Source: Thermus arciformis | GTDB lineage: Bacteria; Deinococcota; Deinococci; Deinococcales; Thermaceae | Assembly: GCF_900102145.1 (NCBI RefSeq) | Contig: NZ_FNBC01000004.1 | Span: forward strand, 1 to 64,000 | Direction: 5' to 3' | DNA: 64,000 nucleotides | Shown here: positions 1 to 64,000 of the stretch, piece after piece | How the letters are laid out: each line of letters opens with the position of its first letter | How positions within the stretch are numbered: the stretch's first letter is position 1 | Made by a program: the position numbers and the translations under genes | The notes under the pieces: generated by a model | The model's database searches: none | Told to the model about the DNA's origin: nothing | The model's input: only the letters and a program-made list of their open reading frames with translations

Positions 1-258
1 TACTTCCCCCACGTCCACCAGGCGGCGGGCGTAGGGCTTAAGGAAAGCCGGGTAATACCGAGATTCCCGATCCCTAGGGACCTTCAGGTCCACCTGGCCG
101 AAGGTGGTCTCCAGCTTGCGGGGGTAGTAGCCGTTCCTGCGCCCCCCGTGCACCTGCAAGAAGGCTGTCCGGTCCAGCTCCAGAACCGTCTGCAGAACCT
201 CGGCTACTGTCTCCCGCACCGCTTCCCTCAGCAAGATCCGCAAGGTATCCTGGTCCAC
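1..258 (-). CDS. IS256-family (mutator type) transposase, N-terminal 86 residues
   Basis: This is the first part of a transposase that runs off the left edge. Reading leftwards from a GTG at 258, 86 codons are open to base 1. The segment VHGGRRNGYYPRKLETTFGQ followed by VDLKVPRDRES is the characteristic early region of IS256/MULE-type transposases: the conserved GYYPRK, then the beta strand before the first catalytic Asp, which lies off the window. The start is fixed by a Shine-Dalgarno AGGAGGTG at 263-270 (minus strand). It is the gene of the insertion sequence whose end lies near 300-330. Only the N-terminus is visible, so I cannot say whether the copy is intact. Confidence 0.85.
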   Translation of the reverse strand, partial: MDQDTLRILLREAVRETVAEVLQTVLELDRTAFLQVHGGRRNGYYPRKLETTFGQVDLKVPRDRESRYYPAFLKPYARRLVDVGEV

Positions 259-330
259 GGGGCACCTCCTCGTTCCAAGGTGTGCCCCCCTATTAAACAC
301 GGACCCTTACACATAAATCCTTACACGACC
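259..330. mobile_element. Probable terminal region of the IS256-family element
   Basis: Non-coding stretch between the transposase start and the adjacent lipoprotein frame. It contains two copies of a CCTTACAC motif (305-312 and 319-326), ending in CGACC at 326-330. IS256-family elements have inverted repeats of roughly 20-30 bp rich in GTGTAA-type motifs, which fits the minus-strand reading GGTCGTGTAAGG. The boundary at about 330 is inferred because the neighbouring signal-peptide frame becomes protein-like right after it. The other end is outside the window, so repeat pairing and target duplication cannot be checked. Confidence 0.55.
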
Positions 331-367
331 GGGTCGCTGGTGGCTGGTTGTAGGGTTCAGCGGACTT

Positions 368-2056
368 GTGGCGTCCTGTCAGTTGGGCGGGGTTCAACCC
401 TCCAGTGCATCCCCTTCGGATGGGGACCCCATCCCTCCTGCTCTGGCTGAATCTCTTGCTGTGGGTCTGAAGGTTTCCACGAGCGGGCTTAGTCCACAGG
501 CGGCAAAAGGGAAGAGCTACAGGATTGCCAGGGAAATGGTCTACGATATGTCTGGCAAGCCGCTACACCACTTGATTCTATTGGGGCCTGGGACTGGCGA
601 GTTCTGGGCAACCCTGAGTGCACCGGACCCAGAGCATGCCCTCTTTGCGGTTGGGGCCACGGATAAGCGTAGCTTCTTCTCCTTCATCATCCCTGCCAGC
701 AGTTTCAAGAGCATAGTGGAAACCCGGGACCGGGCAGGCTCCTTTAAGCGGTTCCTCAGCCCCACCCCCGGGGTTCTCTACCTGGAAGACCGCAGTGGGC
801 GCATCTGGGATACCACCACGGCGACCGAGGTGGACCCGGCGGTTGTAGAGCAGTGGAGAAAGGCACAGCGGACCCTCATTGAGCAGAGGCAAAAGGACGG
901 CATCCTGGACAAGATGAAAGAAGACTGGGCAAGGGTCCTTGCCGAAGCCAGCGGACAGGGCCTTAGCCCTCAGAGCACCGGAGTACCGACCCTAAGGGCG
1001 CTTACCTTGCCTGACGGCAGTCTGGATGTAGAGGGGTTTTTGACCCTCCTGGAAACCCAGATGGCTTCCAGGGGTATAAGCCCGCAGTATGTCAACGAGC
1101 GGGCTTGGTGTATGGGCTGGTTCTGTGCTGGCATGGGCTATGCCAGTGTGGTGAGGGGAAACCGCTACAACGGCGACATTGCCAACGACAGCCTTTACAA
1201 CCCCAATGACCCGCAGGATTGCTCCACGCAAAACAAATGCGACATTGCTAATGGTCTTTTAGAGGGAGACCCGTTTGGGAATGAGCAGACAATAGCAGAA
1301 TATCGTTATCTGCCGGACGGTACTTGGGGTGCTTGGGATTTTGGTCCTAGCGGGCTAATGCGCCTGGACTATGTCGGTTGCGGCCCCATGTCCATAGTTC
1401 GGCTCTTCAACTGGTACGCCTTCCACCGGGAACGGTTTGGAAGCGGCCCCAATGTGCATTTCGTAACCGTGAACGGAAGACCGCCAAGCTCTGAAAGGGA
1501 GCTCGCCCAAATCATGTTCGACCCGGTGCTCCTCGGGACACGGGATGGCATCAACTACTACCAGCCCAGGATTGCCCGCTACACGGACACCTGGCATTTC
1601 ATGGGGCAGGGTATGACCCGGGATACCAATATGATTCCTGGGGCCAACACATGGATTAGTTACCACGCCAGCCCAGAAGGGAAAAACTGGGAGATGCGGG
1701 GTAGCCACAAGGCATTTGTGAACCTGGCTTATGCTGGGTCAGTACTCACTGTCGTAGGTATACCAATCTCCCTGATTGACTTCTCCCAACACACCTGGCG
1801 TGTGCGGGACATTGTGCGGGGTAAGATTGGACGGGACAACGAACCTGTTATTGCCCTCTATGCTACTGGTCGTGCTTTGGGGCTTGAGGGCCACTACGCC
1901 ATGTCCCAGGCATACATTGTGCACGAGGGTTGGTTTTCCGCCAGTGTCCTCCTGTGGACAACAAAAGGTGCGGGGGACATACCACAAGGGCGGTATGTCA
2001 ATGTAACCGATATGGGCTCTTTCTACAGCGGAGCATACGGCATGTACCGGAGGTGA
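368..2056 (+). CDS. Predicted secreted lipoprotein with C39/papain-like cysteine peptidase domain, 5' end disrupted
   Basis: Frame of about 560 residues with lower GC than the chromosome around it. The only usual start codon after the in-frame stop at 314 is GTG 368, but that sits inside a signal peptide: upstream in frame is WWLVVGFSGL, then VASC, a lipobox whose Cys is residue 4 from this GTG. The natural start seems to have been removed by the IS end at about 330. In the C-terminal half, GCGPMS (Cys338) and LEGHYAMSQAY (His509), then DMGS, resemble the Cys and His-Asp positions of C39-like peptidases. A Cys-rich patch (residues 248-291) precedes it. Function unknown; peptidase activity is inferred. 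Overlapping Shine-Dalgarno/stop couples it to the next lipoprotein gene. Confidence 0.6.
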   Translation: MASCQLGGVQPSSASPSDGDPIPPALAESLAVGLKVSTSGLSPQAAKGKSYRIAREMVYDMSGKPLHHLILLGPGTGEFWATLSAPDPEHALFAVGATDKRSFFSFIIPASSFKSIVETRDRAGSFKRFLSPTPGVLYLEDRSGRIWDTTTATEVDPAVVEQWRKAQRTLIEQRQKDGILDKMKEDWARVLAEASGQGLSPQSTGVPTLRALTLPDGSLDVEGFLTLLETQMASRGISPQYVNERAWCMGWFCAGMGYASVVRGNRYNGDIANDSLYNPNDPQDCSTQNKCDIANGLLEGDPFGNEQTIAEYRYLPDGTWGAWDFGPSGLMRLDYVGCGPMSIVRLFNWYAFHRERFGSGPNVHFVTVNGRPPSSERELAQIMFDPVLLGTRDGINYYQPRIARYTDTWHFMGQGMTRDTNMIPGANTWISYHASPEGKNWEMRGSHKAFVNLAYAGSVLTVVGIPISLIDFSQHTWRVRDIVRGKIGRDNEPVIALYATGRALGLEGHYAMSQAYIVHEGWFSASVLLWTTKGAGDIPQGRYVNVTDMGSFYSGAYGMYRR

Positions 2057-2061
2057 AAGAG

Positions 2062-2544
2062 ATGAGGTCCCTCAGAACAGTTGGGTTTTTTGGGCTTCTT
2101 GCGGGCCTCTCCCTCCTGCTTACCGCTTGCCCGGGGTTTGTTCCTGAGCGTATTCCGAGTTTGTTCGTGATGTACGAAGCCGGGGGTGTTTGTCAGGGGG
2201 TGATGGTGACGAATCACATGGGGGAGCAGTGGCGGATGTGGAGTTATGATCGAGGCAATGAGGAGTTCGTAACACTTCTCCCCCCAGGCCAAACCGTGCG
2301 CATCCCAGACCCCTTACCTTACCCCGAAATCACACGGTACAGCTTGAAAGGGCCTCAACTCCTTCCTCTGGGCCAGAAGGTACCCATAGACATAAGCTGG
2401 CACTGCTTGCCGGATAGACCTCCCGAGAGGTTTACGAGGGAGATTGAGAACGACCCCTCCAGGTACCTGTATGTCAGGGAAGACCCCAGGGCACCCAGCG
2501 GATTGCGCATCTACCTGGTCCTGGGAGAGCCACCCCGACAGTGA
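2062..2544 (+). CDS. Small predicted lipoprotein, unknown function
   Basis: 160 residues. The ATG at 2062 is preceded by GGAGGTGA (2049-2056), which overlaps the stop codon of the upstream gene, so the two are translationally coupled. The N-terminus is a classic lipoprotein signal: a positively charged MRSLR, a hydrophobic core and lipobox LTAC with Cys23. The mature part has two further cysteines and ends in a basic tail. I do not recognise the family. Codon use and GC match its upstream neighbour and differ from the chromosome, so the pair probably arrived together. It may be an envelope partner, immunity-like or chaperone-like protein for the peptidase-like lipoprotein; that is a guess from position only. 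Confidence 0.75.
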   Translation: MRSLRTVGFFGLLAGLSLLLTACPGFVPERIPSLFVMYEAGGVCQGVMVTNHMGEQWRMWSYDRGNEEFVTLLPPGQTVRIPDPLPYPEITRYSLKGPQLLPLGQKVPIDISWHCLPDRPPERFTREIENDPSRYLYVREDPRAPSGLRIYLVLGEPPRQ

Positions 2545-2580
2545 AGACCAATGCCGCCTACGGGCTTGTCAGCCTGCTGG

Positions 2581-2775
2581 CTAAAGTGTTCGGACAGCTT
2601 CACCCAGGGGGTCTGTCCACTCATCCCCCCAAAGGAGCAGGGCTTCATGTAAGGCTTCCTCGGGGGACATGTGGTTTTCCCCTTGGGGGAAGAAGAGGTC
2701 TAGAACAGGCTTTGTAAGGCGTATACCTCCTCCTAAGGCTAAATACGCGGAAGGCACTTCTGGGTACAGGGCGAT
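2581..2775 (-). pseudogene. Possible 5'-truncated fragment of an unknown gene
   Basis: The minus-strand frame ending at 2581 has a protein-like C-terminus (LALGGGIRLTKPVLDLFF, then SPEEALHEALLLWGDEW), whereas the plus-strand frames across the same bases look random. Upstream of about 2775 the frame runs into sequence better explained as an IS relic on the other strand, so any gene here has lost its 5' part. No family recognised. It may equally be a chance open frame. Confidence 0.25.
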
Positions 2776-2940
2776 TTTTCCTTTACCGGGACATAGCGGC
2801 CGCACAGAACATCCTGGCAAAGGCTTAGGCGGAGCCTGCGGGGATTGTGGTGGCAGTAAATGCTCTACACGAACCGTGGTCACGGGCGTAGCCCGTATCT
2901 TGTAGCCCTGCTCTTTAGAGCGGGGAGTCGTCACCCTCCT
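2773..2940 (+). mobile_element. Relic of an IS200/IS605-type right end with tnpB tail
   Basis: A short plus-strand frame ending with TAG at 2903-2905 reads PGHSGRTEHPGKGLGGACGD, which resembles the variable C-terminal tail of TnpB proteins (GHSG...ACGD). It is followed by two hairpins: ACGGGC-GTA-GCCCGT (2882-2896) and CCCTGCTC-TTTA-GAGCGGGG (2906-2925). A hairpin just after the tnpB stop is typical of IS605 right ends. The rest of tnpB is missing. The assignment rests on remembered family features, not on an alignment. Confidence 0.4.
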
Positions 2941-2980
2941 TGCCACGCGGTTTTCATCTCCGGTGCCTATGCTAATAGGG

Positions 2981-5900
2981 ATGCGGCGGGGGTTTCTCCT
3001 CCTCCTGGGGTTCGCCCTGCTCCTCCTCCTTTTGGCCTGGCCTTCCCTTTTGCGTCTTGCCGTGGAGCGGGGCCTGGTTCTGGCGGGCTTTAAGGGCCAG
3101 GTGCAGGAGGTGAGGGGGCACCTCCTCCTGGGGCTGCGCTTAAGGGGGGTGGTGCTTAAGGGGGAAGGGCTTGCCCTCGAGGCGGAGGAGGTGCGCCTGG
3201 GCTATGATCTATTGGGACTTCTTCGCAAGGAGCTTCCCGTATCCCTGGTGGTAAGGGGGGCTAAGGTCCGGCCCACCTGGGAGGCCTTGATCCCGGAGAA
3301 ACCGGGGCCTCCCCCCGCCATCCGGGTGGTCTTCCGGCAACTCCGTTTGGAGGAGACCCAGGTGGAGCTTCCCAAGGGGGAAAGGCTCTTTCTGCCTCCC
3401 GTCCGCCTCACCCTACTGGGGGAAAACCCCTATACCTTCGTGGCCCGGCTCCCCGGGGGGAGCTTCCAGGGGGAGGCCAGGGCCCTGGCCCCGGACCTCT
3501 CCGCCTGGGAGGTGCGCTACCAGGGAGAGGTGCGGGGGCTTTCCTTCTTCTACGAGGGGCTGAAAGGGGGCAGGCTCTGGGGGAGCTGGCGCCTTGGGCC
3601 CGGAGGACTGGAGGGGGAGAACCGGGTAGAGGGCGGGGTGGTGGAGCTGGTGGGCTTCCTCCTCACCGGGGTCAAGGGGGAGGTGGCCTTCCGGGAGGAC
3701 CGGGTGGAGGCCAGGCTTCAGGGGGTGGGCCTCGAGGGGCCCCTACAGGCCCAGGTGGAGGTGGACCTGGAGGCCCCCCGTTACCGCTTCCAGGTGGAAG
3801 GCCGCCCCAGGCTTCCCGCCCTGGCCCGGCACTTCGGCCTCGCCCTCCCCGTGGAGGGGGACGGGGCCTTGTGGCTTCGGGGGGAGGGGTGGGAGGCCCT
3901 GAGGCTCCTTGGGGGCTTCCAGGGGGAGGGCCGGCTTTGGGGGGAGCCCTTTCGCCACCGGGGACGCCTTTCCTTTGACCGGGTCTTCGCCCTGGGGGCG
4001 GAGGCCGAGGGGCGCCTTTTTGACCGCACCTACGCCCTGGCCCTGGACCTGAAGGGCGGGGGCTACCGCCTGGACTACCGGGACTCCCTGGGGAGCGCCC
4101 TCGGGCTTTTCGGGGAGGGAAGCGCGGTGCGGGGGGAGGGCCTGGCCGCCTGGCCCAGGCCCCTGGAGGGGCTCGCCCGGGTGGCCTTCCAGGGGGAGGG
4201 GAGGCGCTGGCGGCTTCGGGTGCAAAGCCCCGGGGTGCGCCTGCCCCTCTTCCGGCCCCTGGACCTCTCGGGGGAGGTGGCGGGAGAGGGGGGCAGGGTC
4301 GGGGGGCGGCTTGGGCCCCTCGCCCTGGAGGGCCCCTGGGAGGACCTGGCTCTGGCCCTCGGCCCGGTTCCCCTGGTGGTGGGGCGCCTGGAGGGGGAGG
4401 GCCGCCTCCGGGGGGGGCGCCTCGAGGCCAGGCTCCGCTACACCTCCCCCTACGCGGCCTTTCCCCTTTCCCTGCGCCAGGAGGGGACGGGCTTCCGCTT
4501 CCAAAGCCCCTACGGGGAAGGGAGCTACCGGGGCGGGGCCCTGGCCCTAAGGCTTAGGGGGCTTCCCATCCGGGCCCTGGACGCCCTGACCCTTTCCGGG
4601 GAGGCCTTGTACCGGGAGGGGGCCCTCTCGGGGAGGCTTCGCCTGGAGGGGCGCTACCTGGACCTGGAAGCGGCCCTTTGCGGCCTGGGGGCGGACCTAA
4701 AGGGGCGCCTCCAGACCCCCCTGGGGGCGCTTCCCCTGGCGGGGGCCTACGACCCCGGGGAGGGGCTTCGCCTGAGGGCCCAAGGCCTCCTCCTCACCTA
4801 CCGGGAGGCTTTGCGCCTGCGGGGCGAGGCGGCCTTGGGCCCCTGGTCCATAGGGGCGGACCTGGCCCTTGGGGAGGGGTTTTCCGGCTCGGCCTGGGTG
4901 CGGGGGCCCTACGGGCTTGAGGGCCGCCTTCTGGGGGAGGGGAAGCGGCTTCGCCTCAGGCTTTCCGGGCCCCTGGAGGGGGAGGGGGAGGTCTTCCCCC
5001 GGCTCCAGGTGGAGGGCCGCTTGGCCCTCCCCTTGCCCGAGGGGCTGGAGCTTCCCCCCTTGGCCTTCCGCCTGGACCGGGAGGGGCTTGGGCTTCCCGG
5101 GGTGGGGCGGGTTTCCTTCCCGGAAGGGGCCTTCCGCCTGGACCTCCCCTTCCGCTACCGGGGGGAGGAGGGAAGGCTTTGGGGGGAAGGGAACCCCAAA
5201 GGGGGCTTTCTCCGCCTGACGACCCGGTACGGGGCCTTGGAGGGGAGGGGGCCCTGGGGAAGCCTGGCCCTCCTCGGGGAGGGGGAGGCGCCTTTCCTCG
5301 GGCCCTGGCGCTTCCGGGGGAGGGCGGACCTCCCGGGCCTCCGCTACGGGGGGGAGGCCTTCTGGCCCCGGGCGGGCCTCCGCCTGAGCCTCGCTGGGGA
5401 AGGGCTAAAGGGGCGCCTCCTGGGCCAGGCCCCGGGGCTTAGGGTCCTGGGGGGGTATGGGGAGGGGGTTAGCCTCCTCCTCCAGGCGGAGGGGTACGAC
5501 CTCGCCCCCCTGGGCCTTCCCCTAAAGGCCTGGGGCACCTGGGGGACCAAGGGGGGAAGGCTTCGCCTGGAAAGCCCCTACGGGGAGGCCTCCTTTTTGG
5601 GGGAGGAGCTCCTTCGGGCCAGGGTGCGCCTCCTCGGCCCCTACGTGGAGGGGGAGGGGGAGGTCTCCCCTCAAGGGGCCGCCTTGGGCTTCCGGGCCCG
5701 CTACCTTGGGGAGGGGGTGGCGGTGGAGGCCTGGGGGGAGGGGGGTGGCCCCTGGGGGGACTTGCGCTTCCAGCTGGCGGGGGAGGCCCGGCTTCCCTAC
5801 CAGAAGCCCCTCCCCTTCAGGGGAGAGGTCTGGACGGCGGGCGGGGTGGGCTACCGCCTGGAGGGGCCGGTCTCCCTGGAAGGGCAAGGCCTCCGCTACC

Positions 5901-8900
5901 GGGGGCGCCTGGACCTGCCCCTGGCCCTCCTGGGCAAGGAGGGGCGGGTCCTGGGGAGCTTCCAGGGGGAGGGCCTTCGCCTCCAGGGGGAAGGGGAGGG
6001 GGTGTGGGCGGGGCTTCCCTTCGCCTTCCAGGGAGGGTACGGGGAGGGGGCTTCCCTCCGCCTCCGCTTCCCAGGGGGCGAGGTGGCCTGGAGGGGGGAG
6101 GAGGTGGCCTTGGACCTCAAGGAGGTGGCCCCCCTGGCCCAGGCCCTGGGGGTTCCCCTGGAGGGCCAGGCGGAGGCCAGGCTCTCCTTGCGGGGGGAGG
6201 GGGAGGGGAAGGCCCTCTTGGGCTACGGCGGGGAGGTCCTGGAGGCCACCTACCGGGGCACCTCCCTGAGGCTCTTCCTCCCGAGGAGGGGGGTGGGCCT
6301 CGCCTGGGACTGGCGCACGGGGGAGGTGGAGGGCCTGGGGGAGGTTCAGGGCGGGGGCCTCCTGCGCCTTCCCCCGGGGAAGGTGGAGGGGCGCTTCGCC
6401 TACCGGGGCCTGGAGGTGGAGCTTTCCGGGCCCTTGGGGGCCTTGGACCTCCGGGCCCGCTACGCCGAGGAGGCCCTGGGGGAGACCCTCCTCACCGCCC
6501 GGCTGGACCTCTTGGCCCTAAGGGGGGAAGGGGAGGTGCGCCACGCCTCGGCCTACGCCCAGGGCCAGGCCCGGCTTTCCTGGGAGGGGCGCCGCTACCT
6601 CCTGGAGGGCCGCCTGAGGGGGCTTCGGTACCTGGAGGAGGAAGGGCCCTTCCGCTTGGAGGGGGAGGGGGAGCGCTTTGAGGCCCGGTGGGAAGCCCCC
6701 CTGGCCCTGGGGGCCCGCCGCGAGGGGGGGTGGACCCTCTGGGCCAAGGGGAAGGGGGAGGTCCTGGGCTTCCGGGTGGCGGCCGACCTCGCCTACGGGC
6801 CCGGGGGGTACCGGGGCGCCCTCGAGGCGGAGGGGAGAGGGCTTGTCCTCCTGGGGGAGGGGAAGGGGCCCTTGGGCCTTCGCCTGAGGGGGGAGGGCCT
6901 GGAGGCGGAGGCCACCCTGGAGGACCTCCGCCTTTTGGGGGAGGCCCGCTACGCCTACGCCCTGGGCCAGGCCCGCCTCGAGGCCCGGGCCCGCCTGGCG
7001 GGCACCCTCCCCAAGGTGGTCCTGGAGGGGGAGGGGGCCTTGGCGGGGCAGGGGGAGAGGCTTCCCTTCCGCTTCGCCTACCGCCCGGGGGAGGCCTGGG
7101 ACGTGCGGGCCCTGGAGGCCTTCGGGGAGGCGGAGGGGTTCCACCTTGTTCTCAAGGAGGGGCGCCTTTCCCTGAGGCTGGACCGGGACCTGGCCCCCTT
7201 CGGCCTCCCCGTGCGCCTAAAAGCCCAGGGGGAGGGCTCCTGGGACGCCCCCTTCGGGGTGGTGCTGGAGGGGAAGGAGGGGAGGCTTTCCGGGGAGGTG
7301 GCCCTTTGGCCCCTCAGGGCAGAGCTTTCTGGGGAGGTTTTGGGGGAGGCCGTGTTCCTCCGCTATGGGGAGGCCCTCGCCCTTTCCTTCCTGGGCCCCC
7401 GCCTCCGGGGGGAGGCCCTTTACCGGGAGGGGCTTTCGGGGGCCTTGGCCCTCCGGTACCCCCTGCCGGGAGGGGGGGTTGAGGGGAGGGTGGACCTTGC
7501 CCGGGGCACCTGGAGCCTCGAGGGCCAGGGGGCCTGGCAAGGGAGGCTGGAGGGGGGCTTCTGCCTGCCCCCTCCCCTGGGGCCTTGCCCGGGGCTTCGG
7601 GCGGAGCTGAAGGGCGGCTTGGGGTACGGGGAGCTGGTCTTCACGGGGGCCTACCGCTACGCCGCCCGGGAGGGCTACCTGGGGGAGGTGGCCGGGGAGG
7701 GGACCCTCGCCACCCCCTACGGGGGCCTCCGCCTCCTCGGGCGGGGGCTCGGCCTGGACCTCCAGGGGGCGGACCTGCCCCTGGAGGGGCGGCTTGAGCT
7801 CAACCCCTTCCGCCTGGCCTACCGCTACCAGGGGGCCTTGCCCCGGGGCCTGGGGGAGCTTTCCGCCACGGGGGTCTACCCCGGGGCCTGGCTTTCCGGG
7901 AGGTACCGCCTGGGGGAGGTGGTCTTGGCCTTGGAGGGCCTCCCCGGCTTCCGGGTGGCCCTGGAGGGGGAGGGGCTTAAGGGGGAGGTGGGGCCTGAAG
8001 GGGTTTCCCTCGCCTTCACGGGCTTCCGCTACGGGCCCTTGGCCTTCACGGGGAAGGCCCAGGGGCCCTGGGCCGGGCTTCTTCTGGAGGGGACGCTTTT
8101 GGCCTGGGGGCGGAGGGCGGAGGTGGAAGGGAGCTGGAACGGGGAGGGCCTCCGCCTCGCCTTTTCCGGGGACCTGGAGGGGGAGGCGGCCTGGAAGGGG
8201 GTCTGGGCGGGGAGGCTCGGTTTCCGGGAAGGGTGGGTGGCCCTCTCGGGGCCAGGGGTCCCGGAGCTTGAGGGGGAGGTCTTGGGGGAGGCGGTGCGCC
8301 TCCGCTGGCCCAGGCTTGCGGTGGGGGGGCTTTGGCTGGACCTTGGGGCGCGGGAGGTGGGGGGCAGGGGGCGGCTCTTTTCCGCGCTGGTCCCGCAAGG
8401 GGTGGAGGCCTGGGGGGAGGGGGGAAGCCTCCGCCTCGCCTACCGCCTTCCCGGCCTTGGCCTCCCCTTGGAGGGGGAGGTGGACCTAAAGGACTTCTCC
8501 CTCGCCCTCACGAGCCCGGAAGGGGAGGGGAGCCTCCGCTACGGAGGGGGAAGGCTTTCGGGGAGGCTTTCCCTGGACCTCGGCGGCCTGGCCCTCACCC
8601 TCTTGGGGGAAGGGGACCGCCTGGGCCTTTTAGGAGAGCACGGCCCCTACCCCTGGTGGGCGGCGGGGGAGGGGAGGCTGGAGGGGGAGGTGGACCTCTC
8701 GGGGGCCTACCGGCTCGCTTACGCCGCCGGGCCCCAGCGCCTCACCCTCACGGGACGCCTCCTGGAGGCGGTCCTCGAGGCGGAGGGGCCCTACGCCTCG
8801 GGGCGGCTCACCTACCCGGCGGGCGGGGACCTCCGGGTAGACCTCCCCCTCCCCCCCCTGGAGGGCCGCTTCCGGGGCCGGGTGGGCGGGGAGGGCTACG

Positions 8901-10996
8901 GGGTGGAGGGGGTCTTGGAGGCCGGAGGCGGCCGGGTCCTCGTGGAGGGGAGGCTCCTTCCCTTGCGCGGGGAGCTCGTCCTGGAGGAGGCCGCTTTGGA
9001 GGACTTTGTGGCCCGGTACGCCCCCTACCTCCGGGGGAGGGTTTCGGGGAGGCTTCGGCTGGAGGGCCTGGAGGCCCGGGGTGCCCTCTCGGGGCGGGTG
9101 GAGGTGGCGGGGACCGCCCTTCCCTTCCGCTTCTCCGGCGACCTGGGGGTGGGGCTCGCCCGGGGGGAAGGGCAGCTCGGGGAGACCCCCTTCCGGCTGG
9201 ACCTCGAGGCGGGCAGGCTGGACCTTAGGGCCTCCCCCCGGGCCTTCCCCCTGCACCTCCTCCTCGCGGCGGTGGCGGGGCCTCTGGAGGGGGAGGCCTA
9301 CTGGACGGGGGAGGCCCGCCTCCGCCTGCCCCTCGCCGACCCCTGGGGGGGGCAGGGGGTCTTGGTGGGGGAAAGCCTGGTCTTCCGGGGAGGGGGGGAC
9401 GAGCTTCGGGGTAGGGCGGCCCTCCGCTACGGAGGGAAGCGGCTTTACGTGGACCAGTTCCATCTTTCTGGCAAGGGCACCTGGGAGGGGAAGGGCTACT
9501 GGAGCCCCGAGGGGAGCGACCTCTACCTCGTCCTGCGGGACACGGTCTTCACCCCCGTCCTCCAGGTGGTGCCCGCCCTCAAGCCCTACCGCCCCGAGGG
9601 CTCGGGGACCCTGGTCCTGCGCCTTAAGGACGAGGGCTTCCAGGTGGACTTCCGGGACTTCCGCTTCCGCCTGGGGCCCGTGGCGGGTTACCTGCCCGAG
9701 GGCCTCCTTTCCCTGAACGGGGGGGCGAGGGCGGAAGGGGAGCTCCGCCTTTTAGCCCCCTTCCCGGGCCGGGCGAGGCTTGGCCTCGAGGGCAGCCTGA
9801 GCGGCTTCCGGGTGACGGCGAAGGGCGCCGTCTCCCTCCCCGGCCTCAAGGAGGACACCCCCGCGGAGGTGGCCTTCCGCTACCCCACCTACGGGGTGGA
9901 GATCCGCCTGGGGGAGGCTTTGGCCCAGGGCACCCTCTTCCCCTTGCGCCTTGCGGGGTACGGCCGCCTGCCCCTTTCCTACCCCCAGTACTACCTGCAG
10001 GAGGGCCTTTTGGACGTGAAGGGCTTCTTCCTCTACGAGGAGAAGGGCGCCTACCGCCTCACGGGAAACGCCGAGGTGGTGCGGGCCCGCCTGGCCCTGC
10101 CCGAGGGAAGCCCCCAAAGGCTCCAGGAGGGGGTGGCGGTGGGGGAGGGCAAGGCGGCCCTGCCCCTCTTCTTTGACGGCGTGCGCCTCTACGCGGAACG
10201 GGGCGTCCTGGTCCAGGAGAGCTTGGCCCAGGGGGAACTCAAGGGGGAGGTCTACCTGGGGGGAAGCTACCAGGACCCCTTCCTCACGGGGGAGGTGACC
10301 CCCCTTTGGGGGAACTTCCGGCTCTGGGACAGCCTCTTCGCCCTAGACCCCACGGGGAGCTCCCTCCGCTTCCGGCCGGACCGAGGCCTCCTCCCGGAGT
10401 TCGCCCTGAAGGCCCAGGCGGAAACCCGCGGCTACAAGGTGTTCCTGGAGGCCACGGGGGAGTTCTTGCGGGAAGGGGGCCGGGTCAAGGTCCGCCTCGA
10501 GCCCCGCTTCGCCTCCGAGCCCCCTTTGAGCGAGCCTGAGATCTACGCCCTCCTCACCCTGGGGACCCCGGACGTGGCCCGCCTCACGGAAACCCTCCCC
10601 CAAGTGGCCCTGGGGGCGGCCCTGGAGAACCTGGTCCTGGGCCAGCTGGAGAGGGAACTCTCCCGCGCCCTGGGCCTGGACCGCTTCCAGGTGCAGGTGC
10701 CCCTCCTCCAGGGGGGAGGGCTTGAGGAGACCCGCTTTTCCATCGGCAAGTACCTGAGCCCGGAGCTCTTCTTGGGCTACGAGGTGGACCTCCGGGGAGA
10801 GCAGACCTTCTCCGCCCAGTACCGCAGGGACGGCTTCACCTTCACCCTCTCCTCCACCTTCCTGCCGGGGGATGGGAGGCTCGCCCGCTTCGGCTTCGCC
10901 CTGGGCTACGATCTCACGGAGGCCCTGGGGGTTTCCTTGAGCCTCGAGGCCAACGACGCCGTCCGCTTCAGCGTGGGCGCGGCCTACCGGTGGTAG
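2981..10996 (+). CDS. tamB: Giant TamB-like (AsmA/DUF490 class) envelope protein
   Basis: About 2671 residues from ATG 2981. In-frame GTG 2963 and ATG 2969 are also possible, but none has a Shine-Dalgarno; 2981 puts RR directly before the transmembrane anchor LLLLGFALLLLLLAW. The body is thousands of residues of short alternating strands rich in Leu, Gly, Glu and Arg (LxGEGxLRLxGxY), as expected for the long beta-taco groove of TamB/AsmA-like proteins that bridge inner and outer membranes and move lipid or assemble outer-membrane proteins. The last 400 or so residues form the conserved TamB C-terminal domain, ending in amphipathic strands and a terminal aromatic (AAYRW). It is about twice the length of E. 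coli TamB. The adjacent upstream DNA is mobile, and no BamA/TamA partner is visible. Confidence 0.85.
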   Translation: MRRGFLLLLGFALLLLLLAWPSLLRLAVERGLVLAGFKGQVQEVRGHLLLGLRLRGVVLKGEGLALEAEEVRLGYDLLGLLRKELPVSLVVRGAKVRPTWEALIPEKPGPPPAIRVVFRQLRLEETQVELPKGERLFLPPVRLTLLGENPYTFVARLPGGSFQGEARALAPDLSAWEVRYQGEVRGLSFFYEGLKGGRLWGSWRLGPGGLEGENRVEGGVVELVGFLLTGVKGEVAFREDRVEARLQGVGLEGPLQAQVEVDLEAPRYRFQVEGRPRLPALARHFGLALPVEGDGALWLRGEGWEALRLLGGFQGEGRLWGEPFRHRGRLSFDRVFALGAEAEGRLFDRTYALALDLKGGGYRLDYRDSLGSALGLFGEGSAVRGEGLAAWPRPLEGLARVAFQGEGRRWRLRVQSPGVRLPLFRPLDLSGEVAGEGGRVGGRLGPLALEGPWEDLALALGPVPLVVGRLEGEGRLRGGRLEARLRYTSPYAAFPLSLRQEGTGFRFQSPYGEGSYRGGALALRLRGLPIRALDALTLSGEALYREGALSGRLRLEGRYLDLEAALCGLGADLKGRLQTPLGALPLAGAYDPGEGLRLRAQGLLLTYREALRLRGEAALGPWSIGADLALGEGFSGSAWVRGPYGLEGRLLGEGKRLRLRLSGPLEGEGEVFPRLQVEGRLALPLPEGLELPPLAFRLDREGLGLPGVGRVSFPEGAFRLDLPFRYRGEEGRLWGEGNPKGGFLRLTTRYGALEGRGPWGSLALLGEGEAPFLGPWRFRGRADLPGLRYGGEAFWPRAGLRLSLAGEGLKGRLLGQAPGLRVLGGYGEGVSLLLQAEGYDLAPLGLPLKAWGTWGTKGGRLRLESPYGEASFLGEELLRARVRLLGPYVEGEGEVSPQGAALGFRARYLGEGVAVEAWGEGGGPWGDLRFQLAGEARLPYQKPLPFRGEVWTAGGVGYRLEGPVSLEGQGLRYRGRLDLPLALLGKEGRVLGSFQGEGLRLQGEGEGVWAGLPFAFQGGYGEGASLRLRFPGGEVAWRGEEVALDLKEVAPLAQALGVPLEGQAEARLSLRGEGEGKALLGYGGEVLEATYRGTSLRLFLPRRGVGLAWDWRTGEVEGLGEVQGGGLLRLPPGKVEGRFAYRGLEVELSGPLGALDLRARYAEEALGETLLTARLDLLALRGEGEVRHASAYAQGQARLSWEGRRYLLEGRLRGLRYLEEEGPFRLEGEGERFEARWEAPLALGARREGGWTLWAKGKGEVLGFRVAADLAYGPGGYRGALEAEGRGLVLLGEGKGPLGLRLRGEGLEAEATLEDLRLLGEARYAYALGQARLEARARLAGTLPKVVLEGEGALAGQGERLPFRFAYRPGEAWDVRALEAFGEAEGFHLVLKEGRLSLRLDRDLAPFGLPVRLKAQGEGSWDAPFGVVLEGKEGRLSGEVALWPLRAELSGEVLGEAVFLRYGEALALSFLGPRLRGEALYREGLSGALALRYPLPGGGVEGRVDLARGTWSLEGQGAWQGRLEGGFCLPPPLGPCPGLRAELKGGLGYGELVFTGAYRYAAREGYLGEVAGEGTLATPYGGLRLLGRGLGLDLQGADLPLEGRLELNPFRLAYRYQGALPRGLGELSATGVYPGAWLSGRYRLGEVVLALEGLPGFRVALEGEGLKGEVGPEGVSLAFTGFRYGPLAFTGKAQGPWAGLLLEGTLLAWGRRAEVEGSWNGEGLRLAFSGDLEGEAAWKGVWAGRLGFREGWVALSGPGVPELEGEVLGEAVRLRWPRLAVGGLWLDLGAREVGGRGRLFSALVPQGVEAWGEGGSLRLAYRLPGLGLPLEGEVDLKDFSLALTSPEGEGSLRYGGGRLSGRLSLDLGGLALTLLGEGDRLGLLGEHGPYPWWAAGEGRLEGEVDLSGAYRLAYAAGPQRLTLTGRLLEAVLEAEGPYASGRLTYPAGGDLRVDLPLPPLEGRFRGRVGGEGYGVEGVLEAGGGRVLVEGRLLPLRGELVLEEAALEDFVARYAPYLRGRVSGRLRLEGLEARGALSGRVEVAGTALPFRFSGDLGVGLARGEGQLGETPFRLDLEAGRLDLRASPRAFPLHLLLAAVAGPLEGEAYWTGEARLRLPLADPWGGQGVLVGESLVFRGGGDELRGRAALRYGGKRLYVDQFHLSGKGTWEGKGYWSPEGSDLYLVLRDTVFTPVLQVVPALKPYRPEGSGTLVLRLKDEGFQVDFRDFRFRLGPVAGYLPEGLLSLNGGARAEGELRLLAPFPGRARLGLEGSLSGFRVTAKGAVSLPGLKEDTPAEVAFRYPTYGVEIRLGEALAQGTLFPLRLAGYGRLPLSYPQYYLQEGLLDVKGFFLYEEKGAYRLTGNAEVVRARLALPEGSPQRLQEGVAVGEGKAALPLFFDGVRLYAERGVLVQESLAQGELKGEVYLGGSYQDPFLTGEVTPLWGNFRLWDSLFALDPTGSSLRFRPDRGLLPEFALKAQAETRGYKVFLEATGEFLREGGRVKVRLEPRFASEPPLSEPEIYALLTLGTPDVARLTETLPQVALGAALENLVLGQLERELSRALGLDRFQVQVPLLQGGGLEETRFSIGKYLSPELFLGYEVDLRGEQTFSAQYRRDGFTFTLSSTFLPGDGRLARFGFALGYDLTEALGVSLSLEANDAVRFSVGAAYRW

Positions 10997-11008
10997 CATG
11001 GCCCCGGT

Positions 11009-12040
11009 ATGCGCGCCTTGGCCAAGCTGGCCCCCGAGGAGGGCCTAACCCTGGTGGACCGCCCCGTGCCCGAGCCGGGCCCGGGGGAGATCCTGGTGCG
11101 GGTGGAGGCGGCGAGCATCTGCGGCACCGACCTCCACATCTGGAAGTGGGACGCCTGGGCCCGGGGGAGGATCAGGCCCCCCCTCGTCACCGGGCACGAG
11201 TTCAGCGGGGTGGTGGAGGCCGTGGGCCCCGGGGTGAAGCGCCCCCAGGTGGGGGACCACGTGAGCCTGGAAAGCCACATCGTCTGCCACGCCTGCCCCG
11301 CCTGCCGCACGGGGAACTACCACGTCTGCCTCAACACCCAGATCCTCGGGGTGGACCGGGACGGGGGCTTCGCCGAATACGTGGTGGTGCCCGCGGAGAA
11401 CGCCTGGGTGAACCCCAAGGACCTCCCCTTTGAGGTGGCGGCCATCCTCGAGCCCTTCGGCAACGCCGTGCACACCGTCTACGCGGGAAGCGGGGTCTCG
11501 GGGAAGAGCGTCCTCATCACGGGGGCGGGCCCCATCGGCCTCATGGCGGCCATGGTGGCCCGGGCGAGCGGGGCGGGGCCCATCCTCGTCTCCGACCCGA
11601 ACCCCTACCGCCTCGCCTTCGCCAGGCCCTACGCCGACCGGCTGGTGGACCCCTTAGAGGAGGACCTCCTGGAGGTGGTGCGCCGGGTGACGGGAAGCGG
11701 GGTGGAGGTGCTTTTGGAGTTTTCGGGGAACGAGGCCGCCATCCACCAGGGCCTCATGGCCCTCATCCCCGGGGGGGAGGCGAGGATTTTGGGGATCCCT
11801 TCCGACCCCATCCGCTTTGACCTGGCCGGGGAGCTCGTCATGCGGGGGATCACCGCCTTCGGCATCGCCGGGCGGAGGCTTTGGCAGACCTGGATGCAGG
11901 GCACCGCCTTGGTCTACTCGGGGAGGGTGGACCTAAGCCCCCTCATCACCCACCGCCTCCCCCTAAGCCGCTACCGGGAGGCCTTCGGCCTCCTGGCCTC
12001 GGGCCAGGCGGTGAAGGTGATCCTGGACCCTAGGGCCTAA
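11009..12040 (+). CDS. tdh: Zinc-dependent L-threonine 3-dehydrogenase (MDR family)
   Basis: 343-residue medium-chain dehydrogenase. It oxidises L-threonine to 2-amino-3-ketobutyrate with NAD+ in the cytoplasm. Catalytic zinc residues are Cys38 and His63-Glu64 (GHEFSG). The structural zinc lobe has Cys93, Cys96, Cys99 and Cys107. The NAD-binding turn GAGPIG is near 172. [13 protein letters not shown] is the threonine-dehydrogenase version of the substrate loop, which favours Tdh over general alcohol or sorbitol dehydrogenases. The ATG lies 12 nt after the tamB stop with no clear ribosome site, so the gene may be read on the tamB transcript. A strong hairpin follows it. The closest alternative is another polyol dehydrogenase. 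Confidence 0.85.
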
Positions 12041-12058
12041 AGCCGCCTTTCCGGGTCA

Positions 12059-12100
12059 GGGGAGAGGGGGCGTGGCTCCCCTCCCCCGTTAAGGCTTTTG
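12059..12100 (+). terminator. Terminator-like hairpin after tdh
   Basis: GGGGAG (12059-12064) pairs with CTCCCC (12081-12086), and the stem continues inwards after one mismatch. A short TTTTG run lies at 12096-12100. The run is displaced about 10 nt from the stem, so termination efficiency is uncertain. Confidence 0.5.
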
Positions 12101-12128
12101 TAAGCCCCCCTGGGGAGGATGGGAGTAA

Positions 12129-12143
12129 GGACCCCAGGGGTCC
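12129..12143. promoter_or_regulatory. 15-bp perfect palindrome upstream of a lipoprotein gene
   Basis: GGACCCC-A-GGGGTCC is a perfect inverted repeat with a single central base, too tight for an RNA hairpin and placed just before the Shine-Dalgarno of the next gene. It could be an operator; no regulator is implied by the sequence. Confidence 0.3.
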
Positions 12144-12158
12144 CGGAAAGGAGGCGGT

Positions 12159-12731
12159 ATGCGTCAGGGCGAGAGGTATGGGCTTCTCGTTAGGGGCTGG
12201 CTTTGGGCAGGGCTTCTTTTGGGGCTTGCCGCCTGCAGCTTCCCCTTCAACTACGCGGTCAACGTCCTGGAGTACGCCGGCCTCTCGGGCACCTTCACGG
12301 TGGGGCAGGGGGGGATCAGCCCCAACCCCAAGACGGTGGGCCCCGTGGAGATCCGTTACACCCCCGACAGCCGGCTGAACCTCACGGGGGCCACCCTGGA
12401 CTACAAGGTGTGCTTCACCTCGGAAACGCAGGGGGCCACCTTCCAGGGGAGTGTGGCCTACACCGCCTACCTGGGCGGGGACGCGGGAACGCTCTTCCAG
12501 GAAGCCAACAAACTGGCGGAGGGCACCAAGGAGGTCTCGGCCCTCTCCACGGGAGCGGTGTGCGTGGAGGGGTAGGCCCAGGCCACGGCGGCCCAGGTCC
12601 AGGCCTTGCAGAGCGGGACCTTCTACGTGGGGGCCAGGATCTCCGGGGACGCCACCAGCGCCCAGGAGGCCACGGTGCGCTACCGGACGGAGCGCTTCCT
12701 CCTTAGGCTTTCCGGGACGGCGCGCCCGTAG
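12159..12731 (+). pseudogene. Lipoprotein gene interrupted by an in-frame TAG
   Basis: ATG 12159 follows AAGGAGGCGGT. The protein starts with a lipoprotein signal (hydrophobic GWLWAGLLLGL, lipobox LAAC, Cys26). The frame is stopped by TAG at 12573-12575 after 138 codons, but the same frame then continues without shift for 52 protein-like codons (including SGTFYVGARISGD and YRTERFLLRLSG) to a second TAG at 12729-12731, just before the terminator. A single base change (CAG or GAG to TAG) explains this best. The shorter product would keep its signal peptide and most of the beta-rich domain and might still be exported. The family was not recognised; it is probably a small beta-sandwich envelope lipoprotein. 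Confidence 0.7.
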
Positions 12732-12748
12732 GGGTCTTCTTTGAACGT

Positions 12749-12773
12749 GGGCCCCGCCCTTGGGGCGGGGCCC
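12749..12773 (+). terminator. Strong GC hairpin after the broken lipoprotein gene
   Basis: GGGCCCCGCCC (12749-12759) pairs perfectly with GGGCGGGGCCC (12763-12773) around a TTG loop. There is no U tract, so it may act as a Rho-independent terminator of the GC-only kind or as an mRNA end stabiliser. Confidence 0.6.
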
Positions 12774-12807
12774 GGCCTTGGGGTAGCCTCTTCCTCAAGG
12801 AGGGGTC

Positions 12808-13869
12808 ATGCTGAGCCGTAGGCGGTTTCTTTTGGGGCTTTTGGGCCTAGGGCTTTCCCGGGCCCAGGGCTTGAGGGCCGAGGAGGTGGTGGGGGGCCTC
12901 GAGGTCCCCTGGGCCCTGGCCTTCCTGCCGGACGGGGGGATGCTCATCGCGGAGAGGCCCGGAAGGATCAGGCTCTTTAAGGAGGGGAGGCTTTCCACCT
13001 ACGCCGAGCTATCCGTCTACCACCGGGGGGAGTCCGGGCTTTTGGGCCTCGCCCTCCACCCGAGGTTTCCCCGGGAACCCTACGTCTACGCCTACCGCAC
13101 CGTGGAGGAAGGGGGGCTTAGGAACCAGGTGGTGCGCCTGAGGCACCAGGGGGAAAGGGGGGTCTTGGACCGGGTGGTCCTGGACGGGATCCCCGCCCGG
13201 CCCCACGGCCTCCACTCGGGAGGCCGCATCGCCTTCGGCCCGGACGGGATGCTTTACGTCACCACGGGGGAGGTCTACGAGCGGGAGATGGCCCAGGACC
13301 TTGCCTCCTTGGGGGGGAAGGTCCTCCGCCTCACCCCGGAAGGGGAGCCCGCCCCGGGAAACCCCTTCCTGGGGCGGAAGGGGGCGAGGCCCGAGGTGTA
13401 TAGCCTCGGCCACCGCAACCCCCAGGGGCTTGCCTGGCACCCAAAGACCGGGGAGCTTTTTTCTAGCGAGCACGGGCCAAGCGGGGAAGAGGGCTTTGGC
13501 CACGACGAGGTGAACGTGATCGTCCCCGGGGGGAACTACGGCTGGCCCAGGGTGGTGGGGAGGGGGAACGACCCCCGGTACCGGGACCCCCTTTACGTCT
13601 GGCCCCAGGGCTTCCCCCTGGGGAACCTCGCCTTCTTCCGGGGGGACCTCTACGTGGCGGGCCTCCGGGGGCAGGCCCTTTTGAGGCTCGTCCTCGAGGG
13701 GGAGAAGGGCCGCTGGCGGGTTTCGCGGGTGGAGACCGCCCTTTCCGGCTTCGGCCGCCTGAGGGAGGTCCAGGTGGGCCCCGATGGGGCCCTTTACGTC
13801 ACCACCTCCAACCGGGACGGAAGGGGCAGGGTGCGCCCCGGGGACGACCGGGTCATTCGCCTGGCGTAG
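12808..13869 (+). CDS. PQQ-dependent aldose sugar dehydrogenase-like protein (GSDH/YliI family), exported
   Basis: 353 residues from ATG 12808 after AAGGAGGGG. The N-terminus SRRRFLLGLLGLGL is a twin-arginine signal, so the protein is folded before export to the periplasm. The remainder is a six-bladed propeller of the soluble glucose/sorbosone dehydrogenase family: VPWALAFLPDG, ISERPGRI-like IAERPGRI, HGLHSGGRIAFGPDG and GHRNPQGLAW are its repeated blade motifs, with the His near HGLHSGGR acting as catalytic base in the family. It oxidises aldose sugars using PQQ. I see no PQQ biosynthesis genes in the window. Next gene mtnA starts 10 nt after its stop with its own -10 box. Confidence 0.85.
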   Translation: MLSRRRFLLGLLGLGLSRAQGLRAEEVVGGLEVPWALAFLPDGGMLIAERPGRIRLFKEGRLSTYAELSVYHRGESGLLGLALHPRFPREPYVYAYRTVEEGGLRNQVVRLRHQGERGVLDRVVLDGIPARPHGLHSGGRIAFGPDGMLYVTTGEVYEREMAQDLASLGGKVLRLTPEGEPAPGNPFLGRKGARPEVYSLGHRNPQGLAWHPKTGELFSSEHGPSGEEGFGHDEVNVIVPGGNYGWPRVVGRGNDPRYRDPLYVWPQGFPLGNLAFFRGDLYVAGLRGQALLRLVLEGEKGRWRVSRVETALSGFGRLREVQVGPDGALYVTTSNRDGRGRVRPGDDRVIRLA

Positions 13870-13872
13870 ACT
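13867..13872 (+). promoter_or_regulatory. -10 box TAGACT for leaderless mtnA
   Basis: TAGACT overlaps the stop codon of the preceding gene and lies 7 nt before GTG 13880, the spacing expected if transcription starts at the start codon. No clear -35. Confidence 0.45.
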
Positions 13873-13879
13873 TGGGCCT

Positions 13880-14872
13880 GTGGAGCGGGTCTTGCCTTTC
13901 CGGTGGGACGAGGGGGAAGGGGTCTTCTGGCTTCTGGACCAGAGGCGGCTTCCCCTCGAGGAGGTCTGGGTCCCGGTGCGCACCGCCAAGGAGATGGCCG
14001 AGGCCATAAGGGCCATGGTGGTGCGGGGGGCCCCGGCCATCGGGGTCTCGGCGGCCTTCGGCATGGTGCTGGCCCACCTTCGGGGGGAGGACCCCGTGGA
14101 GGCGGACCGCCTTCTTAGGCAAAGCCGCCCCACGGCGGTGAACCTCTTCTATGCCCTGGACCGCATGCGCCCTCACTGGGGGAGTGCGGAGGGAAGCCTA
14201 GAGGAGGCCAAGGCCCTCTGGCGGGAGGTGGAGGAGACGGAAGGGGCCATAAGCCGCCACGGGGCCAGGGTCTTAAGGGGCCAGGTCCTCACCCACTGCA
14301 ACACGGGGCCTTTGGCCACCGGGGGCTTTGGCACCGCCCTTGGGGCCATCCTCGAGGCCCACCGCCAGGGGCGGGTCACCCACGTCTGGGTGGACGAGAC
14401 GAGGCCCTACCTCCAAGGGGCCCGCCTCACCGCCTTTGAGCTCATGAAGGCCGGGGTCCCCGCCACCCTCATCGCCGACAGCATGGCGGGGTTTCTCATG
14501 GCCCAAGGAAGGGTGGACGCGGTCATCGTGGGGGTGGACCGCATGGCCCTAAACGGCGACTTCGCCAACAAGATCGGCACCTACGCCCTGGCGGTCCTCG
14601 CGCGCCACCACGGCATCCCCTTCTACGCCGCCTTGCCCCTTTCCTCCGTGGACCCAAACCTCCCAACCGGGGAGGGCATCCCCATTGAAGAGCGCCCCCC
14701 CGAGGAGGTCCTGGAGCTAAAGGGGGTGCGCCTCGCCCCTTTGGGCTTTCCCGCCTACCACCCCGCCTTTGACCTGACCCCCCACCGCTACCTCACCGGC
14801 ATCGTCACCGAGAAGGGAGTCCTCTACCCCCCCTTTGACGAGGCCTTACGGGATGCTTTGGGGCTTGCTTGA
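13880..14872 (+). CDS. mtnA: S-methyl-5-thioribose-1-phosphate isomerase
   Basis: 330 residues from GTG 13880. It converts methylthioribose 1-phosphate to methylthioribulose 1-phosphate in methionine salvage, in the cytoplasm. Diagnostic motifs: VVRGAPAIGVSAAFG near the N-terminus, LTHCNTG with the catalytic Cys, DETRPYLQGARLTAFEL, GVDRMALNGDFANKIGTY with the catalytic Asp, and YAALPLSSVDP. This set separates it from the related eIF2B subunits. GTG 13880 is chosen because conserved sequence starts right there and a -10 box precedes it by 7 nt. Its 3' end overlaps comF by 20 nt. Other salvage genes are not in the window. Confidence 0.9.
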   Translation: MERVLPFRWDEGEGVFWLLDQRRLPLEEVWVPVRTAKEMAEAIRAMVVRGAPAIGVSAAFGMVLAHLRGEDPVEADRLLRQSRPTAVNLFYALDRMRPHWGSAEGSLEEAKALWREVEETEGAISRHGARVLRGQVLTHCNTGPLATGGFGTALGAILEAHRQGRVTHVWVDETRPYLQGARLTAFELMKAGVPATLIADSMAGFLMAQGRVDAVIVGVDRMALNGDFANKIGTYALAVLARHHGIPFYAALPLSSVDPNLPTGEGIPIEERPPEEVLELKGVRLAPLGFPAYHPAFDLTPHRYLTGIVTEKGVLYPPFDEALRDALGLA

Positions 14873-15467
14873 AGGGCTCTTGGGCCACGCCTGCCCGGGA
14901 TGCGGGGGGAGGCTGGACCGGCCCCTCCTCTGCGCCTCCTGCCGGGGGGAGCTTAGGCCCTGGGCGCGGGAGGGGATGGTCTACCTGGGCCCCTACGCCC
15001 GCTGGGGAGGGCTTGCCCGGGCCCTCAAGTACGGCCGCCGCTTCGGCCTCGCCCTCCTTCTCGCCCGCCCCCTGGCGGAAGGGGTGCGGGAGGCGGGCTG
15101 GGGCCTCTGTGGGGTGACGGCGGTGCCCACCCTCCTCCCCCGGCTTCTCCTCCGGGGCTATAACCCCCCTGAGCTCCTCGCCAAGGAGGTGGCCCGCCTC
15201 CTCGGCCTCCCCTACCGGAGGGCCCTTCGCCGGGTGCGCTACGCCCCGAGCCAGCCCACCCGGGGCCGGGCCCGCCATAAGCTTCCCGGGGACCTCTTCG
15301 CCCCCGCCCTCCGGGTGGAAGGCCCCTGGCTTTTGGTGGACGACGTCCTCACCAGCGGGGCCACCTTCTTAAGGGCCAAGGAGGCCCTCCTCCTCGCGGG
15401 GGCGAGCCGGGTCTACGGGGCCTTCCTCGCCGTGAAAGACCCCGAGGCCCTGGGGCCTTACCGCTAG
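14853..15467 (+). CDS. comF: ComF-family phosphoribosyltransferase-like protein
   Basis: 204 residues. An N-terminal zinc finger (CPGCGG, then CASC) is followed by a double-Cys-free linker and a type I phosphoribosyltransferase domain with the PRPP loop LLVDDVLTSGAT near residue 165 and GYNPPELLAKEVARLLG, the ComF signature. In naturally competent bacteria ComF is needed for DNA uptake or processing, and Thermus is highly competent. ATG 14853 is inside the end of mtnA (overlap 20 nt), implying translational coupling. A start further upstream is possible, but only this one gives the compact finger at the N-terminus. Confidence 0.85.
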   Translation: MLWGLLEGLLGHACPGCGGRLDRPLLCASCRGELRPWAREGMVYLGPYARWGGLARALKYGRRFGLALLLARPLAEGVREAGWGLCGVTAVPTLLPRLLLRGYNPPELLAKEVARLLGLPYRRALRRVRYAPSQPTRGRARHKLPGDLFAPALRVEGPWLLVDDVLTSGATFLRAKEALLLAGASRVYGAFLAVKDPEALGPYR

Positions 15468-15493
15468 GCCACATTCCCCGGGAGGCGTTCCCC

Positions 15494-15499
15494 TAGACT
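15494..15499 (+). promoter_or_regulatory. Possible -10 box TAGACT upstream of the DUF4258 gene
   Basis: TAGACT lies 23 nt before GTG 15523, leaving room for the Shine-Dalgarno AAGGGGGTGG at 15508-15517. No convincing -35 was found. Confidence 0.35.
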
Positions 15500-15522
15500 G
15501 GGGCGTAAGGGGGTGGTTCCCC

Positions 15523-15927
15523 GTGAAGAAACCCCGCCTCCGCCGCCTCCCGGACCTCCTTCCCTACCTCAAGGAAGGCCGCTACCGCCTGGGCCCCCAC
15601 GTGGCCAAGCACATGCTCCAGGAGGGCTTCACGGAGCTGGACGTCCTCCGGGCCTTGGAGTGGGGGAGGGAGCTTGCCATCTACCCCGAGGACCAGCGGA
15701 TGCTGGTCCTGGGCTACATGGTCTTCCCCCCAAGGCTTCGGCTTCCCCTCCACGTGGTCCTGGAGTACGCCACCCCCCGCCAGGTGGACATCGTCACCGC
15801 CTTCATTCCCAAGGAGCCCTACCGGGTCTACTCCAGGCGGCGCCTCGCCGCCCTTCTCCGCCACGACCGGGCCTTGGAGGAGGTGCGCTGGACCAAGCCC
15901 CTGGACCTCTACCCCGCCTGGGAGTAG
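15523..15927 (+). CDS. DUF4258-domain protein
   Basis: 134 residues from GTG 15523. The central part, HVAKHMLQEGFTELDVLRAL then a WG...IYPED stretch and LHVVLEYATPRQVDIVTAF, fits the DUF4258 pattern (first helix with His, a turn with Asp, and a final strand pair), a small domain distantly related to RelE/BECR-fold toxins. The C-terminal basic tail (SRRRLAALLRHDR) is extra. No antitoxin gene lies beside it: the upstream gene is comF and the downstream one is a convergent fur-family gene overlapping its end by 19 nt. Function unknown; RNase activity would be speculative. Confidence 0.6.
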   Translation: MKKPRLRRLPDLLPYLKEGRYRLGPHVAKHMLQEGFTELDVLRALEWGRELAIYPEDQRMLVLGYMVFPPRLRLPLHVVLEYATPRQVDIVTAFIPKEPYRVYSRRRLAALLRHDRALEEVRWTKPLDLYPAWE

Positions 15928-16286
15928 CACTGGGGGCAGCGGCCGTAGACCGTCACCTCGTGGGCCTCCGCCAGGAAGCCTGGCGGCAGGTGGGTGAGGG
16001 CCAGGTCGCACCCCGAAAGCTCGTACACCCGGCCGCAGGCCCGGCAGAGGAAGTGGTGGTGGTGGGCCTGGCCTGCCCGCTCGTACCTCGGGGGCTCCCC
16101 GGGCAGGGCCACGGGGACCAAGAAGCCTTCCTCCAGCAGGTTCTTCAGGTTGCGGTAGACGGTGGCCAGGCCCAGGGAGGGCACCTTCTTGCGGGCAAGC
16201 TCCAGCACCTCCTGGGGGGAGAGGGGGCGGCCCGCCTCCAGGAAGGCCTCCCGGATGGCCCGCCGCTGGCGGGTGGAGCGCTCCAT
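15909..16286 (-). CDS. Fur-family metal or peroxide regulator
   Basis: 125 residues from ATG 16286. Winged-helix DNA-binding N-terminus (TRQRRAIREAF, LATVYRNLKNLLEEG) and a metal-binding C-terminal half: HHHHFLCRACGRVYEL holds the His cluster and the first CxxC, and GRCPQC the second, making the structural Cys4 zinc site. The HHHHF motif fits Fur, PerR or Zur; the sequence alone does not say which. Conservation begins right at MERSTRQRR, which rules out longer starts. It is divergent from the YibE/F gene, with a 20-bp imperfect palindrome between them that covers its probable -10 box, suggesting autoregulation. Confidence 0.85.
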   Translation of the reverse strand: MERSTRQRRAIREAFLEAGRPLSPQEVLELARKKVPSLGLATVYRNLKNLLEEGFLVPVALPGEPPRYERAGQAHHHHFLCRACGRVYELSGCDLALTHLPPGFLAEAHEVTVYGRCPQCYSQAG

Positions 16287-16289
16287 GCC

Positions 16290-16309
16290 CTTAAGATACC
16301 TAACTTGAG
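16290..16309. promoter_or_regulatory. Candidate Fur-family operator (20-bp imperfect inverted repeat)
   Basis: The half-sites CTTAAGATAC and CTCAAGTTAG (minus strand) match at 7 of 10 positions. It lies 3 nt upstream of the regulator's start codon, covers the minus-strand hexamer TATCTT, and is the only AT-rich patch in the area. Length and AT content resemble Fur-box-type sites. Confidence 0.45.
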
Positions 16310-16332
16310 AAGAAATTTTCATCCTCCTGGGG

Positions 16333-16338
16333 TACAGT
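16333..16338 (+). promoter_or_regulatory. -10 box TACAGT for the leaderless YibE/F gene
   Basis: TACAGT followed by 6 nt and ATG 16345. No ribosome-binding site is present, so leaderless translation is likely. Confidence 0.5.
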
Positions 16339-16344
16339 GGCCCC

Positions 16345-17358
16345 ATGCGCGGCCTTTGGATCCTCTTCCTCTGGTCCTTCGCCCTGGCCCAGGGGGCGGG
16401 GGAGTACCTCTTGGGGCGGATCCTCGCCCTGGACCCGGCGAAGGGGGTGGCCCAGGTGGAGGTCCAGGGGAGGGTGGAGGAGGCCCTCCTCCCCACGGAC
16501 GCCGGGGGCTTCGGGGTGGGCCTGCGGGTGGTCCTCTACCGGGAGGGGGGAAGGCTTTACGTGGCCGAGCCCGACCGGATGCCCTGGCTTCTTGGGCTTT
16601 TGGGCCTCTTCGCCCTCATGGCGGCCCTGCTGGGGCGGGCCAAGGGGGTGCGGGGGCTTATCGGCACCCTCTTGAGCCTCCTGGTGGTGGTCTACCTGGT
16701 GGTGCCCAAGGTGGCCTCCGGGGGGAACCCCCTCCTTTACGCCCTCCTGGGGAGCCTAGGGGTGCTCCTCCTCACCGTCTACCTCGTCCACGGGGTCAAC
16801 CGCAAGACCACCGCGGCCCTTCTCGGCGTCCTGGGGGCGGTGCTTCTGGTCCTTGCCTTGAGCGCCTTCTTCGTCCGGGCCATGGGCTTCACCGGCCTCG
16901 CCTCCGAGGAGGCCCTCCTTCTCCGCCAGTGGGGCGGGGTGGACCTCCTCTCCCTCTTCCTGGCCGGGGTGGTGGTGGGGGCCTTGGGGGCCCTCACCGA
17001 CGTGAGCGTGACCCAGGCGGCGGTGGTCCAGGCCCTGGCCCACGCCAACCCCCACCTGGGGTTTTACGAGCTCTACCGCCGGGGGATGGAGGTGGGCTAC
17101 GACCACATCGGGAGCCTGGTGAACACCCTGGTCCTGGCCTACGCCGCGGGGTCTTTGCCCCTTTTCCTCCTCCTCACCAAGGACCCCACCCCCTTGCGCT
17201 TCCTCCTGAACACCGAGCCCTTCGCCGCGGAGATCGCCGCCATGGTCTTGGGCTCCTTGGGGCTTCTTTTGGCGGTTCCCCTCACCACCTTGGTGGCGGC
17301 CTGGTTCTTCCAGGGGGGGAAGGGGGAGGCCCCAAGGGACCCCGGGCACGTCCACTGA
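16345..17358 (+). CDS. YibE/F-family multi-pass membrane protein
   Basis: 337 residues. It starts with a signal-like helix (LWILFLWSFALAQG), then an exported beta domain of about 60 residues (LGRILALDPAKGVAQVEVQ) and seven to eight membrane segments. YLVHGVNRKTTAALLGVLGA, ALGALTDVSVTQAAVVQAL and MEVGYDHIGSLVNTLVLAYAG-like sequences are the hallmarks of YibE/F. In other bacteria the family is a putative transporter of unknown substrate. It is divergently transcribed from a Fur-family gene across a shared 58-bp region, so metal-linked regulation is plausible but inferred. Confidence 0.85.
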   Translation: MRGLWILFLWSFALAQGAGEYLLGRILALDPAKGVAQVEVQGRVEEALLPTDAGGFGVGLRVVLYREGGRLYVAEPDRMPWLLGLLGLFALMAALLGRAKGVRGLIGTLLSLLVVVYLVVPKVASGGNPLLYALLGSLGVLLLTVYLVHGVNRKTTAALLGVLGAVLLVLALSAFFVRAMGFTGLASEEALLLRQWGGVDLLSLFLAGVVVGALGALTDVSVTQAAVVQALAHANPHLGFYELYRRGMEVGYDHIGSLVNTLVLAYAAGSLPLFLLLTKDPTPLRFLLNTEPFAAEIAAMVLGSLGLLLAVPLTTLVAAWFFQGGKGEAPRDPGHVH

Positions 17359-17390
17359 GGCCCAAAGGGGCCCCCGTCCGGTGGGGTGCG

Positions 17391-17396
17391 TAGAAT
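17391..17396 (+). promoter_or_regulatory. -10 box TAGAAT for leaderless sbcDC
   Basis: TAGAAT, 6 nt spacer, GTG 17403. The same hexamer, with G-rich spacer, recurs before other starts in this window. Confidence 0.5.
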
Positions 17397-17402
17397 GGGG
17401 GC

Positions 17403-18524
17403 GTGCGCCTATTGCACACCGCCGACTGGCATTTGGGAAAGGTGTTGAAGGGCATAGACCGCACCCCCGAGATCGGGGAGGCTCTGAAGGACCTCCTGGA
17501 GATCGTGCGCAAGGAGAGGGTGGACCTGGTGGTGGTGGCCGGGGACCTCTTTGACCGGCCCCAGGTCTCCGCCGAGGCCGAGGCCTTGGCCGTGGAGTTT
17601 TTCCTGCGTCTGAAGGAGCTCCACGTGCCCGCCTTGGTCATCGCCGGGAACCACGACCCCAAGGAGCGCCTCGAGGCCCTCTCCCCCCTTCTGGCCCTGG
17701 CCGGGGCGGCGGTGCGGGGGAGGCTCCTTTTGCGGGAGGAGGGAGGGGTGGTGGAGGTCCAGGGGGTGCGGGCCGCCCTCCTGCCCTTCGTCTCCGAGAG
17801 GGTTTTGGTGAAGCGGCTTTGGCAGGAGGCGGAGGAGCGCCACCGCACCTACGCCGAGGCCATGCGGCGGGTCCTGGCCAACCTGGAAAGCCCCCTGATG
17901 CTGGCCCACTTCGCCCTGGAGGGGGTGCGGCCCGGGGGCGGGGAGTTTTTCTTCCACCTGGCCGGGTCCTACGCCGTGCCCCCCTCGGTCCTCCCCTTAG
18001 GGGCCCGCTACCTGGCCCTGGGGCACATCCACCGCCAGGGGCAGGTCTCCGAGGCCCCGTTGGCCTGGTACGCGGGAAGCCTCGTCCAGCTGGACTTCGG
18101 CGAGGGGGAGGAGGCAAAGAGGGGGGCGCTCCTCGTGGAGCTTCCCCCAAACGGGCCTCCCCGGGTGCACCCCATCCCCGGGCGCTGGGGGAAGCCCCTT
18201 AGGACCTTCCGCCTGAAGAAGGAGGAGCTGGACGGAAGGTTTTCCGAGCTGGAGCGCTTTCCCGGCTACCTCCGGGTGGTGGTGGAGGGGAGGCTTTCCC
18301 CGGCGGAGAAGGAGCGGTTTTACCGGGCCCTTCCCCACCTCCTGGCCCTGGAGGCCCTCGGGGAGCCCAGGGAGGAGGTGGGGGGAGAAGCCCCCGAGCT
18401 TGGCCTGGTGGAGGCCTACGGCCGCTACCTGGAGGAGCGGAACCGCAAGGAGGAGGCCCTTCTCGCCAGGTTTGGGGAGGTGCTTCGCGAGGTGGAGCGT
18501 GAGGCCCTGGAAGTTGGAGCTTGA
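17403..18524 (+). CDS. sbcD: DNA double-strand break repair nuclease subunit SbcD (Mre11-like)
   Basis: 373 residues. A calcineurin-like metallophosphoesterase with all the nuclease motifs in order: HTADWHLGK (Asp8, His10), VAGDLFDRP, GNHD and, further on, LALGHIHRQ. It forms the nuclease pair of the SbcCD complex, which opens hairpins and trims blocked DNA ends, usually with Mn2+. The C-terminal 100 residues are the capping and SbcC-binding part. The gene runs straight into sbcC with a 26-nt overlap, as usual for this complex. Confidence 0.9.
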   Translation: MRLLHTADWHLGKVLKGIDRTPEIGEALKDLLEIVRKERVDLVVVAGDLFDRPQVSAEAEALAVEFFLRLKELHVPALVIAGNHDPKERLEALSPLLALAGAAVRGRLLLREEGGVVEVQGVRAALLPFVSERVLVKRLWQEAEERHRTYAEAMRRVLANLESPLMLAHFALEGVRPGGGEFFFHLAGSYAVPPSVLPLGARYLALGHIHRQGQVSEAPLAWYAGSLVQLDFGEGEEAKRGALLVELPPNGPPRVHPIPGRWGKPLRTFRLKKEELDGRFSELERFPGYLRVVVEGRLSPAEKERFYRALPHLLALEALGEPREEVGGEAPELGLVEAYGRYLEERNRKEEALLARFGEVLREVEREALEVGA

Positions 18525-21333
18525 AGGCTTCGGCCCCTACCGGGAGAAGCAGGAGGTGGACTTCTCCGAGGTGGAGCTTTTCGCCATCACCGGCCCCACG
18601 GGAAGCGGCAAGAGCACCCTTCTGGACGCCATCGCCTTCGCCCTCTACGGCCGGGTTCCCCGGGTGGGGCGGAACGTGAAGGACCTCGTCCACCCCGCGG
18701 CGAGCGAGGCCCGGGTGCGCCTCACCTTCGCCGTGGGGGAAAGGCTTTACCGGGTGGAGCGGGTGCGGGGCAAGAAGAGCGAGGCCCGGCTCTTTGAGGG
18801 GGAGCGGCTTGTCCCTCTGGAGGGCCTCGAGGACGTGAACCGCGCCCTGGAGGGGCTTTTGGGCCTATCCTACGAGGCCTTCACCCGGGCCCTCCTCCTG
18901 CCCCAGGGGGAGTTTGACCGCTTCTTGAAGGGGGAGGCCAAGGAGAGGCGGCAGCTTCTCATGGACCTCTTTGAGCTCTCCCGCCTGAAGCGGGCCCGGG
19001 AGAAGGCGGCCAAGGAGCGGGACCGCCTCAAGGAGGAGAAGGACCGCCTGGAGGGGGAGCTTCGGGGCCTTCAGGAGGCCACGCCGGAGGCCCTGGAGGC
19101 CCTGGGGGAGGCCCTGGAGGCCCTGAGGCGGGAGGAGGAGGACCTAAAGGGGGAAAAGAGGCGCCTGGAGGGCGCCCTGAAGGAGGCCGAAGGCCTTCTG
19201 GAAAGGGTTCGGGAAAGGTCCCTTCTGGAGGCGCGCCGGGCCAGGCTCCTCACCGAGAGGCCGGAGATAGATGACCTCCGCCACCGCCTGCGCAAAGCCG
19301 AGGAGGCGGCGAGGGCCCTGCCCCTTTGGGAGCGGCGAAGGAGGTGGGCGGAGGCCCTGGGCAAGACGGAGGAAGCCCTTTCCCAAGCCGAAGGGCGCCT
19401 GGAAGAGCTAGAGGCCCAGGTCCAGGCTTTGGCCTTTGACCCCGAGGCCCTGAAGGAGGCCCGGGAGAGGCTTCAAGAGGGGCAGGGGCTTAAGGCCCTC
19501 GAGGCCCTCTGGCGCAAGGTGGCCCCCGCCTTCCCGGAGGGCCTAGAAGGGGTTCCCCTCCCTCCCGGGGCGCCCGATCCCGAGGGCCTGGAGCGGCTTT
19601 TGGAGGAGGAGGCCTCCCTCCAAAGGGCCCGGGAGCTCCTTCGGCGCCTGGAGGAGCGGAAGGCCTCGCTGAAGGAGGCCCAGGAGGCCCTTTCGGCCTT
19701 GGAGCGCCAGGGCAAGGCCCAGCGGGAGGAGGTGGAGGGCCTAAAGGCCCGCCTCCAGGGGGCCTGGGCCCACCGCCTGGCCCAGGTGGAGGCGGCCCTC
19801 GCCGGCTTGAAGGCCGAGGAGGAGGCCTTGCGGGAGGCCCTGGAGGCCTTGCGGCGGGAGGAGCGCCGCCTGGGCCTCCTCGCCTACCACGACCTCCTCC
19901 GCCCCGGGGAGCCCTGCCCCCTCTGCGGGGGGGTGGTCCACCGGGTTCCGGAAAGGCCCTCCGGCCGCGACCTGGAGGGGGAGCGGAAGGGGCTTCTGGA
20001 CCGCCTGGGGGCGCTTGAGCGCAGGCGGGGAGGCCTCCTCGCCGAGCGGGAGGCCCTTCTTGGCCTCCTGGGGGAGGCCAGGCCTGAGCCCCTCCCCGCC
20101 GACCCCAAGGCCCTGGAGGAGGACCTCAGGAAGGCGGAGGAGAGGCTTTCCCACCTCAGGGAGGCCTACAGGGAAGGGAAGGGCCGGGTGCAGGCCCTCT
20201 TGGAGGAGGTCCAGGCCTTAAAGGACCAGGTGGCCCGGGAGGGCCTGGGGACCCTGGACGAGGTGGAGGCGAGGCTTTCCGCCCTCAAGGAGGAAAAGGC
20301 CGCCTTGGCCGCGGGGCTTTACCGCCACCTGGAGGAGAAGACGGGGGGCCTCGGGGTGGAGCGGCACCTGAAGGCCCTGGAGGCCCGGGTCCGGGAGCTG
20401 GAGGCGCGGGAGGGGCGGCAGAAGTCCCTGGAAGAGGAGGTCCACCGGCTCCAGAGCGAGATTTCCGCCCTGAAGGCCCGCAAGGAGGAGCAGGCCCAGG
20501 CCCTGGAGGAGGCCCAGGCCGCGGTGCAGGGGCTCATGCCCGAGGAGGAGGCCAGGGCCTTCGCCCTCCCAGAGGAGGCGAGGCAGGCCCTGGAAGCCCG
20601 GGTCCAGGCCCACGAGAAGGAGTGGGAGGAGGTGGAGGCCCGCCTGCGGGCCCTTCCCCCTCTCCCCCCGGTTTCCCCCGCCGAGGCGGAGAAGGAGGTG
20701 AAGGCCCTCCGCGAGGGCCTGGAGGCCCTCGCGGCCAGGCTTCAGGACCTCGGCAAGGAGATCGGCGCCAAGGAGGTCCAGCTGGAAGGCCTGCGGAAGG
20801 ACCTAAAGCGCCGCCAGGCCCTGGAGGCCCGCCTGGCGGAGGTGGTGCGGGAGATGGCCCTCTGGGAGAAGCTCGCCTGGGACCTCCAGGAGAACAACTT
20901 CCCCGAGTACCTTTTGGACCTCAAGCAGAAGGACCTCCTCGCCCGGGCCGACGGCTTCCTCGCCCACCTCTCGGGCGGGCGGTACCGCCTGCGGGTCCAA
21001 GGAGGGGAGTACGGGGTGCTGGACCTCTGGACGGAGGCCGAGCGCCCCGTGAAGACCCTCTCCGGGGGAGAGAGCTTCTTGGCGAGCCTCTCCTTGGCCC
21101 TGGCCCTTTCCGAGGAGCTTTCCCGGGGGAGGCTTGGGGCCCTCTTCCTGGACGAGGGCTTCGGCACCCTGGACCCCGAGACCCTGGAGGCGGTGGCGGG
21201 GGTCCTCGAGGCCCTCCCCACCCGGGGGCGGCTCGTGGGCATCGTCACCCACGTGGAGGCCCTGGCGGAGAGGCTCCCCGCCCGGCTTAGGGTGCGCAAG
21301 CACCCCTCGGGAAGCCGGGTGGAGTGGGTTTGA
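18499..21333 (+). CDS. sbcC: DNA repair ATPase SbcC (Rad50-like)
   Basis: 944 residues from GTG 18499; conserved sequence begins VRPWKLELEGFGPY, so upstream in-frame codons are not part of it. The ABC-type head is split: Walker A GPTGSGKST (32-40) at the N-terminus, and signature LSGGES plus Walker B LFLDEGFGTLD at the C-terminus. Between them are two long antiparallel coiled coils rich in Glu, Ala, Leu and Arg. At the midpoint lies the zinc hook CPLC (Cys473, Cys476), which dimerises two molecules at the coil tips. It is the partner of SbcD encoded immediately upstream. Confidence 0.9.
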   Translation: MRPWKLELEGFGPYREKQEVDFSEVELFAITGPTGSGKSTLLDAIAFALYGRVPRVGRNVKDLVHPAASEARVRLTFAVGERLYRVERVRGKKSEARLFEGERLVPLEGLEDVNRALEGLLGLSYEAFTRALLLPQGEFDRFLKGEAKERRQLLMDLFELSRLKRAREKAAKERDRLKEEKDRLEGELRGLQEATPEALEALGEALEALRREEEDLKGEKRRLEGALKEAEGLLERVRERSLLEARRARLLTERPEIDDLRHRLRKAEEAARALPLWERRRRWAEALGKTEEALSQAEGRLEELEAQVQALAFDPEALKEARERLQEGQGLKALEALWRKVAPAFPEGLEGVPLPPGAPDPEGLERLLEEEASLQRARELLRRLEERKASLKEAQEALSALERQGKAQREEVEGLKARLQGAWAHRLAQVEAALAGLKAEEEALREALEALRREERRLGLLAYHDLLRPGEPCPLCGGVVHRVPERPSGRDLEGERKGLLDRLGALERRRGGLLAEREALLGLLGEARPEPLPADPKALEEDLRKAEERLSHLREAYREGKGRVQALLEEVQALKDQVAREGLGTLDEVEARLSALKEEKAALAAGLYRHLEEKTGGLGVERHLKALEARVRELEAREGRQKSLEEEVHRLQSEISALKARKEEQAQALEEAQAAVQGLMPEEEARAFALPEEARQALEARVQAHEKEWEEVEARLRALPPLPPVSPAEAEKEVKALREGLEALAARLQDLGKEIGAKEVQLEGLRKDLKRRQALEARLAEVVREMALWEKLAWDLQENNFPEYLLDLKQKDLLARADGFLAHLSGGRYRLRVQGGEYGVLDLWTEAERPVKTLSGGESFLASLSLALALSEELSRGRLGALFLDEGFGTLDPETLEAVAGVLEALPTRGRLVGIVTHVEALAERLPARLRVRKHPSGSRVEWV

Positions 21334-21420
21334 GCCCACCCCATGGGGCGTTTGTCCCTGGCGGGCCCCTGCCCCGGGGAGGTATCCTGGGCTTGCCCGG
21401 TTGAGGTGAGGAGGTGCGCC

Positions 21421-21798
21421 GTGAAAAAGGCCAAGGACATCATGTCCACCGAGGTGGTGAGGATCCAGGGCTCGGCCACGGTGAAGGAGGCCATCAACCT
21501 CATGAAGGAGACGGGCCTGCGCGCCCTCATCGTGGACCGCCGCAACGAGGAGGACGCCTACGGCATCGTCACCGAAACCGACATCGTCTACAAGGTCATC
21601 GCCTACGGCAAGGACCCCTCCACCGTCCAGGTGCACGAGATCATGACCAAGCCCGTGATCGCGGTGAACCCCGACCTGGCCGTGGAGTACGTGGCCCGCC
21701 TCTTCGCCAACACCGGCATCCGCCGCGCCCCGGTGATCCAGGGGGAGGTGCTGGGCATCGTTTCGGTGACGGATATCCTCCGCAAGGCGGTCTTCTGA
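21421..21798 (+). CDS. Stand-alone tandem CBS-domain protein
   Basis: 125 residues from GTG 21421, preceded by GAGGAGGTG. Two CBS motifs fill the protein: DIMSTEVVRIQGSATVKEA with LIVDRRNEEDAYGIVTETDI, and EIMTKPVIAVNPDLAVEYVA with APVIQGEVLGIVSVTDIL. CBS pairs bind adenosine nucleotides and act as energy sensors, usually as regulatory parts of other proteins; the partner here is unknown. Own Rho-independent terminator directly downstream; the gene seems to be monocistronic. Confidence 0.85.
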   Translation: MKKAKDIMSTEVVRIQGSATVKEAINLMKETGLRALIVDRRNEEDAYGIVTETDIVYKVIAYGKDPSTVQVHEIMTKPVIAVNPDLAVEYVARLFANTGIRRAPVIQGEVLGIVSVTDILRKAVF

Positions 21799-21814
21799 GG
21801 GTGGCCGCCACGGG

Positions 21815-21839
21815 CCCCGGGAAGCCTCCCGGGGTTTTT
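21815..21839 (+). terminator. Rho-independent terminator after the CBS gene
   Basis: CCCCGGGA (21815-21822) pairs with TCCCGGGG (21827-21834) around AGCC, followed by five T. A textbook intrinsic terminator. Confidence 0.9.
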
Positions 21840-21841
21840 CC

Positions 21842-21870
21842 TTGACCTGGTATAAAAAGGCCTGTAGAAT
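21842..21870 (+). promoter_or_regulatory. Sigma-A type promoter of the pectinacetylesterase-like gene
   Basis: -35 TTGACC (21842-21847), 17-nt spacer, -10 TAGAAT (21865-21870). This start is followed by a true leader with Shine-Dalgarno GGAGGTGA (21877-21884), unlike the leaderless genes nearby. Confidence 0.8.
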
Positions 21871-21887
21871 GGCGGCGGAGGTGAACA

Positions 21888-22877
21888 ATGAAGCGGCTTA
21901 TCGCCCTCGTCCTCCTATGGACCCTGGCCCTGGCCCAGGGCCTCGAGGCCTTCTGGAAGGCGGTGGAGGTGCCCGGTGGGGTCTGCGCCGACGGCTCCCC
22001 CTACCGCTTCTACGTGAGCCCCGGGGACCCTAAAAAGGTGGTCATTGACTTCCAGGGGGGCGGGGCCTGCTGGGACCAGGCCACCTGCAACCCCCAAAGC
22101 CCCACCTACCGCAAGCGGGTGGACGTGCAGGAGCTCTACCTCGCCCAGGGCATCTACAACCGGATGAGCGTGGCCAACCCCTTCTTCGGCTGGACCCACG
22201 TCTTCGTCCCCTACTGCACGGGGGACCTCCACGTGGGCCGGGCCACGGTGGACTACGGGGGCTTCAAGGTCCACCACCAGGGGGCGCGGAACGCCCAGGC
22301 CGCCTTGGAGTACGTCTTCCGCAACCACACGAACCCCGAGCGGGTCTTCGTCACGGGGTGCAGCGCCGGGGCCTACGGGGCGGTGCTTTGGGCGGACAAG
22401 GTCCTCGCCACCTACAAAAACGCCCAGATCGCCGTCTGCGGCGACGCCGGGGTGGGGGTGGTCACGGGGGACTTCCCGGGCTTTGCCGTCTGGAACCCGC
22501 GCCTCCCCGAGCTTCCCGGCCTCTCCTCCCCGCCCAAGGTCGCGGAGGTCTACCGCGCTCTGGCCCAGGCCTACCCCAAGGCGGTCCTCGCCCAGTACAC
22601 CACCCTCCTGGACGGGACCCAGATCTACTTCTACGCCCTCATGAAGAGGGAGGCCGCCCCCAGCGAGGCCACGGCCCGGGAGTGGGCCGCTTCGGCCCAG
22701 GAGGCCGTCTTAACCCCGGCCCAGGCGCCCAACTACACCTTCTACCTCGCCCCGGGAGGCCAGCACTGCATCCTCCCCCGGCCCGAGCTCTACACCTTGA
22801 AGGTGGGGGAGGTGAGCTTCCTGGAGTGGCTCAAGGCCCTTGCCGAGGGGAAGACCCCTCCCCGGGTGCGCCCCTGA
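21888..22877 (+). CDS. Secreted pectinacetylesterase/Notum-family hydrolase
   Basis: 329 residues. Signal peptide MKRLIALVLLWTLALAQ, then an alpha/beta-hydrolase of the pectinacetylesterase family: VIDFQGGGACWDQATC forms the oxyanion loop, GCSAGAYGA carries the nucleophile Ser (about residue 161), and GGQHC near the C-terminus supplies the His. Conserved Cys residues suggest disulfides, consistent with export. The natural substrate in Thermus is unknown; it is probably an acyl ester on a carbohydrate or other secreted substrate. Strong promoter, single gene. Its last 47 nt overlap the convergent zinc-peptidase-like gene. Confidence 0.8.
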   Translation: MKRLIALVLLWTLALAQGLEAFWKAVEVPGGVCADGSPYRFYVSPGDPKKVVIDFQGGGACWDQATCNPQSPTYRKRVDVQELYLAQGIYNRMSVANPFFGWTHVFVPYCTGDLHVGRATVDYGGFKVHHQGARNAQAALEYVFRNHTNPERVFVTGCSAGAYGAVLWADKVLATYKNAQIAVCGDAGVGVVTGDFPGFAVWNPRLPELPGLSSPPKVAEVYRALAQAYPKAVLAQYTTLLDGTQIYFYALMKREAAPSEATAREWAASAQEAVLTPAQAPNYTFYLAPGGQHCILPRPELYTLKVGEVSFLEWLKALAEGKTPPRVRP

Positions 22878-23604
22878 GGCCGAAGGCGGCGAACCAGGAC
22901 TTAAGCTCCGGGTAAAGCTCTAGGAGAAGGCGGTGGCCCTTCTTGCGGTCCAGGGGGGCCGCCGCCAAAAAGGCCTTAAGGAGGCGGTCTTGGTCCTTCT
23001 GCCGAAGCTCCTCCGCCTTCCGGGTGAAGTGGGCCTGGAACCAGAGGGCGCTTTCCAGGCCGCCCCGCCTCCCCTCGTAGGCGGAGAGGCTCCGCTTTTG
23101 GGGCTTCAGCCCCGAAAGGTACCGGCTCCAGGCGAGAAGGGTTTCCAGGAGGTCTTTTTGGGGCGCAAGGCCCAGGAGGAAGAGGTAGTTGGCGAAGAAC
23201 TCGTCCAGCCACCTGGCCCCGGTGCGGAGCCTCCAGGCCACCTGCAGGGCGTGGGCGTACTCGTGGCCCAGGTTGAGGTCCAAGAAGGCCGGGATCTCCC
23301 CCGGGGGCGGCCCCAGGGGGAGGAGGACCTCTCTAAGGCGGTGGAGGAGCCTCTCCGGGTAGGCGAGGGGGGCGTAGACGGAAAGCCCTTCCGGCCCCGC
23401 GTGCTGGAAGGGGAGGCCGTAGGGGTAGGGGAGCCTCGCCCGCCAGTCCTTCTCCGAGAGGACGAAGAGGTGCACCGGGGGGAGGGGGGCGTAGCGGACG
23501 TAGACCTCCCTTAGGGAGAGGAGGTAGCCCTGGAGGGCCTTGGCCCTTGGGGCCCCGCCCTCGGAGAAGAAGGCGGGGAGGTGGGGGTGGGGGAGGGCCC
23601 GCAT
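22831..23604 (-). CDS. Predicted gluzincin-type zinc metallopeptidase, unknown family
   Basis: 257 residues from ATG 23604. Zinc site HEYAH (residues 114-118) followed 17 residues later by Glu in WLDEFFANY (Glu135) gives the HExxH-E layout of gluzincins with a second helix. There is no signal peptide, so a cytoplasmic location is likely. The ATG overlaps the recG stop (ATGA), so it is translated from the recG message. The 3' end overlaps the convergent upstream gene by 47 nt. I do not recognise the family beyond the fold; a repair-linked role is suggested only by its position. Confidence 0.7.
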   Translation of the reverse strand: MRALPHPHLPAFFSEGGAPRAKALQGYLLSLREVYVRYAPLPPVHLFVLSEKDWRARLPYPYGLPFQHAGPEGLSVYAPLAYPERLLHRLREVLLPLGPPPGEIPAFLDLNLGHEYAHALQVAWRLRTGARWLDEFFANYLFLLGLAPQKDLLETLLAWSRYLSGLKPQKRSLSAYEGRRGGLESALWFQAHFTRKAEELRQKDQDRLLKAFLAAAPLDRKKGHRLLLELYPELKSWFAAFGLRGAPGEGSSPRQGP

Positions 23605-25913
23605 CAGATCACTTCCCGGAAGCCCACCCGCTCCGCCTGGGCCCTGAGCTCCTCCTTGAGGGCCCTATGCTCGGGGAGGTCCAGGGTGGGGTCCTTCTCC
23701 ACGATGGCCTTGGCCAGGGCCCGGGCCTTCTCAATGATCCCCGTGTCCTCGGCGAGGTCGCCGAGCCTGAGCTCGGGGTACCCGGACTGCCGCGTGCCGC
23801 GGAGCTCCCCGGGTCCCCTGAGCTTCAGGTCCATCTCGGCGATGTAAAAGCCGTCCGTGGACTCCTCCAGGACCTTGAGGCGCTTTAAGGTCTTCTGGCC
23901 CGCCTCCCCCGCGAGGAAGATGGCGTAGCCCTGTAGCCCCCCCCGGCCCACCCGGCCCCTTAGCTGGTGGAGCTGGGCGAGGCCGAAGCGCTCGGCGTTT
24001 TCCACGATGATGAGGGTGGCCCTGGGGATGTCCACCCCCACCTCCACCACGGTGGTGGAGACCAATAGGTCGTAGTCCCCCCGCCGGAAGGCCTCCATCA
24101 CCTCGTCCTTCTCCCGGGCGGGCATCCTCCCGTGGAGGAGGGCCAGGCGCACCCCGGGGAGGAGGCCTTGGAGCTCCTCGTAGAGGGTGGTGGCCGCCTT
24201 GAGGTCCAGCTCCTCGCTCTCCTCAATGGCCGGGGCCACCACGAAGACCTGGTGGCCCTTTCTCACCTCCTCCCGGGCGAAGGCGTAGGCCTGGAGGCGG
24301 AGGCGGTGGGGGAGGACCTTGGTCTTCACCGGGGTCCTTCCGGGAGGCATCTCGTCCAGGACGCTCACCTCCAGGTCCCCGTAGAGGGTTAAGGCCAGGG
24401 AGCGGGGGATGGGGGTGGCGGACATGACGAGGACGTCCGGCGGCGTCTGGGCCAGCTTGAGGAGGGCCCGGCGCTGCAGGACCCCAAAGCGGTGCTCCTC
24501 GTCCACCACGGCGAGGCCCAGGTCCCTAAAGCCCACCCCCTCCTGGATGAGGGCGTGGGTGCCCACGGCCACCTGGGCCTCCCCCGAGAGGAGGCGGGCC
24601 AGGGCGGCCTCCTTCTCCTTGGCCGTCATGGAGCCCAGGAGGAGCTCCACCCTCACCCCCAAGGGGAAGAGGTAGCGGGTGAGGTTTTGGTAGTGCTGCT
24701 TGGCCAGGATCTCCGTGGGGGCCATGAGGGCCCCTTGGGCCCCGTTCTTGGCCGCGAGGAAGAGGGCGAAGGCCGCCACCACCGTCTTCCCCGAGCCCAC
24801 GTCCCCCTGGAGGAGGCGGGCCATCTGGCGGGGGCTTTGCATGTCCTTGGCGATCTCCTCTATGACCCTTTCCTGGGCCCGGGTGAGGGGGAAGGGGAGG
24901 GCCTTCTTGAAGGCCTCCACCCAGGCCGCCTCCACCCGGAAGCTCCGGCCGAGCACCGCCCCCCCCGCCTCCAGGAGGGCCTTGAGCTCCAGGAGGAGGT
25001 ACTCGTCAAACTTCAGGCGGAGGAGGGCCCGCTTCAGGGCCTCCTCGTCCTCGGGGAAGTGGATGGCCTTCAGGGCCTCGGCGTAGGGCATGAGGCCGAG
25101 GTCTTTCCGGTAGGCCTCCAGGGGGTCGGGGAGGGGGAGGGCGAGCTCCAGGGCCCTGTGGGCGGTGCGGCGGAGGAAGGCCTGGCTGATCCCCTCCTTG
25201 GCGGGGTAGATGGGGACGATCCGCCCGGTGGAGAGGGACTCGGTGCCCTCGTCCTCAAAGTGCTCCACGTAAAGGAGGACCCCGTTTCGCCGCCCCACCC
25301 TCCCGGTGACGATGAGGGTGGCCCCCTCCTCAATCTGGGAGAGGACCCAGGGCTGGTTGAACCAGACCAGGGTGAGGCGCCACCCCCAGGCGTCCTGGGC
25401 CTTCACCTGGACGAGCTGCATCCCCTTCCTGGGGGTCTTGACGAGCTCCTTGGCGAGGACCTTCACCGCCAGGGTGGCCTTCTGCCCCTCCTCCAGGTAG
25501 CGCACCCCCGGGAGGGCCCGGCGGTCCTCGTAGCGGCGGGGGTAGTTGTGGAGCACGTCCCGCACCGTGCGCAGGCCGAGCTCGGAAAGCTTCCTCCGGC
25601 TTTGCGGGGGGGCGAGGAGGTGGGCGGGGTCGGAAGGGGCAAGCCTCCTGGGGGAGGCCTGCGCCGGGCCCTGAGGGGGGTTCTGGTCTTCCAGGAGGCG
25701 GAGGGCTTCTTGCAAGACCCGCTTCCGCTCCTCCGGGGGCCTTTCCCCGTAGCCCCGGAAGAGCTCCAGGAGCTTGGGGAAGGGGCGGGCGAGGTTTTGC
25801 ACCAAGGCCTCGAGGCCCCCCACCACCACCCGGTCCCTGGCCCCGTCCTGGAGCTCCCGGAGAAGGGGCTTGAGGAGCCTGGCCTTGAGCTCCTCTTGCG
25901 TCACGCCTTCCAT
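23604..25913 (-). CDS. recG: ATP-dependent DNA helicase RecG
   Basis: 769 residues. Remodels stalled replication forks and branch-migrates Holliday junctions. An N-terminal helical extension (about 1-100) precedes the OB-fold wedge domain (near VRDVLHNYPRRYEDR and the following 120 residues). Then come superfamily 2 helicase motifs: LLQGDVGSGKT (Walker A), VVDEEHRFG (DExH type), VMSATPIPRSLALT and the TRG-region RGRVGRGG with QLHQLRGR. The length is somewhat above E. coli RecG because of the N-terminal extension, as seen in Thermotoga. Start ATG 25913 lies 15 nt from the divergent peptidase gene. Confidence 0.92.
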   Translation of the reverse strand: MEGVTQEELKARLLKPLLRELQDGARDRVVVGGLEALVQNLARPFPKLLELFRGYGERPPEERKRVLQEALRLLEDQNPPQGPAQASPRRLAPSDPAHLLAPPQSRRKLSELGLRTVRDVLHNYPRRYEDRRALPGVRYLEEGQKATLAVKVLAKELVKTPRKGMQLVQVKAQDAWGWRLTLVWFNQPWVLSQIEEGATLIVTGRVGRRNGVLLYVEHFEDEGTESLSTGRIVPIYPAKEGISQAFLRRTAHRALELALPLPDPLEAYRKDLGLMPYAEALKAIHFPEDEEALKRALLRLKFDEYLLLELKALLEAGGAVLGRSFRVEAAWVEAFKKALPFPLTRAQERVIEEIAKDMQSPRQMARLLQGDVGSGKTVVAAFALFLAAKNGAQGALMAPTEILAKQHYQNLTRYLFPLGVRVELLLGSMTAKEKEAALARLLSGEAQVAVGTHALIQEGVGFRDLGLAVVDEEHRFGVLQRRALLKLAQTPPDVLVMSATPIPRSLALTLYGDLEVSVLDEMPPGRTPVKTKVLPHRLRLQAYAFAREEVRKGHQVFVVAPAIEESEELDLKAATTLYEELQGLLPGVRLALLHGRMPAREKDEVMEAFRRGDYDLLVSTTVVEVGVDIPRATLIIVENAERFGLAQLHQLRGRVGRGGLQGYAIFLAGEAGQKTLKRLKVLEESTDGFYIAEMDLKLRGPGELRGTRQSGYPELRLGDLAEDTGIIEKARALAKAIVEKDPTLDLPEHRALKEELRAQAERVGFREVI

Positions 25914-25915
25914 GA

Positions 25916-25921
25916 TACCCT
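25916..25921 (+). promoter_or_regulatory. -10-like TACCCT before the first M16 gene
   Basis: TACCCT with a 7-nt spacer to GTG 25929. Weak match, but the spacing equals that of the other leaderless starts here. Confidence 0.3.
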
Positions 25922-25928
25922 TAGGCCT

Positions 25929-27140
25929 GTGAGCCGCGTGGAGCGCCTACCCAACGGCCTGGTGGTGGCCCTGGAGGAGCGGGACTTCCCCGGGGTCGCC
26001 TTCCAGCTTCTGGTCCCCGCCGGGGCGGTGAACGACCCCGAGGGGATGGAGGGGGCGGCCGCCCTCCTCGAGGGGTGGCTCTGGAAGGGGGCGGGGGGCC
26101 TGGACGCGAGGGCCCTGGCCCAGGCCTTAGACGCCCTCGGGGTGCGGCGGAGCAGCGGGGCGGGTCTGGAGTACACCGCCTTCGCCGCCGCCTTCCTCCC
26201 CGAGGTCCTGGAGGAGGTCTTCCGCCTCTACGCCCTCCTCCTCACGAGGCCCCGCCTCCCCGAGGAGGGCCTGGAGGCGGTGCGGTCCGTGGCCCTCCAG
26301 GCCCTCCTCTCCCTGGAGGACCAGCCCGCGAGGAAGCTCCTTTCTGAGCTTCGCCGGAAGGTCTTCCGCTCCCCCCACGGGCGCGAGCCCCTGGGCCGGG
26401 AGGAGGACCTGAAGGGGGCGAGGGCCGAGGCCCTGAAGGCGGACTACCGGAGGCGCTACACCCCCAAAGGGGCCATCCTCGCCGTGGCGGGGGGGGTTTC
26501 CTGGGAGCGGCTTCGCGCCGCCCTCGAGCCCTTCCTCGCCTGGGAGGGGGAGGAGGCCTATTACCCTGCCCCGGAGCTTTCCGAGCCCCACCGCTTCGTC
26601 CTCCGGAGGCCCACGGCCCAGGTGCAGATCGGCCTTGCCTACCCCGACGTGGGCCCCGAGGACCCGGGCTTCTACGCCGCAAGGCTTGCCCTGGAGGTCC
26701 TCTCCGGGGGGATGAGTAGCCGCCTCTTCACCGAGGTGCGGGAGAAAAGGGGCCTGGTCTACGCCGTGAGCGCCTTCCCCGCGGGGGTCAAGGGCCGGGG
26801 CCTCCTCATGGCCTACGCCGGGACCACCAAGGAGCGGGCGGGGGAGACCCTGGAGGTGCTTCGCGCCGAGGTGGAGCGCCTGGCCGAGGGGGTGACGGAG
26901 GAGGAGCTTTCCCGGGCCAAGGTGGGCCTGAAGACCGCCTTGGTGATGGCGGACGAGTCCATCAGGAGCCGCGCCGCCTCCATGGCCCGGGACCTCTACA
27001 TGCTGGGGAGGGTGCGCCCCCTTTCCGAGATTGAGGCCGCCATTGAGGGGACGGGCCTCGAGGCGGTGAACGCGTTCCTCAGGACCCACCCCTACCGGGA
27101 CCCCTGGGTGGGGCTTTTGGGGGAGGTGGAGGATGTTTAG
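25929..27140 (+). CDS. M16-family peptidase homologue lacking the zinc motif (regulatory subunit)
   Basis: 403 residues from GTG 25929. The fold is that of M16B peptidases: an N-terminal half LPNGLVVALEERDFPGVAFQLLVPAGAVNDP and a C-terminal half with GGMSSRLFTEVREKRGLVYAVSA, the substrate-binding Arg/Tyr motif of these heterodimers. Where active subunits have HxxEH, this one has AALLEGWLWKG, so no zinc can bind. Such inactive subunits pair with a catalytic one, encoded here by the next gene, which overlaps it by 8 nt. Starts further upstream would lie inside recG on the other strand. Confidence 0.85.
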   Translation: MSRVERLPNGLVVALEERDFPGVAFQLLVPAGAVNDPEGMEGAAALLEGWLWKGAGGLDARALAQALDALGVRRSSGAGLEYTAFAAAFLPEVLEEVFRLYALLLTRPRLPEEGLEAVRSVALQALLSLEDQPARKLLSELRRKVFRSPHGREPLGREEDLKGARAEALKADYRRRYTPKGAILAVAGGVSWERLRAALEPFLAWEGEEAYYPAPELSEPHRFVLRRPTAQVQIGLAYPDVGPEDPGFYAARLALEVLSGGMSSRLFTEVREKRGLVYAVSAFPAGVKGRGLLMAYAGTTKERAGETLEVLRAEVERLAEGVTEEELSRAKVGLKTALVMADESIRSRAASMARDLYMLGRVRPLSEIEAAIEGTGLEAVNAFLRTHPYRDPWVGLLGEVEDV

Positions 27141-28353
27141 GGAAGCCGAGCTTAAAAACGGCCTTCGGGTCATCGCCGAGGTGGTGCCGGGGGCCCGGAG
27201 CGTGGCCCTAGGCTACTTCGTGAAGACGGGGGCCCGGGACGAAAGGGAGGAGGAGAGCGGGGTGAGCCACTTCCTGGAGCACATGGTCTTCAAGGGCCCC
27301 GAGGACATGGACGCCCTCGCCGTGAACCGGGCCTTTGACCGGATGGGGGCCCAGTACAACGCCTTCACCTCCGAGGAGGCCACCGTCTACTACGGGGCGG
27401 TCCTCCCCGAGTTCGCCTACGACCTCCTCGGCCTCTTTTCCAAGCTCCTCCGCCCCGCCCTCCGGGAGGAGGACTTCCAGACGGAGAAGCGGGTGATCCT
27501 GGAGGAGATCGCCCGCTACCAGGACCGCCCGGGCTTCATGGCCTACGAGTGGGCCCGCGCCCGCTTCTTCCAGGGGCACCCCTTGGGGAATAGCGTCCTG
27601 GGTACGCGGGAGAGCATCACCGCCCTCACCCGGGAAGGGATGGCGGCCTACCATAGGAGGCGCTACCTGCCCAAAAACATGGTCCTCGCCGCCACGGGGC
27701 GGGTGGACTTTGACCGCCTCCTCGCCGAGGCCGAGCGCCTCACCGAGGCCTGGCCCGAGGGCGAGGCGGAAAGGGCCTACCCGCCCCTAGCCCCCGTCTT
27801 CGGGGTGGAGGAGCGCCCCTACGAGAAGGCCCGGGCCCTCTACCTGGTGGCCCTCTTCCCGGGGGTCGCCTACCAGGAGGAGGCCCGCTTCCCCGGCCAG
27901 GTCCTGGCCCATCTCCTGGGGGAGGAGGGCTCGGGCCGGCTCCACTTCGCCCTGGTGGACAAAGGCCTCGCCGAGGTGGCCTCCTTCGGCCTCGAGGAGG
28001 CCGACCGGGCCGGGACCTTCCACGCCTACCTTCAGGCGGACCCCGCCCGCAAGGGGGAGGTGCTGGCCGTCCTCCAGGAGGAGCTTGCCCGCCTGGGGCG
28101 GGAGGGCGTGGGGGAGGAGGAGGTGGAACGGGCCAAGACCCCCCTCGCCACGGGCCTCGTCTTCGCCGGGGAGACCCCCATGCAGCGGCTTTTCCACCTG
28201 GGGATGGAGTACCTCTACACCGGGCGCTACCTCTCCTTGGAGGAGGTGAAGGCTAGGGTCCAAAGGGTCACCTCCCGGGAGGTGAACGCCCTTTTGGAGC
28301 GGGGCTTCCTGGAGAAGGGGCTTTACTACCTGGTCCTTCCCCATGGAGCCTAG
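27133..28353 (+). CDS. M16B zinc metallopeptidase, catalytic subunit
   Basis: 406 residues. Inverted zinc motif HFLEH (His46, Glu49, His50), with the third ligand in the helix [13 protein letters not shown] about 75 residues later, as in PqqL/mitochondrial processing peptidase relatives. KNGLRVI and FVKTGARDE are the standard first strands. It is probably an oligopeptidase acting with the zinc-less partner upstream. No signal peptide on either subunit, so a cytoplasmic heterodimer is expected. Start ATG 27133 within the end of the previous gene indicates coupled translation; the next gene overlaps by 11 nt. Confidence 0.9.
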
Positions 28354-29197
28354 GGCCTTAGGCGCGGCCCTCCTCACCCTCCTCTTCTGGGCGAGCGCCT
28401 TCGCCGCGATCCGGGCGGGGCTTGGGGGCCTAAAGCCCGGCCACCTCGTCCTCCTGCGCTTCCTGGTGGCGGGGGCCCTTCTCCTCCTCTACGCCCGCCT
28501 CCGGGGGCTTCCGCCCCCCAGGCGGGAGGACCTGCCCCGGCTCTTCCTCCTCGGGTTCTTGGGCATCACCGTCTACCACACCGCCCTGGTCTACGGGGAG
28601 CTCACGGTGAGCGCGGGGGCCGCAAGCCTCCTCATCGCCACGGGGCCCGTTTTCACCGCGCTCCTCTCCCACCTCCTCCTGGGGGAAAGGCTCGGGAGGC
28701 GGGGGGTTTTGGGCTTCGGCCTCGCCTTTTTGGGCTCCGCCCTCATCGCCTTCGGGGAGGGGGGAGGGGTGGGGCTTAGCCCCGGGGCGCTTCTCGTCCT
28801 CCTCGCGGCCCTCTCCACCTCCTTCTACTTCGTCCTGCAAAAGCCCCTCTTCGGCCGCTACGGGAGCGAGGAGATGACCGTCTACACCCTGCTTCTCGGC
28901 ACCCTGCCCCTTTTCGCCTTCCTCCCGGGGCTTCCCGAGGCCTTGAGGGAGGCGCCGAGGCCCGCCCTCCTCGCCGCGCTTTACCTCGGGGTCTTCCCCG
29001 GGGCTTTGGCCTACCTCACCTGGACCTACGCCCTCTCCCGCACCCCGGCTTCCCGCCTCGCCTCCTTCCTCTACCTCTCGCCCCCCTTGGCCGTCCTCAT
29101 CGCCTACCTGTGGCTCGGGGAGGTGCCCTCCTTCCTTTCCCTCCTGGGCGGGGGGGTCGCCCTCCTCGGGGTCCTCCTGGTGAACCTCCGGGCGTAG
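28343..29197 (+). CDS. EamA/DMT-family transporter
   Basis: 284 residues with ten predicted membrane helices in two repeated EamA units. [13 protein letters not shown] at the start, [16 protein letters not shown], and in the second half [14 protein letters not shown] and [15 protein letters not shown] are family signatures. The family exports amino acids or other metabolites; substrate unknown. Its start overlaps the preceding peptidase gene by 11 nt, so it may export products of the peptidase pair; that link is inferred from gene order alone. Confidence 0.85.
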
Positions 29198-29200
29198 AAT
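29195..29200 (+). promoter_or_regulatory. -10 box TAGAAT before 3-hydroxybutyryl-CoA dehydrogenase gene
   Basis: TAGAAT overlaps the stop codon of the transporter gene and lies 8 nt before GTG 29209, consistent with leaderless initiation at GTG rather than at ATG 29218. Confidence 0.45.
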
Positions 29201-29208
29201 GGGCCGGG

Positions 29209-30090
29209 GTGAGCGCCATGGAGGTCAAGCGGATCGGCGTGGTGGGTGCGGGGCAGATGGGAAGCGGCATCGCCCAGGTGGCGGCAAGCGCAGGCTACGA
29301 GGTGGTCCTGGTGGACGTGGCCGAGGGCTTCCTGGAAAGGGGCCTCGCCGCCATAAGGCGCTCTTTGGGCAAGTTCCTGGAGAAGGGGAAGATCACCCAG
29401 GAGGCCCACGACGAGGCCCTTAGGCGGATCCGGACGAGCCTAAGCCTCGAGGCCCTCAAAGACGCCGACCTCATCGTGGAGGCCATCGTGGAGGACGAGG
29501 GGGAGAAGCGGAGGCTCTTTGAGCGCCTGGGGGCCCTGGCCAAGCCCGAGGCCATCCTCGCCAGCAACACCAGCTCCATCCCCATCACCGCCCTCGCCCG
29601 CTCCTCGGGGCGGCCGGAGCGCTTCATCGGCATGCACTTTTTCAACCCCGTGCCCCTCATGCCCCTCGTGGAGGTGATCCGGGGGGAGCTCACCTCCGAG
29701 GAAACCCGGGACGTGGTGGTGGAGGTGGCGAGGCGCATGGGGAAGACCCCCCTCGAGGTCCAGGACTACCCCGGCTTCGTCTCCAACCGCCTCCTCATGC
29801 CCATGATCAACGAGGCCATAGAGGCCCTCCGCGAGGGGGTGGCCACCAAGGAGGCCATTGACGGCGTCATGCGCCTGGGGATGAACCACCCCATGGGGCC
29901 CTTGGAGCTTGCCGACTTCATCGGCCTGGACACCTGCCTCGCCATCATGGAGGTCCTCCACCGGGGCTTTGGGGACGACAAGTACCGGCCTTCTCCCCTC
30001 CTTCGCCGCATGGTCCAGGCGGGGCTTTTGGGCCGCAAGACGGGGCGGGGCTTTTACGTCTACGACGAGAAAGGGAACAAGATAGGCTAG
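29209..30090 (+). CDS. 3-hydroxybutyryl-CoA dehydrogenase
   Basis: 293 residues from GTG 29209 (290 from ATG 29218, the other possible start). NAD-dependent oxidation of 3-hydroxyacyl-CoA in beta-oxidation, or the reverse reaction. Rossmann motif [23 protein letters not shown], catalytic [15 protein letters not shown] (His) with the paired Glu, and [18 protein letters not shown] are all present. The C-terminal domain [18 protein letters not shown] is complete and the length is standard. A perfect hairpin follows. An enoyl-CoA hydratase gene lies elsewhere in the window (45.5 kb), not in the same operon. Confidence 0.92.
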
Positions 30091-30109
30091 ACCCTGAGGC
30101 AACCCTTTT

Positions 30110-30137
30110 AGAAGGCCGCTAGGTTTAGCGGCCTTCT
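30110..30137. terminator. Hairpin terminator after 3-hydroxybutyryl-CoA dehydrogenase gene
   Basis: AGAAGGCCGCTA (30110-30121) and TAGCGGCCTTCT (30126-30137) pair perfectly over 12 bp around GGTT. There is a short T/C-rich tail on the plus strand. Confidence 0.7.
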
Positions 30138-30155
30138 TCTACACTAGAAGGTGAA

Positions 30156-30581
30156 ATGCCAACGCCGATGATTAGGTTCCGCGGGGAGTACTTGGAGGCC
30201 GTGGCCTCCGGGCGCAAAACCTGCACGCTGAGGTTCAAGCGGCCAAAGCTCCAGCCGGGCGACCGGGTGCGCCTGGCCTTCGGGCGGCGGGACAGGCCGA
30301 CCATCCTCGAGGCCGTGGTCCGGGAGGTGGCCGAGCTCCACATCCCGGGGGAGGTGGAGGTGGTGCGGGTCTGGCTGGAGGCTCCCACGGACGAGGAGGC
30401 CGAGCGCCTGTGGGAGACGATGGCAGCGGAACAGGAGGGCCTGCCGTCGCCTTCCTACGGTGAGCTCCTGGATCGGGCCTGCCAGGACTCCGGCACGGAC
30501 CTCCTGGACCTCCTGGTGGATATGGTCTACGCCAACACGGACACGGTATGGGCCATATGGTTTGAGGTGGTAGACGCTTAG
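30156..30581 (+). CDS. ASCH-domain-like small protein
   Basis: 141 residues from ATG 30156, preceded by AAGGTGA and a possible -10 TACACT at 30140-30145. The N-terminal half, IRFRGEYLEAVASGRKTCTLRFKRPKLQPGDRV (its key motif being the GRKTxTLR strand and the KxxxGD turn), fits the ASCH fold, a PUA-like beta-barrel thought to bind RNA or modified nucleotides. The C-terminal half is acidic and unrecognised. Third-position GC is slightly lower than in malQ next to it. Function unknown. Confidence 0.65.
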   Translation: MPTPMIRFRGEYLEAVASGRKTCTLRFKRPKLQPGDRVRLAFGRRDRPTILEAVVREVAELHIPGEVEVVRVWLEAPTDEEAERLWETMAAEQEGLPSPSYGELLDRACQDSGTDLLDLLVDMVYANTDTVWAIWFEVVDA

Positions 30582-30608
30582 GTTTGGGTGGCGATGCCTC
30601 TACCTACA

Positions 30609-30636
30609 TGGAAGCTCTTCCATACCCCGGGGGTAT
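30609..30636. promoter_or_regulatory. Two adjacent inverted repeats upstream of malQ
   Basis: TGGAAG-CT-CTTCCA (30609-30622) sits at the -35 distance, and ATACCCC-G-GGGGTAT (30622-30636), a perfect 15-bp palindrome, overlaps the -10 box TATACT (30634-30639). Their position suggests operators controlling malQ; no cognate regulator is identifiable here. Confidence 0.45.
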
Positions 30637-30639
30637 ACT
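30634..30639 (+). promoter_or_regulatory. -10 box TATACT for leaderless malQ
   Basis: TATACT, 6-nt spacer, ATG 30646, with no Shine-Dalgarno. Confidence 0.55.
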
Positions 30640-30645
30640 GGGGCC

Positions 30646-32148
30646 ATGGAGCTTCCCCGCGCGTTCGGCCTCCTTCTCCACCCCACGAGCCTCCCCGGCC
30701 CCTACGGCGTGGGCGTCCTGGGCCAGGAGGCCCGGGACTTCCTGCGCTTCCTGCGGGAGGCGGGGGGGCGGTACTGGCAGGTCCTCCCCTTGGGCCCCAC
30801 GGGCTACGGCGACTCCCCCTACCAGTCCTTCAGCGCCTTCGCGGGAAACCCCTACCTGGTAGACCTCAGGCCCCTCGCAGAGCGGGGCTACGTGCGCCTG
30901 GAGGACCCCGGCTTCCCCCAAGGCCGGGTGGACTACGGCCTCCTCTACGCCTGGAAGTGGCCCGCGCTTAAGGAGGCCTTCCGGGGCTTCCAGGAAAAGG
31001 CCCCCCCGGAGGAGCGGGAGGACTTCGCCGCCTTCCGGGAAAAGGAGGCCTGGTGGCTTGAGGACTACGCCCTCTTCATGGCCCTGAAGGGGGCGCACGG
31101 GGGGCTTCCCTGGAACCGGTGGCCCCTTCCCCTGAGGAAACGGGAAGAGCAGGCCCTGAAGGAGGCGAAAAGCGCCCTGGCCGAGGAGGTGGCCTTCCAC
31201 GCCTTCACCCAGTGGCTCTTCTTCCGCCAGTGGGGGGCCCTGAAGGCCGAGGCCGAGGCGTTGGGCATCCGGATCCTCGGGGACATGCCCATCTTCGTGG
31301 CCGAGGACTCCGCCGAGGTCTGGGCCCACCCCGAGTGGTTTCACCTGGACGAGGAGGGCCGCCCCACGGTGGTGGCCGGGGTGCCCCCCGACTACTTCTC
31401 GGAGACGGGCCAGCGCTGGGGCAACCCCCTCTACCGCTGGGACGTTCTGGAGCGGGAGGGGTTCTCCTTCTGGATCCGCCGCCTGGAAAAGGCTCTGGAG
31501 CTCTTCCACCTGGTGCGCATAGACCACTTCCGCGGCTTTGAGGCCTACTGGGAGATCCCCGCAAGCTGCCCCACGGCGGTGGAGGGGCGCTGGGTCAAGG
31601 CCCCGGGGGAGAAGCTTTTCCAGAAAATCCAGGAAACTTTCGGCCAGGTGCCCATCTTGGCCGAGGACCTGGGGGTCATCACCCCCGAGGTGGAGGCCCT
31701 GCGCGACCGCTTCGCCCTTCCCGGGATGAAGGTCCTCCAGTTCGCCTTTGACGACGGGATGGAAAACCCCTTCCTCCCCCACAACTACCCTCCCCACGGG
31801 CAGGTGGTGGTCTACACCGGCACCCACGACAACGACACCACCCTGGGCTGGTACCGCACGGCCACGCCCCACGAGAAGGCCTTCATGGCGCGGTACCTGG
31901 CGGACTGGGGGATCACCTTCCGGGAAGAGGAGGAGGTGCCCTGGGCCCTGATGCGCCTGGGGATGAAGTCCGCGGCCCGGCTCGCCGTCTACCCGGTGCA
32001 GGACGTTTTGGCCTTGGGCAGCGAGGCCCGGATGAACTACCCGGGAAGGCCCTCGGGCAACTGGGCCTGGCGGCTCCTTCCGGGAGGGCTTTCCCCGGAG
32101 CACGGGGAGAGGCTTAAGGCCATGGCCGAGGAGACCGAACGGGCATAA
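30646..32148 (+). CDS. malQ: 4-alpha-glucanotransferase (amylomaltase)
   Basis: 500 residues, the exact size of the structurally studied Thermus amylomaltase (GH77). Transfers alpha-1,4-glucan chains between maltooligosaccharides and can form large cyclic glucans. Catalytic residues are visible: nucleophile Asp293 in VRIDHFRGF, acid/base Glu340 in LAEDLGVITPEVE, and the third carboxylate in THDNDTTLGWY. FGLLLHPTSLPGPYG and GDSPYQSFSAFAGNPYL form the N-terminal substrate loops. Single gene with its own leaderless promoter and a bidirectional terminator shared with the convergent sucCD operon. Confidence 0.95.
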   Translation: MELPRAFGLLLHPTSLPGPYGVGVLGQEARDFLRFLREAGGRYWQVLPLGPTGYGDSPYQSFSAFAGNPYLVDLRPLAERGYVRLEDPGFPQGRVDYGLLYAWKWPALKEAFRGFQEKAPPEEREDFAAFREKEAWWLEDYALFMALKGAHGGLPWNRWPLPLRKREEQALKEAKSALAEEVAFHAFTQWLFFRQWGALKAEAEALGIRILGDMPIFVAEDSAEVWAHPEWFHLDEEGRPTVVAGVPPDYFSETGQRWGNPLYRWDVLEREGFSFWIRRLEKALELFHLVRIDHFRGFEAYWEIPASCPTAVEGRWVKAPGEKLFQKIQETFGQVPILAEDLGVITPEVEALRDRFALPGMKVLQFAFDDGMENPFLPHNYPPHGQVVVYTGTHDNDTTLGWYRTATPHEKAFMARYLADWGITFREEEEVPWALMRLGMKSAARLAVYPVQDVLALGSEARMNYPGRPSGNWAWRLLPGGLSPEHGERLKAMAEETERA

Positions 32149-32149
32149 A

Positions 32150-32180
32150 AAGCCCCAGGCTGGAGACCAGCCTGGGGCTT
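32150..32180. terminator. Bidirectional terminator between malQ and sucCD
   Basis: AAGCCCCAGGCTGG (32150-32163) and CCAGCCTGGGGCTT (32167-32180) form a perfect 14-bp stem with an AGA loop. An A-run on the left serves sucD and the TT end serves malQ. Confidence 0.85.
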
Positions 32181-32190
32181 GGAAAGGCCT

Positions 32191-33053
<863 letters not shown>

Positions 33054-33057
<4 letters not shown>

Positions 33058-34190
33058 GCCGCACCTCCCACCATGGCCACGATGGCCTTGGCCGCCTCAA
33101 TGGACGTGGGGTACATGTAGATGGGCTTCCCCTCCAGAAGCTTCTTGGCCTCCTCCTCGGCGGTGCCCGCCACCCGCATCACCACGGGCTTGGTGAGGAG
33201 CCCCTCCTCCAGGGCGCGGATCACCCCCTTGGCCACCTCGTCCGCCCGGGTGATGCCGCCGAAGATGTTGATGAAGACCCCCTTGACGTCGGGGTCCTTG
33301 AGGACCACCTTGAGGGCGTTGTAGACCACCTCGGCCTTGGCCCCGCCGCCGATGTCCAGGAAGTTGGCGGGCCTGCCCCCCACCCGGTTCACCAGGTCCA
33401 GGGTGTACATCACGAGGCCCGCCCCGTTGCCGATGATGCCGATGTTGCCGTCAAGCTTCACGTAGGCGAAGCCGTAGTTGCTGGCCTCCACCTCCAGGGG
33501 GTGCTCGGCCTCCACCTCCCTGAGCTCGGCCAGGTCGGGGTGGCGGAAGAGGGCGTTGTCGTCCAGGACGATCTTGGCGTCGGCGGCCACCACCTGGCCG
33601 TCCGTGGTCACCACCAGGGGGTTGATCTCGGCGATGGAGGCGTCCACGCCCTCGTAGGCCCGGTAGAGGGCCACCAGGACCTGGGCGAGCTTGTTCAGGT
33701 TGCCCTCGAGCCCCGCCCGCCTCACCATCTCCCGGGCCTCAAAGGGGCGGAAGCCCTTGTGGGGGTCAATCCAGAACTTGTGGATGGCCTCGGGGCGCTC
33801 CGCGGCCACCTCCTCAATGTCCACGCCCCCCTCCTTGGAGAGCATCAGGACCACCCGCTTCTTGGCCCGGTCCAGGATGAGGCCGGCGTAGTACTCCTTG
33901 GCGATGTCCACCGCCTCGGCCACCAGGACCTTCTTCACGGTGAGGCCCTTGATGTTCATGCCCAGGATGGCCTGGGCCTTCTCGTAGGCCTCCTGGGGGG
34001 TGTCGGCGAGCTTCACCCCGCCCGCCTTTCCTCTCCCGCCCACGTGGACCTGGGCCTTGATGACCACCCGCTTGCCGAACTCCTCGGCGATCCTCTTCGC
34101 CTCGTCCGGGGTGTAGGCCACCTTGCCGGGAGGCACCGGCACCCCGTAGCGGGCCAGGATCTCCTTGGCTTGATACTCGTGCAGGTTCAA
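33054..34190 (-). CDS. sucC: Succinyl-CoA synthetase beta subunit
   Basis: 378 residues from a TTG at 34190: the family start [12 protein letters not shown] begins exactly here, and a Shine-Dalgarno AGGAGGTGG ends 3 nt upstream. The ATP-grasp domain has [16 protein letters not shown], and the C-terminal half carries the CoA/phosphate loop [13 protein letters not shown]. Forms the heterotetramer or dimer with SucD. The first gene of the sucCD operon, with a -10 TATAAT at 34230-34225 and a palindrome overlapping the ribosome site. Confidence 0.95.
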
Positions 34191-34199
34191 GCTCCACCT

Positions 34200-34230
34200 C
34201 CTTGGCCGGCCAAGGCCGAAGGGCATTATA
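34200..34230 (-). promoter_or_regulatory. sucCD promoter -10 and leader palindrome
   Basis: On the minus strand a consensus TATAAT (34230-34225) is followed by a perfect 16-bp palindrome CCTTGGCCGGCCAAGG (34215-34200) whose 3' arm runs into the Shine-Dalgarno AAGGAGG. In RNA the palindrome could pair between two transcripts or fold poorly (no loop), so it may be a DNA operator or affect ribosome access. No clear -35. Confidence 0.5.
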
Positions 34231-34256
34231 CCCTGGTCCCAGGGAGGCTAAGGCCT

Positions 34257-34262
34257 TAAAGT
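34257..34262 (+). promoter_or_regulatory. Possible -10 box TAAAGT for the small membrane protein gene
   Basis: TAAAGT lies 21 nt before GTG 34284, with the Shine-Dalgarno AAAGGAGG in between. Weak evidence. Confidence 0.3.
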
Positions 34263-34283
34263 GAGGAAATAAAGGAGGCCTTT

Positions 34284-34877
34284 GTGGAAAAAGGCAACAG
34301 CGCTTTGGCCCTAGGGGCGGCCCTCGTCCTTTTGGGCCTTTTGCTCCTCCTGCAGGCTCTGGGGTTCGCCGTGGGCCAGGCGGTTTTAGGCCTCGTGGCC
34401 TTGGGGGCGGGCGGAGGATTTTTGGTGGCCCGCGGGCAGAACCCGGGTCTTTGGTGGGCCCTGATCCCCGGATTTGCCCTTTTGGGCCTTGGGGGGGCGT
34501 TGCTCCTCCAGGGTCCCCTAGGCGGGGTGCTCTTTTTCCTGGGGCTAGGGGCGGGCTTTTGGGCGGTCTTTTTTCTCCATCGCGAGCACTGGTGGGCGGT
34601 GATCCCGGGAGGGGTTTTGACCACCTTGGCCCTGGTGGCCTTCGCGGAGGCGGTGTGGCCTAGGGTGGAGGCCGGGGGGCTTCTCTTCCTGGGCCTCTCC
34701 CTCACCTTCGGTTTCCTTTACTTCCTGGGCCACCGCTGGGCCCTGTGGCCTGCGTTAGGGGTGTTGGTGCCCTTGGCCTTAGCCCTCGAGCCCCTGAGGG
34801 AGTTATGGGCCTACGCCTTTCCCCTGGCCTTGGTGGCCCTGGGGCTTTACCTGATCTGGCGGGCTAGGCCTCGCTAG
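34284..34877 (+). CDS. Small multi-pass membrane protein, unknown function
   Basis: 197 residues from GTG 34284 after AAAGGAGG. Six to seven hydrophobic segments and few charges: NSALALGAALVLLGLLLLL, AVLGLVALGAGGGFLVA, LIPGFALLGLGGALLLQG, FFLGLGAGFWAVFF, and so on. Gly-rich repeats with a phase of about 27 residues suggest pairs of helices. No family recognised. Divergent from sucC; its last 14 nt overlap the convergent PIN-domain gene. Confidence 0.75.
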   Translation: MEKGNSALALGAALVLLGLLLLLQALGFAVGQAVLGLVALGAGGGFLVARGQNPGLWWALIPGFALLGLGGALLLQGPLGGVLFFLGLGAGFWAVFFLHREHWWAVIPGGVLTTLALVAFAEAVWPRVEAGGLLFLGLSLTFGFLYFLGHRWALWPALGVLVPLALALEPLRELWAYAFPLALVALGLYLIWRARPR

Positions 34878-35871
34878 CGGGCCGGGCGAAGAAGAGACGG
34901 CCCACCTGGGTCTGGATGGCCTGGGTTACCACCACCTCAATCTCCTGCCCCCGGTAGCGGCTCCCCCCGTCCACCACCACCATGGAGCCGTCCTCCAGGT
35001 AGCCCACCCCCTGGTGGGGCTCCTTCCCCTCCTTGAGGACCAAAAGCTTCAGGGTGTCCCCCACCTGGAGCTGGGGCCTCAAGGCCTGGGCCAGGGCCTG
35101 GACGGAGAGGGCCTTCACCCCGTAGATCCGGGCCATCTGCAGGAGGGCCAGGTCGTTCGTCACCAAAGCCGCCCCCAGCTCCCGGGCGAGGAAGAGGAGC
35201 TTTTCGTCCACCGTCTCCCCCTTGGGGGCCTCCTCCAGCACCTCCAGGGGCAGGTGCTCCTTGAGCCTCTCCAGGGCCTCGAGGCCCCGCCTCCCCTTGG
35301 CCCGCCTTAGGGGGTCTTGGCTGTCGGCGAAGTGCTGGAGCTCCTTCAGGACGAAGTGGGGCACGTAGAGGGGGCCTTCCAGAAAGCCCGTGGCCGCCAC
35401 CTCGGCGAGGCGCCCGTCCACCAGGACGCTGGTGTCCAGCACCTTGCCCCCCTGGGGGCGGCGCTCCTTTTGGGGCGGGCGGAGGTACTCCTTGTACCCC
35501 AGGGCCAGGTAGGAGAAGAGCCCCGCCAGGAAGAGGGCCAGGAGGAGGCTGTGGTGGGGGCCGAAGCCCGGCACCTGGGAGAGGAGGGTGGTGAGGAGCA
35601 CGGTGAGGAGGAGGCCCAAGGTGGCCCCCAGGGTGAGGGCCACGGGCACCTCGGGGGGGAGGGCCCGCACGCGGGCGAGGGCCCTTTCCAAGAGGGCCTC
35701 CAGCCTGGGGGCCAGGAGGACCCCGCCCAGGAAGCCCGCCACGGCCAGGTAGAGCCGGTTCAGGGAGAGGAAGCCGGCGGAGCGGGGAAGAAGCCCCAGG
35801 CCCTCCAGGGCCACCGCGCCCTGGTAGCCCAAGAAGGCGAAGAGAAGGTAGAGGAGAAGGCGTCCCGTCAT
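34864..35871 (-). CDS. Membrane-anchored PIN-TRAM domain protein (YacL-like)
   Basis: 335 residues. Four hydrophobic segments in the first 125 residues, then a PIN nuclease domain: [13 protein letters not shown] (first acidic residues), [12 protein letters not shown] (Glu), TNDLAL (Asp) give the acidic cluster. The C-terminal 70 residues ([19 protein letters not shown]) form a TRAM domain, which binds RNA. This membrane-PIN-TRAM layout is the YacL family, common in Gram-positives and Thermus; probably a ribonuclease, targets unknown. Its ATG overlaps the radA stop (ATGA), so it is co-translated with radA. Confidence 0.9.
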
Positions 35872-37145
35872 CCTAGGTACCGCTCCACCGCTTCCCCCAG
35901 GCTTTTGGTGTTCCCGGGGTGCAGGAAGCGGGCGAAGCCCGCCCGCTTCCCCTCCCTAAGCCGCCTTTCCAGGCCGGTGACGCTCCGCACCTCCCCCAAA
36001 AGCCCCACCTCGCCCACGGCCGCCAGGTCCTGGGGTAAGGGCCTTCCCACCACCGCAGAATACACCGCCAGGGCCACGGCCAGGTCCAGCCCCGGGTCCA
36101 AGACCCTAAGCCCCCCCGCCAGGTTCACGTAGACGTCCAGGTTGGCGAGGGGCAGGCCGAGCCGCCTTTCCAACACCGCCAAGACCATGTCCACCCGCCT
36201 CCCGTCCAGCCCCTGGACCACCCGGCGGGGGGCGGGGAAGGGGGTCTTGGCGGCCAGGGCCTGGACCTCGAGGGCCAAGGCCCTTTCCCCGGCCAGGGCC
36301 AGGGCGATGGCGCTTCCCGGCACCCCAAGGGGCCTTTCCAGGAGGAAGGCCTCCGAGGGGTTTTGCACCTCCAAAAGCCCCTCTTCTTCCATCCGGAAGA
36401 CCCCGAGCTCCCCCACGGGGCCGAAGCGGTTCTTGGCGCTCCTCAGGACCCGGTAGACCCCGGCGGTCTCCAGGTAGAGGGTGGCGTCCACGGCGTGCTC
36501 CACGCTCTTGGGCCCCGCCACCACCCCCTCCTTGGTCACGTGCCCCACCAGGACCACGGCGGCCCCGCTCTCCTTGGCGAAGCGGACGAAGGCGGAGGTG
36601 GCCTCCCGCACCGCCACCAGGCTTCCCGGGCTCCCTCCGGCCTCTATGGTCTGCACGGAGTCCACGAAAAGGGCCTCAGGCGGGGAGGCCTCCAGGAAGG
36701 GGAGGAGGGAGTCTAAGCGCGTCTCCCGGAGGAGAAGGAGGTCCTTCACCCCAAGCCGCCGGGCCCGGAGCTTGATCTGGGCTGGGGACTCCTCCCCCGC
36801 CAGGTAGTAGACCCTTTGGGGCATCCTCCGGGCCATCTCCAGGAGGAGGGTGCTCTTGCCCACCCCGGGCTCCCCGCCCAGGAGGACCACCTCCCCCGGC
36901 ACGAACCCCCCGCCCAGGACCCGGTCCACCTCGGAAAGCCCCGAGGAGAAGCGCCGCTCCTCCCCTTCGTCCACCTGGGCGAGGGAAAGGAGGGCGGGGG
37001 AAGGCCCCGGCGCCTCCTTCCGGGCTTGGGGAGCGGCCTCCTGGAAGCTTCCCCAGGCCCCGCACCCCGGGCAGCGCCCCAGGGGTTTGGGGGTGCGGTA
37101 GCCGCACTCCACGCAGACGTAGCTCGCCTTCTCCTGCCGCCTCAC
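35868..37145 (-). CDS. radA: DNA repair protein RadA/Sms
   Basis: 425 residues from GTG 37145. A hexameric helicase that drives branch migration in recombination and natural transformation. Zinc finger [18 protein letters not shown] (two CxxC pairs) at 11-28, RecA-like core with Walker [11 protein letters not shown] near 88, the RadA KNRFG motif ([15 protein letters not shown]), and a C-terminal Lon-protease-like domain with inactive site. Follows clpC with a 13-nt gap, part of a clpC-radA-PIN operon similar to that in many Gram-positives. Confidence 0.95.
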
Positions 37146-37158
37146 GCCGGGGGCGCAC

Positions 37159-39363
37159 CTACACCAGGAACTCCTCCGCCTCGTGGAAGGCCAGGTGCCC
37201 GTCCTCCACGCTCACGTAGAGGCGGCCCGCCGGCTTCTTGAGGAGGGCCAGGGAGAGGGGGTCTTCAATGCGCTCGCGGATGACCCCGCGGATGGCCCGG
37301 GCGCTTCCCGTCTTGGGGGCCTGGGCCACCACGAAGTGGGCCACCTCGGGGGCGAAGGCCACCTCAATGTCCCGGCTCCGCAGCTCCTTCTGGATCTCGT
37401 CCAGCATGAGCCGGGCCACCTGCACCAGCTCCTCCTCGGTGAGGGGGCGGAAGCGGATGACCTCGTCCAGGCGGTCCAGGAACTCGGGGGTGAAAAGGGC
37501 CTTGAGGGGGGACTCCGTGTCCACCTCCTTGGAGGTGAAGCCGATGGCGGGGCCCACGTTGTAGCCGGTGTTGGAGGTCATGATGAGGATGACCCGGCGG
37601 AAGTCCACGGTGCGGCCCATGCCGTCGGTGAGGCGCCCCTCGTCCAGCACCTGGAGGAAGGTGTTGTAGATGTCGGGGTGGGCCTTCTCAATCTCGTCCA
37701 GGAGGACCACGCTGAAGGGCTGGCGGCGCACGGCCTCCGTGAGGCGGCCCCCCTGCTCGTAGCCCACGTACCCCGGCGGGGCCCCGATGAGCTTGGAGAT
37801 GGAGTGGGGCTCCTGGAACTCGGACATATCAAAGCGGATGAGGGCCCGCTCGGAGCCAAAGAGGACCTCGGCCAGGGCCTTGGCGAGCTGGGTCTTGCCC
37901 ACGCCGCTTTGTCCCACGAAGAGGAAGCTCGCCGCCACCCGGGTCCTTCCCCCGAGGCCCACCCGGGCCCGGCGGAGGGCGCTCGCCAGGGCGCGGATGG
38001 CCTCCTCCTGGCCCACCACCCGCTTCCTCAGCTCCTCCTCCAGGTGCATGAGCCTCTCGTCGTCCTTGTCGTCCACGTAGACCCCGCCCCAGGAGTCCAC
38101 CACCGCCTCAATGTCCTCCCGGGTGACGATGGGGGTGCCGTCCTCCTCCTCGGCCACGGGGAGGCCCAAGGAGGCGTTCAGGCGCACCCTCGAGGCCGCC
38201 TCGTCAATGAGGTCAATGGCCTTGTCGGGGAAGTTGCGCCCGGGAAGGGAGCGGATCCCGATCTTCACGGAGAGCTCCAGGATCTCGTCGGGGATGATCA
38301 CCCCGTGGTGGGCCTCGTACCGGGGGCGGAGGCCCTTGAGGATCTCCAGGGTCTCCTCCGGGGAGGGCTCGAGGACGATCACCGGCTGGAAGCGCCGTTC
38401 CAGGGCGGCGTCCTTCTCTATGTAGCGGTGGTACTCCCCGGTGGTGGTGGCCCCGATGACCTGGATCTCCCCCCGGGCCAGGGCGGGCTTCAGGATGTTG
38501 GCGGCGTCCAGGGTGCCCTCGGCCCCCCCGGCCCCGATCAGGGTGTGGAGCTCGTCAATGAAGGCGATGACCTTGGCGTTCTTGAGCTCCTCAATGATCT
38601 GGCGCAGGCGCTCCTCAAACTCCCCCCGGTACTTGGTGCCCGCCACCACCCCGGCGAGGTCAATGGCCACCACCCGGGCCCCCTTGAGGATGGGGGGCAC
38701 CCGGCCCTCCACGATGGCCTGGGCCAGGCCCTCCACGATGGCCGTCTTGCCCACCCCTGGGTCGCCGATGAGCACGGGGTTGTTCTTGGTGCGCCGGGCG
38801 AGGATCTGGATCACCCGGTTGATCTCCTCCTGGCGGCCGATCACCGGGTCCAGCTTCCCCTCCCGGGCCTCCTTGGTGAGGTCGCGGCCGTATTCGTCCA
38901 GGAAGGGGGTGTTCACGGGCTTTTCCCGCTCGCGCCCCTCGGCCATGGCCAGGATGCGCCAGCGGATGGCGTCCACGTCCTTGGCGAAGTGGCTGAGGAT
39001 GCGGTAGGCGATCCCGTCCCCCTCGCGGATGATGCCCAGGAGGATGTGCTCCGTGCCGATGACAGAAGCCCCCATGTTGCGGGCCTCGGCGCTGGCGAGC
39101 TCCATTACCCTCCGGGCCCTCGGGGTGATGGCCGGGGGCTCCCCGGTGCGGCTCCCCTCGCCCCGGCCCACCAGCTCCTCCACCATGCGGCGCATGGCCT
39201 CGAGGCTCGCCCCGTACTCCTGGAGGATGCGGGCCGCCGTACCCCCCTCGCGCATCAGGCCCAGGAGGAGGTGCTCTGGGCCGATCATGGAGTGGCCTAA
39301 ACGGCTCCCCTCCTCCCTTGCGTAGTGGAAAACCAGCCTGGCGCGATCGTCGTACCTGTTCAT
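37159..39363 (-). CDS. clpC: ClpC-type AAA+ ATPase without the middle domain
   Basis: 734 residues. N-terminal double Clp repeat (1-140: [27 protein letters not shown]), first AAA module with [13 protein letters not shown], second with [13 protein letters not shown] and [12 protein letters not shown]. ClpC proteins normally carry a coiled-coil middle (M) domain with a UVR motif between the modules, needed for adaptors such as MecA; here [11 protein letters not shown] passes almost directly to the second module, and the protein is about 80-100 residues shorter than usual. An IGF tripeptide (GPAIGFTSK) at the ClpP-docking loop suggests it still feeds ClpP. -10 TAGAAT at 39387-39382 and a GGGGAG ribosome site. 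Confidence 0.9.
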
Positions 39364-39381
39364 GCTCCCCTCGTCACCTAT

Positions 39382-39387
39382 TCTAGC
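39382..39387 (-). promoter_or_regulatory. -10 box TAGAAT for the clpC operon
   Basis: The minus-strand TAGAAT (bases 39387-39382) is followed by a leader of about 18 nt containing GAGGGGAGC before ATG 39363. No clear CIRCE or CtsR-type repeat was found. Confidence 0.5.
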
Positions 39388-39460
39388 CTAAGGCCCCTCC
39401 CCTTGGGGGTTTATGCCCGGGCTCACCTTAGGCCCCATCGGTTAAGATGCCCTCTAACCG

Positions 39461-39474
39461 GGGGGCTCGCCCCC
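39461..39474 (+). promoter_or_regulatory. Small GC hairpin in the glyS leader
   Basis: GGGGGC and GCCCCC arms just upstream of the glyS ribosome site GGGGAGG, with GGTTA...TAACC arms around the region before it (39440-39459). Possibly a leader structure; no T-box features are seen. Confidence 0.25.
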
Positions 39475-39488
39475 TTTGGGGAGGAAGC

Positions 39489-41009
<1,521 letters not shown>

Positions 41010-41043
41010 GCTGGAGGAACGATCCGTTTTTGAGGGACCCGAA

Positions 41044-41241
41044 GTGGCGCAAAACCGGAAGCACTGGAAGGAGGTTCTGGCTCAGCTGGAGGCGCGCATA
41101 GAGGAGCATTGGCGGAAGATCCGGGAAGAGGAAGCTAGACCTCAACCCAACTGGGGCGTCATCGCCCACTGGGAGCGGGAGATCCGGTCATGGGAAAGAA
41201 GAAGGGAACGCATCTTACGGCGCCTAGGCAGGAGGTCCTAG
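41044..41241 (+). CDS. Tiny basic helical protein
   Basis: 65 residues from GTG 41044. Almost entirely helical and strongly basic (18 Arg/Lys against 11 acidic, net about +7), with a C-terminal Arg cluster ([16 protein letters not shown]). Four Trp. It overlaps the next tiny gene by 52 nt in another frame. The ribosome site is weak. No family recognised. Probably real because the codon bias is Thermus-like in this frame and the pair forms a tightly packed unit with asd. Confidence 0.5.
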
Positions 41242-41426
41242 GCATCCCCGAGCCGATCTGGCGGGAGCTTTGGGAAGAGGTAGAGCGGGCACGGGCGCTC
41301 TACCAGGAGATGCAGGTGGCCCCTTCCCGCGAGCTGGAGCGGGAACTCTTTGGCGCCTTGACCCACCTGGTGGGCCACGTGAGCGCCATGTGGGAAGAGG
41401 CCGAGTTTCTAGAGGAGGACGCATGA
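41190..41426 (+). CDS. Tiny acidic helical protein
   Basis: 78 residues from ATG 41190 (GGGAGATCC upstream). Acidic (16 acidic, 9 basic, net about -7), mostly helical after a basic MGKKKGTH start. The stop overlaps the asd start codon (ATGA), so it is coupled to asd. The net charge mirrors that of the overlapping upstream protein, so the two may form a complex. No family recognised. Confidence 0.55.
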
Positions 41427-42418
41427 GGGTGGCCGTGGTGGGGGCCACGGGGGCCGTGGGGCGGGAGATCCTCAAGGTCCTCGAGGCCCGAAACTTTCCC
41501 CTAAGCGACCTCAGGCTCTACGCCTCCCCCCGCTCCGCCGGGGTGCGCCTCGCTTTTAGGGGCGAGGAGATCCCCGTGGAGCCCCTGCCCGAGGGGCCTT
41601 TGCCTGTAGACCTCGTCCTGGCGAGCGCCGGGGGGGCGCTTTCCAAGGCCAAGGCCTTGGTCTGGGCGGAGGGCGGGGCCCTGGTGGTGGACAACTCCAG
41701 CGCCTGGCGCTACGAGCCCTGGGTGCCCCTGGTGGTGCCCGAGGTGAACCGGGAGAAGATCTTCCAGCACCGGGGGATCATCGCCAACCCCAACTGCACC
41801 ACGGCCATCCTGGCCATGGCCCTTTGGCCCCTGCACCGGGCCTTTCAGGCCAAGCGGGTCATCGTGGCCACCTACCAGGCGGCTTCCGGGGCCGGGGCCA
41901 AGGCCATGGAGGAGCTCCTTACCGAGACCCACCGCTTCCTCCACGGGGAGGCCCCCAAGGCCGAGGCCTTCGCCCACCCCCTCCCCTTCAACGTCATCCC
42001 CCACATTGACGCCTTCCAGGAAAACGGCTACACCCGCGAGGAGATGAAGGTGGTCTGGGAGACCCACAAGATCTTCGGGGACGACACCATTAGGATCAGC
42101 GCCACGGCGGTGCGGGTGCCCACTTTAAGGGCCCACGCCGAGGCGGTGAGCGTGGAGTTCGCCCGCCCCGTGACCCCGGAGGCGGCCCGGGAGGTCCTCA
42201 AGGAGGCCCCGGGGGTGGAGGTGGTGGACGAGCCCGGGGCCAAGCGCTACCCCATGCCCCTCACCGCAAGCGGCAAGTGGGACGTGGAGGTGGGGAGGAT
42301 CCGGAAAAGCCTCGCCTTTGAGAACGGCCTGGACTTCTTCGTGGTGGGGGACCAGCTCCTGAAGGGGGCCGCCCTAAACGCCGTGCAGATCGCCGAGGAG
42401 TGGCTTAAGGGCGCCTGA
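41423..42418 (+). CDS. asd: Aspartate-semialdehyde dehydrogenase
   Basis: 331 residues. Makes aspartate semialdehyde for lysine, threonine and methionine synthesis. NADP-binding [18 protein letters not shown] at the N-terminus, ANPNCTT with the catalytic Cys near residue 131, [15 protein letters not shown], and the phosphate-binding [16 protein letters not shown] (with the catalytic His region). Ribosome site AGAGGAGGAC. Its 3' end overlaps convergent tlyA by 14 nt. Confidence 0.95.
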
Positions 42419-43112
42419 GCCAAAGCCAGTACTCCAGGTTCCCCTCCTTCCCCGGGAGGGGGCTTTCCGCTTCCCCCAGGGCCTGGAAGCCCAGGGCCAA
42501 GGCCTTTTCCCGCACCCGCCTTAGGGCCTCCCGCCGCTTCGCCTCCTCCCGCACCACCCCCTTGTGGGCCTTGGGCCCCAGCTCAAACTGAGGCTTCACC
42601 AGGACCAGGGCCTCTCCCCCAGGGCGCAGGAGCCCTAAGACCTTGGGGAGGAGGAGGGTGGAGGAGATGAAGGAAACGTCCATCACCACGAGGTCCACGG
42701 GCTCAGGCAGGACCAGGGTGCGGGCGTCCTCTTCCTCCAGGGCCACCACCCGGGGGTCTTCCCGGAGGCGGGGGTGGAGCTGGCCCTTGCCCACGTCCAC
42801 GGCGTAGACCCGCCTCGCCCCTCGCTCCAAAAGGACCTGCGTGAACCCCCCGGTGCCCGCCCCGAGGTCGGCGCACACCTTCCCCTCCACCGCCACGGGG
42901 AAGGCGGAAAGGGCCCCGAGGAGCTTGTAGGCCCCCCGGCCCACGTAGCGCTCCTCCTCCAAGAGCTCCACCCTGGCCCCTTCGGGCACGGGGTGGGCGG
43001 GCTTTTGCACCACCTTGCCCCCCACCCGCACCTTGCCCTCCTGGATCAGGCGCTTGGCCTTCTCCCGGCTTTCCACCAGGCCCCGTTCCACCAGGTAGCG
43101 GTCCAGGCGCAC
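42405..43112 (-). CDS. tlyA: TlyA-family rRNA 2'-O-methyltransferase (putative haemolysin annotation elsewhere)
   Basis: 235 residues from GTG 43112. S4 RNA-binding domain at 1-60 ([22 protein letters not shown]), then an RrmJ/FtsJ-like methyltransferase with SAM motif [15 protein letters not shown] and the K-D-K-E set ([30 protein letters not shown]). In mycobacteria TlyA methylates both 16S and 23S rRNA and sets capreomycin sensitivity. Leaderless: CATAAT lies 6 nt upstream on the minus strand, overlapping the divergent promoter. Confidence 0.9.
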
Positions 43113-43129
43113 AAGGGTATTATGGGGGG
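43113..43129. promoter_or_regulatory. Overlapping back-to-back -10 boxes, tlyA / 43130 gene
   Basis: Only 17 bp separate the two divergent GTG start codons. Plus strand: TATTAT (43118-43123) then 6 nt to GTG 43130. Minus strand: CATAAT (43124-43119) then 6 nt to GTG 43112. The two -10 hexamers overlap almost completely. Confidence 0.6.
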
Positions 43130-43441
43130 GTGGCGCCCGACCTTTCCGGGACCTGGTACGTTTTGGAGGGAGACCCGGGGGAGCACCTGGTGGTGGAGGC
43201 CTTGGGGGAGAGGCTTTCCGGCATCTGGACCAGCCGGGAGCTGGCCGAGGCCTTCCTGGCCCACCACCCCCACCTGGGGATGCGGGTGAGCGCCTTGGAG
43301 GGCCGGGCCCTGAAGGAGGCCTTCTTGAGGGCCCTCGGGATGCTCCAGGTGGAGGCGGTCATGGTGGACTACCGCCCCGGGACCCACCGGGCGCAGGTGG
43401 CTAGGGTAAAGGACCTTCTGGAGGAGGTGCGGCGTGCGTAG
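43130..43441 (+). CDS. Small conserved-looking protein, unknown function
   Basis: 103 residues from GTG 43130. Mixed alpha/beta: SGTWYVLEGDPGEHLVVEAL and LSGIWTSRELAEAFLAHHP, then a C-terminal helix-strand pair. The arrangement recalls SseB-like domains, but I would not assign it. No signal peptide, so cytoplasmic. It is followed by a secreted protein gene overlapping by 8 nt. Confidence 0.6.
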   Translation: MAPDLSGTWYVLEGDPGEHLVVEALGERLSGIWTSRELAEAFLAHHPHLGMRVSALEGRALKEAFLRALGMLQVEAVMVDYRPGTHRAQVARVKDLLEEVRRA

Positions 43442-43862
43442 GCTTTTGGCGGCCCTTTTTCTGGTCTTGGCCTTCGGCGTGGCCCAGCGGGCCGAGCTCA
43501 GCGTGGGTAGCCCCTTCGGCCTCCAAGGGGGGGTGCGCTTCCCCCTCCTTCCCCTTCTCCTGGACGGGCGGGCCTACGGGGGGGTGGGCCTCGAGGCCTT
43601 GGGGGGAGGGGCGGACCTCCTCCTGAAGCTTCCCCTCACGGACCTCTACCTGGGCCTCGGGGCCTTCTACGGCACGGGCCCCGCCCTGAGCTACCCTCCG
43701 GACGGGCGGGGCCAAGGGGGGCTCAGGGCGGTCCTCGGCACCTGGCTCAACCTGCCTCTTCCCCTCCTCGGGGCTTACCTGGAAATCCACCCCACCTACT
43801 ACCTCGCCCCCACCCAGGGCTTCGGGGTGGGGGCGGCGGTGGGCCTGAGCGTGGGGCTTTAG
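43434..43862 (+). CDS. Small secreted beta-rich protein, probably outer-membrane associated
   Basis: 142 residues from GTG 43434, whose Shine-Dalgarno AGGAGGTG lies 43423-43430. Signal peptide MRRLLAALFLVLAFGVAQ, then alternating short hydrophobic strands with Gly turns (VGSPFGLQGGVRFPLL, YGGVGLEALGGGADLLLKL, YLGLGAFYGTG), looking like a small eight-stranded barrel. No family recognised. Ends 4 nt inside the convergent glnS gene. Confidence 0.7.
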   Translation: MRRLLAALFLVLAFGVAQRAELSVGSPFGLQGGVRFPLLPLLLDGRAYGGVGLEALGGGADLLLKLPLTDLYLGLGAFYGTGPALSYPPDGRGQGGLRAVLGTWLNLPLPLLGAYLEIHPTYYLAPTQGFGVGAAVGLSVGL

Positions 43863-45505
43863 GCCTTGTACCCCTCCTTCAGGGGGACGATGCGGTTCAT
43901 CACCAAGGCGCCGGGCCTCGAGTCCACGGGGTCCTGCCAGAAGTAGCCCAGGCGCTCCAGTTGGTAGCGGGTGTCCTTGGGGTCTTGGGCCACGCTGGGC
44001 TCAAGGAAACCCCGCTTCACCACCAGGGCCTCGGGGTTCAGGTTCTTTAGGAAGTCCCCCCCTTCCTCCGGGTCCTTGGTGAGGAAGAGGCGGTTGTAAA
44101 GCCGAAACTCCACGGGCAGGGCGTGGCGGGCGGAGACCCAGTGGATCACCCCCTTGGGCTTCGGGCCTTCCTCGGGGTTCGCCCCCAAGGTCCCGGGGAC
44201 GATGCGGGCCTTCAGGAGCTTCACCTCGCCCCCTTCCTCCACCACGTCCTCAAGCTCTAGGACGTAGGCGTGCCTCAGGCGCACCCTCTGCCCCGGGGCG
44301 AGGCGCTTCCAACCTTTAGGGGGGTTCAGGCTGAAGTCCGTGCGCTCAATGTAGAGCTCCGGGGAGAAGGGGAGGGGCCGGCTTCCCTCCTTGGGGATGT
44401 CCCGGGGCCAGTAGGGGGCCTCGAGCCACTCCTCCCCCTCGTAGTTGGTGAGGACCACCTTCAGGGGCTCCACCACGCCCAAGACCCTGGGGGCGATGGG
44501 GTTCAGGTCGTCCCGCACCACCTCCTCAAAGAGGTCCATCTCAATCTGGGCCTCGTTGCGGGAGATCCCCGTCTTGCGCACGAACTCCACGATGGCCTCG
44601 GGCCTCACCCCCCTCCGCCTCAGGCCCCTCAGGGTGGGGAGCCTGGGGTCGTCCCAGCCCGAGACGTACCCCCCTTCCACCAGCCTGATGAGCTTCCTCT
44701 TGGAGAGCACGGTGTGGCTTAGGTCCAGCCGGGCGAACTCGTACTGGTGGGGCCTGGGGGAGGTGGGAAGCCCGCACTTCCCCTTGAGGTTTTCAATGAC
44801 CCAGTCGTAGACGGCGCGGTTGTTCTCAAACTCCAGGGTGCAGAGGGAGTGGGTGACCCCCTCTATGAAGTCCTCCAGGGGGTGGGCGAAGTCGTACATG
44901 GGGTAGACCACCCACTTGTCCCCAACGTGGTAGTGGGGGGCGTGGACGATGCGGTAGAGCACGGGGTCGCGGAGCTTGAAGTTGGGGTGGGCGGGGTCAA
45001 TCTTGGCCCTCAAGACCCGGCTTCCCGTGGGGAACTCCCCCCGGCGCATCCTCTCAAAGAGCTCCAGGTTCTCCTCCACGCTCCTTTCTCGGTAGGGGCT
45101 CGGCTTCCCCTGGGCCCTTAGGGCGCTCATCTCCTCCTCGGGGAGGTCGTCCACGTAGGCCTTGCCCTCCCGAATGAGAACCAGGGCGCACTGATACATG
45201 GTCTCAAAGTAGTCCGAGGCGTAGAGGACCCGGGTGGGCCGGAAGCCCAGCCAGCCCACGTCCTCCTCAATGGCCCGGGCGTACTCCTCCTTCTCCGTCT
45301 CGGGGTTGGTGTCGTCAAAGCGCAGGTTGCACTCCCCGCCGTAGTCCAGGGCGAGGCCGAAGTTCAAGACGAGGCTCCGGGCGTGGCCGATGTGGAGGTA
45401 GCCGTTGGGCTCCGGGGGAAAGCGGGTGACGAGCTTGGCGTACTTCCCCTCCTTGAGGTCCCGCTCCACGATCTCGGTGATGAAGCACTCGGGGACAAGG
45501 CCCAT
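43859..45505 (-). CDS. glnS: Glutaminyl-tRNA synthetase
   Basis: 548 residues. Class I enzyme: TRFPPEPNGYLHIGHARS (HIGH motif) and VLSKRKL (KMSKS-type), FDDTNPETEKEEY and WLGF for the GlnRS branch. The C-terminal part is the anticodon-binding pair of beta barrels; the length is standard, so there is no extra GatB-like tail. Charges tRNA-Gln directly. Leaderless: TAGACT 6 nt upstream of ATG. Confidence 0.95.
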   Translation of the reverse strand: MGLVPECFITEIVERDLKEGKYAKLVTRFPPEPNGYLHIGHARSLVLNFGLALDYGGECNLRFDDTNPETEKEEYARAIEEDVGWLGFRPTRVLYASDYFETMYQCALVLIREGKAYVDDLPEEEMSALRAQGKPSPYRERSVEENLELFERMRRGEFPTGSRVLRAKIDPAHPNFKLRDPVLYRIVHAPHYHVGDKWVVYPMYDFAHPLEDFIEGVTHSLCTLEFENNRAVYDWVIENLKGKCGLPTSPRPHQYEFARLDLSHTVLSKRKLIRLVEGGYVSGWDDPRLPTLRGLRRRGVRPEAIVEFVRKTGISRNEAQIEMDLFEEVVRDDLNPIAPRVLGVVEPLKVVLTNYEGEEWLEAPYWPRDIPKEGSRPLPFSPELYIERTDFSLNPPKGWKRLAPGQRVRLRHAYVLELEDVVEEGGEVKLLKARIVPGTLGANPEEGPKPKGVIHWVSARHALPVEFRLYNRLFLTKDPEEGGDFLKNLNPEALVVKRGFLEPSVAQDPKDTRYQLERLGYFWQDPVDSRPGALVMNRIVPLKEGYKA

Positions 45506-45511
45506 AAGGAG

Positions 45512-45517
45512 AGTCTA
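45512..45517 (-). promoter_or_regulatory. -10 box TAGACT for leaderless glnS
   Basis: Minus-strand TAGACT (bases 45517-45512) with a 6-nt spacer to the ATG at 45505. It overlaps nothing coding except the intergenic gap before the upstream gene's stop. Confidence 0.5.
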
Positions 45518-45518
45518 C

Positions 45519-46280
45519 TCAGAACCTGGGCGGCCGCTTCTCAAAGAAGGCCCGGATCCCCTCCCTCAGGTCCCCGGTCTCCCGCACCCAGGCGTTGGCC
45601 AAGGCGGCGAGGCGGAAGCCGTCCTCGAGGCCCATCCCCGGTAAGGAGAGGAGGAGCTCCTTGGTGAGGCGGAGCGAGGTGGGGGCGTTCTTCGCCACCT
45701 CCTCCGCTAAGGCCTTCGCCTCCTCCAGGGCCTTTCCTAAAGGGGCGATGCGGTTTACCAGGCCCAGGGCCTTGGCTTCCTCTGCCCCCACGAGCCTTCC
45801 CGTGAGGAGGAGGTCCTTGGCGGCCTTCTCCCCCACGGCCCGCACCAGGATCACCGAAACCAAGGCGGCCACGAAGCCGATCTTCACCTCGGTGTAGCCG
45901 AGCCTTGCCTCCTCGTCCATGACCACCAGGTCGCAGGCGGTGGCAAGCCCCGCCCCCCCCGCCACCGCTGGCCCGTTCACCGCGGCCACCGTGGGCTTGG
46001 GGTAGGTGTAGAGGCGGTGGAAGAGGCGCATGAGGGAGAGGGAGTGGCGGTAGTTCTCCTCGGCGCCGAGCTCCGTGACCCTTTCCAAGAAGGCCAGGTC
46101 CGCCCCGGCGCTAAAGGCTTTCCCCCTTCCCGTGAGGACCACCGCCCGCACCCCGGGGTTGGCCTCGAGGCGGTCCAGGGCCTCCAGGAGGCCCGCCACC
46201 ATCTCGGGGGAGAGGGGGTTGCGGCGCTCGGGATCGTTCAGGAACACCGTGGCCACGAGACCTTCTTCCACCTGGACCAT
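45519..46280 (-). CDS. Enoyl-CoA hydratase/isomerase family protein
   Basis: 253 residues. Crotonase fold with AGADLAFLE oxyanion-hole strand and NGPAVAGGAGLATACDLVV; the two catalytic Glu of true hydratases should lie in GxxxxE (RLGYTEVKIGF) and at the AVAGGAGL helix. It is near-standard in length. Could take part in fatty-acid or phenylacetate degradation. Leaderless (TACAAT 6 nt upstream). Stops 14 nt before glnS, with glnS on the same strand downstream. Confidence 0.85.
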   Translation of the reverse strand: MVQVEEGLVATVFLNDPERRNPLSPEMVAGLLEALDRLEANPGVRAVVLTGRGKAFSAGADLAFLERVTELGAEENYRHSLSLMRLFHRLYTYPKPTVAAVNGPAVAGGAGLATACDLVVMDEEARLGYTEVKIGFVAALVSVILVRAVGEKAAKDLLLTGRLVGAEEAKALGLVNRIAPLGKALEEAKALAEEVAKNAPTSLRLTKELLLSLPGMGLEDGFRLAALANAWVRETGDLREGIRAFFEKRPPRF

Positions 46281-46286
46281 GCCCCC

Positions 46287-46292
46287 ATTGTA
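46287..46292 (-). promoter_or_regulatory. -10 box TACAAT for leaderless enoyl-CoA hydratase gene
   Basis: Minus-strand TACAAT, spacer GGGGGC, then ATG 46280. It overlaps the possible -35 of the divergent infC promoter. Confidence 0.5.
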
Positions 46293-46317
46293 GCCGAGGG
46301 GCTTTTCCTGCTACACT
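46288..46317 (+). promoter_or_regulatory. Possible infC operon promoter
   Basis: TTGTAG (46288-46293), 18-nt spacer, TACACT (46312-46317). The predicted leader of about 50 nt contains arms GCCCGC (46325-46330) and GCGGGC (46352-46357) just before the ribosome site GAGGAGGTG. Confidence 0.45.
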
Positions 46318-46372
46318 CCCCTTAGCCCGCAAAGGGTGCCGTAGAAGCCTAGCGGGCGAGGAGGTGGTGTAG

Positions 46373-46888
46373 ATAAAGGAGTACCTGACCAACGAACGCA
46401 TCCGTGCGAAACAGGTCCGCGTCATCGGCGCCGACGGGCAGCAGCTCGGCATCATGGACACCCGGGAGGCCCTGCGCCTGGCCCAGGAGCAGGACCTGGA
46501 CCTGGTCCTGGTGGGCCCCACCGCCGACCCCCCCGTGGCCCGCATCATGGACTACTCCAAGTGGCGCTACGAGCAGCAGGTGGCGGAGAAGGAGGCCCGG
46601 AAGAAGGCCAAGCGCACCGAGGTGAAGTCCATCAAGTTCCGGGTCAAGATTGACGAGCACGACTATCAGACCAAGCTGGGGCATATCAAGCGCTTCCTGG
46701 AGGAAGGCCACAAGGTCAAGGTGACCATCATGTTCCGGGGACGGGAGATGGCCCACCCCGAGCTGGGGGAGAGGCTTCTCCAGCGGGTGGCCGAGGACCT
46801 CAAGGGGATGGCGGTGGTGGAGATGAAGCCCGAGATCCTCGGCCGGGACATGAACATGCTCCTGGCCCCGGCCAAGGTGTCGGCCTAG
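46373..46888 (+). CDS. infC: Translation initiation factor IF-3, AUA start codon
   Basis: 171 residues, the known length for Thermus IF-3, only if it starts at the ATA codon 46373. An in-frame TAG stands directly before it (46370-46372), and the first ATG in frame (46454) would remove the conserved N-terminal strand [19 protein letters not shown] strong Shine-Dalgarno GGAGGTG (46360-46366) is 6 nt upstream of ATA. Such rare starts (AUU in E. coli) let IF-3 repress its own synthesis. Domains: N-domain to about 80, basic linker helix [15 protein letters not shown]-domain ending [10 protein letters not shown]. Binds the 30S subunit. Confidence 0.9.
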
Positions 46889-46914
46889 ACCCGGTAGCCT
46901 CCCTCTGGTATAGT
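46886..46914 (+). promoter_or_regulatory. Internal promoter of rpmI-rplT
   Basis: TAGACC (46886-46891, overlapping the infC stop), 17-nt spacer, TATAGT (46909-46914). Leader of about 57 nt before rpmI. Confidence 0.6.
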
Positions 46915-46919
46915 GGGAA

Positions 46920-46968
46920 GGCTTTGGGGAGCACCCAAGACCCCCGCTGGGGGCGCTTCCCAGGGCGG
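46920..46968 (+). promoter_or_regulatory. Possible L20-type autoregulatory leader of rpmI-rplT
   Basis: The leader holds TTGGG/CCCAA arms, a CCCCC-GCT-GGGGG hairpin (46941-46953) and a GGGGAGC...GCTTCCC alternative pairing. L20 leaders in other bacteria repress rpmI-rplT by such structures. The class cannot be assigned by eye. Confidence 0.3.
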
Positions 46969-46977
46969 AGGAGGCTT

Positions 46978-47175
46978 ATGCCGAAGATGAAGACCCACAA
47001 GGGCGCCAAGAAGCGGGTCAAGATCACCGCTTCGGGCAAGGTGGTGGCCATGAAGACGGGCAAGCGGCACCTGAACTGGCACAAGTCGGGGAAGGAGGTC
47101 CGCCAGAAGGGGCGGAAGTTCACCCTGGCCAAGCCGGAAGCGGAGCGGATCAAGCTCCTCCTGCCCTACGAGTGA
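46978..47175 (+). CDS. rpmI: 50S ribosomal protein L35
   Basis: 65 residues from ATG 46978 after [28 protein letters not shown] is the invariant L35 start, and the HLNWHKS and RRKR-like basic patches follow. It lies between infC and rplT, as in most bacteria. Confidence 0.95.
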
Positions 47176-47186
47176 GGAGGTAAGGG

Positions 47187-47543
47187 ATGCCGCGCGCCAA
47201 AACCGGATTCGTCCGCCGCAGGAAGCACAAGAAGATCCTGAAGCTGGCCAAGGGGTACTGGGGCCTGCGCTCCAAGAGCTTCCGCAAGGCCCGGGAGACC
47301 CTCTTCGCCGCCGGGAACTACGCCTACCGGGACCGCAAGCGGCGGAAGCGGGACTTCCGCAGGCTCTGGATCGTGCGCATCAACGCCGCTTGCCGCCAGC
47401 ATGGCATGAACTACTCCAGCTTCATCCACGGCCTGAAGCAGGCGGGGGTGGAGCTGGACCGCAAGGTCCTGGCCGACCTTGCGGTGCGGGAGCCCGAGGC
47501 CTTCGCCGAGCTGGTGGAGCGGGCCAAGGCGGCCCGGGCGTAA
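47187..47543 (+). CDS. rplT: 50S ribosomal protein L20
   Basis: 118 residues. [34 protein letters not shown] is the long basic helix that threads 23S rRNA, followed by the globular C-domain ([36 protein letters not shown]), which in other species binds its own mRNA leader. Ribosome site GAGGAGGTAAGG. Followed by a strong terminator. Confidence 0.95.
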
Positions 47544-47556
47544 GGCCCGAGGAAGG

Positions 47557-47587
47557 GGCGCCGGTCCATGGGCCCGGCGCCTTTTTT
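47557..47587 (+). terminator. Rho-independent terminator after rplT
   Basis: GGCGCCGG (47557-47564) and CCGGCGCC (47574-47581) flank a 9-nt loop and are followed by six T, ending 3 nt before the next start codon. Confidence 0.9.
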
Positions 47588-47590
47588 AAA

Positions 47591-48064
47591 ATGGACGGCA
47601 TCCCGCCACAGCTTTACGTCCTCCTGGTGGCGGCCCTCCCGGTGGTGGAGCTCCGGGGGGCCATTCCCCTCGGGGTGGCCCTGGGCCTTCCCCTCTGGGA
47701 GGCCTTTTCCCTGGCCCTCCTGGGCAACCTCCTGGTGGCCCCCCTGGCCCTTTGGCTCCTGCCCTGGGCGGTGGGGGTCGCCACCCGGGTGCCTGCCCTC
47801 GCCCGACTCTGGGAGGCCCTCGAGGCCCGGGTGCGCCTGAAGGGCGAGGAGCAGGTGCAGCGCCTGGGGGCCTTGGGCCTCTTCCTCTTCGTGGCCGTGC
47901 CCTTGCCGGGAACCGGGGCCTGGAGCGGGGCGGTGCTCGCCGTGGTCCTCGGGCTTAAACGGCGCTACGCCCTTCTCGCCATCTCCTTGGGGGTCTTGGC
48001 GGCGGGCCTTCTCGTCCTCCTCCTCACCGGAGGGGCGGTGGCGGGGCTAAACTACCTGCGATGA
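47591..48064 (+). CDS. Small multidrug-export-like membrane protein (COG2426)
   Basis: 157 residues from ATG 47591. Four hydrophobic segments. PPQLYVLLVAALPVVELRGAIPLGVALG and AVPLPGTGAWSGAVLAVVLGLKRR are hallmarks of the COG2426 family (SNARE-associated-like relatives, sometimes called small multidrug export proteins). Actual substrate unknown. The gene begins right after the T-tract of the rplT terminator, so its own transcript would have little or no leader. Overlaps the next gene by 4 nt (ATGA). Confidence 0.75.
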   Translation: MDGIPPQLYVLLVAALPVVELRGAIPLGVALGLPLWEAFSLALLGNLLVAPLALWLLPWAVGVATRVPALARLWEALEARVRLKGEEQVQRLGALGLFLFVAVPLPGTGAWSGAVLAVVLGLKRRYALLAISLGVLAAGLLVLLLTGGAVAGLNYLR

Positions 48065-49722
48065 CGGCCCTCCTCCTTCCTTTGGCCTACCTTACGGGCG
48101 CCTTGCCTTTGGGGCACTGGCTCGCCCGAAGGCGCGGGGTGGACCTGCGCACGGCAAGCCCCTACGCCCTGGGCCTGGAAAGCGCCATGAGGCGCCTGGG
48201 CCTGGGCTTCTTGGTCCTTTCCTTCCTCCTGGACTTCCTCAAGGGCTACCTGCCCCTCCTCCTGGGGCGGGCCTTGGGGCTGGACTTTGCCGGGCTTCTC
48301 GCCTTGGGGGTGGCGGTCTACCTGGGCCACCTCTACCCCCTCTTCTTCCGGGACCCCTGGCCCCTAAGGGCCAAGGGGGCGGGGGTGCTTCTGGGGGTGC
48401 TGGCGGGCCTTCCCCTCCCCCCCGCCTTGGGCCTTGTCCCCGTGGCCTTGGGCCTCGTCCTCTACGCCCTCACGGGCTACGCCTCCTTGGCCGCCTTGGG
48501 GCTTCCCCTGGGGCTTTTAGGGGTGGTGCTCTTCGGGGGGTTCGGCCTTGGGGAAAAGCTCCTCGCCTTCGCCCTCCTTCTCCTCGCCCTCTGGCGCTAC
48601 AAGGAGAACCTGGGGCGGATCCTCGAGGGCACGGAGCCCAAGCTCGGCGACCCCTTGCCCCTTCCCTCGGAGAAGCAGGTGGTCTGCGCCTTTCTCATCC
48701 ACCCCCTGACCCTGGAGGACTTCTGGCAGAGCCCCCGCTTCCGCTGGCTCAGGCCCCTGGTGCGCCTGGGCCTCCTTAAGCAGGAGTGGATAGAGCGCCT
48801 CGCCGAGCGCTTCCGCCCCATGAAGGTGGGGGAGGTGCGGGGGGTGCGGACGGCGGACGGGCGGGAGGTCCTCTGCCACCTCCTCTCCGCCCCCCTTTTG
48901 CCCCACCAGATCAAGGCCAAGCCGGAGCTCGCCGTGCGGCGGGCCATCCAGGGGGCGCGGCTTGCTCAGGAGCTCGGGGCCACGGTGGTGGGCCTCGGGG
49001 CCTTCTGGAGCGTGGTGGGGGAGAAGGGGAAGCGGGTGCAGGAGGCCGTGCCGGGCATTGAGGTGACGAACGGCGGGGCCTACACCGCGGGCACCGTCCG
49101 CGCGGCCATCCCCAGGATCCTCGCCCACTTCGCCCAAAGCGGCAAGGACCTGAAGGGGGTCACGGCGGCCGTGGTGGGGGCGAACGGGGTGGTGGCCTTC
49201 GGCATCGCCCGCCAGATCGCCCCCTACGTGGGGCGGCTCATCCTGGTGGGGCGGGACCTGGAAAGGCTTGAGCGGGCGGCGGAAAGCCTCAGGAAGAACC
49301 TGGAAAGAAAGGGGGAGGCCCCCGAGCTGGTGGCGACCACGGAGGTCGCCGCCATCCGGGAAGCGGACCTCGTCTTCACCGCCACCAGCGATCCCAACCC
49401 CGTGATCTACCCCGAGCACGTGAAGCCCGGGGCCTGGATCTACGACGAGGGCGTCCCCCCCGACGTCCACCCCTCCGTCAGGGAGGTGCCGGGGGTAAGG
49501 GTGATCCCCGGGGGGGTGGTGCGGCTTCCCGGGGAGGCGAGGGCCACCCTGGACCTCCACTTCGGCGCCCCCGACCAGGTGCCCGCCTGCCTCGCCGAGA
49601 CCATGGTCCTGGCGGCGGAGGAGGCCTTTGACCGGAAAAGCCTCGGGGGGGAGGTCAGGGCGGAGAACATCCAGTTCTTCGTGGAGCGGGCCGAGGCCTT
49701 GGGGTTTAAGGTGGTGGAGTAG
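48061..49722 (+). CDS. Fusion of PlsY-like membrane domain with an acyl-ACP-reductase-like NAD(P) domain
   Basis: 553 residues. Residues 1-190 are hydrophobic with a PlsY-like plan: GALPLGHWLARRRGVDLR, LLDFLKGYLPLLL, and AVYLGHLYPLFF. But key parts of the acyl-phosphate acyltransferase are altered: the GSIPFG Ser is Ala, the GSGNxGATN loop is replaced (SPYALGLESAMR), and GGKGVAT is AKGAGVL. Residues about 205-553 are a soluble Rossmann protein resembling cyanobacterial acyl-ACP reductase: LGAFWSVVGEKG, EVTNGGAYTAG, VVGANGVVAFGIAR (371-383), and ACLAETMVLAAEEAF. The Cys aligned with the cyanobacterial catalytic Cys seems absent. A lipid-metabolism role, perhaps fatty aldehyde formation, is inference. 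Co-transcribed with COG2426 and mqnB. Confidence 0.65.
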   Translation: MTALLLPLAYLTGALPLGHWLARRRGVDLRTASPYALGLESAMRRLGLGFLVLSFLLDFLKGYLPLLLGRALGLDFAGLLALGVAVYLGHLYPLFFRDPWPLRAKGAGVLLGVLAGLPLPPALGLVPVALGLVLYALTGYASLAALGLPLGLLGVVLFGGFGLGEKLLAFALLLLALWRYKENLGRILEGTEPKLGDPLPLPSEKQVVCAFLIHPLTLEDFWQSPRFRWLRPLVRLGLLKQEWIERLAERFRPMKVGEVRGVRTADGREVLCHLLSAPLLPHQIKAKPELAVRRAIQGARLAQELGATVVGLGAFWSVVGEKGKRVQEAVPGIEVTNGGAYTAGTVRAAIPRILAHFAQSGKDLKGVTAAVVGANGVVAFGIARQIAPYVGRLILVGRDLERLERAAESLRKNLERKGEAPELVATTEVAAIREADLVFTATSDPNPVIYPEHVKPGAWIYDEGVPPDVHPSVREVPGVRVIPGGVVRLPGEARATLDLHFGAPDQVPACLAETMVLAAEEAFDRKSLGGEVRAENIQFFVERAEALGFKVVE

Positions 49723-50384
49723 TGTGGCTCCTTCTTTCCCCCACCCGCCTCGAGGCTCCCTTCCTCAAAGGGGAGCCCTTCGCCTTCCTGGCCTGGCGGG
49801 GCCTTAAGGGAAAGGGCTTCGTCTACCTGGAGACGGGAATCGGCAAGGTGAACGCCGCCATGGCCCTTGCGGCCTACGCCGTCCGAAACCCCGTGGAAAA
49901 GGCCCTCCTCTTCGGCCTCGCCGGGGCCTACCCCGGGGGGCCTTCTTTGGGAGAGGCGGTCTTGGTGGGGGAGGAGGTGGAGGCGGATTTGGGCCTCAAG
50001 GAGGGGCTAGCGCCTTTGGGCTTCCCCGCCTTGGTCCTTGGGGAAAGGCGCTACTTCAACCGCTTTCCCTTGGACCCCGGCCTTACCCAAGGGCTCGCCC
50101 AGGGGCTTGGCCTGAAGGTGGCCGTGGGCCTCACCCGGGACCTGGTCTCGGAGACCCTCGAGGAGGCCCTGGCCCTGGCCCAGCGGTGGGGGGCTTCCCT
50201 GGAGAACATGGAGGGGGCGGCCTTCGCCCGGGCCTGCCTGGCCCTGGGGGTGAGGGGGGCGGAGCTCAGGGCCCTCTCCAACCCCGCCGGGGTGCGGGAC
50301 AAGGCCCGTTGGCGCACCAAGGAAGCCCTTTCCGCCCTGGCCCAGGCGGTAAGGCAGCTCCTCGCCGAAGAGGGGGCCCCGTAG
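49722..50384 (+). CDS. mqnB: Futalosine hydrolase
   Basis: 220 residues from GTG 49722, which shares a base with the upstream stop (TAGTG). MTA/SAH-nucleosidase-like fold: LETGIGKVNAAMALAAYA, LFGLAGAYPG, and SLENMEGAAFARACLALG with the nucleotide-binding Glu. It releases hypoxanthine from futalosine to give dehypoxanthine futalosine in the futalosine menaquinone pathway, for which Thermus has the characterised enzyme. Methylthioadenosine nucleosidase would be the alternative, but the lack of its Asp-containing loop pattern and the organism favour futalosine. Confidence 0.8.
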   Translation: MWLLLSPTRLEAPFLKGEPFAFLAWRGLKGKGFVYLETGIGKVNAAMALAAYAVRNPVEKALLFGLAGAYPGGPSLGEAVLVGEEVEADLGLKEGLAPLGFPALVLGERRYFNRFPLDPGLTQGLAQGLGLKVAVGLTRDLVSETLEEALALAQRWGASLENMEGAAFARACLALGVRGAELRALSNPAGVRDKARWRTKEALSALAQAVRQLLAEEGAP

Positions 50385-50391
50385 GGCCCCC
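50372..50391. terminator. GC hairpin between mqnB and sodA
   Basis: GGGGGCCC and GGGCCCCC form a perfect 8-bp stem with a CGTA loop over the mqnB stop codon. No U-run, but symmetric and placed between convergent genes. Confidence 0.5.
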
Positions 50392-50409
50392 CGGCGAAGG
50401 CCATGGGGA

Positions 50410-51024
50410 TCAGGCCTTCTGGAAGAGCTCCTCGGCCACGTCCCAGTTGAGGACGTTCCAGATGGCCTGGAGGTAGTCGGCCCGGCGGTTCTGGTACTTG
50501 AGGTAGTAGGCGTGCTCCCAGACGTCAATGCCCACGATGGGGGTAAAGCCCTCCATCACCGGGTTGTCCTGGTTGGGGGTGGAGAGGACGTGGAGCTTGC
50601 CGAAGGGGTCCTTCACGAGCCAGGCCCAGCCCGAGCCGAAGCGGCCCATGGCCGCCTGGGTGAGCTTCTCCTTGAGGGCCTGGAAGCCCCCGAACTCCTG
50701 GTCAATGGCCTTCTTCAGCTCCCCCACGGGCTCCTTGGCGCCCCCTGGGGTGAGGAGCTTCCAGAAGAGGCTGTGGTTCAGGTGGCCGCCGCCGTTGTTG
50801 CGCACGGCGGTCTGGATATCCGCGGGGAGGGCGGCGAGGTGCCTCAGGAGGACTTCCACCTCCGCCCCATGCAGGTAGGGGTATTTCTCCAGGGCGGCGT
50901 TGAGGTTCGTCACGTAGGCCCCGTGGTGCTTCTGGTGGTGGATCTCCATGGTCTTGGCGTCAATGTGGGGCTCCAGGGCCTCGTAGGGGTAGCCTAGCTC
51001 CGGAAGCTTGAACGGGTACGGCAT
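50410..51024 (-). CDS. sodA: Manganese superoxide dismutase
   Basis: 204 residues, identical in size to the structurally characterised Thermus Mn-SOD. Mn ligands visible as [16 protein letters not shown] and [22 protein letters not shown] and the [15 protein letters not shown] signature assign it to the Mn/Fe family, with the Gln-containing GGxxxQ-like FG pattern typical of Mn. Removes superoxide in the cytoplasm. Own promoter with TATAGT (51048-51043) and ribosome site GGAGGTGA. Confidence 0.95.
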
Positions 51025-51042
51025 ACTTCACCTCCGCCTCCC

Positions 51043-51048
51043 ACTATA
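51043..51048 (-). promoter_or_regulatory. sodA -10 box TATAGT
   Basis: Minus-strand TATAGT 18 nt upstream of ATG 51024, with GGAGGTGA in the leader. It directly follows the hairpin that ends the fumC transcript. Confidence 0.55.
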
Positions 51049-51053
51049 AAGGA

Positions 51054-51075
51054 GGCCACCCCCAGGGGGGTGGCC
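51054..51075 (-). terminator. Terminator of fumC, adjoining the sodA promoter
   Basis: GGCCACCCC and GGGGTGGCC arms (51054-51075) with a CAGG-type loop. On the minus strand it is followed by TCCTTTATAGT, so the T-rich tail merges with the sodA -10 box. Confidence 0.65.
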
Positions 51076-51098
51076 TTTCTCACAAAGCCCCGCGCCGC

Positions 51099-52499
51099 CT
51101 ACGCCCCCTCGTGGGGCTTGGCGAGCCTCATGGGGACCACGATGCGGTCAAACTCCTCCTCCGTGAGGTAGCCGAGCTCGAGGGCCGCCTGCTTCAGGGT
51201 CTTCTTCTCCTTGATGGCCTTCTTGACGATCTCCGCCGCCTTGTCGTAGCCGATGGCCTTGTTGAGGGCGGTGGCCAGCATGGGGTTCTTCTGGAGGTGC
51301 TCCTCAATGCGCTCCAGGTTGGGCTCAATCCCCTTGGCCAGGTGCTCGTTGAAGGACTCCATGGCCTCGGCGAGGAGCTTGATGGACTCGAGGGCGGCGT
51401 CGGCCATCACCGGCTTAAAGACGTTGAGCTGGAAGTTCCCCTGGCTTCCCGCGAAGGCCACGGCGTGGTCGTTGCCATAGACCCGCACCACCACCATGGT
51501 GAGGGCCTCCACCTGGGTGGGGTTCACCTTCCCCGGCATGATGGAGGACCCGGGCTCGTTGGCGGGGATGAAGATCTCCCCGATCCCCCCGTAAGGCCCC
51601 GAGGCCAGCCAGCGGATGTCGTTGCCGATCTTCATCAGGGCCCCGGCCAGGGTGCGGATGGCCCCCATGGCGAAGACCAGCTCGTCGTGGGCGGCCAAGG
51701 CGGCGAAGCGGTTTTCCGCCACCCGGAAGGGGAGGCCCGTTTCCTCCGCCAGGTACTTGGCCACGAGCTCCCCGAAGCGGGGGTGGGCGTTTAAGCCCGT
51801 GCCCACCGCCGTGCCCCCGATGGCGAGGTTGTAGAGGCCCTTTTCCGCCTCCCTCACCATGGAGAGGGTGTTCCTGAGCTCTGCGGCCCAGCTTCCCACC
51901 TCCTGGCCCAGGGTGATGGGCACGGCGTCCATGAGGTGGGTGCGGCCGATCTTGACGATGCCGTCAAAGGCCTTGGCCTTTTCCTCAAAGGTCTGGATCA
52001 GGCCTTCCGCCGCCGGGTAGAGCCTTTGGTGAAGGGCCAGGGCCATGGCCACGTACATGGCGGTGGGGAAGGTGTCGTTGGAGCTTTGGCCCCGGTTCAC
52101 GTGGTCGTTGGGGTGGACGTACTTGGAGCCCAGGGGCTTCCCCAGGATCTCCGAGGCCCGGTTGGCGATGACCTCGTTCACGTTCATGTTGGTCTGGGTG
52201 CCGCTTCCCGTCTGGAAGACCACCAGGGGGAAGTGGTCGTCCAGCTTCCCCTGGACCACCTCCTCCGCCGCCTGGATGATGGCCCTCCCGATCTCCTCGG
52301 GAAGCTCCCCGAGCTCCAGGTTGGCTCTGGCCGCGGCCTTCTTCAGCATCCCGTAGGCGCGGATGACCTCGAGGGGCATGCGGAAGCGCCAGGCCCCGAT
52401 CCTAAAGTGTTCCAAGGAGCGCTGGGTCTGGGCCCCCCAGTAGCGGTCCGCCGGCACCTTCACCTCGCCCATGGTGTCCCGCTCCACCCGGTATTCCAT
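51099..52499 (-). CDS. fumC: Fumarate hydratase, class II
   Basis: 466 residues. Interconverts fumarate and malate in the TCA cycle. Contains the superfamily signature [13 protein letters not shown], the substrate loop [30 protein letters not shown], and [18 protein letters not shown], which together mark class II fumarase rather than aspartase. Homotetramer, iron-independent and heat-stable, as usual for thermophiles. Ribosome site GGAGGTGG. It follows terC on the same strand. Confidence 0.95.
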
Positions 52500-52520
52500 A
52501 AGCCACCTCCGCCTCTGATT

Positions 52521-53258
52521 TTATTCCTCGTAAGGGTCGTGGAGCTTCACCGGGCTTCCCCTAAGCCCAGCCCGGAGGTTCAGCCACTCCACGAAGACGG
52601 CGAAGCCCATGGCGAAGTACACGTAGCCCTTGGGGATGTGCACCCCCGTGCCCTCGGCCACCAGGGTGAAGCCCACGAGGAGGAGGAAGGAGAGGGCCAG
52701 CATCTTCACCGTGGGGTGCCGGTTCACGAAGGCGTAGATGCCCTTGGAGGCCACGAGCATGATGCCCACCGAGATGAGGATGGCCGCCACCATCACCGGC
52801 ACGTAGGAGGTGAGGCCCACGGCGGTGATGACGGAGTCTATGGAGAAGACGATGTCCAAAAGGAGCACCTGGCCGATCACCGAGGCGAAGGAGGGGGCCA
52901 CCCTTTTGGCCGCGTGGCCGGGCTCCCCTTCCAGCCGCTCGTGGATCTCCTTCACCGACTTGTAGATGAGGAAGAGCCCCCCGGCGAGGAGCACCAGGTC
53001 CTTGCCCGTGACCTCGTGGCCCAGGAGGGCGAAGAGGGGCTTTTTAAGGGCCATGATCCAGGCGATGGAGAGGAGGAAGAGGATGCGGGTCACCGCCGCG
53101 AGGCTCAGCCCTACCACCCGGGCCCGGTCCTGTTCCTCCTTGGGGAGCTTGGAGGCCAGGATGCTGATGAAGATCACGTTGTCCACGCCGAGGACCACTT
53201 CCAGGACCGTGAGGGTGAGGAGGGCCACCCAGATCTCGGGGTTCGTGAGCCAGTCCAT
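52521..53258 (-). CDS. TerC-family integral membrane protein
   Basis: 245 residues from ATG 53258. Seven membrane segments with the TerC signatures VLEVVLGVDNVIFISILASKLP, and LLLDIVFSIDSVITAVGL, containing membrane-embedded Asp residues. The family is linked to tellurite resistance and, in several bacteria, to Mn2+ export or metal loading of exported proteins. It lies next to Mn-SOD and is divergent from a thiol-reductase-like gene. Leaderless promoter TAGACT. Starts further upstream would run into the divergent gene. Confidence 0.85.
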   Translation of the reverse strand: MDWLTNPEIWVALLTLTVLEVVLGVDNVIFISILASKLPKEEQDRARVVGLSLAAVTRILFLLSIAWIMALKKPLFALLGHEVTGKDLVLLAGGLFLIYKSVKEIHERLEGEPGHAAKRVAPSFASVIGQVLLLDIVFSIDSVITAVGLTSYVPVMVAAILISVGIMLVASKGIYAFVNRHPTVKMLALSFLLLVGFTLVAEGTGVHIPKGYVYFAMGFAVFVEWLNLRAGLRGSPVKLHDPYEE

Positions 53259-53265
53259 GGGAAGG

Positions 53266-53287
53266 AGTCTACCGGGTGCCCTAGACT
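53266..53287. promoter_or_regulatory. Divergent leaderless promoters TAGACT/TAGACT (terC and YpdA-like gene)
   Basis: Minus-strand TAGACT (53271-53266), 7 nt before ATG 53258; plus-strand TAGACT (53282-53287), 7 nt before ATG 53295. The two boxes form an inverted repeat AGTCTA...TAGACT. Confidence 0.6.
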
Positions 53288-53294
53288 TAAGGCC

Positions 53295-54275
53295 ATGGTG
53301 GACGTCCTGGTGGTGGGGGCGGGGCCCGTGGGGCTTTGCGCCGCCCTTTGGGCCAAGCGCCTCGGCCTTTCCCACCTGGTGCTGGAGCGGGGCACGGTGG
53401 CGGAGACCCTTTACCGCTTTCCCCGGGACATGGTCTTCTTCTCCGAGGCCAAGAACATTGAGATCGGGGGCCATCCCCTGGTCGCCCAAGGCCCCAAGCC
53501 CACCCGCAAGGAGGCCCTCCTCTACTACCAGCGGGTGGCGGAGCGGGAGGGGCTAAGCGTCCTCACCTACACCGAGGTCCTGGCCATCCGGGGCCGGGAG
53601 GGGGACTTTCAGGTCCTGGCCAAGGACCGCAAGGGGGAAGGGGTTTTCCCGGCCCGGTACGTGGTGGTGGCCACGGGCTACTTCGGGAACCCGAACCGCC
53701 TGGGCGTCCCCGGGGAGGACCTCCCCCACGTCCTCCACCGCTACGAGGAGGCCGCCCCCTTCTTCGGGCGGGAGGTGGCGGTGGTGGGGGGGTCCAACTC
53801 GGCGGTGGAGGCCGCCTTGGACCTCTACCGGGGCGGGGCGAGGGTCACCCTCGTCCACCGGGGGAAGTGGGTCCGTCCCAGCGTGAAGTACTGGCTCCTC
53901 CCCGACTTTGAGAACCGGGTGAAGGAGGGGAGCATCCGGGCGGTGATGGAGGCGGAGGTGGAGGCCATCACCCCGGAGGGGCTTTGGCTTTCCCGCCCAG
54001 AAGGGCGGGAGTTCCTGCCCGCCGACTTTGTGCTGGTGCTCATCGGCTACCGGGCTGAAGACCGCCTCCTTAGGGAGGCGGGGGTGGCGTACCAGGGGGA
54101 AAAGCCCGTGCTCTCCCCGGAGTTTGAGACCTCCTTGCGGGGCCTCTTCGCCATCGGCTCCTGCGCCTACGGGCCCGACACCCGCTCCGTCTTCATAGAG
54201 AACGGCCGGGAGCAGGCCCGCTTCGCCCTCGCCGCCATCGCCGCCAGGGTGCGGGGCTTGACACCAAGGCCTTAG
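53295..54275 (+). CDS. YpdA-like FAD/NAD(P) thiol-disulfide oxidoreductase
   Basis: 326 residues. Two Rossmann folds: FAD motif VLVVGAGPVGLCAALWAKRLG (3-22) and NADPH motif VAVVGGSNSAVEAALDLYRGG (about 155). FPRDMVFFSEAKNIEIGGHPL and GYFGNPNRLGVPGEDL match the YpdA/Bdr family, which reduces bacillithiol disulfide in bacteria that make that thiol. There is no CxxC redox pair as in thioredoxin reductase. Thermus is reported to make bacillithiol-like thiols in some lineages, but I cannot confirm that here. Leaderless. The ilv promoter begins inside its 3' end. Confidence 0.8.
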   Translation: MVDVLVVGAGPVGLCAALWAKRLGLSHLVLERGTVAETLYRFPRDMVFFSEAKNIEIGGHPLVAQGPKPTRKEALLYYQRVAEREGLSVLTYTEVLAIRGREGDFQVLAKDRKGEGVFPARYVVVATGYFGNPNRLGVPGEDLPHVLHRYEEAAPFFGREVAVVGGSNSAVEAALDLYRGGARVTLVHRGKWVRPSVKYWLLPDFENRVKEGSIRAVMEAEVEAITPEGLWLSRPEGREFLPADFVLVLIGYRAEDRLLREAGVAYQGEKPVLSPEFETSLRGLFAIGSCAYGPDTRSVFIENGREQARFALAAIAARVRGLTPRP

Positions 54276-54286
54276 GGGGCTATCCT
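54258..54286 (+). promoter_or_regulatory. Promoter of the ilv-leu operon
   Basis: Consensus TTGACA (54258-54263), 17-nt spacer, TATCCT (54281-54286). The -35 lies in the last codons of the upstream gene. Transcription should start near 54293, only about 4 nt before the leader peptide ATG. Confidence 0.85.
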
Positions 54287-54296
54287 TAGCCCCAAG

Positions 54297-54365
54297 ATGC
54301 GCGCCGGACTCGCCCTATCCCTAGCCCTGGTCCTAATCGTAGGGCCAGCGGGGGGTAGGGCGTAG
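54297..54365 (+). CDS. ilv-leu operon leader peptide (22 residues)
   Basis: ATG 54297 to TAG 54365. The central part reads LALSLALVLIV: five Leu, two Val and one Ile within 11 codons, three of the Leu codons being CTA, a codon seldom used in this GC-rich genome. The frame ends 64 nt before ilvB, inside the hairpin region. This is the expected control codon cluster for attenuation by charged Leu/Ile/Val tRNA. The start is almost at the predicted transcription start, so it is likely translated as a leaderless message. Confidence 0.85.
   Translation: MRAGLALSLALVLIVGPAGGRA
54327..54348 (+). promoter_or_regulatory. Attenuator pause hairpin (1:2)
   Basis: CTGGTCCTA (54327-54335) pairs with TAGGGCCAG (54340-54348), with one T-G pair, around ATCG. 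It lies over the Leu/Val/Ile codons, so a stalled ribosome would melt it. Confidence 0.7.
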
Positions 54366-54393
54366 CGTTTTAGGGCGCATCCCATAACCCCCC
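54350..54393 (+). promoter_or_regulatory. Antiterminator pairing (2:3)
   Basis: GGGGGGT (54350-54356) can pair with ACCCCCC (54387-54393), and GGG (54358-54360) with CCC (54381-54383). The second arm is also the 5' arm of the terminator, so the two structures exclude each other. Confidence 0.7.
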
Positions 54394-54417
54394 GGGCCAA
54401 CCGGGGGGTTCAAGTTT
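54386..54417 (+). terminator. Attenuator terminator hairpin (3:4)
   Basis: AACCCCCCGG (54386-54395) pairs perfectly with CCGGGGGGTT (54401-54410) around GCCAA, followed by CAAGTTT. It ends 12 nt before the ilvB start, just before the Shine-Dalgarno AAGGAGGGG. Confidence 0.8.
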
Positions 54418-54429
54418 AAGGAGGGGTCC

Positions 54430-56118
54430 ATGAAGGGAGCGGAGGCACTTTTACGGGCGCTGGAGCGGGAAGGGGTGGAGGTGATCTTCGGCCACCCGGG
54501 TGGGGCGATCATGCCCACCTACGACGCCCTCTACGATAGCCCCATCCGCCACATCCTGGTGCGGCACGAGCAAGGCGGGGTGCACGCCGCCACCGCCTAC
54601 GCCCGCGCCAGCGGCAAGGTGGGGGTGGTGATGGCCACCTCAGGCCCCGGGGCCCTGAACCTGGTCACGGGCCTCGCGGACGCCATGATGGACTCCACCC
54701 CGGTGGTGGCCATCACCGGGAACGTCCCCCGGGCCCTCATCGGCACCGACGCCTTCCAGGAGGCGGACGTCACCGGGGTCACCATGCCCATCACCAAGCA
54801 CAACTACCTGGTCCAGGACGTGAACGAGATCCCCCGGGTGGTGAAGGAGGCCTTCCACATCGCCTCCACCGGCCGCCCCGGCCCCGTGCTCATTGACATC
54901 CCCAAGGACGTCCAGCTGGAGGAGTTCACGGGAAGCTTTGACGTGCCCCTGGACCTCCCCGGCTACAAGCCCACCCTGAAGGGGCACCCCAAGCAGATAG
55001 AGAAGGCCCTGGACGCCCTGGAGAAGGCGGAACGCCCCGTCCTCATGGTGGGGGGTGGGGCCCAGCACGCCCACGCCGAGCTCCTCGCCTTCGCCGAGAA
55101 GACGGGGCTTCCCGTGATCACCACCCTCATGGGCCTTGGGGCCTTCCCGGGAAACCACCCCCTTTGGCTCGGGATGCCGGGGATGCACGGCACCGTGGCC
55201 GCCAACCGGGCCATCCACCACGCGGACGTGATCCTGGCCATCGGCCTCCGCTTTGACGACCGGGTCACGGGCAAGGTCTCCCGCTTCGCCCCCCACGCCC
55301 ACACCATCATCCACGTGGACATAGACCCTGCGGAGATCGGCAAGGTGGTGCGCACCCACATCCCCATCGTGGGGGACTCGAGGCTCGTCCTCAAGGAGCT
55401 CCTCAAGGGGGCGAAGGCCTTGAGGCTCGCCGCCTGGTGGCGGCAGCTTGAGGAGTGGCGCACCCGCTACCCCTTGCGCTATAAGCCCAAGCCCCACCTG
55501 CAAAGCCAGGAGGTGATCCGGGCCTTCCACGAGGCCACGGGGGGGCACGCCATCGTCACCACCGGGGTGGGGCAGCACCAGATGTTCGCCGCCCAGTTCT
55601 TCCCCGTGACCAGGCCCAGGAGCTTCCTCACCAGCGGGGGCCTCGGCACCATGGGGGTGGGGCTTCCCTTCGCCATCGGGGCCAAGATCGCCCGCCCCGA
55701 GGAGCTCGTCCTGGATTTTGACGGGGACGGCTCCTTCCAGATGACCCTCCAGGAGCTCGCCACGGTGGTGAAGTACGGGCTGGACGTGAAGGTGGTCATC
55801 CTGAACAACGGCTACCTGGGCATGGTGCGCCAGTGGCAGGACCTCTTCCACGCCAAGCGCTACAGCGAGGTCTACCTGGCGGACTCCAACCCCGACTTCG
55901 CCCGGCTCGCCGAGGCCTATGGGATCAAGGGGGTGAAGGTGGAGCGGAAGGAGGACCTCAGGAAGGGGGTGGAGGCCGTCTTGAACACCGATGGCCCCGT
56001 GGTGGCCGAGTTCAAGGTCTACCAGGAGGAAGGGGTCTTCCCCATGATCCCCGCCGGGGGCGCCGCCGAGGACATGATCATAGAGCACCCCGCGGAGCGG
56101 GAGGAGGTGGAGGCGTGA
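54430..56118 (+). CDS. ilvB: Acetolactate synthase large subunit
   Basis: 562 residues. Thiamine-diphosphate enzyme joining two pyruvates, or pyruvate with 2-ketobutyrate, in the first common step of valine, leucine and isoleucine synthesis. N-terminal GHPGGAIMPTYDAL with the catalytic Glu in VRHEQGGVHAATAYAR, FAD-binding middle domain, and TPP/Mg site GDGSFQMTLQEL...NNGYLGMVRQWQ. Ribosome site AAGGAGGGG lies just after the attenuator hairpin. Overlaps ilvN by 4 nt. Confidence 0.95.
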   Translation: MKGAEALLRALEREGVEVIFGHPGGAIMPTYDALYDSPIRHILVRHEQGGVHAATAYARASGKVGVVMATSGPGALNLVTGLADAMMDSTPVVAITGNVPRALIGTDAFQEADVTGVTMPITKHNYLVQDVNEIPRVVKEAFHIASTGRPGPVLIDIPKDVQLEEFTGSFDVPLDLPGYKPTLKGHPKQIEKALDALEKAERPVLMVGGGAQHAHAELLAFAEKTGLPVITTLMGLGAFPGNHPLWLGMPGMHGTVAANRAIHHADVILAIGLRFDDRVTGKVSRFAPHAHTIIHVDIDPAEIGKVVRTHIPIVGDSRLVLKELLKGAKALRLAAWWRQLEEWRTRYPLRYKPKPHLQSQEVIRAFHEATGGHAIVTTGVGQHQMFAAQFFPVTRPRSFLTSGGLGTMGVGLPFAIGAKIARPEELVLDFDGDGSFQMTLQELATVVKYGLDVKVVILNNGYLGMVRQWQDLFHAKRYSEVYLADSNPDFARLAEAYGIKGVKVERKEDLRKGVEAVLNTDGPVVAEFKVYQEEGVFPMIPAGGAAEDMIIEHPAEREEVEA

Positions 56119-56627
56119 GGCACGTCATCTCCGTCCTCGTGCAGGATCACCCCCGGGTCTTGAACCGCATCACGAGCCTCTTCGCAAGGCGGGGCTTCAA
56201 CCTGGAAAGCCTCGCCGTGGGCACCACCCACCAGCCGGGCCTTTCCCGCATCAGCCTGGTGGTCTCGGGGGACGACCGCACCCTGGAGCAGGTGGAGAAG
56301 CAGCTCAACCGGCTCATTGAGGTGCTGAAGGTCACGGACCACACCGAGCCCCACGTGGAAAGGGAGCTTGCCCTGGTCAAGGTCCACGTGGCCGGGGTGG
56401 AGGAGCGCCTGGCGGTGAAGGACATCCAGGAGGCCTTCCGGGCGAGGGTGGTGGACGTGGCCCAGAAGAGCCTGATCCTGGAGCTCACCGGGGACTCCAG
56501 GAAGGTAGACTCCTTCATTGAGGCCTTAAGGCCTTACGGGATCCTCGAGGTCATGCGCACCGGGGCGGTGGCCATGAGCCGGGGGGACCGGGTCTTGAAG
56601 GTGCGGGAGAAAAAGGAGGCGGTATGA
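56115..56627 (+). CDS. ilvN: Acetolactate synthase small (regulatory) subunit
   Basis: 170 residues from GTG 56115, overlapping the ilvB stop. ACT domain [34 protein letters not shown] followed by a second ACT-like half. Binds valine and mediates feedback inhibition. The length is the usual 160-175. Overlaps ilvC by 4 nt. Confidence 0.95.
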
Positions 56628-57637
56628 AGATCTACTACGAGCACGACGCGGACCTTGGCTTCATCCTAGGCAAGAAGGTGGCGGTCTTGGGCTTCGGCTC
56701 CCAGGGGCACGCCCACGCCCTGAACCTCAAGGACTCGGGGGTGGACGTGCGGGTGGGCCTGCGAAAGGGCTCTAGGAGCTGGGAGAAGGCGGAGGCCGCC
56801 GGGCTTAGGGTCCTCCCCGTGGCCGAGGCGGTGCGGGAGGCGGACATCGTCATGGTCCTCCTCCCCGACGAGAAGCAGGCCCAGGTCTACCGGGAGGAGG
56901 TGGAGCCCAACCTGAAGGAGGGCGGGGCCTTGGCCTTCGCCCACGGCTTCAACATCCACTTCGGCCAGATCAAGCCCCGCAAGGACCTGGACGTCTGGAT
57001 GGTGGCCCCCAAGGGCCCGGGCCACCTGGTGCGCTCGGAGTACGGGAAGGGAAGCGGGGTTCCCGCCCTGGTGGCGGTCCACCAGGACGCTTCGGGTGCC
57101 GCCTTCCCCACCGCCCTCGCCTACGCCAAGGCCATCGGGGCGGCCAGGGCCGGGGTCATCCCCACCACCTTCAAGGACGAGACGGAGACGGACCTCTTCG
57201 GGGAGCAGGCGGTCTTGTGCGGGGGCCTCACCCGGCTCATCCAGGCGGGGTTTGAGACCCTGGTGGAGGCGGGCTACCCTCCGGAGATGGCCTACTTTGA
57301 GACCGTCCACGAGGTGAAGCTCATCGTGGACCTCATCTACGAGGCGGGGCTTAGGGGCATGCGCTACTCCATCTCCAACACCGCGGAGTACGGGGACTAC
57401 ACCCGGGGCGAGCTTGCCGTGCCCCTGGAGGAGACCAAGCGCCGCATGCGGGAGATCCTGCGCCAGATCCAGACCGGGGAGTTCGCCCGGGAGTGGATGC
57501 TGGAGAACCAGGCGGGAACCCCCGTCCTGGAGGCCAACCGCAAGCGCTGGGCGGCCCACCCCATTGAGGAGGTGGGCTCGAGGCTTCGCGCCATGATGCC
57601 CTTCCTCAAGGCCAGGGTACTGGAGGAGGTAGGCTAA
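56624..57637 (+). CDS. ilvC: Ketol-acid reductoisomerase (NADP type)
   Basis: 337 residues, class I. NADPH-binding [22 protein letters not shown], with Arg/Ser-type loop after it ([12 protein letters not shown]) indicating NADPH preference. Mg ligands in [18 protein letters not shown] and [20 protein letters not shown]. Converts acetolactate or acetohydroxybutyrate to the dihydroxy acid. Followed by a UUCG hairpin before leuA. Confidence 0.95.
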
Positions 57638-57646
57638 GGGACCTTG

Positions 57647-57676
57647 CGGGGCCCCTTCGGGGGCCCCGTGCGTTTT
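57647..57676 (+). terminator. UUCG-tetraloop hairpin between ilvC and leuA
   Basis: CGGGGCCCC (57647-57655), TTCG loop, GGGGCCCCG (57660-57668), then TGCGTTTT. It may be a partial terminator or a stability element that lowers leuA expression relative to ilvBNC. leuA has its own ribosome site GGGAGGT and no separate promoter seen. Confidence 0.6.
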
Positions 57677-57689
57677 CGGGAGGTAAAAA

Positions 57690-59252
57690 ATGGAAAAGGA
57701 ACGGCACATCCGGATCTTTGACACCACCCTCAGGGACGGGGAGCAAAGCCCCGGGGTGGCCCTCTCCTTGGACCAGAAGCTGGAGATCGCCCAGGCCCTC
57801 GCCCGGCTCAACGTGGACATCATTGAGGCGGGCTTCCCCGTATCGGGGCCCATGGAGTTTGAGGCGGTGAGGCGCATCGCCGCCGAGGTCAAGGGCCCCG
57901 TCATCGCCGCCCTCGCCCGCACCCACACCCTGGACATAGACCAGGCGGCCAAGGCCTTGGAGCGGGCGGAGAGGCCCAGGATCCACGTCTTCACCTCCGC
58001 CTCCAAGATCCACCTCCAGTACATGCTCAAGAAGACGGAGGAGGAGGTTTTGGAGATGGCGGACGAGATGGTCCGCTACGCCCGGCGCTACGTGGACGAC
58101 GTGGAGTTCTCCGCCCAGGACGTGATGCGGGCGGACTGGGACTTCGTGAAGCGCCTCTACGAGGTGGCCATTGAGGCCGGGGCCACCACCATCAACATCC
58201 CCGACACCACGGGCTACGGCACCCCGGAGGAGTACGGGGCCCTGATCCGCAGGATCCGCGACGAGGTGGTGCGGGGGCGGGACGTGGTCATCTCCACCCA
58301 CACCCACGACGACCTGGGCCTGGCCACGGCCAACGCCCTGGCGGGGGTGCTGAACGGGGCGGGGCAGGTGGAGTGCACCATCAACGGCATCGGGGAGCGG
58401 GCGGGGAACACCGCCCTCGAGGAGGTGGTCATGGCCCTCTACGTCCGCCGGGACTTCTACAAGGCCTACACCCAGGTGAACACCCGGGAGATCTACCGGG
58501 TGAGCCGCCTGGTGGAGCGCTACACCGGGATGCCCGTCCCCCCCAACAAGGCCATCGTGGGGGACAACGCCTTCGCGCATGAATCCGGCATCCACCAGGA
58601 CGGGGTCCTCAAGCACCGCTCCACCTACGAGATCATGGACGCCGAGCTCATCGGGAGGCGGCCCGCTGTGCTCGTCCTCGGCAAGCACTCGGGCCGGGCG
58701 GCTTTTAAGAAGGCCCTGGAGGACCTGGGCTACAAGGACCTCTCCGAGGAGGAGCTGAAGAAGCTCTTTGCCCGCTTCAAGGAGATCGCCGAGAAGAAAG
58801 GCCCCCTCTCCGCCGAGGAGCTCCAGGCCCTGGTGGAAAGCGAGCGGGAGCCCGCCTCCCACTTCTTCCAGCTGGAGCACGTCCAGTTCTTCTCGGGCTC
58901 CGGGCTTTTGCCCACGGCCACGGTCAAGGTGAGGACCCCCGAAGGGGAGAGGGTGGCCACCCACACCGGGGACGGCCCCGTGGACGCGGTGTACAAGGCC
59001 CTGGAGGAGGCCATCGGCCTGAGGCCGGAGCTTGAGCTCTACCGGGTGGAGGCCATCACCGGGAGCACCGAGGCCCTGGGCCAGGTGACGGTGCGCCTCC
59101 GGCTCGGGGAGCTCCAGGCCGTGGGGGTGGGGGTCTCCCCGGACATCATTGAGGCGAGCGCCTTGGCCTTTTTGGACGCCGCGGGGAAGCTCGCCTCGGG
59201 CCGGGCTACCCGCCACCCGCCCTCCATTGAGGAGGTCCACCGCGGGGTCTAG
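57690..59252 (+). CDS. leuA: 2-Isopropylmalate synthase
   Basis: 520 residues. Condenses acetyl-CoA and 2-oxoisovalerate, the first leucine-specific step. TIM barrel [17 protein letters not shown], the metal/catalytic motifs [17 protein letters not shown] and [16 protein letters not shown], and a C-terminal regulatory LeuA dimer domain (residues about 390-520: [19 protein letters not shown]) that binds leucine. The full length distinguishes it from short homocitrate synthases. Confidence 0.95.
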
Positions 59253-59277
59253 GGGTGGGGGCTTTTAGGAGGCGTCC

Positions 59278-59799
59278 GTGGTGCGGATCCGCAGGGCCGG
59301 GCTAGGGGACCTCCCTGGGGTGGCTCAGGTCCTGGTGGATACTTGGCGGGCCACCTACCGGGGCGTGGTGCCGGAGGCTTTCCTGGAGGAGCTTTCTTAC
59401 GAAGGGCAAGCAGACCGGTGGGCCCGGGGGCTGAGAGACCCCACCTGGCCCGGCCGGCTTTTCGTGGCTGAGGCCGGGGAGGTGGTGGGTTTCGCTGCCT
59501 TTGGGCCGGATAGGGCTTCCGGCTTTCCCGGCTACACCGCGGAGCTTTGGGCCATCTACGTTCTTCCCACCTGGCAGCGTAAGGGCCTGGGGCGGGCCTT
59601 GTTCCACGAGGGAGCCCGGCTGCTTCAGGCAGAGGGCTATGGGCGGATGCTGGTCTGGGTCCTCAAGGAGAACTCCCAGGGACGGGGCTTCTACGAGCAC
59701 CTGGGCGGGGTGCTCCTGGGGGAGCGGGAGATTGAGCTGGGTGGGGCTAAGCTCTGGGAAGTGGCCTATGGGTTTGACCTAGGGGAGCAGAAGTGGTAG
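59278..59799 (+). CDS. GNAT-family N-acetyltransferase
   Basis: 173 residues from GTG 59278 after TTTAGGAGG; a second GTG follows directly. GNAT fold with acetyl-CoA loop QRKGLGRALFHEGARLL and ELWAIYVLPTWQRKG. Substrate unknown. Inserted between leuA and cimA; its stop overlaps the cimA start by 7 nt. Third-position GC is visibly lower (codons such as GCT, TCT, GTT, GAT) than in its neighbours, suggesting later acquisition. Confidence 0.85.
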   Translation: MVRIRRAGLGDLPGVAQVLVDTWRATYRGVVPEAFLEELSYEGQADRWARGLRDPTWPGRLFVAEAGEVVGFAAFGPDRASGFPGYTAELWAIYVLPTWQRKGLGRALFHEGARLLQAEGYGRMLVWVLKENSQGRGFYEHLGGVLLGEREIELGGAKLWEVAYGFDLGEQKW

Positions 59800-61367
59800 A
59801 AATTCTGGACACCACCTTAAGGGACGGCACCCAAGGGGAGGGGGTAAGCCTCTCCGTGGACGACAAGGTGGCCATCGCGAGGCGCCTCGCCGCCTTCGGG
59901 GTCCACCTCATTGAGGGGGGCTGGCCCGGCTCCAACCCCAAGGACGCCGAGTTCTTCCAGCGCATGAAGGGGGTGGACCTGGGGGCGGCCAAGCTTGCGG
60001 CCTTCGGGGCTACCCGGAGAAAGGGGCTTTCCCCGGAGGAGGACCCCTCGGTCTTGGCCCTCCTCGAGGCCGAGACCCCCGTGGTGGTCCTCTTCGGCAA
60101 GAGCTGGACCTTCCACGTCCTCGAGGCCCTGGAGACCTCCTTGGAGGAGAACCTCCGCATGATTGAGGAGACGGTGGCCTTCTTCGCCCGGAAGGGCAGG
60201 CGGGTGGTCTACGACGCCGAGCACTTCTTTGACGGCTACAAGGAAGACCCCGCCTACGCCCTCGCCACCCTGGAGGCCGCCCTAAGGGGCGGGGCCGACA
60301 CCCTGGTCCTTTGCGACACCAACGGGGGGAGCCTCCCCGAGGAGGTCTACGCCATCACCAAGGCGGTGGTGGAGCGGTTTCCTGGGGTGAGGATCGGCAT
60401 CCACCCCCACAACGACGCCGAGCTCGCCGTGGCCAACGCCCTCGCGGCGGTGCGGGCCGGGGCCACCCATGTGCAGGGCACCATCAACGGCTATGGGGAG
60501 CGGTGCGGCAACCTCAACCTCACGAGCTTCCTCCCCACCCTGGTCTTTAAGTACGGGATCCCCGCCATCCCCCCGGAGAGGCTAAAGGCTTTGAGGGAGC
60601 TTTCCCACTTCGTGGACGAGCGGGCCAACCTCACCCCCAACCGCCGCGCCCCCTACGTGGGGGAGGCGGCCTTCGCCCACAAGGCCGGGGTGCACGTCTC
60701 CGCCGTCCTCAAGAACCCCCGCACCTACGAGCACATCCCCCCGGAGTGGGTGGGGAACCAAAGGCGCTTTCTGGTCTCGGACGTCTCGGGCCGCTCCAAC
60801 CTCCTCGCCAAGCTCCAGGAGCTCGGGGTGGACCTCTCCAAGGAGGAGGCGAGGCGCCTTCTGGAGGAGGTCAAGGCCCTGGAGTACGAGGGCTACGCCT
60901 TTGAGGGGGCGGAGGCGAGCTTCTACCTCCTCGCCCACCGCCTGAAGGGGGGGGCCCTCCCCTTCAGCGTGGAGGGCTTCTCCGTCTTCGTCCACGGAAG
61001 GGGCCTGGATACCGCCTGGGCCGAGGCCACGGTGCGGGTGAGGGTGGGGGAGAGCCTCCAGCACACCGCCGCGGAAAGCCCCTTCGGGCCCGTCTCCGCC
61101 CTGGACCGGGCCTTCCGCAAGGCCGTGTTGCAGTTCTACCCGGAGCTTTCCGAGGTGGAGCTCACGGACTACAAGGTGCGGATCCTCTCCGGTCAGGAGG
61201 CGGGGACGAACTCGGGGGTGCGGGTCATGGTGGAGATGCGCCGGGGAGAGGAGCGCTTCGCCACCGTGGGGGCGAGCGAGAACATCCTCGAGGCCTCCCT
61301 CAAGGCCCTCACCGACGGGTACGCCTACGCCCTCCTCTACCCGGTGCCTACGCCCAGGGGAGCCTGA
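59793..61367 (+). CDS. cimA: (R)-Citramalate synthase
   Basis: 524 residues from GTG 59793. LeuA/HCS-like TIM barrel with EILDTTLRDGTQGEGVSLSVDDK, HPHNDAELAVANALAAVRAG and NGYGERCGNLNLTS, the CimA version of the motifs, plus the C-terminal regulatory domain. Condenses acetyl-CoA with pyruvate to citramalate, giving 2-ketobutyrate for isoleucine without threonine deaminase. Its presence behind leuA supports isoleucine synthesis from pyruvate in this operon. Last 20 nt overlap the convergent Uma2 gene. Confidence 0.9.
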   Translation: MVEILDTTLRDGTQGEGVSLSVDDKVAIARRLAAFGVHLIEGGWPGSNPKDAEFFQRMKGVDLGAAKLAAFGATRRKGLSPEEDPSVLALLEAETPVVVLFGKSWTFHVLEALETSLEENLRMIEETVAFFARKGRRVVYDAEHFFDGYKEDPAYALATLEAALRGGADTLVLCDTNGGSLPEEVYAITKAVVERFPGVRIGIHPHNDAELAVANALAAVRAGATHVQGTINGYGERCGNLNLTSFLPTLVFKYGIPAIPPERLKALRELSHFVDERANLTPNRRAPYVGEAAFAHKAGVHVSAVLKNPRTYEHIPPEWVGNQRRFLVSDVSGRSNLLAKLQELGVDLSKEEARRLLEEVKALEYEGYAFEGAEASFYLLAHRLKGGALPFSVEGFSVFVHGRGLDTAWAEATVRVRVGESLQHTAAESPFGPVSALDRAFRKAVLQFYPELSEVELTDYKVRILSGQEAGTNSGVRVMVEMRRGEERFATVGASENILEASLKALTDGYAYALLYPVPTPRGA

Positions 61368-61872
61368 CCCCGGGGAAGGCGGAAGGGCTCACCTCCTCCT
61401 CGGGGGAGAAGAGGCGGATCTCCCGGTACCGCCCGCCCCGGGGCCTTTGGTGGACCTCCAGGAGGTTCTCCTTTAGGTTCACGAGCCAGACCTCGGGGAT
61501 GCCAACTTCGGCGTAGAGGGGAAGCTTCACTTCCCGGTCAAACTCCAAGGAGGTGTCGGCCACCTCCACGAGGAGGAGGACGTCCTCCGGGGTGGGGAGG
61601 CGGTCGGCGTAGCGCTCCAGGGGGGGCTTAAGCACCAGGAGGTCCGGCTCGGGCTCGGAGTCCTCGGAGAGGCGCAAGGGGGACTGGACCGCCACCACGG
61701 CCTTTGTGCCCAAAGCCTCCCTAAGCCTGTGGTCCAGGCGCATTACCGCGTAAAAGTGCTTGGGTCCGATGGGGCTCATCCGGTAGACCTCCCCCCTTAG
61801 GAGCTCCACGTGGGGCACCCCCTGGAAGGCCCGCTCAAACTCCTCTACCCGGAAGCGGTAGCGGGTGACCAT
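61348..61872 (-). CDS. Uma2-family restriction-endonuclease-like protein
   Basis: 174 residues from ATG 61872. PD-(D/E)xK fold of the Uma2/DUF820 family: ELLRGEVYRMSPIGPKH, EPDLLVLKPP (Asp), and LLVEVADTSLEFDREVKLPLYAEVGIPEVWLV (Glu-x-Ala and Lys). The family is found in many copies in thermophiles and cyanobacteria; biological role not established. CATAAT lies 6 nt upstream (61884-61879), with GGAGG in the spacer. Confidence 0.8.
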   Translation of the reverse strand: MVTRYRFRVEEFERAFQGVPHVELLRGEVYRMSPIGPKHFYAVMRLDHRLREALGTKAVVAVQSPLRLSEDSEPEPDLLVLKPPLERYADRLPTPEDVLLLVEVADTSLEFDREVKLPLYAEVGIPEVWLVNLKENLLEVHQRPRGGRYREIRLFSPEEEVSPSAFPGVRLPWA

Positions 61873-61879
61873 GCCTCCA

Positions 61880-62656
61880 TTATGCCCCCTGGCCCGAGTA
61901 GCGCCTGAGGCCGAGCCGCCAGAGGAGGCGGGAGAGGAGGAGAAAGCCCACGCCCCAGAGGAGCATGACCCAGAGCCCGGGGAAGAGGGCCACTTTCTGC
62001 CCGGCGAGGAGGGCCGCGGGGAGGTAGACGAGGTAGGGGAAGGGGGTGAGGAGGGCGAGGCCCCTTAGGGGTTCGGGGAAGACCTCGAGGGGGGCGATGG
62101 TCCCCGAGAGGAAGAGGTAGAGGAGGAAGAAGACCTCCTCCACGCTGGTGGCCCTTTCCGTCCAGAAGGTGAGCATGGCGGTGGCGTACTGCATGGTGTA
62201 GCGGAGGAGGAAGGCGAGGAGGGTGAGGCCTAGGCCCAAGAGGAAGGCCCCGGGCTCCGGCAGAAAGCGGGCCTCGGGGAAAAGGGCGAAGAAGAGGAGG
62301 GTGAGGAGGACGACGAAGGGAAGCCGGGCGAGCCTTTCCGCGATGTGGGCCGCCAGGTGATCAAAGAAAGGGTCCAGAGGCCTGAGGAGCCTAAAGGAGA
62401 GCCTCCCCTCCACCACGTCCCGCTCAAACTCCCACACCACCCAGACCACCGTGGCCTGGCGCACCAGGAAGACCATGAGGAAGTAGCGGGCGAACTCCCC
62501 CGGGCTTAAGGGGAACTCCCCGCCCCTTGCGGCCTCGGTCCAGACCCCCATGAGGATCAGGGGAAGCGCCCCCGCCAGGGCCCAAAGGAAAAGCTCCGCC
62601 CGGTACTCCAGCATGTAGGCCAGGTAGACGGAGAGGAGGGTCCGCGCCTTTCTCAT
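61880..62656 (-). CDS. ABC-2 family transporter permease (DUF990-like)
   Basis: 258 residues with six membrane segments: VYLAYMLEYRAELFLWALAGALPL, VFLVRQATVVWVVWEFERDVVEGRLSFRLLRPLDPFFDHLAAHIAER, and so on. The motif after TM2, EGRLSFRLLRPLDPF, characterises exporters with paired permeases of this class. Overlaps the ATPase gene by 4 nt. Its partner permease starts at 63681 on the plus strand. Confidence 0.85.
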   Translation of the reverse strand: MRKARTLLSVYLAYMLEYRAELFLWALAGALPLILMGVWTEAARGGEFPLSPGEFARYFLMVFLVRQATVVWVVWEFERDVVEGRLSFRLLRPLDPFFDHLAAHIAERLARLPFVVLLTLLFFALFPEARFLPEPGAFLLGLGLTLLAFLLRYTMQYATAMLTFWTERATSVEEVFFLLYLFLSGTIAPLEVFPEPLRGLALLTPFPYLVYLPAALLAGQKVALFPGLWVMLLWGVGFLLLSRLLWRLGLRRYSGQGA

Positions 62657-63657
62657 GCCTCCTCCACCGGAAGGGGGCTTTGGAAGACCTTGGCGATGAC
62701 CTCCTCTAGGGGAGGCTCCCGGACCTCGAGGTCCTCCACGGGAAGCCTCTTTAGGATCTCCGCCACCCTCTCCGTGAGCCTCTCCCGGGGCACGAGAAGC
62801 CGCGCCTCCCGCCCCTCCAAGGCCCGCACCTCGCCGAAGGGAAGGAGGGCCTCTTGGGGAAGGGGGCTTCCCAGGGTGAGGCGCACCTCCCGGTAGGGGG
62901 CGAACCGGGCCAAAAGCCCCTCGAGGGCCCCGTCGTAGAGGAGCCTCCCCTGGTGGATGACCAGGACGCGTTCAGAGAGGGCGGCGATGTCCGCCATGTA
63001 GTGGCTCGTGAGGAGGACCGTGGCCCCATAGCGGCGGTTGTACTCCCGGATGAACTCCCGGACCGCCACCTGGGCGTTCACGTCCAGGCCCAGGGTGGGC
63101 TCGTCCAGGAAGAGGACCTCCGGGCGGTGGAGGAGGGCGGCCAAGAGCTCGGCCTTCATCCTCTCCCCTAAGGAGAGCTTGCGCACGGGCTGGTGAAGCT
63201 TCTTTTCCAGGGAGAGCATCTCCGCAAGCTCCCCCACCCGCTTCCGGAACTCCCCTTCAGGGATCTCGTAGATGGCGGCGTTCAGGCGGAAGGAGTCCAT
63301 GGCCGGGAGGTCCCAGATGAGCTGCTGCTTGTTCCCCATGACCAGGGTGATCTTCCTGAGGAAGGCCTTTTCCCTCCTCCAGGGCACGTGCCCCGCCACC
63401 AGGGCCTTGCCCCTCGTGGGGTGGACGAGGCCCGTGAGCATCTTGAGGGTGGTGGTCTTCCCGGCCCCGTTCGGGCCCAAAAACCCCACCACCTCCCCGG
63501 GAAGGATCCGGAAGGAAACCCCTTCCACGGCCCGGATGGTCTGGTAGCGTCGGCGGAGGAAGTGGCGGAGCGTCCCCAGGAGGGAGTCTTCCTTCAGGGC
63601 CACCCGGTAGTGCCGGGTGAGGTCTTCCGCCACCACGATGGGGCTTGCGCCCGCCAT
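62653..63657 (-). CDS. ABC transporter ATP-binding protein
   Basis: 334 residues. Walker A GFLGPNGAGKTTTLKML (about 60-76), Q-loop, signature LSLGERMKAELLAAL, Walker B VLFLDEPTLGLD, His switch LTSHYMAD. C-terminal extension of about 90 residues (EVRLTLGSPLPQEAL) resembles the regulatory tail of drug or polysaccharide exporters such as YhbJ-type ATPases. Drives the two ABC-2 permeases on either side. Starts at ATG 63657 with TAGACT 7 nt upstream. Confidence 0.9.
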   Translation of the reverse strand: MAGASPIVVAEDLTRHYRVALKEDSLLGTLRHFLRRRYQTIRAVEGVSFRILPGEVVGFLGPNGAGKTTTLKMLTGLVHPTRGKALVAGHVPWRREKAFLRKITLVMGNKQQLIWDLPAMDSFRLNAAIYEIPEGEFRKRVGELAEMLSLEKKLHQPVRKLSLGERMKAELLAALLHRPEVLFLDEPTLGLDVNAQVAVREFIREYNRRYGATVLLTSHYMADIAALSERVLVIHQGRLLYDGALEGLLARFAPYREVRLTLGSPLPQEALLPFGEVRALEGREARLLVPRERLTERVAEILKRLPVEDLEVREPPLEEVIAKVFQSPLPVEEA

Positions 63658-63664
63658 GCCTCCA

Positions 63665-63674
63665 AGTCTACCTT
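63665..63674. promoter_or_regulatory. Back-to-back leaderless promoters of the ABC exporter
   Basis: Minus: TAGACT (63670-63665), 7 nt to ATG 63657. Plus: TACCTT (63669-63674), 6 nt to GTG 63681. The boxes overlap by 2 bp, and the two start codons are only 23 bp apart. Confidence 0.5.
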
Positions 63675-63680
63675 GGGAGG

Positions 63681-64000
63681 GTGCGCTACCTCCGGGTTTT
63701 GCGCCTCTTCCTCCTCACCTCCTTGGCGGCGGAGATGGAGTACCGGGCGAACTTCTACCTGGGCCTCCTCTCCTCCTTCCTCACCCTCCTCGGCGCCCTC
63801 TTCGGCCTCCTCCTCCTCTACCAGGGGGGGTACAGGCCCGGGGGGTGGCGGCTGGAGGAGGCCCTTTTGGTCCTTTCCGCCTTCACCCTGCTTCAGGGCC
63901 TCGCGAGCACCCTCCTCGCCCCCAACCTCAACAAGATCGTGGAGCACGTGCAGCAGGGGACCTTGGACTTCGTCCTCCTCAAGCCCATAGACCCCCAGTT
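63681..64000 (+). CDS. ABC-2 family permease, partial (right window edge)
   Basis: At least 106 residues from GTG 63681, running off the window. Membrane protein with EMEYRANFYLGLLSSFLTLLGALFGLLLLYQ, and EHVQQGTLDFVLLKPIDPQ, the same family motif as the permease at 61880-62656 (EGRLSFRLLRPLDPF). The two probably form a heterodimer in the same exporter. Confidence 0.85.
   Translation, partial: MRYLRVLRLFLLTSLAAEMEYRANFYLGLLSSFLTLLGALFGLLLLYQGGYRPGGWRLEEALLVLSAFTLLQGLASTLLAPNLNKIVEHVQQGTLDFVLLKPIDPQ

Follow-up and report, generated by a model that had tools for sequence, protein, structure and literature searches.

We found that infC of Thermus arciformis, the gene of translation initiation factor IF3, is very probably translated from an AUA codon at 46373 of the window (the whole 64,000-nucleotide stretch analyzed here), with an extended Shine-Dalgarno (SD) sequence ahead of it, imperfect pairing between the start codon and initiator tRNA, and negative feedback by IF3 on its own synthesis. 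The gene belongs to the known class of infC genes with starts other than AUG, of which it is a well-conserved member, and is ordinary in kind. The product matched the IF3 family (PF00707) above the cut-off, and its residues 1 to 171 aligned over the full length of the 171-aa T. thermophilus IF3 (5lmn chain X), whose N-terminus is the one used by the depositors and may itself rest on annotation. The sequence from 46360 to 46375 reads GGAGGTGGTGTAGATA, which in the infC frame gives GTG (46364-46366), GTG (46367-46369), TAG, and ATA, and from this ATA the frame stays open to the stop codon TAG at 46886-46888. The initial annotation had put the start at the ATA right after a TAG, behind a well-placed GGAGGTG, with the next ATG 27 codons downstream. 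All three statements held: the GGAGG (46360-46364) stands 8 nt from the ATA, the first in-frame ATG is at 46454, and the start codon itself was the same in every Thermus genome compared. The features of the region are collected in the table.

Features of the infC region of T. arciformis (positions in the window)
Feature	Position	Strand	Basis
Probable infC promoter: -35-like TTGTAG (46288-46293) and -10-like TACACT (46312-46317), 18 nt apart	46288-46317	+	Read from sequence
Leader hairpin with a variable loop between the arms AGCCCGC (46324-46330) and GCGGGC (46352-46357)	46324-46357	+	Comparison of 27 Thermus
Extended Shine-Dalgarno AGGAGGTGGT	46359-46368	+	Pairs with 16S tail AUCACCUCCU over 10 contiguous bases (one G-U)
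In-frame TAG abutting the infC start codon	46370-46372	+	TAG in 26/27 and TAA in 1/27 Thermus; not the rule in other genera
ATA start codon of infC	46373-46375	+	Reading frame, conservation, IF3 alignment
infC, translation initiation factor IF3, 171 aa	46373-46888	+	PF00707 match over cut-off; T. thermophilus IF3 alignment
rpmI (ribosomal protein L35), downstream of infC	46978-47175	+	Name from conserved gene order
rplT (ribosomal protein L20), downstream of infC	47187-47543	+	Name from conserved gene order

Sequence conservation gives strong support to the AUA start. ATA was found in 27/27 Thermus genomes, which carry 19 distinct leader sequences, and in all of them GGAGG stood 8 nt ahead. 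In a sample of 103 infC genes from Deinococcota, the start was assigned to the codon that follows the SD at 6 to 10 nt and aligns with the N-terminus of IF3; it was ATA in 68, ATC in 20, ATT in 11, and GTA in 4, under a rule that took ATG, GTG, TTG, CTG, and ATH, and GTA only where none of these was present. Strains with ATG at this position, named beforehand as an observation that would speak against the AUA start, were looked for, and neither ATG nor GTG, TTG, or CTG was the assigned start of any of the 103 genes. In the genes of the window, ATA makes up 20 of 423 isoleucine codons and GC3 is ~90%, so that a drift from ATA to ATC would be expected if only the residue or codon class were of no importance. 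Avoidance of AUG, the rule for IF3 genes, thus now covers a broad sample of Deinococcota, with AUA as the commonest choice, and calls for caution in the automatic annotation of infC start codons.

Some infC genes departed from the common pattern. In four of four genomes from one family of the same order (f3; L182, L183, L185, and L186), the codon 8 nt behind the SD was GTA, in place of the ATA of their relatives. Initiation at GUA in E. coli recJ is reported to be IF3-sensitive (Haggerty and Lovett 1997, as referenced in PMC9845219). In another genus (f4g13; L112, L113, L116, L118, and L119) the start was ATT, followed by an N-terminal extension of ~10 basic and proline-rich residues, in most cases RRRGRVPPPTK, which precedes the conserved NEQIRV region. 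Finally, two Thermus assemblies, T. parvatiensis RL (L041) and Thermus sp. 2.9 (L056), had the infC match split in two with a change of frame between the pieces, L027/L030 (G016) and L028/L029 (G024); since IF3 is essential, these are probably sequencing errors.

The ribosome-binding site ahead of the AUA is strong and correctly spaced. The 3' end of 16S rRNA, read at two rRNA sites of the genome, is GGATCACCTCCTTTC, with the tail GGAUCACCUCCUUUCU, and all 10 bases of AGGAGGUGGU (46359-46368) paired with this tail, one of them as G-U. A variant, GGAGGUGAU, found in T. parvatiensis, T. caliditerrae, T. composti, and others, gives full pairing. With -19.1 kcal/mol, the infC duplex ranked second of the 49 window genes, and this against genes whose starts had been chosen to favor strong SDs. 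The GTG at 46364, which overlaps GGAGG, is held whole within the extended SD, as is most of the GTG at 46367, which begins 2 nt behind GGAGG; the second triplet was GTG in 21, ATG in 5, and GTC in 1 of the Thermus genomes. Because the two triplets are complementary to the 16S tail, they are more plausibly a stretch of the ribosome-binding site, and this agrees with S. aureus, in which extended SDs accompany non-canonical starts (PMC13009471).

How such a start could serve infC is known from other bacteria. Initiation at codons outside the set AUG, GUG, and UUG is repressed by IF3, and infC is described as autoregulated by IF3 with an ATT start in E. coli and an ATC start in Streptomyces (PMC5472188), the E. 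coli case going back to Butler et al. 1986 and 1987, as cited in PMC5472188 and PMC13009471. In Xanthomonas, an ATT start of infC is backed by peptides (PMC5559785), and in S. aureus an AUA start was mapped by Ribo-Ret and autoregulation was proposed (PMC13009471). Thermus infC shares with its E. coli counterpart the IF3 product, a start codon of the AUU/AUC/AUA class, and the rpmI-rplT genes that follow, but it has AUA instead of AUU, a stop codon directly before it, and what appears to be its own promoter with a short hairpin leader. With S. aureus it has in common both the AUA and the extended SD, although the start was mapped experimentally there and is read from sequence in Thermus. The Streptomyces sigR gene also has an IF3-repressed, non-canonical start (PMC5472188), but gene and codon (GTC) are different, and it bears mainly on the GTA starts of family f3.

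Since Thermus infC has the same parts as the E. coli and S. aureus systems, the same feedback would, by homology, be the best explanation for it, and fMet initiation at AUA and IF3-dependent repression would operate as in these other bacteria. The extended SD, with 10 pairs and 8 nt spacing, would draw the 30S subunit to the AUA, which would pair imperfectly with initiator tRNA, and IF3 would destabilize initiation complexes of this sort. Abundant IF3 would then lower IF3 synthesis and scarce IF3 would raise it. Of the earlier interpretation, the AUA start and autoregulation as the best reading by homology were kept, while its proposed start-stop element (see below) and its ranking of AUA as the most discriminated codon were not; in S. 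aureus reporters, AUA and AUU both gave ~10% of the AUG level in poor medium (PMC13009471), and the ranking was unconfirmed. As ribosome structures with IF3 exist for a thermophile (the 5lmn series), discrimination of the AUA start codon is testable with matched components.

An alternative is that infC is controlled mainly through its leader hairpin, which would act on mRNA stability, on access to the SD, or through a binding protein, and that the AUA merely keeps expression low. The motifs ATTGTA and TAnACT of the putative promoter were conserved in all 27 Thermus genomes, and TA[CGA]ACT was also found in related genera; the promoter was absent from the output of a consensus scan. Transcription would start near 46324, ~7 nt after the -10-like element, and the mRNA would therefore begin with AGCCCGC, the first arm of the leader hairpin. 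Both arms were invariant in 27/27 Thermus around a loop of 18 to 28 nt that varied in sequence and length, and the GCGGGC arm sits just before the SD. Ten genome sites carry the arm TTAGCCCGC. Only the one at infC has the partner arm and an SD behind it, and the arm was rejected as a general regulatory motif, none of the 9 other sites having both. At the same place next to the SD, Meiothermus has a hairpin of unrelated sequence with two compensated pairs, in which 93% of the pair cells were standard versus 34 to 50% for slid versions. However, covariation in the stem was found nowhere within Thermus, the folding energy of the leader was ordinary for this genome rather than exceptional, and a clear hairpin was weak or absent in some other genera, while the non-AUG start was present in all. 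With moderate evidence, these comparisons point to a conserved 5'-proximal hairpin before infC, but we consider it unlikely that this hairpin is the main point of control. It may protect the mRNA end, expose the SD, or take part in regulation. It might still be that infC control in the Thermaceae is a two-part device, in which a 5'-terminal hairpin abutting the extended SD is combined with an IF3-discriminated AUA, the stop codon of Thermus closes the only canonical-start bypass, and one family in the phylum now uses GUA for the same purpose; we put this forward tentatively, as a possibility with the balance against it.

The initial annotation had further proposed that GTG-GTG-TAG is a start-stop element: ribosomes would both initiate and terminate there, and the element would compete with the AUA or feed it by re-initiation. 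A stop codon at the -1 position was indeed kept in 27/27 Thermus, the sole change being from stop to stop (TAG to TAA), TAG-ATA recurred at infC in L152 and L180, and such a stop preceded 0/48 of the other genes of the 64-kb window, to which the start-codon and -1-stop statistics apply and for which gene calls were approximate and favored the best SD. In T. parvatiensis and T. caliditerrae, the element reads GTG-ATG-TAG. Nevertheless, initiation on the GTG triplets is unlikely because they lie inside or against the SD; they are within the SD-anti-SD duplex, too near for the P site by the usual spacing rules. The second GTG is replaced by GTC in L026, and the -1 stop was missing in Meiothermus (0/18 with a stop) and in 34/35 genomes of family f5 (present in 1/35). 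As an upstream open reading frame of the start-stop or re-initiation type, the element failed both on the SD distance and on conservation, the second triplet varying and most other genera being without the closing stop. The proposal was left without support, and we regard it as highly improbable. Most likely, the in-frame UAG has a passive role: it would serve as a spacer and also block the synthesis of an N-terminally extended IF3 from GTG or ATG triplets within the SD. Four other genera (f1g3, f1g5, f4g13, and f4g14) likewise have an in-frame stop between the SD and the infC start, usually the TGA of GGAGGTGA.

Least probable of all, and hardly to be credited, is translation from CTG/TTG codon 5 (46385) or ATG codon 28 (46454) with the ATA as mere upstream sequence: AAGGAG stands 3 nt before codon 5, which is the canonical start TTG in 5/27 Thermus (CTG 21, TTG 5, CTC 1), but L026 has CTC at this codon and L111 of the sister genus has AGA, residues are conserved in Thermus from codon 2 onward, initiation at codon 28 would remove conserved residues of the IF3 N-domain, and the spacing of the main SD suits the ATA only. 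It is conceivable that a shorter IF3 product is made from codon 5 in most Thermus species; its start would sit just 3 nt behind AAGGAG.

Less expected by-products of the analysis, besides the hairpin leader and the GTA family, came from the leader of rpmI. The genes downstream of infC are presumably rpmI and rplT, given the known conserved order infC-rpmI-rplT. An L20_leader (Rfam RF00558) before infC was rejected, there being no covariance-model match up to E=5, and the whole region from 46200 to 47600 gave no Rfam match at E<=5. The L20-interacting leader of B. subtilis (PMC6097659; Rfam L20_leader) belongs to the same infC-rpmI-rplT gene order; in Thermus, unlike there, no Rfam match was obtained, and a distinct conserved hairpin precedes rpmI, not infC. 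In the gap between infC and rpmI (46906-46977), a promoter-like TGGTATAGT (46906-46914) was found together with a hairpin conserved in Thermus, GGCTTTGGGGAGC-n4-CAAGACCC...GGGGGCGCTTCCCAGGGC, which has an invariant CAAG[AT]CC inner loop, shows compensatory changes in 4 pairs, and is without an Rfam match. This hairpin is a candidate autoregulatory leader of rpmI-rplT, of the L20 type and uncatalogued. Together with its own promoter-like sequence, we suggest, it would allow control of the ribosomal protein genes separately from that of infC.
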